Assembly (NCBI GenBank): GCA_025526935.1
Contig: JAHLKD010000070.1
Coordinates: 124,001-188,000, forward strand
Direction: 5' to 3'
Source: Cladochytrium replicatum
Lineage: Eukaryota; Chytridiomycota; Chytridiomycetes; Cladochytriales; Cladochytriaceae
DNA length: 64,000 nucleotides
The position numbers and the translations under genes were made by a program. Shown here in pieces: positions 1-64,000 of this stretch. How positions within the stretch are numbered: the stretch's first letter is position 1; each line of letters opens with the position of its first letter. The notes beneath the pieces are model-generated. The model had not been told where the DNA came from. It did no database searches and was given only the letters and a program-made list of their open reading frames with translations.

Positions 1-970
1 CAGATCCTCTCTAAATGACGACAACGCAAAACGAGTTGAAGCTGTTATGGCCTGCCGGAAGTCGTGCTGATAATTGTGCATATAATCCTCCGAGACCGGC
101 ATCCACCATTCTGGGGAAGCCCGATTGGTGAATGTAGATTTCCAGATCAGATTGAGGGTGAAAAACTCCAATATATCAAGCACGCAGTCCTGGCGAAATC
201 ACCACGTCTCGCTTCTGAATCTCCGTGCCTTCCTGCAAGGTGAATACATCTCATAAAGTGCTCGAACAGCAAAAACTCAAACTCAGGGTTCTGGGGTGTT
301 GCAATTTGAAACTTTTGGCCGTTTGGCGCAATCAAAGACGTCGTGGAACCTTCGCGCGACATTGGGACTGGAGACATCGGTTCTAGGTTGGCTTAGCAGC
401 GAAAACAGCAGCCCGATTCGGCGTTTGGGGTGCCATGGCAAGCCCAGCAGCAGCAGACTCCACAGTCACATTACGTGGAATATAGTTTGTTGTGAAAAAC
501 ACCTCCAGGAGCACAGGGAGTTCCTGCATTTTACTGGCGATGTTTAATCCTCTTCGCACCGCATACTCGTTCGGTCGTGAAGAGGCTTTCGAAGCAGATA
601 CAGCGTTGGTCGGTGGATTGCATTTTGGATCTTGCCATCCAAAAGGCCAATGAATGATGAAAGGAAATGAATGACTTCTCCGCGAAACCCGTCTGGGATA
701 TCAGACTCGGATATGCGGATGAGATGACCAAGCAAGTTTGTGTTGAGGAATAGCTCTGCGCAACCTCCCTCCTCGACCGACCCTGGCTCAGAAACAAGCG
801 CTTCTCTGACCAACAAGTCCAGCATTGTTTTGAGAGATGCGGGGATGTCAGTGTCATGGATATCCCGCGTCAGATTCGTCTCCAATTTGCATTCGAAAAG
901 AATTGTGTCCCAAGCTCTCTGCAACTTGTCAATTAGTTCTCCAACTGGCACGACCTGGATATCCGGGTTC
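1..970 (-). CDS. FHIP/FAM160 family protein (FTS-Hook-interacting), partial
   Basis: Minus-strand coding blocks match the FHIP (FAM160/RAI16-like) family, the subunit that with Hook and FTS links early endosomes to dynein in fungi and animals. One block at 544-951 contains the family-typical run LLGHLIRISESDIPDGFRGE, then HRPTLYLLR. The next block, about 395-535, reads QELPVLLEVFF. A block at 147-377 contains LLFEHFMRCIHLAG and RRGDFART. These blocks are in different frames and are presumably joined by introns. The gene runs off the left edge, so the C-terminal half is missing here. The 5' end is not settled: a splice acceptor (cttag) near 968 precedes the first clear block, and the initiating exon may lie at 970-1160. 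The assignment rests on motif similarity seen by eye. Confidence 0.7.
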
Positions 971-1257
971 TAAGCCGGTTCAGGAAGTTCGAGACGTCTC
1001 CCATTGTGAAGTGAGACCCTGATGTGCCAAACAGCTCGATTAGCCCTCGCCAAGCACAACTTCACACCATCTCTGCTCACCTCACAGATTCCCGTGTCAC
1101 TCTTGTTGTGGCGTTGCGATAGGTTTGAGAGTAAGGATCTTGTAAACCATCTTAGCAAAGGGCAAAGGGCATCAGTAAATTATGAACCGTCTCAAATTGA
1201 GCAGTCGAAAATTGTTTGGCTGTTTGGTGCTTTTATTGTATTTATTTCATTTGTTGC

Positions 1258-1689
1258 TCAGTCTAACGGATGAATCTGATCGGGGCCAACCACTCTGTAT
1301 TGCCCCGGCTTCATTACTGGAGCCTCTCCCTGCTTTTGTGTAAACATCTGTCCAGTCTCTTCCTCGATATATCTCGCAGCGGGTATTGTTATATCTGCGA
1401 GCACGAAATTCTTCTGCTTGCCAATTTTCGAGGGTAAGGAATCGATCTGAACGATATCGCCGACCACGGACTTCTCCTTCGGGTCGTGTACGAGATAGTT
1501 TTTGTGCTTTACAATGGGCTGAATGTCAAACACGTTAGAATGTTTTTTTTAACCAACCATGCAAGTGAATCTAGGAACCTTTTGTACGATGGGGTGTATT
1601 TGTTCTCTTGCCACCCGCACCTTCACCGTCTTCCGTGAGCTCAACTTGATGACTTCCCCCAAAAACGATTGCCGTGCGAGACCCGACAT
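1258..1689 (-). CDS. Mitochondrial ribosomal protein uS17m
   Basis: Two exons: 1579-1689, starting at ATG (complement 1687-1689), and 1258-1518, joined across a 60-bp GT-AG intron in phase 0. The protein is 123 aa. It carries the uS17 core: GEVIKLSSRKTVKVRV, then the S17 signature region HKNYLVHDPKEKSVVGD and KQKNFVLADI. The extension after the OB fold, about 45 residues, fits mitochondrial S17 rather than cytosolic uS17. It would bind 12S/15S-type rRNA in the small mitoribosomal subunit. The start codon lies 21 bp from the start of the divergent metallophosphoesterase gene, so the two must share a promoter and probably overlapping 5' leaders. Confidence 0.9.
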
Positions 1690-1710
1690 TTTTGTGTTTA
1701 AGCCACCTCA

Positions 1711-2968
1711 ATGCGGCTTTTGTTTGGGTCGGATCTGCACGGCAACCTGAGGCACTTCACGAAGCTGGTCAGCCATGCACAACTCTTGAAGGTCGACGCA
1801 CTGCTCCTAGGTGGCGATCTTGGCCCCAGACGGGGGACCTTGGCATCCAAGGTTTCCCACACCTTTGTTGCTCCATCATCGTCAATCTACTATCCGGGAA
1901 GCCCTCCTCGTGGAGCTTACGCGCCGCTTCACATCATGCCGAGGGATCATACATCTGCAAGAGGTTTTCATGAGGCTATGGAAGAACACTTGAAGGACGA
2001 CACCAAACGATGCTTAACACCTGGCCTTCAAAGGGAGTTTTTCCTCAGCCAGATCCTCCCTCTTTTGCAATCATGCGCCGTTCCAGTGTACTTGATTTTT
2101 GGAAACTCGGATTTCAGAGTGAGCGTTTATAAACTTGGCCCAAAAAGCCCCGCTTATTATTATTGATCAGGCAAACGTGCCCGCATATAAATATGCAGTA
2201 GCACAATCTTCGCCGGAGGTGCAGCGCGTAACTATTTTAGATGGAGACGTCGTTTATCTCGCAAGAAAGAACGATAACGTCGATAGTCAGCAATCGGAGG
2301 CAGCCGGATACTGGTTATTTGGGACGCCATGGGTTCCACTCTCACACCATCTTAACAAGGACTGGGAGCTTTTTGATTCCAATGGTGATGACATCAAGCA
2401 GCCTGATCAACGACCAAAGGGATCCGTTTGGGGTGCTGTCACTGCGCTGCCACATCGCGATGCAGAATCCCCAACATCGGACGGTAAAACTTTTTCTGCA
2501 CAGTTCTTCCCAGCTCTGGTTGCACCATCACCGACAGTGCAAAGTCAACTTGAGGCATTCTCTTTGACACATCTGGAGACGAATCGAGTCGATCCGCGTC
2601 GCTTGGTTGTTATGTCACACGGGCCACCGCACATGACAAAAACAGACATTATTCGTGGGGGAAAACACGTTGGGAGCCTTGCGTTACGCAAATGGACCAA
2701 AAAGTGGAGCCCGCTGGTGATGCTTACCGGGCACGTTCACGAGACCGTCCGAATGGCGGAGAAAAGGCGAGAGAAGAAGTCCAAAGGCTCGACGACCAAT
2801 GGAAAAGAGGACATTCCTGCATTCTACGACGTCATCAGTGGAGCAGGTGGAAACACCATTGTTGCCCCATCAGGCAATGACTTCAATTCTGACGTTGTTT
2901 CCTGTGTTGTACTTGATTTGGAGGACGATCGAGTGGAGAAAGTGGAACGGATCAACCTCGACGTTTGA
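1711..2968 (+). CDS. Calcineurin-like metallophosphoesterase
   Basis: Exons 1711-2118 and 2171-2968 join in phase 0 across a 52-bp intron to give 401 aa. All blocks of the metallophosphatase fold are present in order: SDLHGN (residues about 6-11), GGDLG, GNSD, SHGPPH and GHVHE. These supply the Asp, His and Asn ligands of a dinuclear metal centre. A long insert between GGDLG and GNSD, and a lysine-rich loop (KRREKKSKG) after GHVHE, are not standard. The substrate cannot be read from the sequence. The first ATG follows the divergent uS17m start by 21 bp. The C-terminus ends cleanly at a TGA. Confidence 0.85.
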
Positions 2969-3225
2969 TTAAAAGTAGACTTGCGTTACACGAAATTATG
3001 TTTCATGGCTTTCATGGTCCCGGCAACATTTCTCTATTTATGCAGATTTTGAGGGTATATTATACAGATTTTGCCGAACCTATTTATCGGCGTCCTTATC
3101 ATTTGCAACTCTCTGGCTGTTTCTCTCCTCCTCTTCGCCTATAAGGCAGCGCCGCACAATAGAAAAGAGATCGCAATGCTCAAGGAATCACATCACTTCA
3201 CTGGTTCAACTCACCTTGCAGCCTC

Positions 3226-3798
3226 TTAAATAACACCAATCGCATCGTTTATTTGCCGTATACAAAAAACAACTAAGAGTAGTGGCGTAACAGAAATCAC
3301 CATAGAAATTATGACTGAGGTTTCTGATTGTCGAATGGTGTGCATGACAAGCAATGCGACTTCATTGATTATATTCTGGTCTACTGTTGCAAAGTTCCAC
3401 ACTTCGCTTAATGTAGTAGAGCTGACTCTTAATTTGTCCGGATGATATTCTCCAGTCTGTCTGTGATGTGGTAGTCTGTTTTGTGTATGGTTGTTGAAGT
3501 GACTGTAGTAATCAAGTCCAATAACGCCCATCATCCAACTGTCATATTTTGATATCAGTCTCATAGATAACCACCCAATGGACCAAAAAAGAAAACCTGG
3601 TTTGCTCTCTATTGTGAACGCACATGCTCTAATAGTTACTCGTTGTTTGACTAACTTGTTCCACTCTGCGACATTGTTTGGCGAGTTCATGGCACCACCA
3701 CTGCTTGATGAGCTGGTGTTGCTGAATTTGTTTTCTTCAGTGAGTGTGGAATAGAATCTGCGAGTACTGTTGTCACCGTCTAATGGCATAGAAGTCAT
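3226..3798 (-). CDS. Hypothetical protein with C-terminal membrane segment
   Basis: A single open frame of 190 codons begins with ATG at 3798 and ends with TAA. The N-terminal third is polar and Ser/Asn-rich (SNTSSSSSGG). A hydrophobic stretch at about residues 66-80 (PGFLFWSIGWL) and a strong one at 166-188 (VIISMVISVTPLLLVVFCI) could span a membrane, which would make this a tail-anchored protein. I do not recognise a family. A chance frame is possible, because there is no splice evidence and no conserved domain; the clean ATG, the length and the terminal membrane segment argue mildly for a real gene. Confidence 0.4.
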   Translation of the reverse strand: MTSMPLDGDNSTRRFYSTLTEENKFSNTSSSSSGGAMNSPNNVAEWNKLVKQRVTIRACAFTIESKPGFLFWSIGWLSMRLISKYDSWMMGVIGLDYYSHFNNHTQNRLPHHRQTGEYHPDKLRVSSTTLSEVWNFATVDQNIINEVALLVMHTIRQSETSVIISMVISVTPLLLVVFCIRQINDAIGVI

Positions 3799-4377
3799 GT
3801 TTAAAGAAATTTGAAGCTATTGTATAGGAGGTCTCAATGTATTGAAGCCTAAACTCAGCACCCTTTTAGAGGTTCTCGCTGTCCATTAAACTAACCCTTC
3901 TAGAAATGTCCATCAAATGAGATCCGATGCTCCCTGATCCATCCCGATCCTCCACAACGTGCGTCCAATAACTTTCGATCGCAGAGATGTTGAAGAAAAT
4001 ACAGCTATTGTCGATTAGTTAGGTCTCTAGTAGATTTCCCCTGACTCCCTTCCACACTTGAGTCTTCATATCTATCTTCAACAATGTGTTCTGCGACAAG
4101 AACTACAGGCTAACCTGTCCCAAGTTTCCGTAGAAAACAGAGTAACAGGAGAGGCTCTTCCGAATCGTGGGAACGCATCCGTGCTTTATCAGAAGTCATG
4201 CCGGTCCCAAAAACAAAAAACTTAGAAAGGACGAGCATTGGGATTGTGAAACAGGTTAACTGGCGCTGGTATGCAAATTAAGGGGTGTTATTTTCAAGAA
4301 ACCGCGTCCACCTTATAGATGGCTTGACGAACCCTAGCAACCCTCGTTGGTGGGTGATCGGTCAGCTCATCAAGCAA
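3799..4377. other. Intergenic region upstream of the HECT ligase
   Basis: No coding frame with recognisable content is seen. The interval holds the 5' leaders of the orphan membrane protein (minus) and of the UBE3A-like gene (plus). A frame opening from GTG at 4285 is only the in-frame extension upstream of the real ATG at 4378. Confidence 0.5.
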
Positions 4378-7300
4378 ATGGAAGCAAGCGGAAAAGCCGG
4401 GAGTCAAGAACGGGCGACGTTACCGGGTGTTGGGAATGCACAGGCGAATGGTAAGAATTCACTCTAGCTTTGTGAAACATCAAGATGACTGTTTTTTTTG
4501 ATCATAACAGCAAACGAAAGTAGCAGATCAAATGTAAAAGGTAGGTATCTGTTGAATTCCATGTGCTATGAATCGTCTGAATAAATCTATTGTTTCCTAG
4601 GGCTTTCAGATCCTAGTGCTTCACTTCCAAAGCATTCTGCCTTGTCCCACCAGCATTCTTATTCCACTTCTCCACAGCCATCATCTGGTCCTTCTCACAC
4701 AGATGGACGCAATTCACCTTCCTTTGCATCTGCCCGCCTTCGCTTTGAGAAGCTTGTCAGAAGATATTACTACCAATTGACCACCGGGTGCGGGGATCCC
4801 AATTGCGACCATAAACTGTGTGCGTCTTGCAAGTCTTCACCGAAGCTGTCCCCGGATGCATCTGCCATCATGGCAGTTCAGTTAGCTTCTCGGAAAAGGC
4901 ATGTTTTTTGCCCAAGAATCCCCCAGGATCCCCCCGTCGCGCTTGCGAATCATGTATTGAACTCTTCAGCTGGTGGAAGTGCAATCTCTTCTGGCTCTGT
5001 TTCGCGTTCGTCGTCTCCTGCGGTTGCTGTCGTTGGTTCGGTAGTGGGAGCTAGTGCGAGTCCGCGCGTGGCACGTTCGCGGGCGCGAACGGCTAGTGGT
5101 GACGTCCCGGATAGAATACACCGTGCCGCTGCGTTCGGTTCCACATCCGGCACGTCAACTCCGGTTGGAAACGTTTCATCATCGCCATCAGGCTCGGCAA
5201 TTTCCTCGCCTGCACCCTCCAAACCATTCTTATACTCGTTGCTGTCGTCATCTTCGTTCTCGGGACTATTCCAGGATGAGGCTGGCGACGAGATATCAAA
5301 TGAAAGCAACGCTCCCGCTCAATCGAAAGATACCGAGGTGGTCACGGACTCCTCCATGGGCTTTCTTGGAATCAATTTTCTTTCCAAGCTCGCCTCGTCC
5401 GCATTTAACAGCAACCCATCCACCCCACCTCGCACAATTGAGCAGGACAAATCTGAAAAGGAAGGAATGCCTCCGCGCGCACGATCGCTTATGGATATTC
5501 CCTCGCTTTTGTCTGCATCGCTCTCCGTCAATCGTATGCCGACGTCAGCTGCTTCATCAGCCATACCGTCTCCAGCTCGTGTACTCTCTCCATCTGTTTC
5601 AGTTGCAAAAATTGGGGAGCCCGTGATTGAATCATTGACTTACGAATTGATATCTGAATCCGTCTCTAGAGCCTCGAAAAGATTCGAGGTTTACGCGGAA
5701 GATGGCAGCGTAGCTCACGCTGGCAGTTCATCTGAGGAAGAAGGGCGCAATAGCTCTCGAGGGGTTGATTCTGAGCTCGTTGAAATGCTTAAAGACGCAT
5801 TTTCGAGCTCAGAGGTACTGAATCGCAGTTTTCTTGCTGTAAGTGAATTTGATGGACAGGTTTGTTCTCATGCATTGAATGGTACTTTAGGCTCCTGGTG
5901 CAGAAAATCCCCATCCATCAGGTGTCGATATTAACGCCGCTCAGGAGTCGTACAAGCTCATCTTAGCGTTGGTAAATAATTTGAATTTTCATTGTTCGTA
6001 ATGATTGATATTTCTGTGATTGATAGCAACCGCGGGATGTGTATGAAACAGCCCTGTCCAATGCAATCGAACTGATGCTTGCAAAGCTGGCGTTGAACCT
6101 GCGTGCTCTTCAAAACTCCGCTCCAACCAACCTTCGCCAAATTCTCATCTTGCTCGAAGTATTTTACTTTTGTCTTCATTGATTGATCTAACCGGTATAT
6201 TATTACTTCAGTGCCCATTGTTTTTCGACACCCGGCACCATGAGAGTCTGTGCCGAAAACTGTGCATACTCATGGGTGGATTAACCTCCCGGCCACGCAC
6301 TGCGCTAATCGATTTCTTTGTAAAGTACGTCTGGTCAATGTTTGAGTCGTGGCTGTGTCTGATATCGTTCTAGGCATAAAGAGCAAGACTTTATCAACTT
6401 GGTTCGGCTCTTCCATACTTACATTGATACTCATTTTGTCACATCTGGAATCACCACAGTTGGGGGCACGACACAGGGCTCATCAGCAAGCGTTCCGATC
6501 GGTCGACCAGACGAGGCTTTGCTTGGAGCTGTAAAAGCCCTTGGGTTGCTTTACCAAGCCAATCTCCGAGCAGCCGGCCGGGTACCGATATCACAGTTTT
6601 ACAGCGAGACCTTGAGTCGGCGGCTGAACTTTAAGGAGGAGTACAAAATTTGGAAGCGATCCTTCGCAGATTCCTCTGAAGGAAGTTCAATCGGCATTTC
6701 GAAGCACGTCAACTCTGAACAGTCCCAAGCAGATATTTCATTCTTCGACTTTCCCTTCCTATTCGAACCCGTTGCCAAAACTCGGATCCTCCACATTGAC
6801 GCGATGGTGCAGATGTCGGCAGAGTATGAGGAGGCGTTTGTACATCAAGCGCTTGTCATTCACGCCGCGAGATTCCTCTACGATTCCCCGAGTGTGACAC
6901 AGCTAGGCGAATCGTTAAAGACTGCGCTAAACCCTTACCTGGTCCTCTCTGTACGCCGACACCGGCTCGTTGACGATGTGTTGGATCAGCTGTCGCGCGC
7001 TACCACACGCGAACTGAAGAAACCGCTCAAAGTCCGATTCGTCGGTGGCGGTGAAGATGGTGTGGATCAAGGCGGTGTTCAGAAGGAGTTTTTCCAGGTG
7101 ATCATTAATCAGCTGCTCGACCCGGCATATGGACTGTTTGTTGTCGACGATGAAACGCGATACGTATGGATCAATGGAGCGAGCTTGGAGGGTGAGGCTA
7201 TTTTCGAATGTGTCGGAATGGTCGTCGGACTCGCGCTTTATAACGGAGTCATCCTCGGGGTCGATTTTCCAAGAATCGTTTATAAGAAGCTCCTTGACGA

Positions 7301-8108
7301 AGAAATCGACCTGGATGACATCAAGCAAGCGTTTCCAGTAAGTCCCTATAAACTCAGTCTGTTTTTAACTCGTGCTGACATTTTTTGAAGTCTTTGGGCC
7401 GTGGTCTCCAGCAGCTTCTTGACTGGTCCGATGGTGATGTTTCCGACATTTTCATGAGGACTTTTGAGATCTCGTATGACGTTTATGGCAAAGTAAAGAC
7501 GTTCCCGCTTGTTGAGGGCGGCGAGGACATTCTTGTCACAAATGAGAAACGAGGGGAGTACGTTAGATTGTACATCCAGCATCTCTGCGGTGAAAGTGTT
7601 AAATGGCAGTTCGAAGCATTCAAACGTGGCTTCTTGAAAGTGTGCGGCGGGCGGGCGATCAAGGTGAGTTCATTTCGAGGGATGAAGTCGGAGTTTTGCT
7701 CATAGTATATTGAAGATGTGCCGACCGGAAGAGTTGGAGCTTCTTGTTTGTGGAACAACGACCTCGGTGGTTGACTTTACAGCATTGGAGACAGGCGCAC
7801 AATACGATGATGGTTACTCTCCATCTCATCCAGTCATCCGTAACTTCTGGTCGATAGTACACACCGATTTTTCGTTGGAACAGAAGCGAAAGCTTCTTAG
7901 CTTCGTGACTGCTAGCGATAGGGTTCCCTTACGTGGGTTGGAGGGACTCACGTTTGTAATTCAACGAAACGGACCGGACACCGAAAGACTGCCGACTTCG
8001 TTGACGTGTTTCGGTCGGTTGTTGCTGCCCGAATATTCCACGAGGGAGAAACTAAAGGAGCGCCTGGTGACTGCCATTGAGAACGCAAAGGGTTTTGGGC
8101 TTGTTTAG
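4378..8108 (+). CDS. UBE3A-type HECT E3 ubiquitin ligase with AZUL zinc finger
   Basis: Nine exons sum to exactly 1,105 codons plus stop: 4378-4450, 4511-4540 (30 nt), 4601-5859, 5891-5971, 6027-6158, 6212-6324, 6374-7337, 7391-7663, 7716-8108. Near residue 80 is an AZUL (amino-terminal Zn finger of Ube3a) domain with ERYYxQLTxGCG-like spacing: [25 protein letters not shown] long Ser/Pro-rich linker follows. A C-terminal HECT domain comes next, with the N-lobe around [16 protein letters not shown] and the C-lobe ending [17 protein letters not shown]. The Cys in [13 protein letters not shown] is the thioester residue. The end, AKGFGLV, matches the E6AP-type tail. It should transfer ubiquitin from E2 enzymes; AZUL in animals docks on the proteasome subunit Rpn10. 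Overall length exceeds animal UBE3A because of the linker. Confidence 0.92.
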
Positions 8109-8317
8109 CCCAGGTGTTGACGTGAATCAGGACTTTGCCTTTCCGGTTATAATTTGTTTGGACTGTCTTCGCTTGTAGTTTCGCAACTTCCTTTTCAGTT
8201 AGTGATGCGCTCTACATTTAATAAGAATACCATAGAATAGCTTTCTATTGCTAGATTCGTCTTCTCTGTAACCTCCTCTAACCCCTTTGCGCCCACGTGA
8301 CAGCGCGTTCCTTCCGA

Positions 8318-9519
8318 ATGGTTCTCCTCAACGTCAAGCGCGGAAACGACACGCTCTTTCTGTTCCAGACAGAGACAGGGATATCTTTGAAGGATCTGAA
8401 TTTGATACTCGTAAAAATACATAACAGAAAGCTGCAGCTGAAGCGCCTCATTGATGGTTAGTGCATCACGTTACCTCAAAGAACATGTTAACATGCGCAC
8501 TTGACTTTTATAGCTTGCGAGGAGCTCATTGAGTACGGACCTATGAAACCTCTCAGTGAGCATGGATACAGCGAGGATCAGCTGGAAGAGCTAGCGAAGG
8601 AGAAAGAAAATGAGACGAAACCTGTTCCGAAGGAACGGAAGGTGGTCAACGGCAGAGAAGTCCTCATCAACAAAGATCCCACCGGACGGCGATGCGGAGA
8701 ATGTACGCGATTGAATTTCTTGCTTAAATGATTGTACTGATTTCAACAGGCATTGTGGAAGAATATGCTGACATTGTTCAGAAGACATTGTCGGCAGCAA
8801 AAGATTGCATTTCTCCAGTAAGCGCATCTGCTTTGTGATTGACATATATTTATTATGGATTTCTCCAGGATAAAGTTAAACTAGGTGAATGCTTGACCAA
8901 CAAAACGTTAAAAGATGCCTTCGATAACATTCGAGGGGCTGTCATGATCGTGTATCCGATGGGTTTACCAGAATGGGAACCAGTTCGAGATATCTTAGAG
9001 GATGTTGAAGATCTGAGCGGGACTGCTGTAGAAAGACGCGCTGTGCAAATAGCTCCGATAGCTGATCCCCTTCCTGACAGGCATCCAAGGAGGTCCTGTT
9101 GGAGAATGAAACTTCCTTGTGGTGGGCATCCAAGGAGCTTTCTCCGGAAAAAATTCTTCGCGATTATATCGGCAGGAATGAGAAAACTACAGTGGTGATC
9201 AAACTTCAAAAGGTTGGCCCTGAACTACCCGTCCTTGCTCTAATTTTGAGAACCCGATTCGTACAGAAAGGCCAGGGAGCACCTATGCGTGAGCCTCCAA
9301 TCAATGAAGAGCAACAGAAGCAGCTTATTGCTTATTACTATCGCAAGCAGGAAGTCCACAAGGTTGGTGGAGTGACCGGTTGCTTCACACCGATCTGATA
9401 TTTTGCAGCAATTGGCTGAGAACGAGGACGACGATTATCTGTATTCTCAATGGGCGAACCCGAAATCACTCAAGAATACGTTCAATGGAGTCGGGACTGT
9501 TTCTTGGCGTCCTCAGTGA
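8318..9519 (+). CDS. CFAP298: CFAP298 (cilia and flagella associated protein)
   Basis: Seven exons give 297 aa: 8318-8456, 8514-8702, 8750-8817, 8869-9027, 9081-9212, 9267-9362, 9409-9519. The protein begins MVLLNVKRGNDTLFLFQ and contains the hallmark run DAFDNIRGAVMIVYPMGLP, then LWWASKEL, then KGQGAPMREPPINEEQQKQL. It ends with WANPKSLKNTFNGVGTVSWRP. This is the CFAP298 (C21orf59/Kurly) family, a cytoplasmic factor needed for dynein-arm assembly and motility. Every splice junction restores frame. It lies 120 bp upstream of, and in the same orientation as, an outer-dynein-arm docking gene. Its presence implies motile flagella, as expected of fungal zoospores. Confidence 0.93.
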
Positions 9520-9638
9520 TCAATTCCAAAAATCAGAGACAAGCATGTAGAATGATGATGTATAGAAAGCATGAAATGAAAATATATAAGGTTGCATTCA
9601 CCACCAATCAGGCGTCGGAACTGTTGGCGCGAAAGTCT

Positions 9639-12045
9639 ATGACCATGAATAGAACGCTCACACTCAACAGAGCCCAATCTCTGGCAAGTGATCAGGAGAT
9701 CAACGATGGCCTCGGTAAGGTGTCTGAATCGCCGCAGAGAAAATGCCTGACATCAGTTCAAAGCGGAAATCGAGCTCCAAAAGCTGCAACGTCAGTACAG
9801 GATCATGGAAGGAGACAGGAAGGCGTATAGCGAAGAGTCGCGGATCTTGATAAGCAAGCAGAGGTTCTTTTCATAACTACGTTACATGTCACTAGTTTCA
9901 ATTTCATGTGTTCCACCAGAGGAACTATTGAAAAACTAAAAAGGGACAACCAGCACCTTCTGGACGAGGTGAAACTACTGGAACAACGAAACGACGATAG
10001 AAAGAGAAATGGAATACGGAGTAAGAAAGCTGAATTTATGGCGGATCAAGCGGGTATGATATCTATCAACAAATGTTGGTCCATATTACAACGATTCGTC
10101 AGAGATGTTCCAGAAGAAGCTGCGACAAATGGTCGCTGAAATTGAGACGTTAAATCTGCAGATTGCAAGTCTAAGCCAGCACATTGACACAGAGCGAGCT
10201 GACCTTGGAGGTGTTCATGCTGCTTCTCAAAACTGTGAGGCAATTGCTAAACAGATTCGAATCCTCGAAAACAGATTGGATAAGGTAATTCGATAATCTA
10301 CTTCTGTCGTAGTGATCAAAACATCCATATTCTCCAAGGCACTGGTGAAGTTTAACAAGTCATTAGCTGTCAACAAGCGAATGAGGAGCACAATCGACAA
10401 CCTGCGACGGGAACGTCTAGTGTTTGATAATATTTACCGAAAATTCGAGCGCGAGCTGACAGAACAAAAGAAACAGATGGCAGAGATTATAGAAATGAGT
10501 AACGCAGCATACGAGGCCCGGTAAGTTGTTTTCGGAAGGGAAGGGATAACTGGAAATGAAATCCAACTCAAGGGACGAGGCACAGGCAAAAATAATTGCA
10601 CTGAAGGAAAAGGCAGAGAAGGAATATCAGGCATACGTCCAGGAAATGAAGGAGCTCGACAGAGTTCTTGAACAGGATCGCAGGCTGAAGGACTTTATGG
10701 CTGCAAAGGCTGCTGATCGTATCGCAAAGCTCGGAGAGAGCACCGGAGGATCTGGACCAAAGGCAGATAATAACAAGAACACGTACGATGGTGAGTATAT
10801 TGTATGTCCGACGTATCGAAGTGTAAATCAAAGCCCTCGAGCAGCCGACAAGGATACCCACGGTCCAAACAAGTTCCCTTCACAGGAAACGCTAGCTGAG
10901 TCTCTCGAGTATCTCGAAAGGGCATTCATAGAGATTCGCAAAGTCACTGGGATTTCCGACATCACTGAGCTGGTTCAGCGATTCAAGGCGGTTGAGGACC
11001 AAAACTTTTCATTGTTTAACTACGTCAATGAGATCAACAACGAGATTGAGAAGATGGCAGAGGAGATTGTGGAGATCCAGAAGCATATCGACGAGTACGA
11101 GGTCGAACACGTTGCCCTAGACGAAGAGCGCACAAAGTTCATGAAAGGTCTTGAGGTATGGATTAATTTGAATATCATTCCGGCAGTTGGCATCGTGATT
11201 CATCAAATGATTCAGGAAACACTCGAGAGCAATACTCGAAAGCTGGCACAGTACAATCAAAATTTCAACGACACAATAGGAACTGTCGGTGATCTCCGGA
11301 ATGGAATCGAACGACTGGCCGAGTTGTTCCAAAACGCGCAACTTCCTTCTGCCCACCATAAACGTTCGTCAGAAGGCGATGGCGAAGAAGGGCAAGATGG
11401 TCGTGAGGGTGGAGATAAAACGGATTCAGAGGATACAGCTGGGAAGAAGGTTGATTTCGTTCTCCAGTCAGACAGTTTGCTCGGATCAGGCGGCTCGGTG
11501 ACGGATTCGAGTCTCATTCCATACCTGGGTCTAATTGAACACAAGACAAACGAAATTCTTACCATACATTATCTCATTAATACTCCGAAGAAAGGTGGGT
11601 CGGCTGGCGCACCGCCCAGCGCAGGAGACGACAAGTCCGAGTTCTTGCCAAAAGAGACTCCGATCTTGTCATCTGGCGGAGTTGGTGGACTACTTGGACT
11701 AGGACCAACTGCTCCACTTGGCCAAATCGCAATCATTGCACCAAACACAGGGTGAGTTAGGTTTGGCAACCCCACTCACAAAGTGTTTACTCCAAGTGCC
11801 ATTACAGTGACGATCACGATTCCGACGATATGACAGATGAGGATGAGCGCCCACTCACACGAGACGAACTGAAACAGCGCACTCTTAAAGGGGTACGATA
11901 TCTATAATATTACTTCCATCAAACATGTTTCTAACATAAACTCAACCATCAGTTGTCAAAGCGCGAAAAGGCTGGTGGCCAAGCGAAAGTCGTGACCACA
12001 AAGGCAAAGAGGAAGTCGAAGAAAGGAGGAAATGACAAAGAATGA
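9639..12045 (+). CDS. ODAD1: ODAD1/CCDC114-family outer dynein arm docking coiled-coil protein
   Basis: About eleven exons encode a coiled-coil protein. Family-typical runs are LQKLQRQYRIMEGDRKAYSE early, DNLRRERLVFDNIYRKFERE centrally and EISN-like EMSNAAYEARDEAQAK afterwards. A 'LEYLERAFIEIRKVTG' block and a Lys-rich tail ending KSKKGGNDKE follow. This matches CCDC114/CCDC63 (ODAD1, Chlamydomonas DC2), which tethers outer dynein arms to doublet microtubules. The ATG at 9639 was chosen; an in-frame ATG at 9552 is an alternative. Two introns are uncertain. One, near 10021-10104, has two phase-compatible donors (gtaaga or gtatga). The other, at about 11156-11215, is in frame and stop-free, so it would be tolerated if retained. 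The acidic/Gly-rich C-terminal third is poorly conserved. Confidence 0.88.
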
Positions 12046-12199
12046 TCGCGTTTGGTTGAAAAATGTACAAATAGATTCCCTTTATCGCTCGATATTCGCC
12101 GATTGTCTGTGTGTTGATTGCTCGGCACCTTTTCTCGCCCATTTCGACCATTGATTGTATCAAGTGCCAGTCCAACTTCGTCGACAGCGGAATTTTGAC

Positions 12200-12830
12200 C
12201 TTTGCCGAGGTGAACTACTCGATTGAAATCTCTCCATATCTCAGCTGCCCTCCATTCTTTCTTCTTTCCGTCATAACCAGCACGTGCACCAAGGTTGCAA
12301 TTGGCCGACCTGGATGTATCTTCGAACACATCTGGATAAACTTTGCCGATTTTGTCTGCTTGATCTCCTCCATTCAATAAACCGCTCTGTCAATGTCTTT
12401 TTAGGGTTGTACAGGATCTTCAACAACGAAGAATGGCTTCAGGACCCTGCAGCCATTCACTGTCCGTCGTTGGGAAGCATCCGCGCGAAATAGAAATACT
12501 AAACAAGTTATAAGGGAGCTGATGATAGAATCCGAAGAATCCAATGAAGAGCTCGCCAATCAACGCGATATAGCCAGGTCGTTTAAATCCAGTAGATACA
12601 GACGATAAAGGACCACAAGCAGATATCTCCTGTTCTGATTGAGTAGGTAAACGACAAAGCTAATGCGAGTTTCCCTATTCCTCCATGGTAGGGCTCATTC
12701 ATCCTTCGTTTGACGAGCCATTGCTTGAGAATGATTGTGAGTGGCTTCAGCTCTGAATATGTTCGCTGCCAATGTCCGACAAGCGTGGATATGAATAGCC
12801 CTTTAGCATTGTTCACGACAAATCACCTTA
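12200..12830 (-). pseudogene. Decayed Trf4/PAPD5-type non-canonical poly(A) polymerase
   Basis: On the minus strand 12816-12583 reads ELKPLTIILKQWLVKRRMNE followed by PYHGGIGKLALALSF, the central nucleotidyltransferase block of Trf4/Trf5 and PAPD5/7. Next, across an intron-like gap, 12580-12440 reads GYIALIGELFIGFFGFY and SISISRG, the PAP-associated domain. Then FFVVEDPVQP (family: IxDPxxP) appears in a second frame, and KKDIDRAVY (family: NDVGRxSY) in a third. An in-frame TGA (complement 12374-12376) separates this from MEEIKQ. At least two frameshifts and one stop lie within about 70 bp. The N-terminal catalytic Asp motif (GSxxTGLxLPxSDID) was not found upstream. It reads as a truncated relic; the working TRAMP-type enzyme would be elsewhere. 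Confidence 0.65.
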
Positions 12831-13913
12831 CCTTACGAGAGCCTGAATATAGCACAACTAAAATAACTGAGATGTGAACTAACCTAATTCCGATGAAATC
12901 ATCCTCCAATTTAGAACAGGGAGGTCGGAATGGATCAGCTTAGTGGTGTCTTTCGTCGGAGCCCACGCCTTACACTTTTGACGACTTTGAGACGAATTGT
13001 CTCCGGGAGATTCTCCACACAAAAGGTATAAAATAATCCTTTGATTTGATGGGCCCCACCAACCCATTCTGAATTTGGCCACGTCCATGAATAGCCGTGT
13101 GCTGTGACGAGACACAACTTTATGTTTTCAATGTGTTGATGTTGCCCCTTATCATTTTTCATCTTTGGCTTTCCATCCTGTTCCCCTTTCCTTCTTTGGC
13201 ATTTAGCGCTGCTTAAGGCTCCCTTCCATACAATGTGACAAACGTGATCTTGTATTTCCTTTTGCATTCAGTTCATGTGAGCCGGGAAAGACCGGCCTTC
13301 CTTCTTGTTGATATCTCCAGACAGGTACAACACAAACAACACTCTTTACGATCAACCATGCCTCCGTCACGCGAAAGATACTCGCACATATACAAGACAT
13401 TGCATGAAGGGCTGTTTTCCAGGTATATCACCTTTCCCGGGTGCTTAGACTCCCACTACAACGGTACAACGGATGCGCAGAGAGCAAACTTTGTCGTGCA
13501 TTACTAATCAAAGTACTCTTTGGTTAAATTGAGGAATTCTCTAATTATGGAGCTCAATGTCCTGGGAATCTAGTGTCTCGTCGTGGTTGCCACTGCTGCT
13601 GTCAACAGCTTCAGACGGACATCCCCAGTTCGTCTGACAGTGGCGGCACCTGTTCTGCCGCCCGTCGGCACTGTAGTCGGTGCTCACGTGGTTTGACAAA
13701 TGTTCCGAATTGTGCACCAAATTTTCGCTGTTGTGGCGGCGAATTTTTGGTGTTCGCTGTGACCGGAATTCCGGCTCTTCGCTTGGTAAATTGGCAATGG
13801 TGGATGCAAATGTACCAAATTAGTAATAAAAGAGTACCCACTCGTCCCTGAGTTGTCTTGGCCCCCAATCCTATAATAACCCTGCACTTCCATTTTGTGG
13901 TGTCCGTCCATTG
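12831..13913. other. Region without a supported gene, upstream of C2H2 factor
   Basis: Several short frames exist on both strands, but none shows a domain or coherent splice structure. Part of it may be the unrecognisable 5' portion of the Trf4-like relic on the minus strand. The 3' end would be promoter and leader of the C2H2 gene; a TATAATAA-like run lies near 13872. Confidence 0.4.
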
Positions 13914-15419
13914 ATGATTCTCAGCGACTCTATATTCGATCATCAATGGGTTGGCGCCATGCGTTCCTACCCAAGTCCACCACAGCCTGCCTCTGCACAC
14001 CATGCTACTTACCTTGCAAATCAGCGATCACAACAACAGCACTTCTTGGATCAGCACGGATTCTTTACCGAAACCCACCCCTCCCCATTTCTCAATGTAT
14101 CCACCGCATTTGCTCACCAAGCAACTTCGCCAACAGATCTCAACGATTTTCACAAAATTTTGCCGTTAACATCCCTGTCCCCGTCCGGCTTAGTCACCCC
14201 GCTCTCGACTTGCAGTGTGGAGCGTCGCTCAAATGCCGCATATGAAACCTCGCCATCTGAGAATGAAAATGCACCACTCCAACAGTGGTTAGACGTTCCG
14301 TCAGTGCATGCGTTTGGCGACACTGAAACTCACACCGTCAACACCAGCGCAGCACCACCCCACTTTGACATGGTATGGGACAACTACTACGACTTTTCCT
14401 GCGCTTCGCGAGGGAGTGCGCCATTTCAAACGCCGGCAAATGCCCTCAAATCAATCTCAGATGCTTCATGGTTGAGTGTGCATGTGCCCATGTTGATTCC
14501 CAGTCATCCCAGCTTACCTTTGGAGGCGCCGTTAATCCCTTCGTCTCACGATTTTCTCGGCCTTGACGCCGCTTCTTCATCACCTGGGATCTTCCCTTCA
14601 CCATCACCGCTCCCCGGCCTTCAGATGATTGTCACTCCAACTGTGGATCCCATTCACTTGAGCACGATCGTCCCCTCACATTCTCCCATCTACACCGCAG
14701 ACCTTCATCGTGGCAGCCTATCTCCCCTGCATCCGCCCCAGTACGGCCCAGCATTTGCATCGCGAACAGTATCCCCAGATATCTCCGGCACATACTATCA
14801 CTTGCAGCAGCAACAGCAATTACGCATTATTTCGCCATCACCCTTACAAAGCCAGATATATCCCACGTCAGTCTTTACACAGCCAACATACGAAAATCCC
14901 GCTCCCAAGGACGAGCCTTCCAGCCCCGACGTGTCTGGAAGCAGCGCCGACTCCGACGATTCAGAGAGCGACACTTCTCCCATTAACTCAAACGACACAG
15001 ACGAAGCTTCGATGGCCACCACAGTAAACGGAATGGTGGTCTACATATGTAGATACTGCCCAAGCATACCAAACTCATCCAGCAAATCATCTTCATCTTC
15101 CTCTTCCATTCCTCAACGAATGTTCCGTTCCGCCAGCAACCTCCGCAATCACATCAAACTTCACCACGAGGTCGGCCGCACGTTCTCCTGTGAGGCTGCT
15201 GGCTGCGATAAAATGTTCTTCAGAAAGCAGGACTTGGAGCGTCACGCTTCAACGCATCTTCCTAAGGGAGTGAAGCCATTCGAATGCGATGCGTGCGGGA
15301 CACGTTTCACGCGTGCCGATGCACTGTCCCGCCATTTCAGAGCGAACCGGTGTGGGAAGCGGGCGAGAAATCGCAACAGCTCTGCTCAACGCAAGGCTCG
15401 ACGAAGCAACTCGGATTGA
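13914..15419 (+). CDS. C2H2 zinc-finger transcription factor
   Basis: Intronless frame of 501 aa from ATG 13914 (a TTG precedes it). The first 370 residues are low-complexity and rich in Ser, Pro, His and Gln, including a QQQQQ run and an acidic patch (SSADSDDSESD), typical of activation regions. Three fingers lie at the C-terminus. The first is degenerate, with a Ser-rich loop between its Cys and His pairs (YICRYCPS...SNLRNHIKLHH). The second is canonical (FSCEAAGCDKMFFRKQDLER). The third has a CCHC pattern (CDACGTRFTRADALSRHF ... C). The tail is Arg/Lys-rich and could act as a nuclear signal. It is a fungal DNA-binding regulator, but no orthologue can be named. Confidence 0.85.
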   Translation: MILSDSIFDHQWVGAMRSYPSPPQPASAHHATYLANQRSQQQHFLDQHGFFTETHPSPFLNVSTAFAHQATSPTDLNDFHKILPLTSLSPSGLVTPLSTCSVERRSNAAYETSPSENENAPLQQWLDVPSVHAFGDTETHTVNTSAAPPHFDMVWDNYYDFSCASRGSAPFQTPANALKSISDASWLSVHVPMLIPSHPSLPLEAPLIPSSHDFLGLDAASSSPGIFPSPSPLPGLQMIVTPTVDPIHLSTIVPSHSPIYTADLHRGSLSPLHPPQYGPAFASRTVSPDISGTYYHLQQQQQLRIISPSPLQSQIYPTSVFTQPTYENPAPKDEPSSPDVSGSSADSDDSESDTSPINSNDTDEASMATTVNGMVVYICRYCPSIPNSSSKSSSSSSSIPQRMFRSASNLRNHIKLHHEVGRTFSCEAAGCDKMFFRKQDLERHASTHLPKGVKPFECDACGTRFTRADALSRHFRANRCGKRARNRNSSAQRKARRSNSD

Positions 15420-16492
15420 AATAGGGAAGGATCTCTTTTAATTGTATAATGTCGAATAAATTGTTCCGTAGAATTACATAACTCTTTAGTCAATACATTG
15501 CTGTTCAACTTCCATTACAATCATCTTTTCATGTGGGGAGTGCCTCCTCTCGATGCTTGAGTGTCACTTGGTTGTCACTGCTGTGTCCATAACCGCTTTG
15601 GATATGGTCATTTTGGTCGTAAACATTTGCATTTGTGCCTGATATGGAAGTTTTGAGCGCTTTGATGTTGGCTTTGATAGGTCGAGAATGCCTTCGAAGG
15701 AATATTTGGGCGTGCTTGTCGTGGGTTGTTGGAATAGGTGTAGGGGGAGTGCAAGGGGAGAAGGTGGGAGCTCGATTGAGGGCAGTTGTTGTGGGGAATG
15801 AGGTGGAGGATCAGCATGCTGGGACGTTTCGATGGAAAGGATGGCCGACCTGTGCTCCAAATGAGGGGTAAGATTTGCTTGCCTCAAATTCACGCCGCAA
15901 GTCCAAAAAAGGCAAATCTCACGTTTCTTTTTTTAAAAACACATAATCTGTTTCTTCATACATGTTAAATAGCATCACAACAGCATACTTAGGGTGCGGA
16001 CACAGACTGGCTACAGCCCTTCATAAGAAATTTTTGAATAATCAAATGAAAGTTCGGAGCCCACAGAGCTGCATCTGTTCTGAAAAGCCACCACTATTTT
16101 TCTGCATTGTTTCCGATCACTAAATCGATCTGAAGATCATAGATAAGTTTAGGACGGGGATAGCGCATTATTTTTCACATACAAGGCATAACAAAAAGCA
16201 ACACCAAAAGTGCCTTACAAGATGGTCATGGACCAGCATAGAGGGAAGCGAGCGCAGCATAAGGAAAAGAAACAAAGAAAGACAGAGAAAGTAAACTCAA
16301 ACCTGTGGCTACCTGTCAGATACTGCTAAGGTGCCAAAAAAACAGGTGAGTAATAAATAATGAAAAAAGAAACAGTAAAGATCCACAAATGCAGGGCAAA
16401 AGAGGGAGTCTGGAGGAGAAACTTCTAATGGCAGACCCACACAGTGAAGCCAAATCTTATGAAGACAACAAAAAACAAGATGCCACTGTGCA
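15420..16492. other. Intergenic, A+T-rich, no supported gene
   Basis: A minus-strand open frame of 109 codons at 15564-15893 is Pro/Leu/Gln-rich and lacks a recognisable domain. A few short plus-strand frames overlap it. I see nothing else that supports a gene; the region leads into the repeat island that starts at 16493. Confidence 0.4.
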
Positions 16493-16705
16493 ACTCTCTC
16501 TAGATCTCATGTTTCAGAATGTTGTTATAGCTGCTAGCTTTGCTCCCTTGCATATGCCTGCCCTCATGGGCTAGCCTCCATGCCTCCCTGTTTTGGCTAT
16601 CTTGAGTCCTCCTGCAATATTGTCTTGGACGTTTGTTTTATCACCCCCACAAGCAGTGATGTCGATGAGGCCGCACTCTCTCTAGATCTCATGTTTTAGA
16701 ATGTT
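16493..16705 (+). mobile_element. Short LINE 3'-end copy flanked by 31-bp direct repeats
   Basis: A 31-bp sequence beginning ACTCTCTCTAGATCTCATGT occurs at 16493-16523 and again at 16675-16705 with one mismatch. The 151 bp between them (16524-16674) resembles, in opposite orientation, the sequence at 16864-17025. Shared blocks include GTTATAGCTGCTAGCTTTGC and CGTTTGTTTTATCACCCCC. The arrangement fits a 5'-truncated non-LTR retrotransposon insertion with a long target-site duplication, its 3' end lying tail-to-tail with the neighbouring LINE remnant. Confidence 0.6.
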
Positions 16706-16863
16706 TGCATCTTGACCTACTGTTGCCTCCTGTTCCTGTTCCTGTTTTACAGCTTCTGCTTGATGTTGGAATTGATAGCCTTTGTCCACTTCGAATTGTC
16801 AACCCAGCAGATTTTGCACCGTGGTACACTTTGCATTCTCAACCTTGCTAATCTTGCACACAG

Positions 16864-17025
16864 TGCGGCAGTGACAACACTGCTTGCGGGGGTGATAAAA
16901 CAAACGTGCCAGACTATACTTCAGAAGCCTCAAGATTGAAGAAATAGGGAAGCATGGAGGAGCAATTGCTAGAGCATGAGGGTGGGCAGACGCAAGGGGG
17001 CAAAGCTAGCAGCTATAACACTATA
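16864..17025 (-). repeat. Right arm of inverted repeat, likely LINE 3' region
   Basis: Reverse complement of this segment aligns with 16524-16674, including GTTATAGCTGCTAGCTTTGC, CGTTTGTTTTATCACCCCC and CAAGCAGTG-TGTC, with scattered mismatches and small gaps. It lies downstream, in minus orientation, of the reverse-transcriptase remnant at 17421-18310. It is probably part of the same element's 3' untranslated region. Confidence 0.6.
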
Positions 17026-17420
17026 GGCAGATGAGGCTAATTGGTGAAAGTGATTTGCAATAACATCAGAAGGATTGGGAACAACAGAATTTGCAGCCGG
17101 GAAGAGGGAGGGATTGTTGAAAGGAACAGGAGAACAACTAAAATGCTTTCCCTGGTGAAGAAAGAATTACAACATAGAGTGAACCGTATCAGGGGCATCA
17201 TCATCCAACCAAGGCTGAAACATCTGAAACTGCAGATATTGAAGCCGAAACTGAAGGTCAGGAAACTCAAAAACAGCAAAACCCCAGCAACTGAAGTAGA
17301 AAATGAAAGGCGAAGAAAAATTTCAATAATTCAGCTGGAATATGGTTTGGGCCAGGAGCAGAGTTGTTTGGGGAAGAACGAATAGCACAAAGAAAGTCAC
17401 TAACACTAACTGACACAGAA

Positions 17421-18310
17421 TCATTCAGCACATGTAGACGAACGTGTTCTGCACTGGCAGAGGATTGTGCAAACTGAGTCTGATAAACGGAGGTCCACAG
17501 GGAAGAATAACATATAAACCAAATTCAACTGTAGGTTGAATAAAAGACAAAACATATGACGAACCACAACCAGAGAATGAGAACCAAACATCCTTGAAAA
17601 AGAAAGCAAAGCAAAAGAAGCTGCACGCGCTTTGGCAAGTCGATGGGAAATAGTCAGTGAAACATCAAATCCAGTATCTCCAAAAAGGCAACCCAGATAA
17701 CGAAATGAAGGCTTGACAGGCAGGGTTTGACCATGAAGAAGCAAGGCGAATTAGCAGGAATGGGAATTCTTGTGAGCATTACAGACTTCAATGGAGCAAA
17801 AGAAAAACCACGAGCATGGGCAAACTGTTCACAAACAGAGGGAAGAACCTGCATAGCATCCAAAATAAAAGTAACCAAAGCCAAATCATCTGCAAATAAA
17901 ATGAATTGTATCCTGGTTTGGCAGGATGAAAGAGTGTTAGGGGAGGGGCAAACGGTCGGAGGAGCCAAGAAAAGTGATATAGAGAAGTGGACTGAGAACA
18001 GAACCTTGAAACAAACTCTAATCAACTCAAAAGCATCTGAAAAACAATTTGCAACAACCAATCTGGAAGGACAAAATCAAACAGAGACTTCAAAACAAAA
18101 ACAAATGGCAATAGTACTCCCTTAGAAAGAAGCTCAGCCCAAAGAATTGCACGATTTGTGGTGTCATAAGCTGCTTGAATATCTATAAACCAGCAACCCA
18201 AGGAAACTTGGCATTAGACACACGGAGATACATGCCTGAAGACCAAAACACATATGATTCCCGAGCGGCGTGACTGACATCCAGCTTGGGCAGCATCAAG
18301 ATTCTTTTCT
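17421..18310 (-). mobile_element. Non-LTR (LINE-type) retrotransposon reverse transcriptase, decayed
   Basis: Reading right to left on the minus strand: QAGCQSRRS (near 18290), FIDIQAAYDTTNRAILWAEL (near 18190), LFADDLALVT (near 17890) and FRYLGCLFGDTGFD (near 17700). These are successive motifs of a LINE reverse transcriptase, with FADD in place of the common YADD catalytic box. They fall in different frames with intervening stops, so the element is dead. The endonuclease domain and 5' end were not recognised upstream of 18310. The 3' side continues to about 16864 as non-coding element sequence. Confidence 0.8.
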
Positions 18311-18694
18311 GCTTAGCAAAAACTCTATGAGAGAACTATAATTCAACAGGACTCGGACCCATGGCACCCTCGTAAACATCACTGAGTTCTGTCCTCGGTC
18401 AGCTCCCCCTTCCTGGCACTTTTGCCCAGTTCATCGTTTTCAACGCAGATCTGCTTATGCCTATTGCGCGTGTACCACTGCAATCCCCCTTGCAGGTCCC
18501 ACTGCCTGGCGCACTTCCATGACCGTTGGATAGGTTGATAAGTGAATGAAGATCATTATCCCTGGAGATTGCGGGAATCCAGGTTTTTTATGTCTATATA
18601 GCATAACCATGATTATAAGAAACCTTGATAATTGTATTACTTTCAAAATACCATCAAGGCAATTCTTAATTCCGATCAGACCTCGAAAAAGCAG

Positions 18695-18835
18695 TTCCCC
18701 ATTTTCGATGTTTAGCTGAGAAACATTTATGACAGTAAGGAAACATTCGACGTGATGGTCAAGCGAATGTTGAATTATTTGACCAAGACATCCGAATCGC
18801 TTGAAACGTGAGTTCACCGTTTCATGGCGAGCCAT
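18695..18835 (-). mobile_element. DDE transposase C-terminal fragment
   Basis: From an ATG at 18835 the minus strand reads MARHETVNSRFKRFGCLGQ, then QHSLDHHVECFLTVINVSQL and ENGELLF. This matches the C-terminal part of a DDE superfamily (DDE_Tnp-type) transposase common in chytrids and oomycetes, in which an ARHETVN...FRH...AV..LTQLAIENGE pattern carries the last catalytic acid. Only about 45 residues are recognisable. The frame continues to 18461 without family resemblance. Confidence 0.55.
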
Positions 18836-19275
18836 AAGTCACTTCTGAGGAGCGGCTTGAGGATTCTCAGGGCTGGGATAGATCGGCTAAAGGATATCTG
18901 AAGGAGAGCGGATGAGAGGTTGCGACAGGTCGAGGATAGTTCGAACTTGACGAACTTCAATGACGCTGAAGAAGATCTTCAAGAGCTGTGCGAGGAGTTG
19001 AGGAAAATGAAGTCGCTCGGTTTGCGCTTTCAAATCTTTCTTCTTCTGGCGCGCTCCTTCGCCCGACTTCCTTCAGCCTTCCCCCCAAAAAATGGCTTCA
19101 ATTTGATGAGGGATGTGGTTAGTTGAGATTTACGCATGTGGATTATTGAAGTGGATTAAAGATTGGATGAACATTCAACTGTCATTGAACACTGCAACAA
19201 AATCAAAAAATGGCCAAAATCCCCGACGCGAAGGCACGTGTCTGTCCCGTTCCTCCGCTCTTGATCTTTGCAACG

Positions 19276-20694
19276 ATGAATTCAAGACTCAACGCCGTGT
19301 CGATCTTGATCCTCTTCTTTTTCAACGCTTGCAATTCTATGCCTTCGTCTCTGTCTCATCTAGATGCTTTGCCACGCCGATCTGCAACACCTCCGCTCTT
19401 TTTGCAATGCACGTCGCTCTTCAACGCGCTGCAGTCAATGAATGTAACTCCGGGTTGGGACGGAACGAGTGCAAACTGTTGCAGCTTTCAAAAGGCTGGT
19501 GCAATGGTTGCATGGGAATGGGGATTGTCTGGCGGAGGTCCGGCGGACCCAAGTGTCGGATGCTCTTTAACGGACACGCAAGAACCATACATAGATTCAA
19601 TGTGAGTTGAATGTCATCCTGCTTGCTCATTCGTTAAATAGAGGGTGGCTGCAGCGTGATTTCGAGCTCGATCGGGTGTAATGGTGTATTTCCAAGTAGG
19701 GTTGACGACTCCGCACTTGATCCCCACTGGCTAATACGCTTCAATCCCCTTCAGGCACACTTAGTCTTCCGTTGCTACAGATGCTGTAAGATTCATGTCA
19801 CAGCATCAGCTTAACAACCACCACTAACGAAAGGCTGCAGAATTATTACGAACTGCAAGATGAATCGCATTCAAATCCCGTGGTTCATTCTAAGCAATTA
19901 CAACCGGCAACTCAGGGTGCTTTTTCTCGTAGAATTGGGACTTGTTGGTCAGATCACACCAGATGTGGGACGTCTAGCATTGCTGGAGAACCTGTACGTT
20001 GTGATTGCTCGATTAAGATAAAGCTGTTGAATCCGCCCAAAGCGATTTGACAGGAAACTTTCTGAGTGGGTCTATCCCTGACGAGATCGGAAGCCTCACT
20101 AGTCTGAAGCGATTGTGAGTAGTTTTTCTGGTTTTAAGATCATCATATACTAAACACCGACAAATAGGTCCCTGAGCGATAACATACTTTCGGGTCAGAT
20201 CCCGACAAGCTTGATGAAGTTACCAAATCTTGTCAGCCTGTGAGTCCTCATTCCCGCACCTGCCACACAAAGTCTGACTGGTTTGCAGTAAATTGAGTCT
20301 GAATCACTTCAGCGGGGCAGTTCCTGACACCGATCCCATAAATCAATTGTTGGTCTGCGATATGGATGGACAGAATGGCACTTTGTGCGTCGAATCTGAG
20401 TCCAAAGTAGCATCAATTTGTACTCAGCCGAACTACCAGTCCCTTCCAACTTGTATGCCTAACGGGTCAGCAATTAAACAAGGTGACACAAATAGTAATT
20501 CCTTTATTCAAGTTCTACTGTGTTAATCCTCTTTCATTTCAGGAACTGTTGTAGCTACCAACAGCGGGTCATCTGTACTTCCGATTGCACTCGGATCCTC
20601 AGCTCTAGTACTCTCTCTGGTTCTTCTTTTGATAGTTCTCCGTCGCTACTACCAAAAATACGGTCGATACCCCTCCCCCATCAGTCTCAATTAA
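19276..20694 (+). CDS. Leucine-rich-repeat membrane protein
   Basis: ATG 19276 starts a signal peptide (NAVSILILFFFNACNS). A cysteine-bearing N-cap follows (GWDGTSANCCSF ... GCNGVF), then LRRs with the plant/fungal consensus: LTGNFLSGSIPDEIGSLTSL, LSDNILSGQIPTSLMKLPNL, LSLNHFSGAVP. A Cys-rich juxtamembrane region and one transmembrane helix (LPIALGSSALVLSLVLLLIV) come next, with a 19-residue basic cytoplasmic tail (RRYYQKYGRYPSPISLN) and no kinase. Each LRR is on its own exon, with introns in phase 2 inside the repeat-initial Leu codon. The first donor is uncertain: either 19602, or near 19496, where phase fits best. An upstream in-frame ATG at 19210 would bury the signal peptide. It is probably a cell-surface or adhesion protein. 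Confidence 0.75.
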
Positions 20695-21003
20695 TGCATG
20701 CGACCTGATGAACGAAGCCTTCTTCAGACACGAACTTCATGTTTCACGATTTGCCGTTTATTTATTTGTAGCAGCATATTCTTTTCTTTTCTCTCAAAGT
20801 GTGCTTTTTTTCAAGCGAATCAGATCTCTGTTTCAGTTTTCGGATGCTATTTGCAGCTCATTGACCGCATTGCCACAATTTTTTTGCTTGTAAAATTGGG
20901 CCAAAAAAAAAGAGGATCACGCAAAAAAGTAAAAAACGGCCCCAGTCTTTTTTGCCTAAAAAAAGGTCATCTTCCTCGTTTCTTCTTTGTTCCTTCGCTG
21001 TGA
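20695..21003. other. Intergenic, homopolymer-rich
   Basis: No gene is seen. The stretch is rich in T and A runs (for example near 20880-20965) and lies between the LRR gene's stop and the SFP1-like gene's ATG. Confidence 0.5.
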
Positions 21004-22663
21004 ATGTCCTCAATCCAGGTATTTCGTTATCAACGTGTTGTTACATCATCAAATCGTGATCCAAAACATCTCAGCAGCTCGCTCCTGGCGGCACCGTTCA
21101 ACAGCTCGACCCTGCGCTTGCAACCCAGCAATTTTCGCCCGTCCGAGGCTCTGGAGCGTCGATTGTATCGCCCGCGTGGCTCGTCCCCATCGATGATACA
21201 CCTATTGACCCACTTCAATCTCGTAAACGACCGAATCCCGGGTTAGCTGCAGTTACGCCGGGGGCAGCATTTGCTACAATCTCCGATGAACAGCGCGGTG
21301 ATCCGGATGCAGCCAACAAGCGACAGCGTCTGGACACAGAGGAGCATCCAGCCGCGAGCTCCACATCGTCCCATCCCGACCCTGAAAATCTGCAAATTAT
21401 GCCTACCAACGACACTAACATCCACAAAACGAACGGTGATGTTGCATTTGCAGACGTTACTGCAAACACCGGGAAAATCGAAGGCTTAGAACACCTTGAC
21501 GGCATTAACGGCGGGCTGTTTTCGGGTGTTCCTGCACCAACCCAAACCAACCTGCTATACCCGAACCATTCCATCGTGCAGACTGTTGAGAGCTCCATTG
21601 TAAACAGCCCAGACGTTGACAACTCGAAAGCAGAAGATTATGATGATGATGACGAAGAACAGCCGACAACCGACACCAACGACCTGCCTGTATTGAAACC
21701 AACAAAGACGCCGGCCAGGCGTCGTCGTGGAACTTCGGCGGACTCTTCTTTGCTGCCTGCTCCAGAGAAAGGGCGTGTGATCATCCAACCAGATGGGACT
21801 GAGTGCTTGGTGATTCCGGGATTGGCGACGGTGCTTCGGAACGACGACAAGCCGTATCGTTGCGATATTCAGGGATGCGAGAAGCTGTACAGAAAGCTCA
21901 ATGGACTGATCTCGCATCACTATTCTACACATACATTGCCTGTTGTTGGGGATCCAAAACCGTTCAAGTGTTCTTTCCCGAAGTGTTCCAAGTCGTACAG
22001 AAACTCGAACGGACTTGGTAAGCCCATGTTTAGCGGTTTAAACTCATTTGGATATATTAATTTATTGCATGTTTAAAGCTTATCACATCGAGAAAGGCCA
22101 CTGTGCGGATCAGAACCTCCCCTCCCTTCCTGTACGCAAACCCCGTCGTCCACGAAAGCTCGGCAACGTGCCCGGTGAATCTCAACTGAGAGCATCATAC
22201 AAGGGATCCAAGCAACCCCATCTCTCCGCAGTCGCGATCGCCGCCTCTCAACTGCCATTACCAAAGCTCCTTTCACAAGACGCATTCGCCGAACAGGATC
22301 AGGAGTTTGACCTGGACGAAGAGGGAGACGAACATTCGCCTACCCCACCATCGAACGGAGCTGCTGACGATGAGTCCGTTTCTCCTCCTCCACAAGAACA
22401 CCTACAGCCGCTCCCTCCGGCTCCTGCATCTCCAGCTGTGCCTATGCCTCGGGTTGCGGACCCGGAACGTCCATACGTGTGTCCGTACGCACATTGTGGA
22501 AAGTCGTACAAGAATCCGAATGGACTCAGTAAGCTTGATGCCTCTGAGTATGATTACAGTTTATTGAATCCCCCCCCTTTTTTTAGCGTACCACTTGCAG
22601 AAGAGCAAGGAGCACATTAATGACAAGAACCCTCTCGCTGGAGAAGATGATGAGCTTGCATAG
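21004..22663 (+). CDS. SFP1-like C2H2 zinc-finger protein
   Basis: Exons 21004-21018 (15 nt), 21075-22017, 22079-22528 and 22587-22663 sum to 494 codons plus stop. After a disordered N-terminus with an acidic run (EDYDDDDEE) come three fingers of the SFP1 type. They read YRCDIQGCEKLYRKLNGL, then FKCSFPKCSKSYRNSNGL and YVCPYAHCGKSYKNPNGL, the last two each ending 'YHx' plus the distal His. A Pro-rich linker separates fingers two and three. Introns interrupt the second and third fingers at the identical phase-1 position, between NGL and (A/T)YH. In yeast, Sfp1 controls ribosome biogenesis and cell size; orthology here is inferred only from finger style. The C-terminus is short and acidic (AGEDDELA). 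Confidence 0.8.
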
Positions 22664-22929
22664 TCAGCATTGCAAGACATTAGCCATTCATTACAAAGGA
22701 GAGAACAGTTCCATGTCAAGTTTCTTTGTACCAGATATGGTTGTTTTCTTTTTTAATAACTTGACATGGAATGATACATAGCTCGTAACCCCACACCACG
22801 AGATCCTCCTCCATTCCATTTTTTAGCTATAACACACCTCCCCCACCACACGCTGCGGAATGAGGTCACCGCCTCTTGCACGTTACCGTCCGATCTGAAC
22901 TGCAGAAACAAACCTCCACTCTAACTATC

Positions 22930-23567
22930 ATGAGCAGCTTCCGCGCGATCGTGCCCGCCACTGCCCGTAGGTCAATCGAAGGAATCCGTCCCGTTCTCGC
23001 GGTCCATAACGCCGCTGTCTCTGTCACTACGTCCAGGCTTTACTCAACCAACATCCGTGACGCTGGCGGCCCATGGTCTGAGCGCGAGAAGGTCAGGAAA
23101 AATCTACTAACACCGAAAGCCTGGTGTCGCCCATCTTATTTCTCTTCCTGGGTCTCATTCAATTACATCTTTCTAGGCTAACGAGGAGCGGTATATCAAG
23201 GAGCATGAGCGAGATGTTACAGCGAAGCTAAAGAGCGATCTTGAGCACCGCAAATCCGCCGCTACTGAAGTCGCGCCAGCTGATCCTGAATCCACCCCTG
23301 CGGCCGCCCAGAGGCCGAAGGATCCTACACAGGACCCCGAGAAGATGCAGATCCACCCGATGGACTCCAACTTTGGTGGCGCTGTGCGATCCGGTGGTGG
23401 AGCTTGGGGGTGAGCCGCTTGGTGAATTTTTTGTCTCTATAAGCTAATTTCCATGCGCATTTAGCAAAAAGGAGGCCGCGATGGAGGAAAAGTACATGCG
23501 GGATAGGCAAGCGGAGCTTGCAAAGGGATTGAAGGAGGAATTGGCCAAAAAGGACGTGAAGCACTGA
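22930..23567 (+). CDS. Mitochondrial ATPase inhibitor IF1-like protein with two IF1 motifs
   Basis: Exons 22930-23091, 23177-23409 and 23465-23567 give 165 aa. The N-terminus (MSSFRAIVPATARRSIEGIR...SRLYST) looks like a mitochondrial presequence. An IF1-like segment follows: GGPWSEREKANEERYIKEHE then RDVTAKLKSDL. After a Pro/Ala linker a second one appears: SGGGAWGKKEAAMEEKYMRD then RQAELAKGLKEELAKK. IF1 normally has a single such Gly-rich box plus helix, which blocks F1-ATPase hydrolysis and dimerises through its coiled coil. Both copies are split by an intron right after the Gly/Lys-Glu box, consistent with internal duplication. The second box is closer to consensus. Family assignment is by motif. 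Confidence 0.72.
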
Positions 23568-24060
23568 GTTTCCTTTTGGTTTAATGTACGTTTTGTGCTT
23601 GGGAACTTTTTTTTGTTTCCGGCCACTTTCGGTGTACATGATTTTTTGAGATATTCCTTCGTATGAGGGCAAAAGCCGAAACCCCAATCAAAAATGAATG
23701 ACTTCAGTTCGCTTTTTTGCCAACGAAAGAAACATAAGGGAATCGATCATTGTTCAGACGTTTGTAACGACAGAATACGGGTAGTTCATAGAGCGGACGA
23801 AGCTGATGATGGTGGATCGTCTCCCGGCGCTGTTTCGACGCATGGCGAAATGGTTACGAACTGATGGAATTCTCATGGTGGTTCTTTGGGAAGCGGAAAT
23901 CCCGGCCAAAATAATAGGACGTGGAAAGCGGACGCCGAGTCGTCTGGATTCCGCATACTTCAAGTAGAATTTATGGAAGATCCTTACGGCGGTCGTCAAT
24001 CTCGGCCTTTAAATATTGGCGAGTAACACTGCTTAAGCTTGCGGTGGGGCAAGGGTTGAA
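23568..24060. other. Intergenic; no supported gene
   Basis: Holds the 3' region of the IF1-like gene. A minus-strand frame at 23754-23999 has no recognisable content. Confidence 0.4.
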
Positions 24061-24269
24061 TTACCTTTGATTTATAAGTATGCTCCCTAAAAGTATTCGA
24101 ATCACCTCCAAAATTGTGTTCGCGCACTCAACCCACACCAGGAGGGTACAGTTGCTGTACACGCTGCTTGGCTCCGACGAATCCGCCATAAGCCAGTTCG
24201 AGTCCTTAACTGCGAGATCACTCATCCTCACGCGATGCCTCCAATCGACCAACCCCAGCATGCGATAGC

Positions 24270-24645
24270 GTCGCTCACTCGAACACAAACTGGCAACTAA
24301 ATCTGCACCGGCGCGAATCCTCGATGTTGGATGTGGAAATGTGGTATCCCGGTTTGCCGCTACCTCAGCAAAGCAGGGCATCACGTTGCCGGAGTCGATG
24401 TTAGGGAGGTTCAGATCACGCACCCAAGGTCGCTCGTTCCCAAAAAATCAACCTTCATCCATGCTGATGGGTTGGAGCTCGAACTGGAGCCGAGCAGTTT
24501 TGATGACATAGTGTGCCTGTCCGTAGTCGATGCCGGTGGACTTGCCACCGGATCTGTTTCGTCGGATGTCGAAGTTGTGACGACCGCAAGCCGCTTCTTA
24601 ATGCATGCGACCAGAGCCCAAGCGTTCGGTGTTGTCCCCAAATAA
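24270..24645 (+). pseudogene. SAM-dependent methyltransferase remnant (frameshifted)
   Basis: The plus strand near 24308-24345 reads ARILDVGCGNVVSRFAA, a class I methyltransferase motif I. From about 24355, in the next frame, it reads YLSKAGHHVAGVDVREV, then FIHADGLELELEPSSFDDIV and CLSVVDAGGLA, which are motifs II to IV of the same fold. A one-base frameshift near 24350 separates motif I from the rest. A stop follows shortly after. A downstream short frame (24664-24787) carries a possible membrane segment. No 5' exon was identified. I infer a decayed gene; a sequencing indel is the alternative. Confidence 0.45.
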
Positions 24646-24799
24646 AATAGTCTTATCCCTGGACATGCCGGTCAGCAGAGTGTTGATTGCACCGATTCTC
24701 CTTGCAGTGCTGCTCATTTTCGTCTACAACGTTCGCAAACACATCCTCTTTTCACCGAAGCGCCACGAAGCGTCCACTAGCAGCTAGTCCGTCGATCTC

Positions 24800-29057
<4,258 letters not shown>

Positions 29058-29110
29058 TCTGATTTGATTTGGAAGAGCGTGGCGCATTTGCATATCGTAG
29101 ATCACAGCTG

Positions 29111-32100
29111 ATGGAACATAGGAAATCACGGAACAGCATTGCGAGGGGGAGGATGGAGGTGGCAGCTGGTCTGGATCATGGGGAGCGACGGGATCATGAG
29201 CGAAGGAAGAGAGATTCACAGCAAAATCAGCAACCCAGACCACTCACAGCATGGGAAAAGCACATCAAGGAACTATCAATGGAGGCTGCAGAACGTTTCT
29301 TTTCAATTCCTGCAGCGGTGGAAAGTGTTCTGTCAAGTTTGCCGACGCCTAATCAGCGACGGGTGGTTTTGACCAGCCGGCCTGAATCTCCAATGGTGAA
29401 GCACAGACTTAAACACACCTAACCTCCATTGAAATTTGATACTTCATTTTATTCAAGAAAATTGTGCCTTTATTCTCGCGCCAACAAACTCCAGATTCGC
29501 CCGGAACTGGACGACACTACTATGTTAGTTGCTATCCGTGAGAATGTTGTGAGTTGCCCTAATACACTACCAAGAGCCCGATTGGCTCTCGAGATGTTTC
29601 CAGGATCCAGTCAGCAGTTCCTCACAGGCAATTTGGGGACATCAGCAGACGATCTTCCGCAAACCGAAGATCCGATATGATGATAATCGGCTCAGCACAT
29701 GCAAATCGGCGGCCCATTTCTAGAGGAGAAAATATTGATGATGGAGGCATGTTTCCAAATTCGAGGGGTGTCAGTAGACCAGTATCACGAGAGAAGAACC
29801 AAATTCATTCAGCTCTACCGCACTCTGATAGAGAAAAATCCGCTCGAAGGCTGGTGTCATTTGAAGATTCTGTGACACGTATAATCCCAGAGAATGAAGA
29901 GCAGTTGGAAGGATCCGCTCCACAGGCACGCTCGAACATATCTGTCTTGCCAGATGTCAATGTGCCTGTTCGTCCAAAGTCAACAATAGTCGTCCCATCA
30001 GTAAGTGGAGTTGTGAAAGACGTGACGTCGAGACGATGCATCGGACCAGAGTCATTGAACCTGGAATTCCCGGATTCAACAATGGATCCTAAAATTGTCG
30101 AAGAAGATCTCTCGGGCGTGTTTGAATCGTTGAAAAACAACGGAATGTTAAAACAAGCTGTACGTATATCGGCCCAAACTTGATAACATGATGAAACCCG
30201 TCACACTTCAAAGCGACATTCCATAACTGAGACCCGACGTCCCCGTACCGTGGGCTCTGTTGGTGTAGCCCGACCAAAGCGGCAACCGTCACCATTGCTG
30301 CCTCCACGTAGACCAAAAACAAGTACAGGAGATACCCACCCCAAAGTAAGCACAAAAATCTAGATTATACTTATTCCGATCCTGTTAACCTGTACAGCAA
30401 GGGTCTAATTAACAAAGGAGGAACCATTCATGGCGCGAACTACAGTCGATACTTAGAATCGGCAAACATGCTTCGATCATTTACAAAAGAGCTTCATCTC
30501 CCCAATCGCAGCCGGGATCAGCCATATTTAGATTATCGTGAACCCGCCTCATTTCGATCTACACTAGTCATGGTTCGCAGCAAGGTAGTGATAAAACAAA
30601 TTTCATAGATCACATTGTGACAATTGGAAAGATGCCAGAAAACTATGAATTCGAAAGCTCACCCGAAGAGGGTTCAATGTCATTCTCGGTGCCTCAAACA
30701 CCTCAGCCTTCATTGCATGACTTCTTCCGCACAGAAAGTATGTATGACTGGTCACGATACAGAATTATTGAATCAAGCCATGCTGGTCGTTACATAATAG
30801 GCCAAAGCTTTTCCAGGGTGTTTTCAGAACCGCCCGAAATATCCATTGACGAGGAATCTATTGTCTCTCTGAAAGACTATCCCACTGATCCGCTCGGAGT
30901 CTTCGTTCCTGGATCACGAACAACCTACCCATCCTTTTGCATCAGCGGCGGGATCACACTGAGGAATTCGCCGGCCTTTAGGCATTTTATGACAACAGTT
31001 AAACATCCACAATCAACGATCGAGCGGGTGATCGAACTTTTTGAAAACTTTTCACAGACTTATGAATGTAAGACGTCCCCTCACTATGGCATCTCCAAAT
31101 CAATCTTAAATTCTGTGGATAAAGTGCAATGGATTGAGATTCGACTGGATGCAGCAAAGTCGCTAGCCGAAAGATGTCAGTTTTCTCGTGTAACAATGCA
31201 GGATACTTTGGAATGTGTCGCAAACATAGAACTGGTACTTCAAAGCCGACCATAAAGTTCGGATGGGTTAGTTCATCATTGCACTGGTCTAGGTTCGACA
31301 TGAAATGAAATTCTTCAGTTCGCGATGCTCAGGGGCACTTGCTCGCAAACTAGCCGCTGTACGCATCCAAACTGCTTGGAGACGCTTTGTCCAGAGGTGC
31401 TATATTGGTGGAAGAAAATCAACCTAACTTACCATATTTATAGGAAGGCATTCTTGGAAACAATCAGACGCTTGCGAGCTGCTGCTATGCTGGTTTTTCA
31501 CTGGAAGAGGAAGATTAAACGCCGAATTCTTGATCGTCATGTTCAGGTAGACACACCATTTACTCCCGTCTTGCTAGCTGGCTAACATGGCTTGGGCTTC
31601 AGGAGCAACTCAATATACATACAGAGCGGTGCAGTTTGCTTGCGACCAACCTTCGGGAAGGCTGGGATAGTCGTTATCGTGGAAAAAGGAGGTTTGCTCT
31701 GTATGTACCACATTCCGTTTCTCGCTGACGTTGCTTATCCACCTAGGATAGCGATTCATCTTCCTTCCGCAACACTCGATGCATCGATGCGGCCAAAAAT
31801 TGAAAACATTCGAGTGTGGCAAACGAGTCAGATCGGAAGGTGATAATTACACCTTTCTTAAGTGATCTCCGAACTGAATTCACACGTTAGGCTGGCTGAT
31901 TTGAGGGATCCCAATGTTGAAGTTATCTATATTTCTCCCCCACTCGATGATGACGTTCGTGATTTCATATACGAACTCATGGGTAAGTTTTCAGGTCGAA
32001 TAGCGATTTTGCTCTAACCAAATCTGAAAGAGCAAAGCTTCCCCGATGCGGGACCACTCAAAGATGGGCGATTTCGTTTGGTCGTCCCAGAGAATGCGAA

Positions 32101-35100
32101 AGTCTTCCCACACAATTGTTCCGTAGCTTCGATGCTTCTCGCAAGCCCAAAGACACTCAAGTTTCTGAAAAAGCAGACTCGCTCTAAACCGAGTTACATC
32201 GTTCCGGGAATCGTGGGTGATCAGGAAATGATGCTCAGCTCGGTATGTATGTTACGCAATCGGCTCTTAAAGCCAACTAATACATCTACGCAAGATGCTG
32301 AACTTACCACTACTATCATCTCACTCGGTAAGTCGACCTCTTTATTTCTCCAAATCGCATCAAAGAAAGCTTCTTGCTTCGATGGATGCCAGCCTTCCAC
32401 CAGGTACACCGTTTGGAACTACTCAAGTGTCAAACTTTATTTCTCTATCTCAAGGACGTGAAGACGTGTTTACATTTGAGGATCTTTTCTTGCAGCTGGA
32501 GAAACTCATTCGAGAAGAGCCGTACGTGCAAACTTGGCTTTTTAAGATAAACAGCGAGTTTGACAGTCGAGGAGTAGCTTATATTGGTACGCGCTCTCTG
32601 CTCCCCAACCAGAACCTTTCATATTTATGGATATCTTTGCTTTTTAGATACTGATCACCTTACAAAGGTGCTCCGTTACGATGCTGAAGTTGGAATCGAA
32701 GCAAAAAAGGAAGTGCTATTCCAACACGGGCATGTCGTGCGAGCAGAAGTGTGGGGATCAGATAATGGTGCTGAGAGATTTTTCAAGCAATTTTGTGTCT
32801 CTGGAGGCGCAATTGAAGCTAGTGCACCATGCGGAGATCCAAAAGGTGTACGGAATCCAGCGGCATTCATATGCATACATCCAGATGGACAAATCGAATA
32901 TCTGGGATCAGGAGATCAAGTAGGCTGATTTGAAGGGAAAATTGTACTGACTGGAGCTTATACATGGTCGTTCGTTGGAAAAAGCTGTGTCCTTTACCAT
33001 TCATGTTTTGGGGCAATCTTTTTCCGCAACACAGCTTCAATCATGAAGTTCTAGTGGACCACGTTACGAACATTGGAAAGAGCTGCTATTCCAAAGGCAT
33101 TTTTGGTTACACGACTATTGACTTTGTTGTTTGGGAGGAAAGGAGATCGGTAAAACTCATTGACCTTATAACCTCTTCTTTACACTCAACAAATCTGGTA
33201 AAGGAAAAACGGGTGGTCTGGTGTAATGGCATCAAACCTTACTACACCGACCAATTTGCTTGCCATCAGACATTTTTGTTGACAACTGGAGGCCATCTCT
33301 CAGCTGCAACAGGGCTGGTAAAGTTCAACTTGAACATAGCGCGAAAGCTGAATCTACGCTACATTAATACATCCGAGCACACGGACATGGTATTAAATGT
33401 GATCTCCCGCTTTTGTCTCTCCAAACATTTCAAGACAGGAGCATGTTAGCAAAGTAAGCAAAACGGAACGCATCGATGAGCCCGATCTCGAAGCAAGAGC
33501 ATGCATTTTCACCTCCAGAATCATGCACAACAACTTAATATCAATGACCCACGCCTCTTTTTACAGTCTATGTACTCAATGTGGTATCTCGTTTGACAAA
33601 AAGGTAGTAGCATCCTACGATTGATGAACGTTTGCAAACTGATGAATTGTACAAGTGGAGAACTGGCACGATTTTGCCCCACATTTTCACAAAGGAAGCG
33701 GACAACATCGCTATGGTGTAAGTTCTCAATAATTGGCATATAAATGTCCTTAACCGAAATTTGTTTCTAGTTGTATCGGTCAAAGTCCTGTTCAAGCTAT
33801 CGAGACTGCCCTTGCAAATCTTGTGCTCATGAACCGACGTCTGGTCTCCCGCTCGCTGAAAGGCCAAAGCAATTTTTTGGTATAGTATACAGTCCCGATC
33901 TGGACCGTAAGCTTATTTTGCCAACAGGAAATCGTACACGAATTAGGTTCGGAGCTACTACGTGTGCGCGCTTTCAATGACGATATCTCATCTTCGTATT
34001 ATTGGGAATTGGCCACCACCAACGAAGAAGCTGGTTCCATCTTGGAGTTCCTGCGTTCAGTTGACCCTGAGCCTCAGATATTCACGCTGTCTCCTGCTCA
34101 AAGTGTAGAGATCGACAAGTGGGATGCCTCAGGTGAAGATGATGACATTTTGCCTTTGAGAGAAATGGAGATACCAAAGGATGAACCCCAGCCTCAAGGG
34201 CAACGACGGATATCAGTTGTACCGAACTATAATGCCATGAGATCCTCAATGCTTTCACGGACCATTTCCTTCCACGATTTCTTCTTAACAAGTGAAGCAA
34301 ACCGGTTGAGCGAGGGAGATTATGCGATATCAAATTTGTCCACACTGGAACGACTTGTTGGTGGACTGATAGCACTCCCTGCTTACATTCACAAAGATTT
34401 TCGCTACGACTTGGAGCACGATGTTGCGGAGCTTACTGGAAAGCAGAAGGTTCCGATGGACCCTGCAACCGTAGCCCTACTCAACGCGGTCATTCCAAGC
34501 TCTTTCTTAAAGTCACAATTTCCTGATTATGGCCAAGAAACTGAAAGCTTGTTTCGAAGATCGTCCTCAGGAGCTGGGCAACAGCTTGAATACGCTGCCA
34601 AGAATTCGGCAATTCAATATCTTAAAGCCATGGACCCAGAAATAGGAAGGTCGGGGTCGCTGGAGCGACTGAGCGATAGCGTGGTGCTTGATCTAGAGGA
34701 AAGGAAAAGAGAGGTGGATGAATACATCGGATCATTCCGCAAAAATATCCACGGACCAACGTTGAAAGACTTTATGTCGAAGCGATTCTCAATTCTGGAC
34801 AAGAAGAAACAGGATGCAGCGGCGCGGGCACAGGATACGAATATGCTTCCAAAGATCTCTGAGAGACAGGATTCTTTTACGCTGGACGAAGGCGAGACGA
34901 AGTCAACGAGGGCCCGAAACAGTATTGCCAATGTGCCTCCGGCTGAGCTTTCTGAAATAATACGTGCGCAGTGGAGAAATATGGTGAAAGAAGCGCGCGG
35001 AAGCAGACACCGAGAACTTCAGGCGATGCTGGACAACGCCGATATGACTACATTTGTGGACGATATGACTTGGATGTCGGAGGAGGATATAAACAAGGAT

Positions 35101-35208
35101 CTTGCCAACATCATGAAGGGCAGGAATGCGGCTGCTTTCAATATTCGCGGGCAGTTTGTTGCCGAAGCAGTGGCAGAATGGTACTTTGAAGTCAAGCGCA
35201 CAAAGTAA
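29111..35208 (+). CDS. IQCH: IQCH (IQ motif-containing protein H)
   Basis: A many-exon gene beginning ATG 29111. The first junctions are 29395/29460 (phase 0) and near 29544/29604 (phase 2). After a disordered Arg/Ser-rich N-terminus come the IQ motifs AAVRIQTAWRRFVQR (near 31350) and RAAAMLVFHWKRKIKRR (near 31480). An ATP-grasp-like IQCH core follows: EVIYISPPLDDDVRDFIYEL, GRFRLVVPENAKVFP, ASMLLASPKTLKFL and SKPSYIVPGIVGDQEM. Later blocks are YIGTRSLL, RKLNLRYINTSEHTDMV, RIMHNNLISMTHASFYSLC and IETALANLVLMNRR. Animal IQCH is a calmodulin-binding sperm-flagellum protein. Here a roughly 410-residue C-terminal extension from 33964 to 35208 stays in frame after the usual end. Exon boundaries between 31580 and 33750 were only partly resolved. 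Confidence 0.75.
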
Positions 35209-35294
35209 TAGATCACAGCGTGGGAACGCGAGCATCCAATTCACAGCCACAGCCTGGTCACCAGCTTCGTCAGAACCCAGGAAACTCAAAGTCA

Positions 35295-36164
35295 ATGGAA
35301 GGCACATCGTCGCAGGGGTCGCTGCCAGCACGCCCTCCTACATTCGCTTCGTCTTCATCGTCACCCCGGGGGTCGTCGAACCTGAGACCTTTCTTGAGGC
35401 CGTATGGTGGGTGGCTACATGGCAAATTTGAGCTGAGCTGATATGCATCGGAAATTTAGGCGAGATTTCAAAACTCGACTTCAAAGAGCAGGTAATGCTT
35501 ACCAAGAATAGAGCCTGCTCTACTGTGACGCTAACTGAGTCGATGCGTTGTGTAGACACCTGAGGAGCGATATGGTATCCCTGAGAACTTTCTCGAAATT
35601 GAAGTGCGCAACCCCCGCTTCCACGGTGAAGGAAGGAACAAATACGTGGACTACGAGATTATCTGCCGAGTGAGCAATCTGAGATCGTTTGGTTAATTGA
35701 CACTTGATGACCGATTTGCATCTAGACCAACATCCCGGCATTCAAGCTGAAGCATTCGTCTGTTCGAAGGAGGTACTCTGACTTTGAATGGTTCAGGGAC
35801 ACGCTAGAGAGAGAATCTACCCGGTAATTATTGCGAGACTGTGAAGTGCATTGCTGACAGTCAGAATTGCCAGTGTAAACATTCCTCCACTCCCTGGAAA
35901 GGTGTACACTAACCGGTTTGCAGATGAGATCATCGAACAGCGACGGCAAGGTCTCGAGCGCTTTTTGCAAATGTGAGTGTCGCTATGTCCGTCCCGAAGA
36001 GTCTAACTTTTAACATCAATTCAGTGTTGCAGGTACCAACTCTTTAACCTCTTTGAAATTCCCGAAAGCTCAGGGTTTCTGTAGGACACCCATTGCTGCA
36101 AACCGGATCAAAGATTCTATGTCCTTTCATCCAAGATCCCAACTTTTCCAGGGACAGCTTTTGA
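35295..36164 (+). CDS. Sorting nexin SNX3/Grd19 (PX domain)
   Basis: Seven exons give 183 aa: 35295-35406, 35460-35491, 35556-35669, 35726-35823, 35865-35972, 36025-36032 (8 nt) and 36085-36164. After a Ser/Pro-rich leader the PX domain reads [38 protein letters not shown] (the R-R-Y-S-D-F phosphoinositide box), [12 protein letters not shown] and [12 protein letters not shown]. It ends [18 protein letters not shown]. The spacing matches SNX3/Grd19, a PI3P-binding retromer partner that recycles cargo from endosomes to Golgi. The start ATG is the first in frame after the IQCH stop, only 86 bp upstream. All phases close, including around the 8-nt exon. Confidence 0.92.
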
Positions 36165-36301
36165 AATGATGTTGTTAAATCTGCGTAATGGAAGCGGCCG
36201 TCATCATGTTTTTTTCATTTTCTTTAAAATTCACTTCTTTTTCAACCTCTCGTCACACAAAGCCACATTGTTGATTTGTTCGTTGGCTTGTCGACTGTGC
36301 A

Positions 36302-37374
36302 ATGGCAACGCTCCAGCGAGTTATCCGGGCGATGGAAAAAAGTAAGTCCGTAGAGCGTCTATCTGAACTGTAAAGTTCACAATCGCCATAGTCGCCCCAC
36401 TGCATCTTGCGGAAACCGCTTGGGACAACGTAGGGGTGTTGGTAGAATCACCCCATCCCAACCCAACCGGAAATCGTGTGTTCCTGACCATCGATCTGTC
36501 TCCGCGTGTCTTGAAAGAGGCCCTTTCTACACCCAACGTTGGCGTGATCGTCGCATACCACCCACCTCTATTCCGCGCAATTAAGAAATTCACAATGGCG
36601 GATCCCATGCAACGCGCTGCTCTGTCGTGTGCGGCCGCGGGGATCAGCATCTTTTCTCCGCATACAGCGCTGGATTCGGCCGTTGGAGGAATCAATGATT
36701 GGATTGTGGACGGGCTTTCCCGTGGACCGGAAGATAAGATCACGCCGGTGACGGCGAAAGTCGGAGCAACGGGAGAGGGTCCGGCTGGAGAAGGGGCAGG
36801 AGCAGGGAGAATCATTTACTTCTCAAACCCGTGGCGGTTTGAGGAACTTGTTGAAAAGGTTAAGAGTCATCTTGGGATTAAATACGTTCGTGTTGCGGTC
36901 TCGGATGCTGCCGAAAATAGCTCGGATGGAGCTGTGCTGGTAAAATCGGTGGCGGTCTGTGCAGGATCTGGTGCAAGCGTTCTGCTTGGAGCGAATGCGG
37001 ATGTATACCTAACAGGCGAACTGTCACATCGTAAGTGAAACCTTGAGTCAGTGAATCTTATTCATCTCAACCGATACTGTCCAATAGACGAGGTTCTGGC
37101 AGCAAACAACAGCGGGTCAAGGTAGGAACTTAAAAACTGCAACAAGATCGATACTAACAACAAACACAGTGTTATTCTGTGCGAACATTCGAATTCAGGT
37201 ACAAAGGACGAGCCATCCCTATGTTTCTTTTGGTTTCTCAATTATTCTTAAGAGCGTGGATACCTTTCTGCTGTTTTGGCCCCGAAACTTCGTGAGCTAT
37301 TCAGCGAGGATGGCTCGTCGCCACTTGAGGTGATTGTGAGCTCACAAGATAGAGATCCGCTCTCAGTGGCATAG
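36302..37374 (+). CDS. NIF3: NIF3 family protein (Ngg1-interacting factor 3-like)
   Basis: Exon 1 is 36302-36341 and exon 2 is 36392-37030, followed by three short exons ending at TAG 37372-37374. Family motifs appear in order: LAETAWDNVGVLV near the start, VIVAYHPPLFRAIKKF, SPHTALDSAVGGINDW, VAVCAGSGASVLLGANADVY and LTGELSH. The tail HEVLAA, EHSNSERGYLSAV follows across three introns. The two His clusters and the Asp form the dinuclear metal site of the DUF34/NIF3 fold. Some NIF3 proteins act as GTP cyclohydrolase type 2; the cellular function in fungi is not settled. The central loop is Gly-rich (GATGEGPAGEGAGAG) and shorter than many homologues. Confidence 0.9.
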
Positions 37375-38405
37375 ACAGATTTTGATGACAGAAACGATTT
37401 CGTGACGTGCATCACCAGAAACAAAAGTCTGAAGCCGCTCAATTGGTGGGATTTGAATCAAAACCATCAAATGTTTTCATTTCACGCGGCGAAAATGATA
37501 TCGAAAGTACCAAAAGTCAATAGCTTGGTCAAACACTTGAATCCAACATTTAGGTTTACTCGGAGGAGGGTGCAGCAACCTCGGTGACGTTGTTGTCGTG
37601 GTTCTGCTTGTGCACTGGATTGCACACTTGGTGACAACTTTGTCCATACAGAGTGTCCCACCAGTAGTTGACGCAGAGACTGTCGAGGTTTCCGACTAGC
37701 TCCACACACCAATGACATGCAGCTGCATAAACAAATCTTTTGTAAGACCTTCAACGCACTTTCACAAGCTGTGACATACGTTCAAGTGGTGCACCAAGGG
37801 TGCAAAGATCATGCTCACAGGGCGGAGGGGTGGCGCTAGGATCTTTGGTGGTACTGGTTTCGTTTGTAGGGTACCTTGCTTTGGTCATTGCAGGCGATAT
37901 GAGAAATGTTTGCGAAAATTTCTAGTGTTCTTACCTCATGCGCGCAACCTGACCGGGCGTAACCATGGATGAGCAGCTGTCACGACCGTATTCCATAATG
38001 TTCTGGAAACGATTCAACAATCTACATGCTTTTCAAATAATCGGCAGGTTTCTTAAGTCTACTGGGTCCAATTGATCGTGACAAGAATCGCGAACCGAGC
38101 AATCCTCAGCAGGAATCCTCTCGTATGGAGTGTCATCACTTCCTTCTTCTGGTAGAGAGAAATAAACAAACGTAGAGTGTTCCGTCCAGTGCAGAGTAGA
38201 TCGGTTTTTGCAGAGAAAGACCTCAAATGTATGGTAAAGCCCTTGGAAATGTCCAACCTGACAATGGGGCGGATTATCAACACATTCTTTATAAGCAAGA
38301 ACTGAATGCCTCATGAACCATCGTTACTCCGCTATTGTGCTGAGTCAGGTAGCCATTTGCCAGCGATGCGATGTTGAAAGCAACTTTCAGTTTGCATGTG
38401 TTAGA

Positions 38406-39548
38406 ATAAGATAATGTAAAAGGACGATGGCCTCTCAACAATCAGTTACATGGACTCAGCTGAATTGTACGAGCCGTGGGTCATCCGTGCGTTCCACAAG
38501 ATCGCACTTCCAGATGCCCATGCACGCGATTCGGCAACTGGAAGAATCCTCACAGACGTGGTGTCAGTTTCAATTCATCATAGGAAATCAAGATCAAGGA
38601 CTCGTCTCCTCACCATCCAGATTATGTGCCGTGGGACAAAGCAACGAAGCGCTTTGCTTATCCGGAGATTGGTATTGGAATGATTTGTATGCCAATATAC
38701 TGAAACACTCTTTCTGTTGCGCGCTTCCAACCTACCCACTTTATCCTAGGTGCCGATCCTGGAAAAGGGGACATCCGATTTACAGGCTCCCAATTCCAGG
38801 ACACCTGTACCACTCACTCCAAAGGTCAATTTCTTGTACAGCTTTGCCGAGTATTATCAACGTGCAAACATCAACTTGGCGAGAAAGTGGCGGGAATGGC
38901 GACTGGCAGAGAACCTGACGATGCGGCAAGCCCAGAGCTCACGTCCTTCGCTGGTCACCACAAGCCCTCAGCAAGTTGACGCGGGCATTCGTTGGCTTGT
39001 GCAATACATTGAGGCAATGCTTGCACGCTACACCACCTTGAACGTTCACGCGGAATGGCGCTGGCGAGTCTACCAGTCAAAGCAGCGAGAAGTGGAGCGA
39101 GCGTGTAAGGCTTATCTTTGAAACGGTTGAAGCGTACACCTCGTCATGGTGCTTTCGATGCGCGATGGGGGAGCTGAATGAGGAGCCTCATCAGTTGCCC
39201 AGGCTTGTCCACCCATGTGTTTGCTTTGAGTCTGGTTGCCCGTTGAACCTCCCGCACTGCAAGGATCGAAGGCCTTGGCACTCAGACGACGACTGCAGTG
39301 ATCCATGCTACCACCGACCATGGAAGCTTCTGGACTGCCCAGGATGCCATACTCGGTGGAACAGGGATGTGTGTGGAGCCATGAATATCTGACTGATATT
39401 CATGCACTCCAATTAGCACCGGGGGGATCGGCCGTAGATGTTCAGGCAAAGTGTTTTTGTATGATTTTTTGTTCCACCTGTTTGCTACGAAAGTCCCCAA
39501 TTCGGGTGATCCGTCCAGCAACTCACATTATAATAAATAAGGTAATGT
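38406..39548 (+). mobile_element. Fanzor (eukaryotic TnpB-like) element, decayed, inside protease intron
   Basis: On the strand opposite to the host gene, 38735-39392 encodes pieces of a Fanzor/TnpB-like RuvC nuclease. ILGADPGKGDIRFTG (near 38750) resembles RuvC-I. A linker segment reads AEWRWRVYQSKQREVERACK (near 39055). LIFETVEAYTSSWCFRC (from 39111) resembles the RuvC-III approach and first zinc-ribbon Cys pair. LLDCPGCHTRWNRDVCGAMNI ending at 39392 gives the second Cys pair and the RDV..A.NI active-site motif. The three segments lie in three frames, and the expected RuvC-II stretch between the linker and TVEAYTSS is missing, so the copy is inactive. A near-identical 12-mer, ATAAGATAATGT / ATAAGGTAATGT, lies at 38406-38417 and 39537-39548 and may mark the ends. 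Frames from 38427 and 38450 are unassigned. Confidence 0.65.
39381..39403 (+). other. Hairpin at the 3' end of the Fanzor reading frame
   Basis: ATGAATATC, loop TGACT, then GATATTCAT: a perfect 9-bp stem with a 5-nt loop that overlaps the last codons and stop of the nuclease frame. TnpB and Fanzor guide (omega) RNAs start at or near the 3' end of the nuclease gene, so this could be a leftover of the guide scaffold. The hairpin is seen; its role is inferred. Confidence 0.4.
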
Positions 39549-40342
39549 TATTGAATCGCTGTTTTTGTCATGAAGTTGCGCTCGGAGGTGCAACATAGCA
39601 CGTTTCTTGCACGCCAGTTGGCGAATGCGAACATACTTCCATTATCGAGAGGATTTCCAGAGAACTCGCTTGGAAAGTGCTGTATCCCTGAAGACGAACA
39701 TCCGTAACATTCAATGTGTAGATATTGAGTATTCTTCTCCCATGTTCAAACGAACATCCGTAAAGTTTGATATTGAGTGTTCTTGTGCCTCCCACGCGAA
39801 GTTGCCGCTTCATGTGGGTTTGGAATCCACTTCCTTCGGCTCTTGGATAGTTTTGTGAGAGATTGACAGCAGTCATTCCGATTATACTTATGCATTCTGG
39901 AGCCAGCTGTGGCCGCGATTCAGTCCCGCCAACTTGAACGTGAATCAAGTGTTGAACTTGGCCAGATACTGGTTAAGGACATTCGCCTTTTTTTTGAATG
40001 TCTTCTTCAGGGGTGTGTCCGCCAGACGTTGTAGTCTGTTGTTTCAATTTCAAACGTGGTTGGACATAAAGTCCAATAGGCGTACATGAAAGGCACGCAA
40101 GTCACCTTGGTACATTGCATGGATGTAGATAGGTACGGTGACATTCGTGACTGGGAAACCTGCAAATTCGAGCAACGTTTGACTAGCGGTTAGAGGAAAA
40201 TCCTTTAGAGCAGCTTCGAGAGGAGAAGTACTAAAATTTTCATCTCCGAATCGAATTTATTGTGTAGATAGAAGGTGCATTGCTCGCGTGACCCTCTTCA
40301 AGCTTGTTAGATGACCTTCAACTTCAATTCTCATAGTTTGAT

Positions 40343-41948
40343 CTAAACAGTAGATGCTGTGGACTTGACAGCAGTGGATGTAGTTGTCTTTCCAGCCGTG
40401 GTGGTGCTGGGACATTGGATTCCGCATTTGGTTCCAACTTTTTCGATACAGTATCTGTCCCAAAAGTTGTTGATGCAGAGAATGTCGAGATTGCCCACAA
40501 GTTCAACGCACCAATTGCAAGCCGCTGCGAACGCATAATAGTTCAGTACATGCTGACCCCAGCTGCATAAAAGGATACGCACGGTCTAGCTTAGGTCCGA
40601 AGGTGCACAGATCATGCGCACAAGGCGGAGGGGTAGCAGCAGGGTCCTTGGTAGTAGGGGTTTCGTTGGGCGGCACGGGAGAATTGTTGTTTTGCCGGTA
40701 ACTGGAACGAGTCATGACCAGTTAAGACATATTACATGCAACCTCCTAATGAAACTTACGTCAGCCATTGCTGCTGCATCCGTGTGACTTGCCCAGGAGT
40801 AAACACGGCATCACAATCGTCTGCACCGTAATCCATGATATTCTAGAACAGAACAACGTCAACATGTCTCATTGCCTTTCTGCCGTTCAGTCTGAGTTTA
40901 CAGTCACGGGATCCATCCCGGGCTGGTCGGGACAAGAATCGCGGGGCATGCAGTCCGTCGCAGGGGTTGCCTCATAAGGAGTGTCGTCAACTCCGTCGCC
41001 AGGGGCCAGGCAGCCGAACTAGAAATGCATGTGTCAGTTCACTGCAGGTGCAAGATCAGGAACAATTGAATTTACCTGGAACGTGTGATAAAGCCCCAGC
41101 CAGTGACCCACCTGAAGCAAGTTTTCATTGAGAGTGATATTGGTCGCATTCAGATTGATACTCACTTCGTGCACCATCGTTGTACCATCGTTGTGCTCAG
41201 TAAGGTAGCCGCTCGGGAGCGATCCGATGTTAAACACAACTTGTAGCATTACACGACTGGTGAACAAAGAGATTGGAGGGATCGTTGCGACTTACTTCCG
41301 TCGTCAAGAGGATCTCCAGCGTAGTGGTCTGGGAAAGTGCTGTACCCTTGAAGACGAACATTTGTAAAGTTGACCGTGTAGATGTTGAGAGTACGTGCGT
41401 CTCCAACGCGTAGCTGGCGCTTCATATGGGTCTGGAAACCGCCTCCCTCGGTTCTTCGGAGAGGAAGCTTCAGACCAGATGGAGTGGTACCAAATGCCTT
41501 CCTTACGCATTTTGAAACCATGCAGCACTGTTAACACGGTTGAGCCCAGCCAATATGAACGAGAATCCCGTTTTGAAGTTGGCATGGAACGTGTTCAAAA
41601 TGCTCATTTGTTCCAAGATGTCCTCATCTGGGGTATATCCTCCGGCTTTGGTATTGTCTGTATATGCATAGGTTGAAGCACAAGGGGTAAACTGTCGGCA
41701 AACATATGCAAAGTACCTTGGTATGTGGCATGGATATAAACAGGAACGGTGATGTTTGTGGTTGCTTCCTCAACTCGGAGCTGGGAAAGCCTCGCCATTG
41801 TTGATTCCACCTTTGCTTCGTTTGCACGAAAGTCCTCCAAAGAAGGAGTTGAGGAGCCGCATCCGTACGGTTTCGAACTTTGTGCAGAGCTAAAGCCCAA
41901 TAAGGCGAGTGTTCCAGCAACCAATCCCACGACACTTGTGGTCCTCAT
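40343..41948 (-). CDS. Secreted M43-type metalloprotease with C-terminal Cys-rich domain (copy B)
   Basis: Starts ATG 41948 with a signal peptide (TTSVVGLVAGTLALLGFSSA). In order: NITVPVYIHATYQ, ILNTFHANFKTGFSFILAG, THMKRQLRVGDARTLNIYTV, GYSTFPDHYAGDPLDDG, the zinc site VHE|VGHWLGLYHTF (HEVGHxxGLxH, split by an intron), DDTPYEATPATDC, and the Met-turn NIMDYGADDC with TPGQVTRMQQQWL. A Pro/Thr linker follows, then a Cys module (CVELVGNLDILCINNFW ... KVGTKCGIQC) and a Ser/Thr-rich end that suggests O-glycosylation. About nine exons; all checked phases agree. Pappalysin/cytophagalysin-like (M43) proteases are expanded in chytrids and degrade extracellular protein. No lesion was found, so this copy looks functional. 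Confidence 0.85.
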
Positions 41949-42211
41949 AGCTGTATTGGACAAAACAAATAAGCAGCAAGCTGCACTTTTATATTGTTTA
42001 TCAACCCCTCTTAAAATTTTCATCATCATATCTAATAAAAAATTTGAATAGGAGTTACCAAGCGGCTCAAGCACTCATGATCGTCATCAGACTGACAAGT
42101 ACGCTGTATATTATCTGAAAGTCATAACATTGATTCCGAAACGAGTAACTTCGGTTTAGATACCACAGCATGTGAAGCAGCATACATATGAATCACAATT
42201 TACACTAAAGA

Positions 42212-42560
42212 TCAGTTTTCCGAAACTCCTTTTGCGATCAATGGCCATAACTCGTCATTCCCCTCAAGGCCAACTAGAATCACAATAGTATGGTTTGGAA
42301 CGACGTCCCCTCGCCAGCCCTCCGCATTGTGCAGCAACTGGCGGCCCACCTTTGCAGCTTCATCTTGTTTGCCATCCACATTGTTGAATGTTCCTTCGAA
42401 CACACGCAGCTGTGACGGTCTCGAGAGCGATCTCAGTCGGCATAGCGACCGTCAAGACTACACCACCACATTCTTGAAGCTTCCTCGCAAGAGGCCGCAT
42501 CTACACCGTACCGGAGAGATGGAGCTACCGCTTTAATGTTAGAGACGATGGCTGGATCCT
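42212..42560 (-). pseudogene. Unidentified secreted-enzyme fragment, possibly GH17-like
   Basis: Minus-strand segments GFDYKDPAIVSNIKAVAPSL and VFEGTFNNVDGKQDEAAKVG ... VILVGLEGNDEL lie in neighbouring frames separated by stops. The 'NIKAVAP' and 'VFEGTFNNV' runs vaguely recall fungal GH17 glucanases, but I cannot name the family with confidence. It abuts fragments of the M43 protease family. Confidence 0.25.
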
Positions 42561-42699
42561 TGTAGTCAAAACCTTCCGACGTGCCGAGAGATCGCGAACA
42601 AGATCTAAGTTCTTGGAATCGGGCAATTCGAGCGCAGTGCACATTGTACTGACAACAGATGAGGCAACAAAGCCTCTGCATTGTCACTGAGCGGCTCTC

Positions 42700-43104
42700 G
42701 TCAGCGGTTGGAATCGGAAGTTTGAGCGTCATGAGAAAAGATGCTGTACCCTTGAAGACGACCATTTGTAAAGGTGACTGTGAAAGACTAAAGTTCAATT
42801 TACGCAGTTGAAGCCAGTTCAAGCGTCAGTGGTGATCCCAGCTAAAGCATTTGTGTTGGGCACGGTTGAAGCAGTGGTGGTGCTTGAGGACATGATCCCA
42901 CATTTGGTCCCGACTTTTGTAACACACACTTTGTCCCAGCCGTTATTGATACAGATTTGGTCGAGATCGCCGATGCTCGACACAACAGGTCCGGAGAATT
43001 GCTCCATGCAACAGTCCCACAGCGATACAGCCTTAGGCGGAGCTGGTGCCTAAGAGCAGGGCAAGAAGTCCGATGACTATCCCGAGACACTTTGATCCTT
43101 TCAT
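42700..43104 (-). pseudogene. M43-protease fragments: signal peptide fused to Cys module, plus internal piece
   Basis: From ATG 43104 the minus strand gives a signal-peptide-like run (KCLGIVIGLLALLLGTSSA) that hits a stop, TAA. One base out of frame it continues as DCCMEQFSGPVVSSIGDLDQ and NNGWDKVCVTKVGTKCGIM, ending in a Ser/Thr-rich tail at TGA 42819-42821. This is the C-terminal Cys module of the neighbouring proteases joined directly to a leader. Just beyond, near 42790-42710, FTVTFTNGRLQGYSIFSHD corresponds to the TNVRLQGYSTF block of copy B, out of its normal order. The segment reads as a rearranged relic. If an intron explains the frame change, it could be a small secreted Cys protein. 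Confidence 0.5.
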
Positions 43105-43244
43105 CGTTGGTCAGTCAGAGGAAAATTACCCCCTAAATGTTGTCCCACAATTTTTATCATGCGTGAAAATCACGAGCACTGCTCAAAATTTGCGCTTGTG
43201 AAAACTCGGAGTTTATCAAAACGATTTTTTGTCTGGATCGATTC

Positions 43245-44474
43245 TCAGGTTTTCCTTGATCGGGCCCCGAAAATGGTAGACCCAACACGAATGTTAGTAG
43301 ATCCATGTGCGATCGCAGCCTCAAAGTCATCTGACATCCCCATACTGAGCTCCAAAGGTGAGAGAGATAGTGACTGTGCAATAGCCTGGCTTTTTTCCCT
43401 CAAAAGCTGGGAGATAACATGTTGAAAAGTGAGCAGGTACGAATGTGATGCAGATTTGTGGAATATTACCACAAAATCAGGGTTATCATCACGTTCCGAG
43501 TTTTCAGGAGAGCCGATGGTCATTAGCCCAGCCAATTCCAAATGAGGGCAGTTACGGATGATGTGCTCACAAACACTGAGTGCTTCTTCGGGTTGAACTC
43601 CAGATTTGCCTGAGCCCGTTTGTGTTAGATTTAACTCTGGACAAGACTTAGTGGCATACTCTCTTCCCCGCTTGTATTGATTTGCACGAAAACTCTCAGA
43701 GGAGTCGTCCGGTAATCACTGTGCTTATTAAGGAGGTCTGCTTTCTTGATGGAGTCTGAAGTTGAAAGAGGCAAAGTAATTGGATGAAAAACAAAAAGTT
43801 GCTTTCTTTGAATTACTGACCGAGAGTCTCAACGGCATAAAGAGAGGGCACAGCTGCGAGTACTTTGCATTTGTTTGACTGCAATGAACCTGGAAATATG
43901 TTGGACCCTGGGCAATGGATAATCAAATAACGTACCAATAAAGTGCCAGTTTATGTCCCTCGGCAGCTGCAAAAAAGCTTTCAGTAGAAATCCAAGTCGA
44001 AGTACCGTACGTGTACCTTTTCAGCCTTGTCCACCAGTTCTTGAATCTACCAATATGATGTCATAAAGTCAGTTCCGTCTGAAGGCGAAGACCGGACTTA
44101 CATACTGAAATTGTAAAGAGTCGTGAGTTCTTCTAATCATGATAATAGTTTATTTTTTTTACATTTTCACCGAAATGCCGATGTCCTTCTTCATAAACAG
44201 CAAGAATATCTTCATTAGGCTTCGTCTTCGAAACCGCAACCAAGCGAACCTAGAGCGGGATGAAACTTCGTCAAACAACAACTGAAATGAAGTAAATCGA
44301 ATGGATTCGAATACCGAGGAAGGATTTCTGCCAACTCGCTCTGCAGCAACTACCGATCGCTGCAACACAGTCTTAAGTGCGTTCCTGAACCACAGTGAAT
44401 CAGTTTTCCCCAAGTATGTTTCCGTTCACCACTACTTTATTGCTGCCATGTGCTCCACTTCCTCCGCTTCCATC
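43245..44474 (-). CDS. Pyridoxal phosphate homeostasis protein (PLPBP/YggS family)
   Basis: From ATG 44474: a short first exon ([13 protein letters not shown]), then [40 protein letters not shown] (with the PLP-binding Lys in SKTKP), [64 protein letters not shown], and the C-terminal phosphate-binding block [20 protein letters not shown] then [13 protein letters not shown] at 43245-43247. Eight or so exons join in consistent phase. The family (yeast YBL036C, human PROSC) is a single-domain fold-type III PLP carrier that buffers free PLP. The first exon was deduced from phase, because the second exon has no ATG of its own. It is divergent from CCT6. Confidence 0.88.
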
Positions 44475-44633
44475 ACGTTTCCCGTAAAAGGAAAATTAAT
44501 AATTTACGCCGCTTTCTCTTCGCACTTGAACAGACGAACAAAATCATCTCGGTACGAACCCAAATCACGGCGCATTTCGCAGAGAACTCAGAATCGCACA
44601 GATGTATGATACTCCGCATTGAACGTCGCTTCC

Positions 44634-46865
44634 ATGACCGCATGCTCACGTCATAACCGTGCATTTTTCTGTCATTGCGACGTGCCTTTCTTTGGTCGAA
44701 AATTCTGATTCCTTGGGTGCTCCTTCGTTCGTTAACGGCTTGGAATTGAAAGGTCCTCGGCAGCAGTCCAGCTTGCAAATCCCAAGGCGGAGGTTGCGCG
44801 ACGAGGTCAGGCATTGCAGATCAACATCACCGCTGCACTAGGTCTTCAGGATGTGCTGCGTACCAATCTCGGGCCAAAAGGAACCATTAAAATGTACGAA
44901 TAAGTCGCTGTTGGGAACGTTACCGAGAGTTAACAAAGTAAGATTAACTTGGACGTGTTCTCTCGCAGGTTGGTTGGAGGTGCTGGGGACATTAAGCTCA
45001 CGAAAGATGGAAAAGTTCTTCTGAGTGAAATGGTACGATGCTGTTTCATTTTTCTTTGCTTTTTCAGCCAACCGCAACGATTTTTAAAAGCAAATCCAAA
45101 ATCCAACCGCAGCAATGATTGCACGGGCCGCCACCGCTCAGGATGACGTGACTGGAGACGGCACCACTTCGAACGTGTTGATGATCGGGGAGTTGTTGAA
45201 GCAGGCTCAGCGCTACCTGTCAGAAGGAGTTCACCCTCGGGTCCTCACAGAAGGTTTTGAGTTGGCGAAGAAGGAATCGCTTTCGGTGAGGATTGTGAAT
45301 TAAGCGGAGTCAATGTTGGTACTGATTTCATGCCAGTTCCTCGAAGAGTTCAAATCGAAAAAGGCTGTCGACCGAGAACTTCTTCTCAACGTTGCACGAA
45401 CGTCTCTGCGCACAAAGGTTCGCGAAGAGCTCGCGGACACTTTAACAGAAGCGGTGGTGGACGCTGTCTTATGCATCCACTCGGAAGGGCACCCAATTGA
45501 TTTGCACATGGTTGAGATCATGAAGATGCAACACAAGAGTGATACGGATACAAAGTTGATCAAGGGTTTGGTGATGGATCACGGCGCGCGGCACCCGGAC
45601 ATGCCGAAAAAGGTCAAGGACGCGTTCGTCCTCACCTTGAACGTTTCGCTTGAATACGAGAAGAGGTAGGAAATTGCAAATATGGAACTAGGAATCCAAC
45701 AACTTATCCTATGTTTATACAGCGAAATCAACTCAGGATTCTTTTACAGCAATGCGGAGCAGCGGGAGAAGCTGGTCGAGTCCGAACGACGATTTGTTGA
45801 CTCGAAGCTAGCAAAGATTGTGGAGCTAAAGAAAGCTGTTTGCGACGGATATGACAAAGGCTTTGTGGTCATCAACCAAAAGGGCATTGATCCTCTGTCG
45901 CTTGATGTTCTGGCAAAGTATAACATCTTGGCACTGCGAAGAGCGAAGCGAAGGAATATGGAGCGGTAAAGATGAAATCTTGCGTTAAAAAACCATCTGC
46001 CTGACAAATTTTTGTTGATAAGCCTGCAACTGTGCTGTGGTGGAACGGCCCAAAATTCTGTTGATGACCTTACTCCCGACGTATTGGGTCATGCCGGTCT
46101 GGTATATGAACACGTTCTTGGGGAGGAAAAGTTTACGTTCGTGGAGGAGGTCGCAAATCCGCTGTCGGTTACAATTCTCATCACTGGTAGGAAATCTGGC
46201 TGGAAACGTGTTTTATGTGTTTTGCTTATGGTTCCATAATAAAAAGGTCCCCACACCCACGTTTTGAACCAAATCAACGATGCAGTGCGTGATGGCCTTC
46301 GAGCTGTGACGAACGCCATTGAGGATGGATATGTTGTTGCTGGTGCTGGTGCATTCCACATTGCGCTTCACAAACACCTCAACAAGTTCAAGGACACCGT
46401 CAAGGGCCGGCCGAAGTTCGGTGTTCAGGCGTTTGCTGAAGCACTTCTCATTGTGCCCAAAGTTCTCGCGCAGAATGCTGGATTTGACCCTCTTGACACC
46501 ATTGTGGCCCTTCAGGTAGTTTTCTACAGTTCCCATACTCGAGCGTTTGTAATGACGGTGCTATCTTCACTAGGAGGAGCATGCAAACGGCCACATTGTT
46601 GGAGTTGATCTGTCGTCCGGGGAAGCGCTTGACCCAGCTGCTGAGGGAATCTGGGACAACTATCGTGTCCATCGCCACCTGTTGCATTCGTGGTAGGTTC
46701 TTATTTCTTTTCGTTTCGGCTTTTCCTCACAAACTCCAGCTCTGTTATCGCAAGCAATCTGCTGTTGGTCGACGAAATGATGAGGGTATGTAAGCGCGTA
46801 CAATTCCTAAGCTAGACCTGATCATCTTCCAGGCCGGTCGCTCGAGCTTGAGGGCCGATGAGTAG
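44634..46865 (+). CDS. CCT6: CCT6, zeta subunit of the TRiC/CCT chaperonin
   Basis: Diagnostic runs: [76 protein letters not shown] (nucleotide-binding GDGTT), [124 protein letters not shown], then [15 protein letters not shown] and LLLVDEMMR. These are specific to zeta among the eight CCT paralogues. The complex folds actin, tubulin and WD40 proteins in the cytosol. About nine exons; stop TAG 46863-46865. The first coding exon is uncertain: ATG 44634 with a phase-1 donor near 44660 fits, but other short first exons are possible. Confidence 0.88.
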
Positions 46866-47007
46866 AGGTCGCGTGAATAATTATTGCTGTTGATGTTGCT
46901 CCAATTCGATTGCCAAATACAAGTATTATGAGTTATAATGCAATATCACAAGGAACCATATAAAACAATCAGGGAAAGAGGAAAAACGCCATTATAAATA
47001 CATTCAA

Positions 47008-50000
47008 TCAAGCACATCCCGCCTCTCTTGCCATCCCTGCGAACGCGCCATCTTGCTTCAACAGATTGGGAATGGTGTCAAATTCGGCAATCTCCCCAGA
47101 AGATAGAACAAGACTCTTGTCATAATCCAGAATTGTGTTCTAATAAGGAATGTGAGTGTTCCTGATCACGGCATTCTACAAGCCCTTACTATGCGGTGTG
47201 CTATTGTGATGATTGTCGCACCATCGAACTCTTGGCGCATAACCTCTTGAATGATTCGGTCACTTTCAAGATCAAGACTCGCGCTAGCTTCATCCAGAAG
47301 GACGATTTTGCTCTTCCGCAGAGCTGCTCGACCAATGGAAAGAAGTTGGCTGTGATGCATAATTGAATTAGATCAAATGCGAATGCCCATCACTTTCAAA
47401 CAACTGAGTACCTCTGCCCTGCACTCAACGACTCCCCGCCGTTTGAAAGCACTGCATCCAAACCACCGAGTTCGGCCACTTTTGTCTTCAGCTGCACCTT
47501 CTCTAGCATTCGCCAGATGTCTGCGTCATCAACCACGCTAAAAGGATCCATGTTGTAACGAACAGTATTCTTGAATAGGACAGGCTCCTGCGGAATAAAC
47601 GTAATGTTGGAGCGCAAGTCGAACAATGGAATCGCCCTGGTGTCCTGGCCATCAATGAGAATTTGACCACCCGACGGCTCTGCCATGCGCAAGAAGGCCT
47701 TCATGAAGCTGGATTTACCGCTCCCCGTTCGCCCAACGATGGCAACTCGTTCACCGGCGCAGATTTTGAAGCTGAGGTTCCGAAGTACATTGGGCCCATT
47801 CGGCGAATAGCGGAACGAGAGTCAACCACTTCTATACTCTGCGACGGCTTCCAGTCGGGAAATTGAGGTTGGATCGTGGTGGGAGATTCCACCTCACGAT
47901 CAAACGCATACTCTTCAATTCGTTCTGCCGAGTTTAGTTCTACTTCAAGCTTTCAGAAAAGTTAGCCTTCTTTTAAGAATCCTAAAAGACAAACAAAACT
48001 ACCATAGTCGTGACCGTTGTAAGATCGCTTAGAAAAGATGTGATCTGCATCGCAAACATCAGCATGAGACCGACTAGTTGAAGTTGTTGGCTCTGCATAA
48101 CGTAAAAGATTTAGCAATGCGAAAACTGACGAACAAGTATTCTTACTCTTCCGATCAGACCCAATGCACCAGTTGCAAGGACGATGAGAGAGCCTATCAT
48201 ATCCAAGCGCATAGACATCCACCAAGTTACGTATGTCTTTATAGTCTGAGGCGAGATCGCATTAATTTGCAGGTGGTTGAACTTTTCAATGAACTGATTC
48301 TGAACGCCAAACATCCGAATGACCGGCAGTCCGTTGTAAGTTTCACCTGTATGTATGGTGAAAGATCAGCAAAGTGCTGACATAATGCGCTGCAAAGATT
48401 TACCGACAAATGCAATAACCTATCGAGAGCGAAAGAATATCAGCACGTCTTCCATTAGCTTTGTGTTAACATACAGGCGAGCTTGCATTGGCGGTTATGC
48501 GTTGAACTTCGCGCGCACTTCGCCGATATGCGATCCATATAAATGCATATAAGCCGGAAAGTGGAGCAAGGATAGCTAAAAACAAAACATAGGCCAAAAT
48601 GTTACTCTGATAAAGCTCTCATGCCGTACCGAGAAATATTGGCGTGCTGACAGCAATAAACAGTATGCGACTCAAAACGCTCGCAATGGACTCAAACGTA
48701 TCAAGGGCCGTTGAGCTCAGTGTGTAATCAATCGAGTCAATGTCTCGAGAAAAGCGACTGAAAACGTGACATTAGTCGGCGGGACGGATGTCTGGAGTAT
48801 CCGCGCTTACTTGACAATCCTTCCAACGGGCGTTGTATCAAAAAACCTAATAGGCGCCTGTCTGCTGATTATTAATTGCCTAATTTACGAACTAGCAGAA
48901 TCTACCTGCAGTATTCTTTTTATGCTGAGATCATGCAATTTTGATGATGCCCGATTGCTAAATATACCCATGGAAACAAAAAATATGTAGGTAGCAATGC
49001 ACTGAGCTAGCCCGAGCCCAGCGTACACTCCTACATAGCCGCCAACGCCGAAGTTGGGGATTAAAAGATCAGTCCACACAATGATCCTGAAAGTTAAAGT
49101 TTCAGCGATCGTTACAAGGTGAACTGCTCTGCACTATATACCAGAGGGATTGTCCCAGCACAAGCCCTTGATACGCTAGTATAAAGAACCAAACGAGGGC
49201 AAGCAGTTGCATTCCTCCTCCTGATGTTGCCCATCGCAAAAAGACAGCAGGTTTAACGGCGCCAAACGAACGCGATTCTTCTTCGATGAAATTGCTCTTC
49301 TTTGAATTTTTCTTCTGCACGCCTGTCGTTTCGGGAGCCTTAGATTGCAAAAATGAGATTCGAGGAACAAAGCACTTTTTTCGTGTACCATAGTCGCTCC
49401 GGTCTCTTCTGAGGTCTCACCACTCGAAATTGTCTTGACCGAATTTTGGACCATGTTTAGAAGTTCGCCGTTTTCTTCCAAGTTCATGAGCTCGGCGTAT
49501 GGCCCCTGCTCCGCAATCCGGCCGTCCTTCATCACAATGATGTGATCCATCCTCGGCAACATGGATAGTGCACTTGTAACAACGATCCGAGTTGCCCTTG
49601 ACAACACCGGAAGTGTTTGCTCGGTCGGCTTTGCAGTTGAACTTGTCCCGATGAGGTTGTTCAATATATAGCTACCAACGTGCACGTCAACTACAAAGAT
49701 ATCAGCGAATATGCATTGGCGCATGAAAATCGGACGTTACCAGCAGATAGTGGATCATCTAGCAACGCGATTGATGGCTTGAAGAAGGCGGACCGTGCCA
49801 AACTAACCCTTCATTATGCGAAATGGATGAGCTTATGATGTGAACCACGACGCTTTTTGAGTACCTTTGCTTTTGGCCACCTGAAAGGTTGATTCCTTTT
49901 TCTCCAATTTGAGTCTGGATAATCATTTGTTAATAGAGCAAGCAATTTTTCAGAGTTGAGCTTGCCTGATCACCATCCACCAAGATCTCGAAATCAGGGA

Positions 50001-52131
50001 ACAGCCCACTGGCGCTTACTACCTTACAATACCTCTCCTTAGCCTCTTCGTCATCAAGATTCTGACCCAAAGTTATGTTTTGCTGTACGGTTGCTGTCTG
50101 AATCCAAGACTGTTGAGAGCAGTAAGCAATGCGAAAGTTCTGGGCTTCGTCACTGCCATCAGTCTTGTTATCTTTGACGGTTCCAGATCCGCGTTGCGCA
50201 CCTGCGGTACCGGCGTACACAAATTCTACCGTTCCCTTTACCCGCTTCATTTCACTAGTCAATGCGTTCAACAGTGATGTTTTCCCCGATCCAACTGATC
50301 CAACAACAGCAACCAGCGATCCTCGTGGAATTGAAAGGTTGATGTCTTGAAGTCGAAACGGAGAGGTAGGCCGCAGCTTATCGTCTTTCTGCCCGACATC
50401 ATCGCTAGAAACTTGTTCGTGCCTATCTCCTTTCAGGATTCTCATTGTAGACTTTTTCCAGGCTTGAAACTTTGATTCTTTCTTCGCTCGGTCAACCACT
50501 GGCGGCGCTTCTTCCCACACAAACTCTCCGTCAACTACCCTCAAAGCGATGTCATCGTGGGGAACGTGTCTCGCAGGTTCAAGATCTACCACACGGTCGG
50601 TTACGGATTCCAAAATCTCGGGAGCCATCAGAAGTCCTACGATGCGTTGAGCTGCGACTCTGCAGTCACCAATCGACGATATAGCGGATGGAAGAAAGTA
50701 AAGTGGACCACGGAGTTGTGCGAACCACGAGAGTGACGCGATGATCACACCGGCGCTCGTCTTGTTGAAGTTCCGGTTCGCAAAAGCCGCATAGAATGCA
50801 AACGAGATTGCCGCGGCAAACACCGGTATGCTGACCGCAAACGCTCGGTAGTTACTAAGGAACAAACTGCAGAAAGTCTTAATTGAGATCACTACCATAG
50901 CATTCAACAAGTACGATTACCTTCGTTTCCACACCAAGCCGAGCTCTTTCTCCCTAATATCCTTGACCTTTTTCCCGACGAGAGCTTCCAGTGCGAGATA
51001 CTTGATACCCCGTATACCTCCGATCACTTCTTCGATGAACCTGATCCTCTCGTCGGCCAATGGAGCAACTTTTGTCCTCATTGATCGAAATTTCCGGATC
51101 AACCGCCCTTGAAGTGGGGCCATGCAACCCATGAGCGCGGGCCATCCAAGGTAAGTCAATAGAAAAGCAACGATTACAATGATCTGGAGAGGTGCTGCCC
51201 ACCTGGAGAAAAAATGAACCTAAAGCTTTGAATTGGGAAAAATAGACAAGAACGTACAATTGGTGGACAAAGAATCCAAATCCTTCGATCCGCTTGCATC
51301 TGTCGAAATAACATTCACCAGCTTGCCGGTGGTGAGACGTGACCTGGCAGCGCTAGATAGCCGCAGCATTTTGCGATAAAGCACCGCCGTGAGTGTAAGA
51401 TCGTACCGGGAGGATTCTTTGTACGTTTCCTGGTGGTATATCATCAAATGAGTTAAATGCAATGCAACAGGGAAGGAACGCACCACCCAAAGTGAGTTGC
51501 GCCAAACGAATCCAGCAACTGGAGCATAAAGAGCCCCAGTAATAGGAGCATCCTATGATAGTTAGATGAGAAATATTTGTCTGTTAGAATGCAGGTTTAC
51601 TCACGGCTTCGTTATGGAGTTGTCTTCAGAGGGCACGATGAGTGCATCGACTACAAGTTTAATCACGAATGGTGATAAAGCTCTAGATGCGTCAGAAAGG
51701 AACTTCAAAACTCCGAGTGGCACCGTAGTCCAGAAAAACATCTTGAATAGAACTCGCTCGAGGACAGGTTCAGGATCATCAGCCGTACCACCTCCCACGC
51801 GACCAGTGATGAGGTGCTTTTCGCGATCCAGCTCAACTTGCCGACGCTCTTCTTCCCAAAGCTGTGCGAACCTCTCACTCAGGATCGACGGCGAAAAGTC
51901 GGGACCCACGCTCCATAAATCCTCCTAAGCAATGTAACTGATCAAATGAACTATTCATCTCCTATCATTTTGGCTTACAGGATTAAGGGGTCGCTTCCAG
52001 CCAAGGCGCACGAGAGGATCTACCCAACTCATGAGGACTTTACTGACGACATTTGTACTGTACAGAGGTAGGTCGCCTCGAGCAGTTGGGTCGTTTTGGG
52101 ATTTGTCGAATTGTGCGGTTGATTTGTCCAT
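47008..52131 (-). CDS. ABCC (MRP-type) full-length ABC transporter
   Basis: From ATG 52131: N-terminal ABCC signature ([29 protein letters not shown]), then TMD1, with [15 protein letters not shown]-like and [16 protein letters not shown] blocks. NBD1 has Walker [10 protein letters not shown] (near 50290), signature [10 protein letters not shown] (near 49880) and Walker [13 protein letters not shown] with Asp in place of the catalytic Glu, as in many ABCC NBD1s. TMD2 is followed by NBD2: Walker [10 protein letters not shown] (near 47725), signature ESLSAGQ, Walker [15 protein letters not shown]-loop TIAHRI. The H-loop of NBD1 reads VTSALSM, lacking the usual His. It ends [13 protein letters not shown] 47008-47010. 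Roughly 15 introns. The lack of an extra N-terminal TMD0 suggests the short MRP type. Likely a membrane exporter of organic anions or conjugates; substrate unknown. Confidence 0.87.
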
Positions 52132-53280
52132 TTTCGATCGAGCTGTGAGGCCCGGTCTCGCTCAACCTTCATATACATGTGCCAGGAGTCTTTGCACCGC
52201 ATCTGAACAAAAATTTATCTAGAAAGGATGTTAGCACACGATTTTCCGCATACGGCTGTATGTTGTGGTTCGAATAAACAATTTTTTCTTTGTGGTTGAA
52301 TGTTCAGTTTGGAAGATGAGAATCAAGCCGATATCATCTGGATAATTCACTCATGCTGATACTCTAAAATTCAGATGAAGATAGCGTCGCACTTCGGTTA
52401 ACTCATTCCTTTGTCGCAAAAGTCTACCACTAAATATAAAAATAGAATGGAAATAGGCGTTTCAATATCCGCGTGCCCCTTTCCACACAAACACAAATGT
52501 GACCTAATTTTCCGAATGGTAAAACTAATATGAGGGGGTAATATCAAACGGATTGAAGAAATTCCGACACTTTAATCCATTCTGGTGCACCAACTCCGCT
52601 TCTCAGGCTGATTCCTGCGCATTTTGGCCACAATTTTACATTGGATCTCACGCTAAACAGTACTTTTGACTAGTTATGCCAATTCAAGTTCCATTCGTCG
52701 CCTCAAGTTCTCTATCTCTCTCTGTGGAGCCCAGCTACACTGGAGGCGACTGGTCATAATTGTTCATTGGTTGGAAGGATTATTCGGTGGAAACAAACTT
52801 GTTTTTCGATCTCAAAGTGGAGGTTTTTGATTGCTTCCGAAGCTTCAGTTTGCACGACAGGTGTGCAAACGGACCCAAGTCACAGTTTCGGTTGGCCAAA
52901 ACTCGGAGCATGGATGCCCAGGGTAAGCGAGCAATAAAGCGTCAATGGCAGCACATGAAGTTCATTTGTTGTAGATTCGGCAGTTCTGGAGTGCTCCTAT
53001 TGCCCTTAAAGGCTGGTTCGGATTCGTGTGTCGCTCTTGCCTGCGTCATGCACTCTGTATCGAGTTGAACACTCTTGGTGTTTCTGTCTGGAGGAAGAAT
53101 AATGGAAGGAAAATCTTGTTTAAAAAGGGAACTTCTGGTAAGTCCTGACCGATACTGTCATCGTGAAGAGTTGCTGTCGTACTAAGGATACTGAGAACAG
53201 TTCTGGATCCATACGTCGATCACAGGCAAGCTATTGAATCAGCAATCGAATGAATTCAAGGACCTTTACTTTTTGCATTT
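52132..53280. other. Intergenic stretch without supported gene
   Basis: Contains the 5' leader of the ABC transporter. A plus-strand frame at 52760-53068 has no recognisable domain; it could be an unrecognised 5' part of the NACHT fragment. Otherwise I see nothing in it. Confidence 0.4.
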
Positions 53281-53306
53281 AGGTTCCGCATTCTAGTGTC
53301 GCCACA

Positions 53307-53957
53307 ATGACACCACAAAATAGTGCAGAGAGGCTCGTTGCCAGCTTGGCTTTCGATCTTGCTTCGAAGTTGCCGTCATTCGGAGAACATCTCGATGCTG
53401 AAATGAAGTTCGACGAGGAGAAAAAGTCGAAAGCCGGCGGCAGCGTCCTCAGTTCCCCAGCGATCGCATTCAAACAGCTTGTTCTAGCTGGATTGGAGAA
53501 GCTTCCGGACCCTTCAACAGTTGTTGTTGGAGGGAATAAGATACTCGTTTTGATCGATGTTTTGGATGAATGTGTACAGCAAGGGGATGAAATTCGAAGA
53601 TCGTTCCTTGAGATACTTTGTTATGAGTGCTCGAAATTTCCGAGATGGGCTCGCATCTTCACAACCGGACGTCCAGAAGCTGACATTTACGAATCGCTCA
53701 GAGCAAAATGCACGGAAAGCGGCAGTGGCGCCGCCACAGACGTGTGTACTGGATTTGGGCAGAGAGGAAAGCCAAGAGAAGACGAAATGAAAAGCTCGGA
53801 AGAATTTGGTGTCGAATATAAAAGCATGTGCAGGTACAACAGCTCGAGCGGAGGAAACAAACATTTACATAAGAACATACTAGAGAAATGCTTCTTGCCT
53901 GATGCGAGCAAAGACAAATCGCAATTCAAAGATACTTTGTATGTTCGCCCACGGTAA
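53307..53957 (+). CDS. STAND/NACHT-type NTPase fragment
   Basis: The 216-codon frame contains ERLVASLAFDLASKLPSFGE, AFKQLVLAGLEKLPDPSTVV, ILVLIDVLDECVQQGDEIRR (Walker B with DxxDE) and FPRWARIFTTGRPEADIYES (the sensor TxRPE). These are the middle of a fungal NACHT/NWD NTPase of NLR-like architecture, used in non-self recognition and regulated cell death. The P-loop expected about 50 residues earlier was not found in frame, and no WD40, ankyrin or TPR repeats follow. The frame runs to a GT donor (near 53955), so it may continue by splicing. It is probably a truncated or decayed copy. The segment after GRPEADI is unlike the family. Confidence 0.5.
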   Translation: MTPQNSAERLVASLAFDLASKLPSFGEHLDAEMKFDEEKKSKAGGSVLSSPAIAFKQLVLAGLEKLPDPSTVVVGGNKILVLIDVLDECVQQGDEIRRSFLEILCYECSKFPRWARIFTTGRPEADIYESLRAKCTESGSGAATDVCTGFGQRGKPREDEMKSSEEFGVEYKSMCRYNSSSGGNKHLHKNILEKCFLPDASKDKSQFKDTLYVRPR

Positions 53958-53959
53958 GT

Positions 53960-54433
53960 CACTTGACTGTTCAGGTTGTTTGTGGCCTGGTTTTGCATTA
54001 ATCTTACATCCTAGTGTGTTTGTCAACAAAAAAAATAAAAATAAGAAACATTGTCGTTGGATATCAAGAACCTTTGAAAGCACCACGGAAAGATCAGCTG
54101 CACCACCACCACAAAGGTTCAAATCTTCCAGAGGACTTTTCTCAAAGAAATAATGTGATAAAACAAAGTAGAAAAAGAGTTTTGGGGGGAGAGAAAGTTT
54201 ACAAAAGTGAGAAAAAAGGAAACTTAATGATAAAATAAAGCTATAAGACTTTCCCAAAAAACAAGCTACGTTAAGATTGTGAGGGCTTTTCCATCCACAT
54301 TAGGAAATAAAAAGATCTCGTTGTGTGTGTTTCGTGCGTAAACAAAAAAACAATGGTAAAATGGGTACTAAAGGTTGGGTTTTGTTTTCGCCTTTTTTCC
54401 TTTGTCAAGCAAGTATCAGTAGTTTCCCACTGT
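53960..54433. other. A-rich intergenic region
   Basis: Between the NACHT fragment and the convergent PWWP-like gene. Rich in A runs (near 54025-54240); short frames only. Probably 3' untranslated sequence on both sides. Confidence 0.4.
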
Positions 54434-56003
54434 TCACGATGGCGGCGGCGTGATAGGTCCCTCCACCTCCTTCTTGATTGTCTTCACCTCCTCCCGCACA
54501 CACTGATCTTCCACGACCTCCCCTTCCTCAATCTCGTCTTCCACGACCGGACTCGCAATCACCGAACTCGAGACTCGCACCGATCCACTTTTGCTCGCTT
54601 GTTCCGCCTCAGGCTGTGGTGGTGGTGCGGGTCTCTCAACCACCTTGGGCTGTTTGCTCGCCTCAAAGATCCGCAGCCACCGTCGCTTCTTACACGCGGC
54701 GTAAGCCGGATCGTCGTCAGGAGATCGTGGCCTCGTCTTCGAAGAACTCTCCGCAGTCTTCGGGGCCAATTCAACGGATGTCGAGGCAGGCGGACTAGCC
54801 TGTGATACGAAAAAGTTGGGTACACGCTTCTTCAAACACCCACGTAAAACACCTACACTTTTTAACGACAGTCGCGGGTCCGTTTTGAGCTTCTTCGGGG
54901 CTGGTTCCCGCGAAGTCGGCGAGGGCGGCGTCGAATCTTCAAAGTGTGTCGGAGGTGCTGGGTGCTCCTCCTTCACGTCGCTGAATGTGACCGTCTTGAC
55001 TTTGGGCGGCGGCGGGGAGGATTTGTGCAGCCAGCCAAAGGTGCGCGGTACGACACCGTTCTGGAGACAAGTGGTCGCCATGTGCACGGCTTTGTCCTTC
55101 TTGAAGCGCTCGCCTTGGGGTCCGTTGAGGTAGGTGATGTGTGGATGGGCGGTTGGGTCGAACGGTGCTGTGTCGGACTCTCGAACAACGTTGCTATATA
55201 ACGAAAGGTGTGTCAGTAACTGTACATACTTTTGGGTGAGCACACAAAAAATTCACTTACAAGCTCGCATCTTCAAAGTAGCACACCAAGAGCTCCCCGA
55301 ACCCCGGCCGTTCTACATCGTTGTCTACCGACGCCTTGAACATCTCAAAGTCTTCCTCAGGCACAACCAGCGCCGGCCACCACCAGGGCTGACTTTCGTC
55401 ATCTGGATTGACAAAGACAACTCTGTGTGACTGAGGTGGGGTGGGTGGACCCTTGCGATCTCTCTGTTTCGCTGGACTCGACCGGATGGTGAGTGGTGCC
55501 GAGGACGACGAGGTGCGATGGTGGGGTCCATGGCTGTCGCTTGTGTGGTCCTTGACAGAGATACTTGGGAGCGGGTTGAGCTCCGAGCGGGCACGCTTGC
55601 GTTGCTGTGGTACTAGTGTGACTTGGGAAATCTGCGAGTCGGAAGGAAAGCCTGGAGACGCCGATGAAAGCGGAGGGGCTGTTGGGGAGCGCTGGCGAGA
55701 GTGCAGAGATCGGTGAGGTGCTGGTGGGGCGGTGGTGGGGAGCTGTGCAGAGTCGGCAGGGCGAGAAGCAACCAGTTCATTGGTAAATGGAGAGTCGTCT
55801 GGGAGCGGTGGGGAGAGCATTGGGGCTGGGGAATGCGAGCGAGAGACTGGAGCCGAGCGAGTCGAGTGCATTTGTTGTGAGCGAGCACAGAAAGAAAGGG
55901 CCAGTGTAGAGGCGGTGGATTGTCGTTTCGAGCGGGGAGAGGCGGGTGAGCGAATGTTGTCGAGATGGGAAGGAAGGAGAGGATGGGGGTGGGGAGAGAC
56001 CAT
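54434..56003 (-). CDS. PWWP-like domain chromatin protein
   Basis: Exon 55261-56003 starts at ATG 56003. Exon 54434-55193 follows after a 67-bp intron in phase 2. A 150-residue Ser/Pro/Arg-rich N-terminus precedes RVVFVNPDDESQPWWWPALV. The domain continues as FGELLVCYFEDASF|NVVRES, which fits the tryptophan-rich entry and the 'VxYFGD' strand of a PWWP/Tudor-royal fold that binds methylated histone tails. After YLNGPQGERFKKDKAVHMAT a disordered, charged tail carries KKLKTD and CKKRRWLR (possible nuclear signals) and an acidic end (EEGEVVEDQC). A 60-bp in-frame segment (about 54800-54859) has intron-like ends (gtgtag...cacag) and may be spliced out. Partner genes are unknown. Confidence 0.65.
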
Positions 56004-56113
56004 TCCGGAGCAGGAGACACCAGCGAACGGCCAACTATGGGCGGACCAGGACAGCAACAAAAAAATGGGGAGTTGAAGTAGCAGTCGAGAGGCAGAGACG
56101 AGGGAAGCAGGAG

Positions 56114-56159
56114 CGGGAGGGATGGGAGGATAACAGCGGGAGGGATGGGAGGATAACAG
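56114..56159. repeat. Two tandem copies of a 23-bp unit
   Basis: CGGGAGGGATGGGAGGATAACAG-type unit repeated exactly twice (56114-56136, 56137-56159), about 110 bp upstream of the PWWP-like gene's ATG and within the gap to the uS3 gene. Confidence 0.85.
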
Positions 56160-56434
56160 GCACGCACAGGGCCGGAGAGGAAGACGCACTGACAGGATTG
56201 AGGGAAGGCAGAATGTCGGAGCGTTGGATTTGCAGTTGGATTTGATTAAGTTGGGGACACGGCACAGCCACTAGGAAGACTTTGATTTCGTTTATTGTTG
56301 GGTGTGTGAATGTGTGCACAGAGAGAGTGGTCGAGTGAGAGAGAGAGTCTGGACAGCGGATGTGGGTACGACGAGGTGTGAATATACTATCGGTCTGTCC
56401 GCTCAAAGCGTGTTTGTGGATGCCATGTCGATCC

Positions 56435-57472
56435 TTATGCAACTGGCTCCTGCTCAACAACGGCAACTGGTGCGGCAATTGGCGGAGGCACGTACGTGTC
56501 CTCGTCTTTCTGCAAGTGGTGAAGTTTTAAGTCAGCAGTTGAAATGATTGGTATTTCACAAGTACGCACGGGCTCAATGATGGTGACGCTGTCGGGGAGG
56601 GGCTTTGCGGGTCCGGCTTTGCCGGTGGGGTCTTGTGCAAGCATGATCTTGACCTTGATACCAAGCACTCCCTGGCGAAGGAGAACGTGCCTGACTGCGT
56701 AGTCAATGAAATCACGCACTGGTTGTCCAGAGTGGATCTGTTGGAAATAGGGCGTTTAGTCTGCCCAACAAACCACAAGTCTCACTCCTCACCATGAAAC
56801 CGTCGATGAACTTCATGGACTTTGCACGGGCAGCACGGAGCTTGCCAGACACGACGACTTCGCACCCCTTGGCGCCGCTCTCCATGATGAAGCGAACAAC
56901 ACCGTAGCATGCACTGTTGCGCGCCGCGGTGTCAACAAGTTGCTATTCCCGCTATTTTCTCTGCACACTCACCGACGGACAGCCAAGCCGTTCAAGAGCT
57001 TGAACTTGAGGTTCTCAGCCTGCGCGATAGCGCACAGACCGCGGTTGTTCACCTTCTCGGCGTACAACTCGACCGTGTTCTCGGGGAAGTTGAATCGCTT
57101 CTGCACAACCGAAGTCAACTCGCGGATGCGGCGGCCCTTCTCACCCAGCACATTCTGCGTGCGGGTCGCACGGATGATGATCTCGGTGCGCGCGGGGGTC
57201 ACGCGGACCTCGACGCCTGCATAGCCGTCCTCGGCACCAAGCTCGCGGGTGAGGAACTCGTTGAGTTCGGCAAAGAACACACCGTCGGCGACAAACTGTA
57301 GCAGCAAAAACAATTAGATTCGGTGATCAAAGGTGGGCATCCACGATATCCATCGATCCATCCATCCATCCGTTGTGAGATATCGTGTCAACCCATATCA
57401 CCGTCGTTGGCAAGAGCAGTCCGTCCTCCCACCCATTCGCACCTTCCTCTTCTTGCTGATGAGTGATGCCAT
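56435..57472 (-). CDS. RPS3: Cytosolic 40S ribosomal protein uS3
   Basis: Exon 1 (57443-57472) encodes [10 protein letters not shown]. It is followed by the exon starting at 57295 ([20 protein letters not shown]) and containing [40 protein letters not shown] (KH domain GxxG) and [20 protein letters not shown]. Later exons give [60 protein letters not shown] and [12 protein letters not shown]. The last intron (60 bp, in frame, gtgcgt...ttgcag) separates TIIEP from [13 protein letters not shown] at 56435-56437. uS3 lines the mRNA entry tunnel. The first intron is 147 bp and follows a 30-nt coding exon, the usual layout for ribosomal protein genes with regulatory first introns. Confidence 0.95.
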
Positions 57473-57576
57473 TATTGCTACCAACTGTGTTGATCGATAG
57501 TCACACGTAACACTCACTGCCACTTGGGGGTGTGTGATGTGTGTCACGTGTACGGTTTACTACATTATTGATCTGT

Positions 57577-58499
57577 TTATTGCTGGTTGAGGAACCGGAG
57601 AAACTCGCTGGCCTCGTTGTGCGGCCATTGCGACCAGCTCTCTTTCGCTACCTTTCTCAACACATTCTGGAACTCTCTGCTCAGCAGTAGCTCCACGTAG
57701 GACTCGTAGTTCTTCACCATCAGCAGAAACAGGTTGTGTGTACTCCACTGTCTCTGGTTCAAATAAAATTACAAAATAAATCACCATCAAAGAGTTGTGC
57801 TTACGATCGCCTCGTTGGGATCAGACATCCCCTCGTACAATGTCTCCACCATCCCAGATTGACACAATGAGTCTTGCACCGTCTTGATCGATCTCACGAC
57901 AATGCTCAGCGTCTGGAGTGCTTGCTGCACCAAAAACCCACATCCATACAGTTGTTATAACTAAATCGGACCACAAAAAGTTTTCAATCGATACGCACCA
58001 CCCGTACACTGATAACCTCGTGTTTTGACTTGACAATCGTTTGAACTGCATCCAGTGCTCCAGGAGTGTTTAGCAGAAACTACCCAAAAACCCATAAACT
58101 TCAGCTCTATTCCCAGACCATATCTCTCAGAAACACTCACGGCCTCGATCGATCCACCGCCAAGGTACACCAAATGCGCTACCTCATTCAACGCTGTCAA
58201 CCAACAAAAAAGTCAATTCTTTCATTTCAACATCGATATCCAAACCTTTGATCCTCACAGCATGATTCGTTCCGCCCTTCTCAATCTTTTTAAGTTCAGC
58301 TTTGACTCGTCTCACATACACCAGATTCGAATCCGGCAAGTCAGACTTGCCCCCGCCTCCGCCCCCACCTCCGTCCCTCGTCGTCGCCGTCGGCGCCGCA
58401 CTCGTATCGGTCATCGCTGACCCACGCTGCGATCTGGTCTGCTGCGGCGGGAACAACATCCCGCTCTTCTGCTTCATGCCTAACCCCGATCCACTCATC
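57577..58499 (-). CDS. Small armadillo/HEAT-like helical-repeat protein
   Basis: ATG 58499 starts a leader with eight consecutive glycines. Spliced segments then read YVRRVKAELKKIEKGGTNHA, ALNEVAHLVYLGGGSIEA, NTPGALDAVQTIVKSKHEVI, QALQTLSIVVRSIKTVQDSL, CQSGMVETLYEGMSDPNEAI, RQWSTHNLFLLMVKNYESYV and SREFQNVLRKVAKESWSQWP, ending FLRFLNQQ (TAA 57577-57579). The alternating helices with the pattern 'A...L..L......G.....V' fit ARM/HEAT repeats. About five short introns. I cannot assign an orthologue; a cytoplasmic scaffold or adaptor is plausible. Confidence 0.7.
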
Positions 58500-58599
58500 G
58501 TTGGAAAAATGGAAAACTGATTGGACAGTCCCAGTTTTAAATATATCGCGAGATCCAGAAATATATCAGCCCCCATTTTTTGGGCTCTGGCATTTCAAG

Positions 58600-59740
58600 C
58601 ACAAATGCTACCGAAATTATGCCTGATAATGAATGCGAAGAAACTGGCATGAGTTCCCACGGACAAGGAAAGGAGAAAGAGCTTGGGGAAGGGACGATGT
58701 TGTCGAGTACCTCTAGATGGATTAAATACTTTTTTGGCGTTTCTGTTCACGGCTGCACTTCAAGCGTTCGCGTGGCGACCCATTCGCTGTCGATGTTGAG
58801 GGACTGGGAGACAAAGAACAGAAAGGTATCTTATGGGGGCTCAAAACAGAATATGCATGCTGATGAGCCGACATATTTTATGTTTCTGGATGGGATGCGC
58901 GGGCATTATGAGGCGATGGCGAGGGAGGGCGACATTGTGGACGTTGGGGGACCGCATTTCAAGATTGCACTTTTGTAGTCAGAGTTTGCTGGATCGGTTG
59001 TGGCATCCGACGTACGTGATTATTGGGATACACGTCGATTTTGGACAACTTGGATATCAGAGCCGGGGTGGAGAAATATGTGCAGGAGAACTATTCCAAT
59101 CCGACGAATATCATATTCATCGATCCTGTCAGAGTGTAGTTGGGTCACATCTCGATCAATTTCGCTCGGCTTCAGAGTTGTTTTACCTGTTTTGCAAAAT
59201 GGCATCTTTCAGGTGCTGAACATGGCTTCGCGAGACCACATCATCAACCTCAGCGAAACAGACTACCCCCTCGTAACCAACCAGCAAATCCACAACACCC
59301 TCCGCAAAATCACAAACTTCACCGAATGGAACCAATGGCATCGCCCGCAGCCACCGAACGCATCGTCTCAGGACCGTGTGCATGAGATTCGACCCGGACG
59401 AGATCAAATGAAGCCACGACGCCATCTGGAACGCACGCAAAGAGGCAAAACCGTACCTTACGGCGTCAGTTGAACCAGGAAGTCAAAAATTTTGCAGTGG
59501 GTGACCTGTCCCAGCCGTTCGGTCACGCCCACGCCGCGAACCTGCTGGCGTAAACGTCCTCATTCCCGGTGAGTCGTATTTCGCGCTGATTGCTGAACAC
59601 ACGCCGTCAGGGCAAATCATATTTCGAAGAGGTCCCAAGGTTATCGAATGGTTACGGAAAACAGTGGGGATTTCAAAATGGGATGGAGGGCAACAGTAAC
59701 AGAATGGAGGTTAGGCGGACAACGGAAAGTATGAAAGTGG
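58600..59740 (+). pseudogene. GT14-type (xylosyltransferase/core-2 branching) glycosyltransferase, decayed
   Basis: Pieces of a GT14 domain occur in changing frames. SLLDRLWHPTYVIIGIHVD (near 58980-59035) corresponds to the 'LLxxLYHPxxxYxIHVD' start. RAGVEKYVQENYSNPTNIIF, then DPVRV and an in-frame TAG near 59137, then LGHISINFARL follow. In the next frame NMASRDHIINLSETDYPLVT (from about 59220) is the INLSxxDYPL motif. NVLIPGESYFALIAEHTPSG lies near 59550. A frameshift before NGIFQVLNMAS and the stop suggest an inactive copy; unrecognised introns could explain only part of this. In animals and protists such enzymes add xylose or GlcNAc in the Golgi. Confidence 0.55.
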
Positions 59741-60760
59741 AACGCAAGTGGAGCGATAGACGGAACCACCGTTTGCTCAAATTCAACGGCCCGCATCTAT
59801 GGAAGCTAAATATTCAGAGGTTCACGAGGATTGCGCACGAAAAAGTGCGGAGAGATAGTGCAGGTTTGGACAAAGAGAAATCAAACGCGGGGAAGCTCTA
59901 TTGCAACGGTACGGATGGGAGATGAAAGGGCATATGTATTTCTTTGTGAGAAAAGTCCACCATTTGGAGGAGAAGGATCATCACACCTTGCGACTGAGGG
60001 TCGAACAATGTGAGGAAGAGCAACCGGTTGAATCCTCGGAATTAGGATAAACGGTGCCTAAGAGCTTCAGATTCTTCCTTCAATGTCAACGTACAGAATG
60101 CTTGTGATTGCTTTGCTGGACGAATATAAAGAGAATGCTCTTGGATCAGCGGACAAGGATATGCCAATGCAGCGGTGATCCGACGGCTGCTGGTCTTGAA
60201 ATAAATTATTAGTTGGCTAAAATCGAAAGTTGTGATCAAATATAAACTCCTACCGCGAAGAAGACTTTGATCTACGAGCGTGATTTTCGAGCTTTGTGGT
60301 TCCTTTCCAAAAGATCAATCTGACAAAATGTTCAAAAAAACTCTAAAACTTTCAGATCCTCTCTACGCATCACCACCAAATTACGAGAAATGAGAAATGA
60401 AGAAAAAAAGAGTTTATGCTGTTTGTAAAGTATGCCTGACAAGAATTTCAGCTCCCAACTACTGTATTTTGCTCCATAATGGTGGAATACGGGCTTTGAA
60501 ACCTATGATTACGACAAATTGTTCTCGCCCCTGGAAACTCCCCCTCTCTCCTTAACGCTAGGCAAAAGGCGGCTTGCCTGCGGGTCTGTGCAGCCGATAC
60601 CCGAAACAAAAACGGGGACAAAAGGGGAAGGCCAGCAACAAGCGCTACAAATTGAAATGTCCCTTCTGGCATCGCCCTCAATTGCATTGTGGGTTATTGG
60701 TGAGGAGTCGTTGATACCGAATATTTGCGTCGAAATACAAAGATGGTGAAGGATTGTAGG
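59741..60760. other. Intergenic region without supported gene
   Basis: Short frames on both strands, none with a domain. The right end holds the 3' untranslated region of RFT1. Confidence 0.4.
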
Positions 60761-62738
60761 TCATCGACCCTCTCTTAACCGCATCAGTTGCTTGAAATAG
60801 TCTTTCTCCTGAGTGTACCTAAAATCACCAAAAAAATTTAGAAACTCAGCAATCGTGTCAGTTCGTCCTCACTTCAAAATCACTTACAGAGCTAGCGAGC
60901 TGATCGCGAAGAGTAGTCCGCCCACCGCAATGTGGATTGCGATAGGTCGGAAACTATCGGCTCCTAGCACAGTCCCAGACCACAGCGCAACAACCCACGA
61001 GATGCCAAAGCACGTCCACACCACCACACTCTTCACGTACACATCCGCACTACCTAAATTCTGCCCAAAATATCCCTTGATGAACCGCAAACAAAACCAT
61101 ACTCGCAATGCCATGTTCGCAAGGTTGGCAAGCACAAGCCCAACCGCACCCAAATGCAAAACATTCATCGCGATCATAGCCACCCCCGCAAACGCTCCCC
61201 AGAACACGAGCATCCACCGCGTGAAGCTGTGAAGCTTGTCTTTTGGCGCAACGGCTTGGAAGAAGCCTTCCGTGATGCCGTTGATGCCCATTATGGGGAC
61301 GTATAGGCAGTACGTTGCTAGAGCGTGCGGCGTATCGCCCTTGGCCCATTTTCGGGAGTAAACCAGCTGAATCAGGTCGGCGGAGTAGGTGGTTCCGAAT
61401 GTGAGGAAGTAGAGAGCGATTATTGATTGGATCTTTAGTAGATGGCTGAGGAGGCTCCAAGCAGATTTTTTCTTCTGGGAGGTCGTACTTCCTGTGATTG
61501 TTGTCAGCATCTATGGGGTACCGTCCGGCAATGCAGAAACCTTCATCGGAACTTAGCTCCCTGGAAAAGTACACGCGACTTGCGTCTTCGATCGGCTGAA
61601 AGAGAACGCGCGCAACAAGCGACCCTTTGAAATCGTAAACTAGGTTAGAGCCAGGATATGGTGAACGACGTAAAAGGTACCGAGCCGTTCCACAAAGGAA
61701 TATATTCCTTTGTCATGATCGGAGGCACCTGTTGCAATCAAAACTAGCTGGTCACCATAGGTCAGCACATGCTTCAATGCCGATTGCGTCACAAAAGACA
61801 TGCTGAGCGACCAAAGTTCTGGGGTAGTGAAGTACTCTGATTTCGATCTACCAGCAAGATCAGATCAGACTGACTCTGTTGAAATTCCAAGCTCACTTTT
61901 TATCGACAAGAGTCCGTGGAAAAAAGCCAATGAACCGATTCCATCCGTCTGTGCGAAGAAAATATGCAACGTAATACAATAGCAACACGTCTGCATACAC
62001 CAGTTGCGCGATCGCGTGCGCAAGAAGTCCATAAAATCGCATATCAAAATCTCCATGTTTTTGGCTACTGATCCAACCATAGTATACCACCCCAACGGTG
62101 ACGACAGACCGCGCAATAAATGCGATGCCTTCTACACGCACACGCAGCGAAAAGAGGAGTCGTCTCTGAGCGGCAATGTAAAATGGCTCGGAGCTGAGTT
62201 CAATGATGGCAGCAACCAGATATAAACCGACAGAGATACGGTGGATATCGATATCAGAGCTGGAGTCAGATGATGAAGTGAAGAGTGATCCGAGGGAGAA
62301 GAAGGCAGTAAGGATCGCACCGATGAAGACTGGGATATATGACAGATTCACGACTGCCTGGTTGTAGTTGATTTCGTCATCCACGTTCGCAGTCGTGCTG
62401 TTATCATCCCTATGATCTGATTCATCAGTTGGTGCTGATGATTGAGGTTTCCTCCTTCGTAATCCTGTGCCCGACTCTTTCTCTTCTGCTTTCTCGTCGG
62501 TTTTCTCCTTTGTTTTCAACGATTGTCCCTTGGATCTCAACAATGCATTACGAAATGGCTCCCGTGACACAAAGAGGATTGTTGCCGAGATGAATTCGAT
62601 CGTGTAGACCTGACCGATGACTTCCGGATTCAAGAACCTTGTGAGCACGATTCCGAGCAGGAACGTCCCTATTCTCGACGTGGCCTGCAGCAGCACCAGG
62701 TACCCGGCCCCGGCAATGGCTGTCTTCAGGGTGGACAT
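60761..62738 (-). CDS. RFT1: RFT1, ER lipid-linked oligosaccharide translocation protein
   Basis: ATG 62738 begins KTAIAGAGYLVLLQATSRIG, then FLLGIVLTRFLNPEVIGQVY and FVSREPFRNALLR, the RFT1 N-terminus. A charged cytoplasmic loop (KTKEKTDEKAEEKESG, SDHRDDNS) interrupts the helices. Later: AAIIELSSEPFYIAAQRRLL, YYGWISSQKHGDFDMRFYG, SMSFVTQSALKHVLTYGDQL, KGIYSFVERL|VYDFKGSLVA, RVLFQPIEDASRVYFSREL and YVPIMGINGITEGFFQAVAP. The C-terminal exon (after a phase-2 intron from about 60885) ends KDYFKQLMRLREGR at TGA 60761-60763. This polytopic MATE-like ER membrane protein is required for N-glycos­ylation precursor assembly. Without that last intron a stop would occur at 60884. Confidence 0.92.
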
Positions 62739-62783
62739 TTTATGTGTATTTTACACAGCCATTTACTACCTTTTCGTTTCAAA

Positions 62784-63148
62784 ATGCCCATTGCTCACAT
62801 CATCCGTGACAGAATTGCCCGGCAAGTCGTCGCTGAACACGAAGTCGCTCGCCAAGCTCTCCGCCTCATCATCAGAGACGAATCGCACCCGCTGTCTCTG
62901 CGCATTCAGGCTCAGCTACAACTCAACAACTACCCACGATATGCTAGACCACATGCGATTAAGAACAGATGCGTAGAGACAGGCAAAGCGAGGGTGTGTT
63001 AACAGTGGAAATGCAGATGAATCTTTACATATTTTCTTATGTTTCAATTTTTTAGGGAAACATCAGCGAGTACAAAATCAGCAGGATTGTGTTTCGGCAG
63101 CGGGCCTTGGCGGGAGAGATTCCAGGCGTGAGGAAGGCTTGCTGGTAG
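62784..63148 (+). CDS. Mitochondrial ribosomal protein uS14m
   Basis: Exons 62784-62993 and 63056-63148, phase 0, give 100 aa. The sequence RDRIARQVVAEHEVARQALR then ESHPLSLRIQAQLQLNNYPR, then the S14 block PHAIKNRCVETGKARGNIS, and YKISRIVFRQRALAGEIPGV ending KACW is that of mitochondrial uS14 (yeast Mrp2). The zinc-binding Cys residues of some bacterial S14 are absent, as is usual for the mitochondrial form. Its ATG lies 45 bp from the divergent RFT1 ATG, so both genes use one promoter. This is the second mitoribosomal small-subunit gene in the window arranged this way. Confidence 0.92.
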
Positions 63149-63481
63149 AGGGGTGTACGATGTTTGATGATGTGGACATCTACAAAGAGAAAATGAAGAA
63201 AAATATCGCTGGACTCGATCTCCAGATCAGATCCCTGGGCATACTAGACCCGTTAATGTCTTGGAAGCATTGCAGAAGAGACTCGGGATTGAAGAATCTG
63301 AATTGAATCGGGCGGAATACTGCATTATCGTGTGCTGGACAGCCATCATCATAATTCTTCATTATCATTTGTCCAGATCATATTCACCAAAAACTTCCCC
63401 ATTCTTCAAATACACGTGTGTTTACCACAAACTTAAGGGTCGCGTTTCAACGTTGGCCGGTATTGAAATATATCAATCGAA
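63149..63481. other. Intergenic, between uS14m and UNC-45
   Basis: A frame reading RPVNVLEALQKRLGIEESEL exists near 63250-63310 but connects to no domain or start. The rest appears non-coding. Confidence 0.35.
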
Positions 63482-64000
63482 ATGTCGCCGCCTGCCGCCA
63501 TGGACTCTCAGAAGCAGAACGTTGACTTGGAAAAGACGATAGAAGAGCTTACTGAAGGTTTGCACCGAAGTCTCAGGACATTGTACCATTGTTCTCACAC
63601 TTCAGTTCGGTACAGCTTTAAGAAGCTCGATCGTCGACCCGCTGAAACTGGTGGAACGAGCCCAAGCGTACGAGTCCCAAAAGCAATTCGACAAAGCTTT
63701 TGCGGACGTTCGTGCAGCTCTGCAGATAGACCCACAGAATGAGACCGCAACCAAGGCAATGCAGCGACTTCTTGTGCATGCTGCAGAGGAAGTGAGTCGG
63801 AGGGGGATCACCGACGTGAAAGCACTTCTTGTACAGGCGTGCGTTGAAACTGAAAAATCAGAAGGCGCTGATGCGACCGCATCAGATCGGCAACGGTTCG
63901 AAGCAGCGCAGAAGCTCGCGGTGCTTTCGAAGGAGGACGGAGCTGCGGTTAGGGTTGGAGCGGATGGAGGAAATCAGCTTGTACTTCCTGCTTTTGTTCG
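63482..64000 (+). CDS. UNC-45/UCS-family myosin chaperone, 5' part
   Basis: ATG 63482 opens MSPPAAMDSQKQNVDLEKTI. A 58-bp intron (donor after GAAG near 63558, acceptor ggtacag) restores frame to ALRSSIVDPLKLVERAQAYE. A TPR-like helix pair follows: QKQFDKAFADVRAALQIDPQ, NETATKAMQRLLVHA. Then comes the start of the UCS armadillo region: FEAAQKLAVLSKEDGAAVRV, which corresponds to 'AxxNLVVLAREDAGAE' of UNC45. The family folds the myosin motor domain together with Hsp90. The N-terminal TPR array seems shorter than in animal UNC-45, closer to fungal UCS proteins such as She4/Rng3. The gene continues off the right edge. Confidence 0.72.

Follow-up and report, generated by a model that had tools for sequence, protein, structure and literature searches.

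What has been inserted into an intron of a protease-like gene in Cladochytrium replicatum, a chytrid of the order Cladochytriales, and by which route could its relatives have been copied through the 50.5 Mb genome (198 contigs)? The locus lies in a window of 64,000 nucleotides, the whole stretch of DNA analysed here, and its features are collected in Table 1. With high probability the insertion is a dead copy of a mobile element bearing a Fanzor1 gene, and it has relatives at a large number of places in the genome. For the copying of this family, target-primed reverse transcription of the type used by LINE retrotransposons is proposed tentatively, its chances being rated below even.

Table 1. 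Features of the insertion and of its host intron (window coordinates)
Feature	Position	Strand	Remarks
Host intron, protease-like gene copy A	38384..39636	-	Donor GTATGT at 39636, acceptor AG ending 38384
5' target-site duplication copy, AATAAGATAATGT	38405..38417	+	12/13 match with 39536-39548; adjoins element end
Element copy, very probably Fanzor, 5'-truncated and frame-broken	38418..39535	+	1118 bp of the ~3.5-3.7 kb family unit
Intron-like segment remnant of the Fanzor gene	38668..38720	+	~56 bp in relatives, ending TTCTGTTGCAG, before RuvC-I
RuvC-I aspartate codon (DPG motif in GADPGKGDIRF)	38755..38757	+
Internal-gap junction	39101..39109	+	Relatives have ~150-165 bp more: ...FIATLGG...DLVIAWGDAPVNRFQ...KARLALRVR...
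Candidate RuvC-II catalytic glutamate, Fanzor type (E-x6-CxxC, EAYTSSWCFRC)	39129..39131	+	Rule from the accessible part of PMC10711439
First CxxC of zinc ribbon (CFRC)	39150..39161	+
Zinc ribbon / RuvC-III, best PF07282 stretch	39270..39389	+	CPGC from 39336; catalytic-type D of RD 39366-39368
Shared 3' family end, ...GTCCCCAATTCGGGTGATCCGTCCAGCAACTCACATTATAAT and variable A/T tail	39481..39535	+
3' target-site duplication copy, AATAAGGTAATGT	39536..39548	+	Adjoins other element end

The insertion and its host intron

The boundaries first given for the element (38406-39548) fall on a near-perfect 13-bp direct repeat, which scores 10 against a maximum of 9 among 506 mismatched flank pairs. Nesting within an intron, as the earlier note had it, is borne out by comparison with the neighbouring paralogue (copy B), from which a GT-AG intron is predicted. 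The boundaries GGAA/GTATGT and GAAAG/TTG of copy A are the counterparts of GGAA/GTAAGT and ACAAG/TTG in copy B (~41242-41286; slashes mark the splice points), and each flank of the insertion, aligned to copy B on its own, matches it almost as far as these points. About 122 bp of the 1,253 bp host intron belong neither to the insertion nor to its duplication. The element is oriented in reverse relative to the protease-like gene, which is encoded on the minus strand. The naming of the host as an M43 protease stands in part only: a protease-like gene with a paralogue is present, while Pfam did not recover M43 from six short exon ORFs of this gene. The split HE..VGHxxGLYHTF motif of the gene presumably fits M43.

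The signature of a Fanzor1 gene

The peptides on which a Fanzor ancestry had been proposed are all encoded on the forward strand, with GADPGKGDIRF in the frame 38704-38979, the linker RWRVYQSKQREVERACK in the frame 38750-39121 and the zinc-ribbon peptide CPGCHTRWNRDVCGAMNI in the frame 39042-39392. The ancestry itself is supported by a curated domain profile and by the spacing of Fanzor motifs. When the ORFs of the region were compared with Pfam, the last of them, the zinc-ribbon ORF (39042-39389), matched the Cas12f1-like TNB / OrfB zinc-ribbon domain (PF07282) with 32.0 bits (gathering cut-off 26.3, E 1.4e-7); two of the other three ORFs were without a match and one resembled an unrelated family at E 0.081. 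Two further ORFs of the family scored 19.5 and 19.7 bits against PF07282, under the cut-off of 26.3. A genome-wide PF07282 profile search at E 0.001 came back empty, missing even the match in the window, and is thus uninformative on other Fanzors.

The published Fanzor1 rule, in the accessible part of PMC3627910, reads D-X(125-275)-[TS][TS]-X-X-C4-X(5-50)-RD, together with a conserved G and E (G500/E536, 36 residues apart). The window copy has TSSWCFRC ... CPGC-x5-RD, which fits the C4-RD part of this rule, and the distance from D to TS is 178 in the gene model BJ742DRAFT_775860 (P0002), within the permitted 125-275. The D-X-[TS][TS]-C4-RD pattern is found across the family, and not inside one open frame of any one copy. 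The spacing between G and E is 36 in P0002 and in the loci L046 and L051 and 35 in L042, with V at the G position in P0002 and K at the E position in L046; the window copy lacks the G. According to the accessible part of PMC10711439, DPG at RuvC-I is a near-exclusive Fanzor motif and the catalytic glutamate precedes the first CxxC by six residues; the window copy has both (GADPG, EAYTSSWC), while P0002 itself has DRG. The WNRD block is compatible with D606 of SpuFz1 and its neighbours W603 and N604, the catalytic residues of that protein being D383, E541 and D606 in the text available of PMC10432273. In a Fanzor structure this glutamate lies in a loop preceding the TNB domain, as described in the portion of PMC11423790 that was accessible.

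A repeat with an unrelated zinc ribbon that is TnpB-like by chance, rather than a mobile Fanzor, is highly improbable. The window's zinc-ribbon ORF alone reaches the curated cut-off, NCBIfam and PHROGs gave weak matches only, and no Fanzor outside the species was recovered by sequence, as such a chance likeness would have it. The curated PF07282 cut-off was nevertheless passed, and the independent RuvC-core motif spacings match the published signature; these spacings contradict a chance zinc ribbon, which was rejected. Relatives outside C. replicatum were found neither with the RuvC-part protein query (at E 1 or better) nor with the zinc-ribbon-part query (two candidates only), and PDB sequence searches, including one with a RuvC-part profile, returned no Fanzor among their matches. 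The lineage is divergent, and a word-based protein search may miss distant Fanzors. Two AlphaFold models (pLDDT 41 and 36) were too low in confidence for use of the fold. The window element is a further example of the known Fanzor1 kind and not a new system.

Losses and intron-like segments

The decay of the window copy, also proposed earlier, is evident from its truncation and from the spread of its motifs over several broken frames. It is without approximately the 5' two thirds of the family unit and a further 150-165 bp internally, a RuvC stretch which carries the conserved G in the relatives. The claim that RuvC-II is missing therefore holds for the region of the conserved G, while the Fanzor-type glutamate remains. 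All three candidate catalytic residues are retained, but in broken frames, and the copy is predicted to encode no working nuclease; it has probably been carried along passively in intron sequence that is probably spliced out.

Of 32 loci, 23 carry all or part of the RuvC segment that the window copy lacks. Among the nine loci without it, L041 retains the flanks on both sides of a somewhat larger gap, which may point to one common loss or to repeated losses. The edges of the gap share a short GCGTG-type repeat, so that the internal gap of the window copy likely arose by deletion between such repeats.

Two intron-like segments are kept in the genomic copies, one in seven loci (five with GTATGT) and the other in 15, the window included. 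The remnant in the window has AT in place of the donor GT and lacks the acceptor AG. The protein models P0003, P0010 and P0011 read as if the ~56-bp segment were removed, and to judge from their protein sequences other donors are joined to this acceptor side in P0004, P0006, P0007 and P0009. The status of these segments as introns is thus based on gene models and splice-like ends.

A genomic family of truncated and broken copies

A single DNA query gave at least 87 matches (self included) at at least 40 places among the best 40 of 86 candidates, and with the protein, DNA, upstream and 3'-end queries taken together pieces of the family were found at 85 genomic places or more. Identity to the window copy is 67-94%, and the many indels and stops of the copies indicate that they are old. 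The family unit spans ~3.5-3.7 kb, its 5' end being approximate; L003 and L053 reach furthest upstream, with 75% homology for 220 bp beyond L055:1481. The common 3' end pattern occurs in 24 of the 32 loci, 23 of which were aligned. In L055 (contig C47), the family sequence is preceded by 280 bp (L055:1200-1480) that recur at a single further place, C102:66869-67148, with a 91% match, and apparently represent a different repeat.

Different parts of the unit are unequally represented. With self matches removed, and among the best 40 candidates per query, matches are 8 deep close to the 5' end. Midway along the 5' query the depth is 13-23, and from position 200 of the window part onwards it is 25-32. 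In the matches listed for both queries, 3' parts occur ~3.5 times as often as 5' parts; a 5'-query match was seen at 21 of the 68 listed places with 3' parts, and 17 of the 38 listed places from the 5' query had no 3'-part match within 5 kb. When the twenty longer loci and the window were intercompared, coverage was highest in the 3' half and decayed upstream, with ragged 5' ends along the unit, although these loci were picked with the 3'-part query and 3' parts are thereby favoured by design.

The suggestion that relatives elsewhere in the genome could be active found no support: the search for intact copies yielded none, the 32 loci (of at least 85 places) being truncated or frame-broken and the ten NCBI gene models partial. 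These ten models, recovered by protein searches, are all from C. replicatum and are labelled 'hypothetical protein', an annotation that would gain from the present assignment. In P0002, a JAB N-terminal domain (PF01398, 35 bits), with BRCC36 as its nearest PDB matches, is joined to the Fanzor RuvC part; this model probably combines a host gene and an inserted element, or is possibly a chimeric gene. Variation among the copies is weakly biased towards third codon positions in the N-terminal block (0.092 vs 0.071/0.067 at the other two positions) and the C-terminal block (0.111 vs 0.066/0.074), and hardly so in the RuvC-I (0.073 vs 0.074/0.069) and middle (0.096 vs 0.092/0.085) blocks. No description of this Fanzor family was found in the open-licence literature, subscription papers lying outside the scope of the search.

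Possible routes of copying

In the tentative LINE-type reading, target-primed reverse transcription would have started copying at the 3' end of the element, the template being an unspliced transcript on which LINE proteins acted in trans. An intact Fanzor would be an RNA-guided DNA nuclease, which may have aided the persistence of the element, for instance through cleavage of sites that lack it. The ragged 5' ends, the excess of 3' parts, the target duplication in the window and the variable A/T tails are consistent with such copying, as is a genome with LINE frames and almost no Helitron enzymes. At least 150 reverse transcriptase matches were found in the genome (best 150 of 469 candidates), with endonuclease matches in the same long frames, such as the 1,109-aa frames with C34:232980-233714 (reverse transcriptase) and C34:234654-235016 (endonuclease).

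Long open frames, of 1,109 or 1,163 aa, that match both endonuclease and reverse transcriptase are numerous, many having the same score (e.g. C34:232980-235016), which suggests recent LINE activity. In the element family, a two-motif reverse transcriptase pattern was not found in ORFs of at least 120 aa from twenty 8-9 kb loci and the window.

Several observations count against target-primed copying. The 17 places with 5' parts only, among the matches listed, are contrary to simple 3'-anchored copying, and later breakage or the limits of the listing may explain part of them. The evidence includes no LINE with the same 3' end as the family. Sequences mobilised by LINEs are expected to be free of introns, whereas the intron-like segments are present in the genomic copies, an argument against a spliced mRNA as the template. 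Only the window copy has a clear target duplication. Scores of 6 or more were obtained for five of 22 copies compared to 21 of 462 mismatched pairs (binomial 0.0027, with a threshold set after the data were seen), while the summed scores of the 22 copies gave a permutation p of 0.079; this test left out L042 (3' tail misanchored), and L003 and L053 stand in it with further 5' ends.

One-ended rolling-circle copying from the 3' end of a non-autonomous Helitron2-like element, often stopping early, is possible but doubtful as an alternative. Bao and Jurka proposed this route for the Chlamydomonas Fanzor1 families CRe-1, -2 and -3, which in the accessible part of PMC3627910 are alike in their retained introns, 5' truncation, internal deletions, intact 3' ends and target duplications of ~7-19 bp, and a possible hairpin lies roughly twelve bases ahead of the 3' end of the Cladochytrium family. 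Against it, the Rep-helicase partner in the 50.5 Mb genome amounts to one 53-residue Helitron_like_N fragment and two PIF1 matches, and this partner may have been lost; no CTRR end was seen and the tail varies, none of the eight predicted pairs of the hairpin shows two-sided change (covariation 0/8), and the listed places with 5' parts alone count against this route as well.

Those same 5'-only places would be expected if the copies were old relics of another kind of element, a DNA transposon with or without terminal inverted repeats (TIRs), with the uneven depth arising from later breakage and deletion. This explanation is unlikely. The divergence of the copies and their wealth of indels agree with it, and Fanzor1 genes have been reported from many DNA transposon superfamilies (PMC3627910, accessible part). 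The preponderance of 3' parts among the matches listed speaks against it, and TIRs were not found in eight comparisons of the furthest 5' ends with the 3' ends, the longest exact inverted match being 7 bases. To return to target-primed reverse transcription, the fuller claim that LINEs drove the spread of the Fanzor family through this chytrid genome in this way is rather doubtful. If it is true, the gene of an RNA-guided nuclease would have been carried by a retrotransposition route and not by a DNA transposon.

Comparison with known Fanzor families

The comparisons below refer to the accessible parts of PMC3627910 and, for SpuFz1, PMC10432273. The CRe-1, CRe-2 and CRe-3 families of Chlamydomonas reinhardtii resemble the Cladochytrium family in having a Fanzor1 gene with introns, frequent 5' truncation and internal deletions, intact 3' ends and target duplications of variable length (PMC3627910). 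The ends of the CRe families match known Helitron2 elements and their insertion follows TTTT, whereas the Cladochytrium family has no Helitron partner that could be found, a variable A/T tail, a clear duplication in one copy and 5'-only pieces. SPu-1 / SpuFz1 of Spizellomyces punctatus is likewise a chytrid Fanzor1, with the D/E/D residues and W and N beside the last D (PMC3627910, PMC10432273). The SPu-1 element is bounded by 33-bp TIRs and by putative TA duplications, its gene is a single ORF and its copies are ~92% identical to the consensus, in contrast to the Cladochytrium family, in which no TIRs were found, the gene is apparently intron-bearing and the copies are older and broken. The MCi-2 Fanzor1 of Mucor circinelloides, a likeness by description, shares the common 3' part, the differing 5' parts and the want of recognisable TIRs, and its target duplications of 11-12 bp may be likened to that of the Cladochytrium family, but a 6-kb 3' region of its copies shows 99% identity (PMC3627910).

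The Cladochytrium family thus offers another setting, after Chlamydomonas, for asking how Fanzor elements that lack TIRs move. It is a divergent and apparently intron-bearing family with a partly LINE-like anatomy, in a genome that has many LINEs and hardly any Helitron enzymes.

The 3' end hairpin

The 3' ends of the 23 aligned copies allow a TTGCTG...CAGCAA stem to be drawn that encloses an inner CCC/GGG stem, for example at 39481-39523 in the window, where one stem base A stands opposite C. Rfam gave no match for the 3' end. The stem might serve as an omegaRNA scaffold or as a hairpin in replication.
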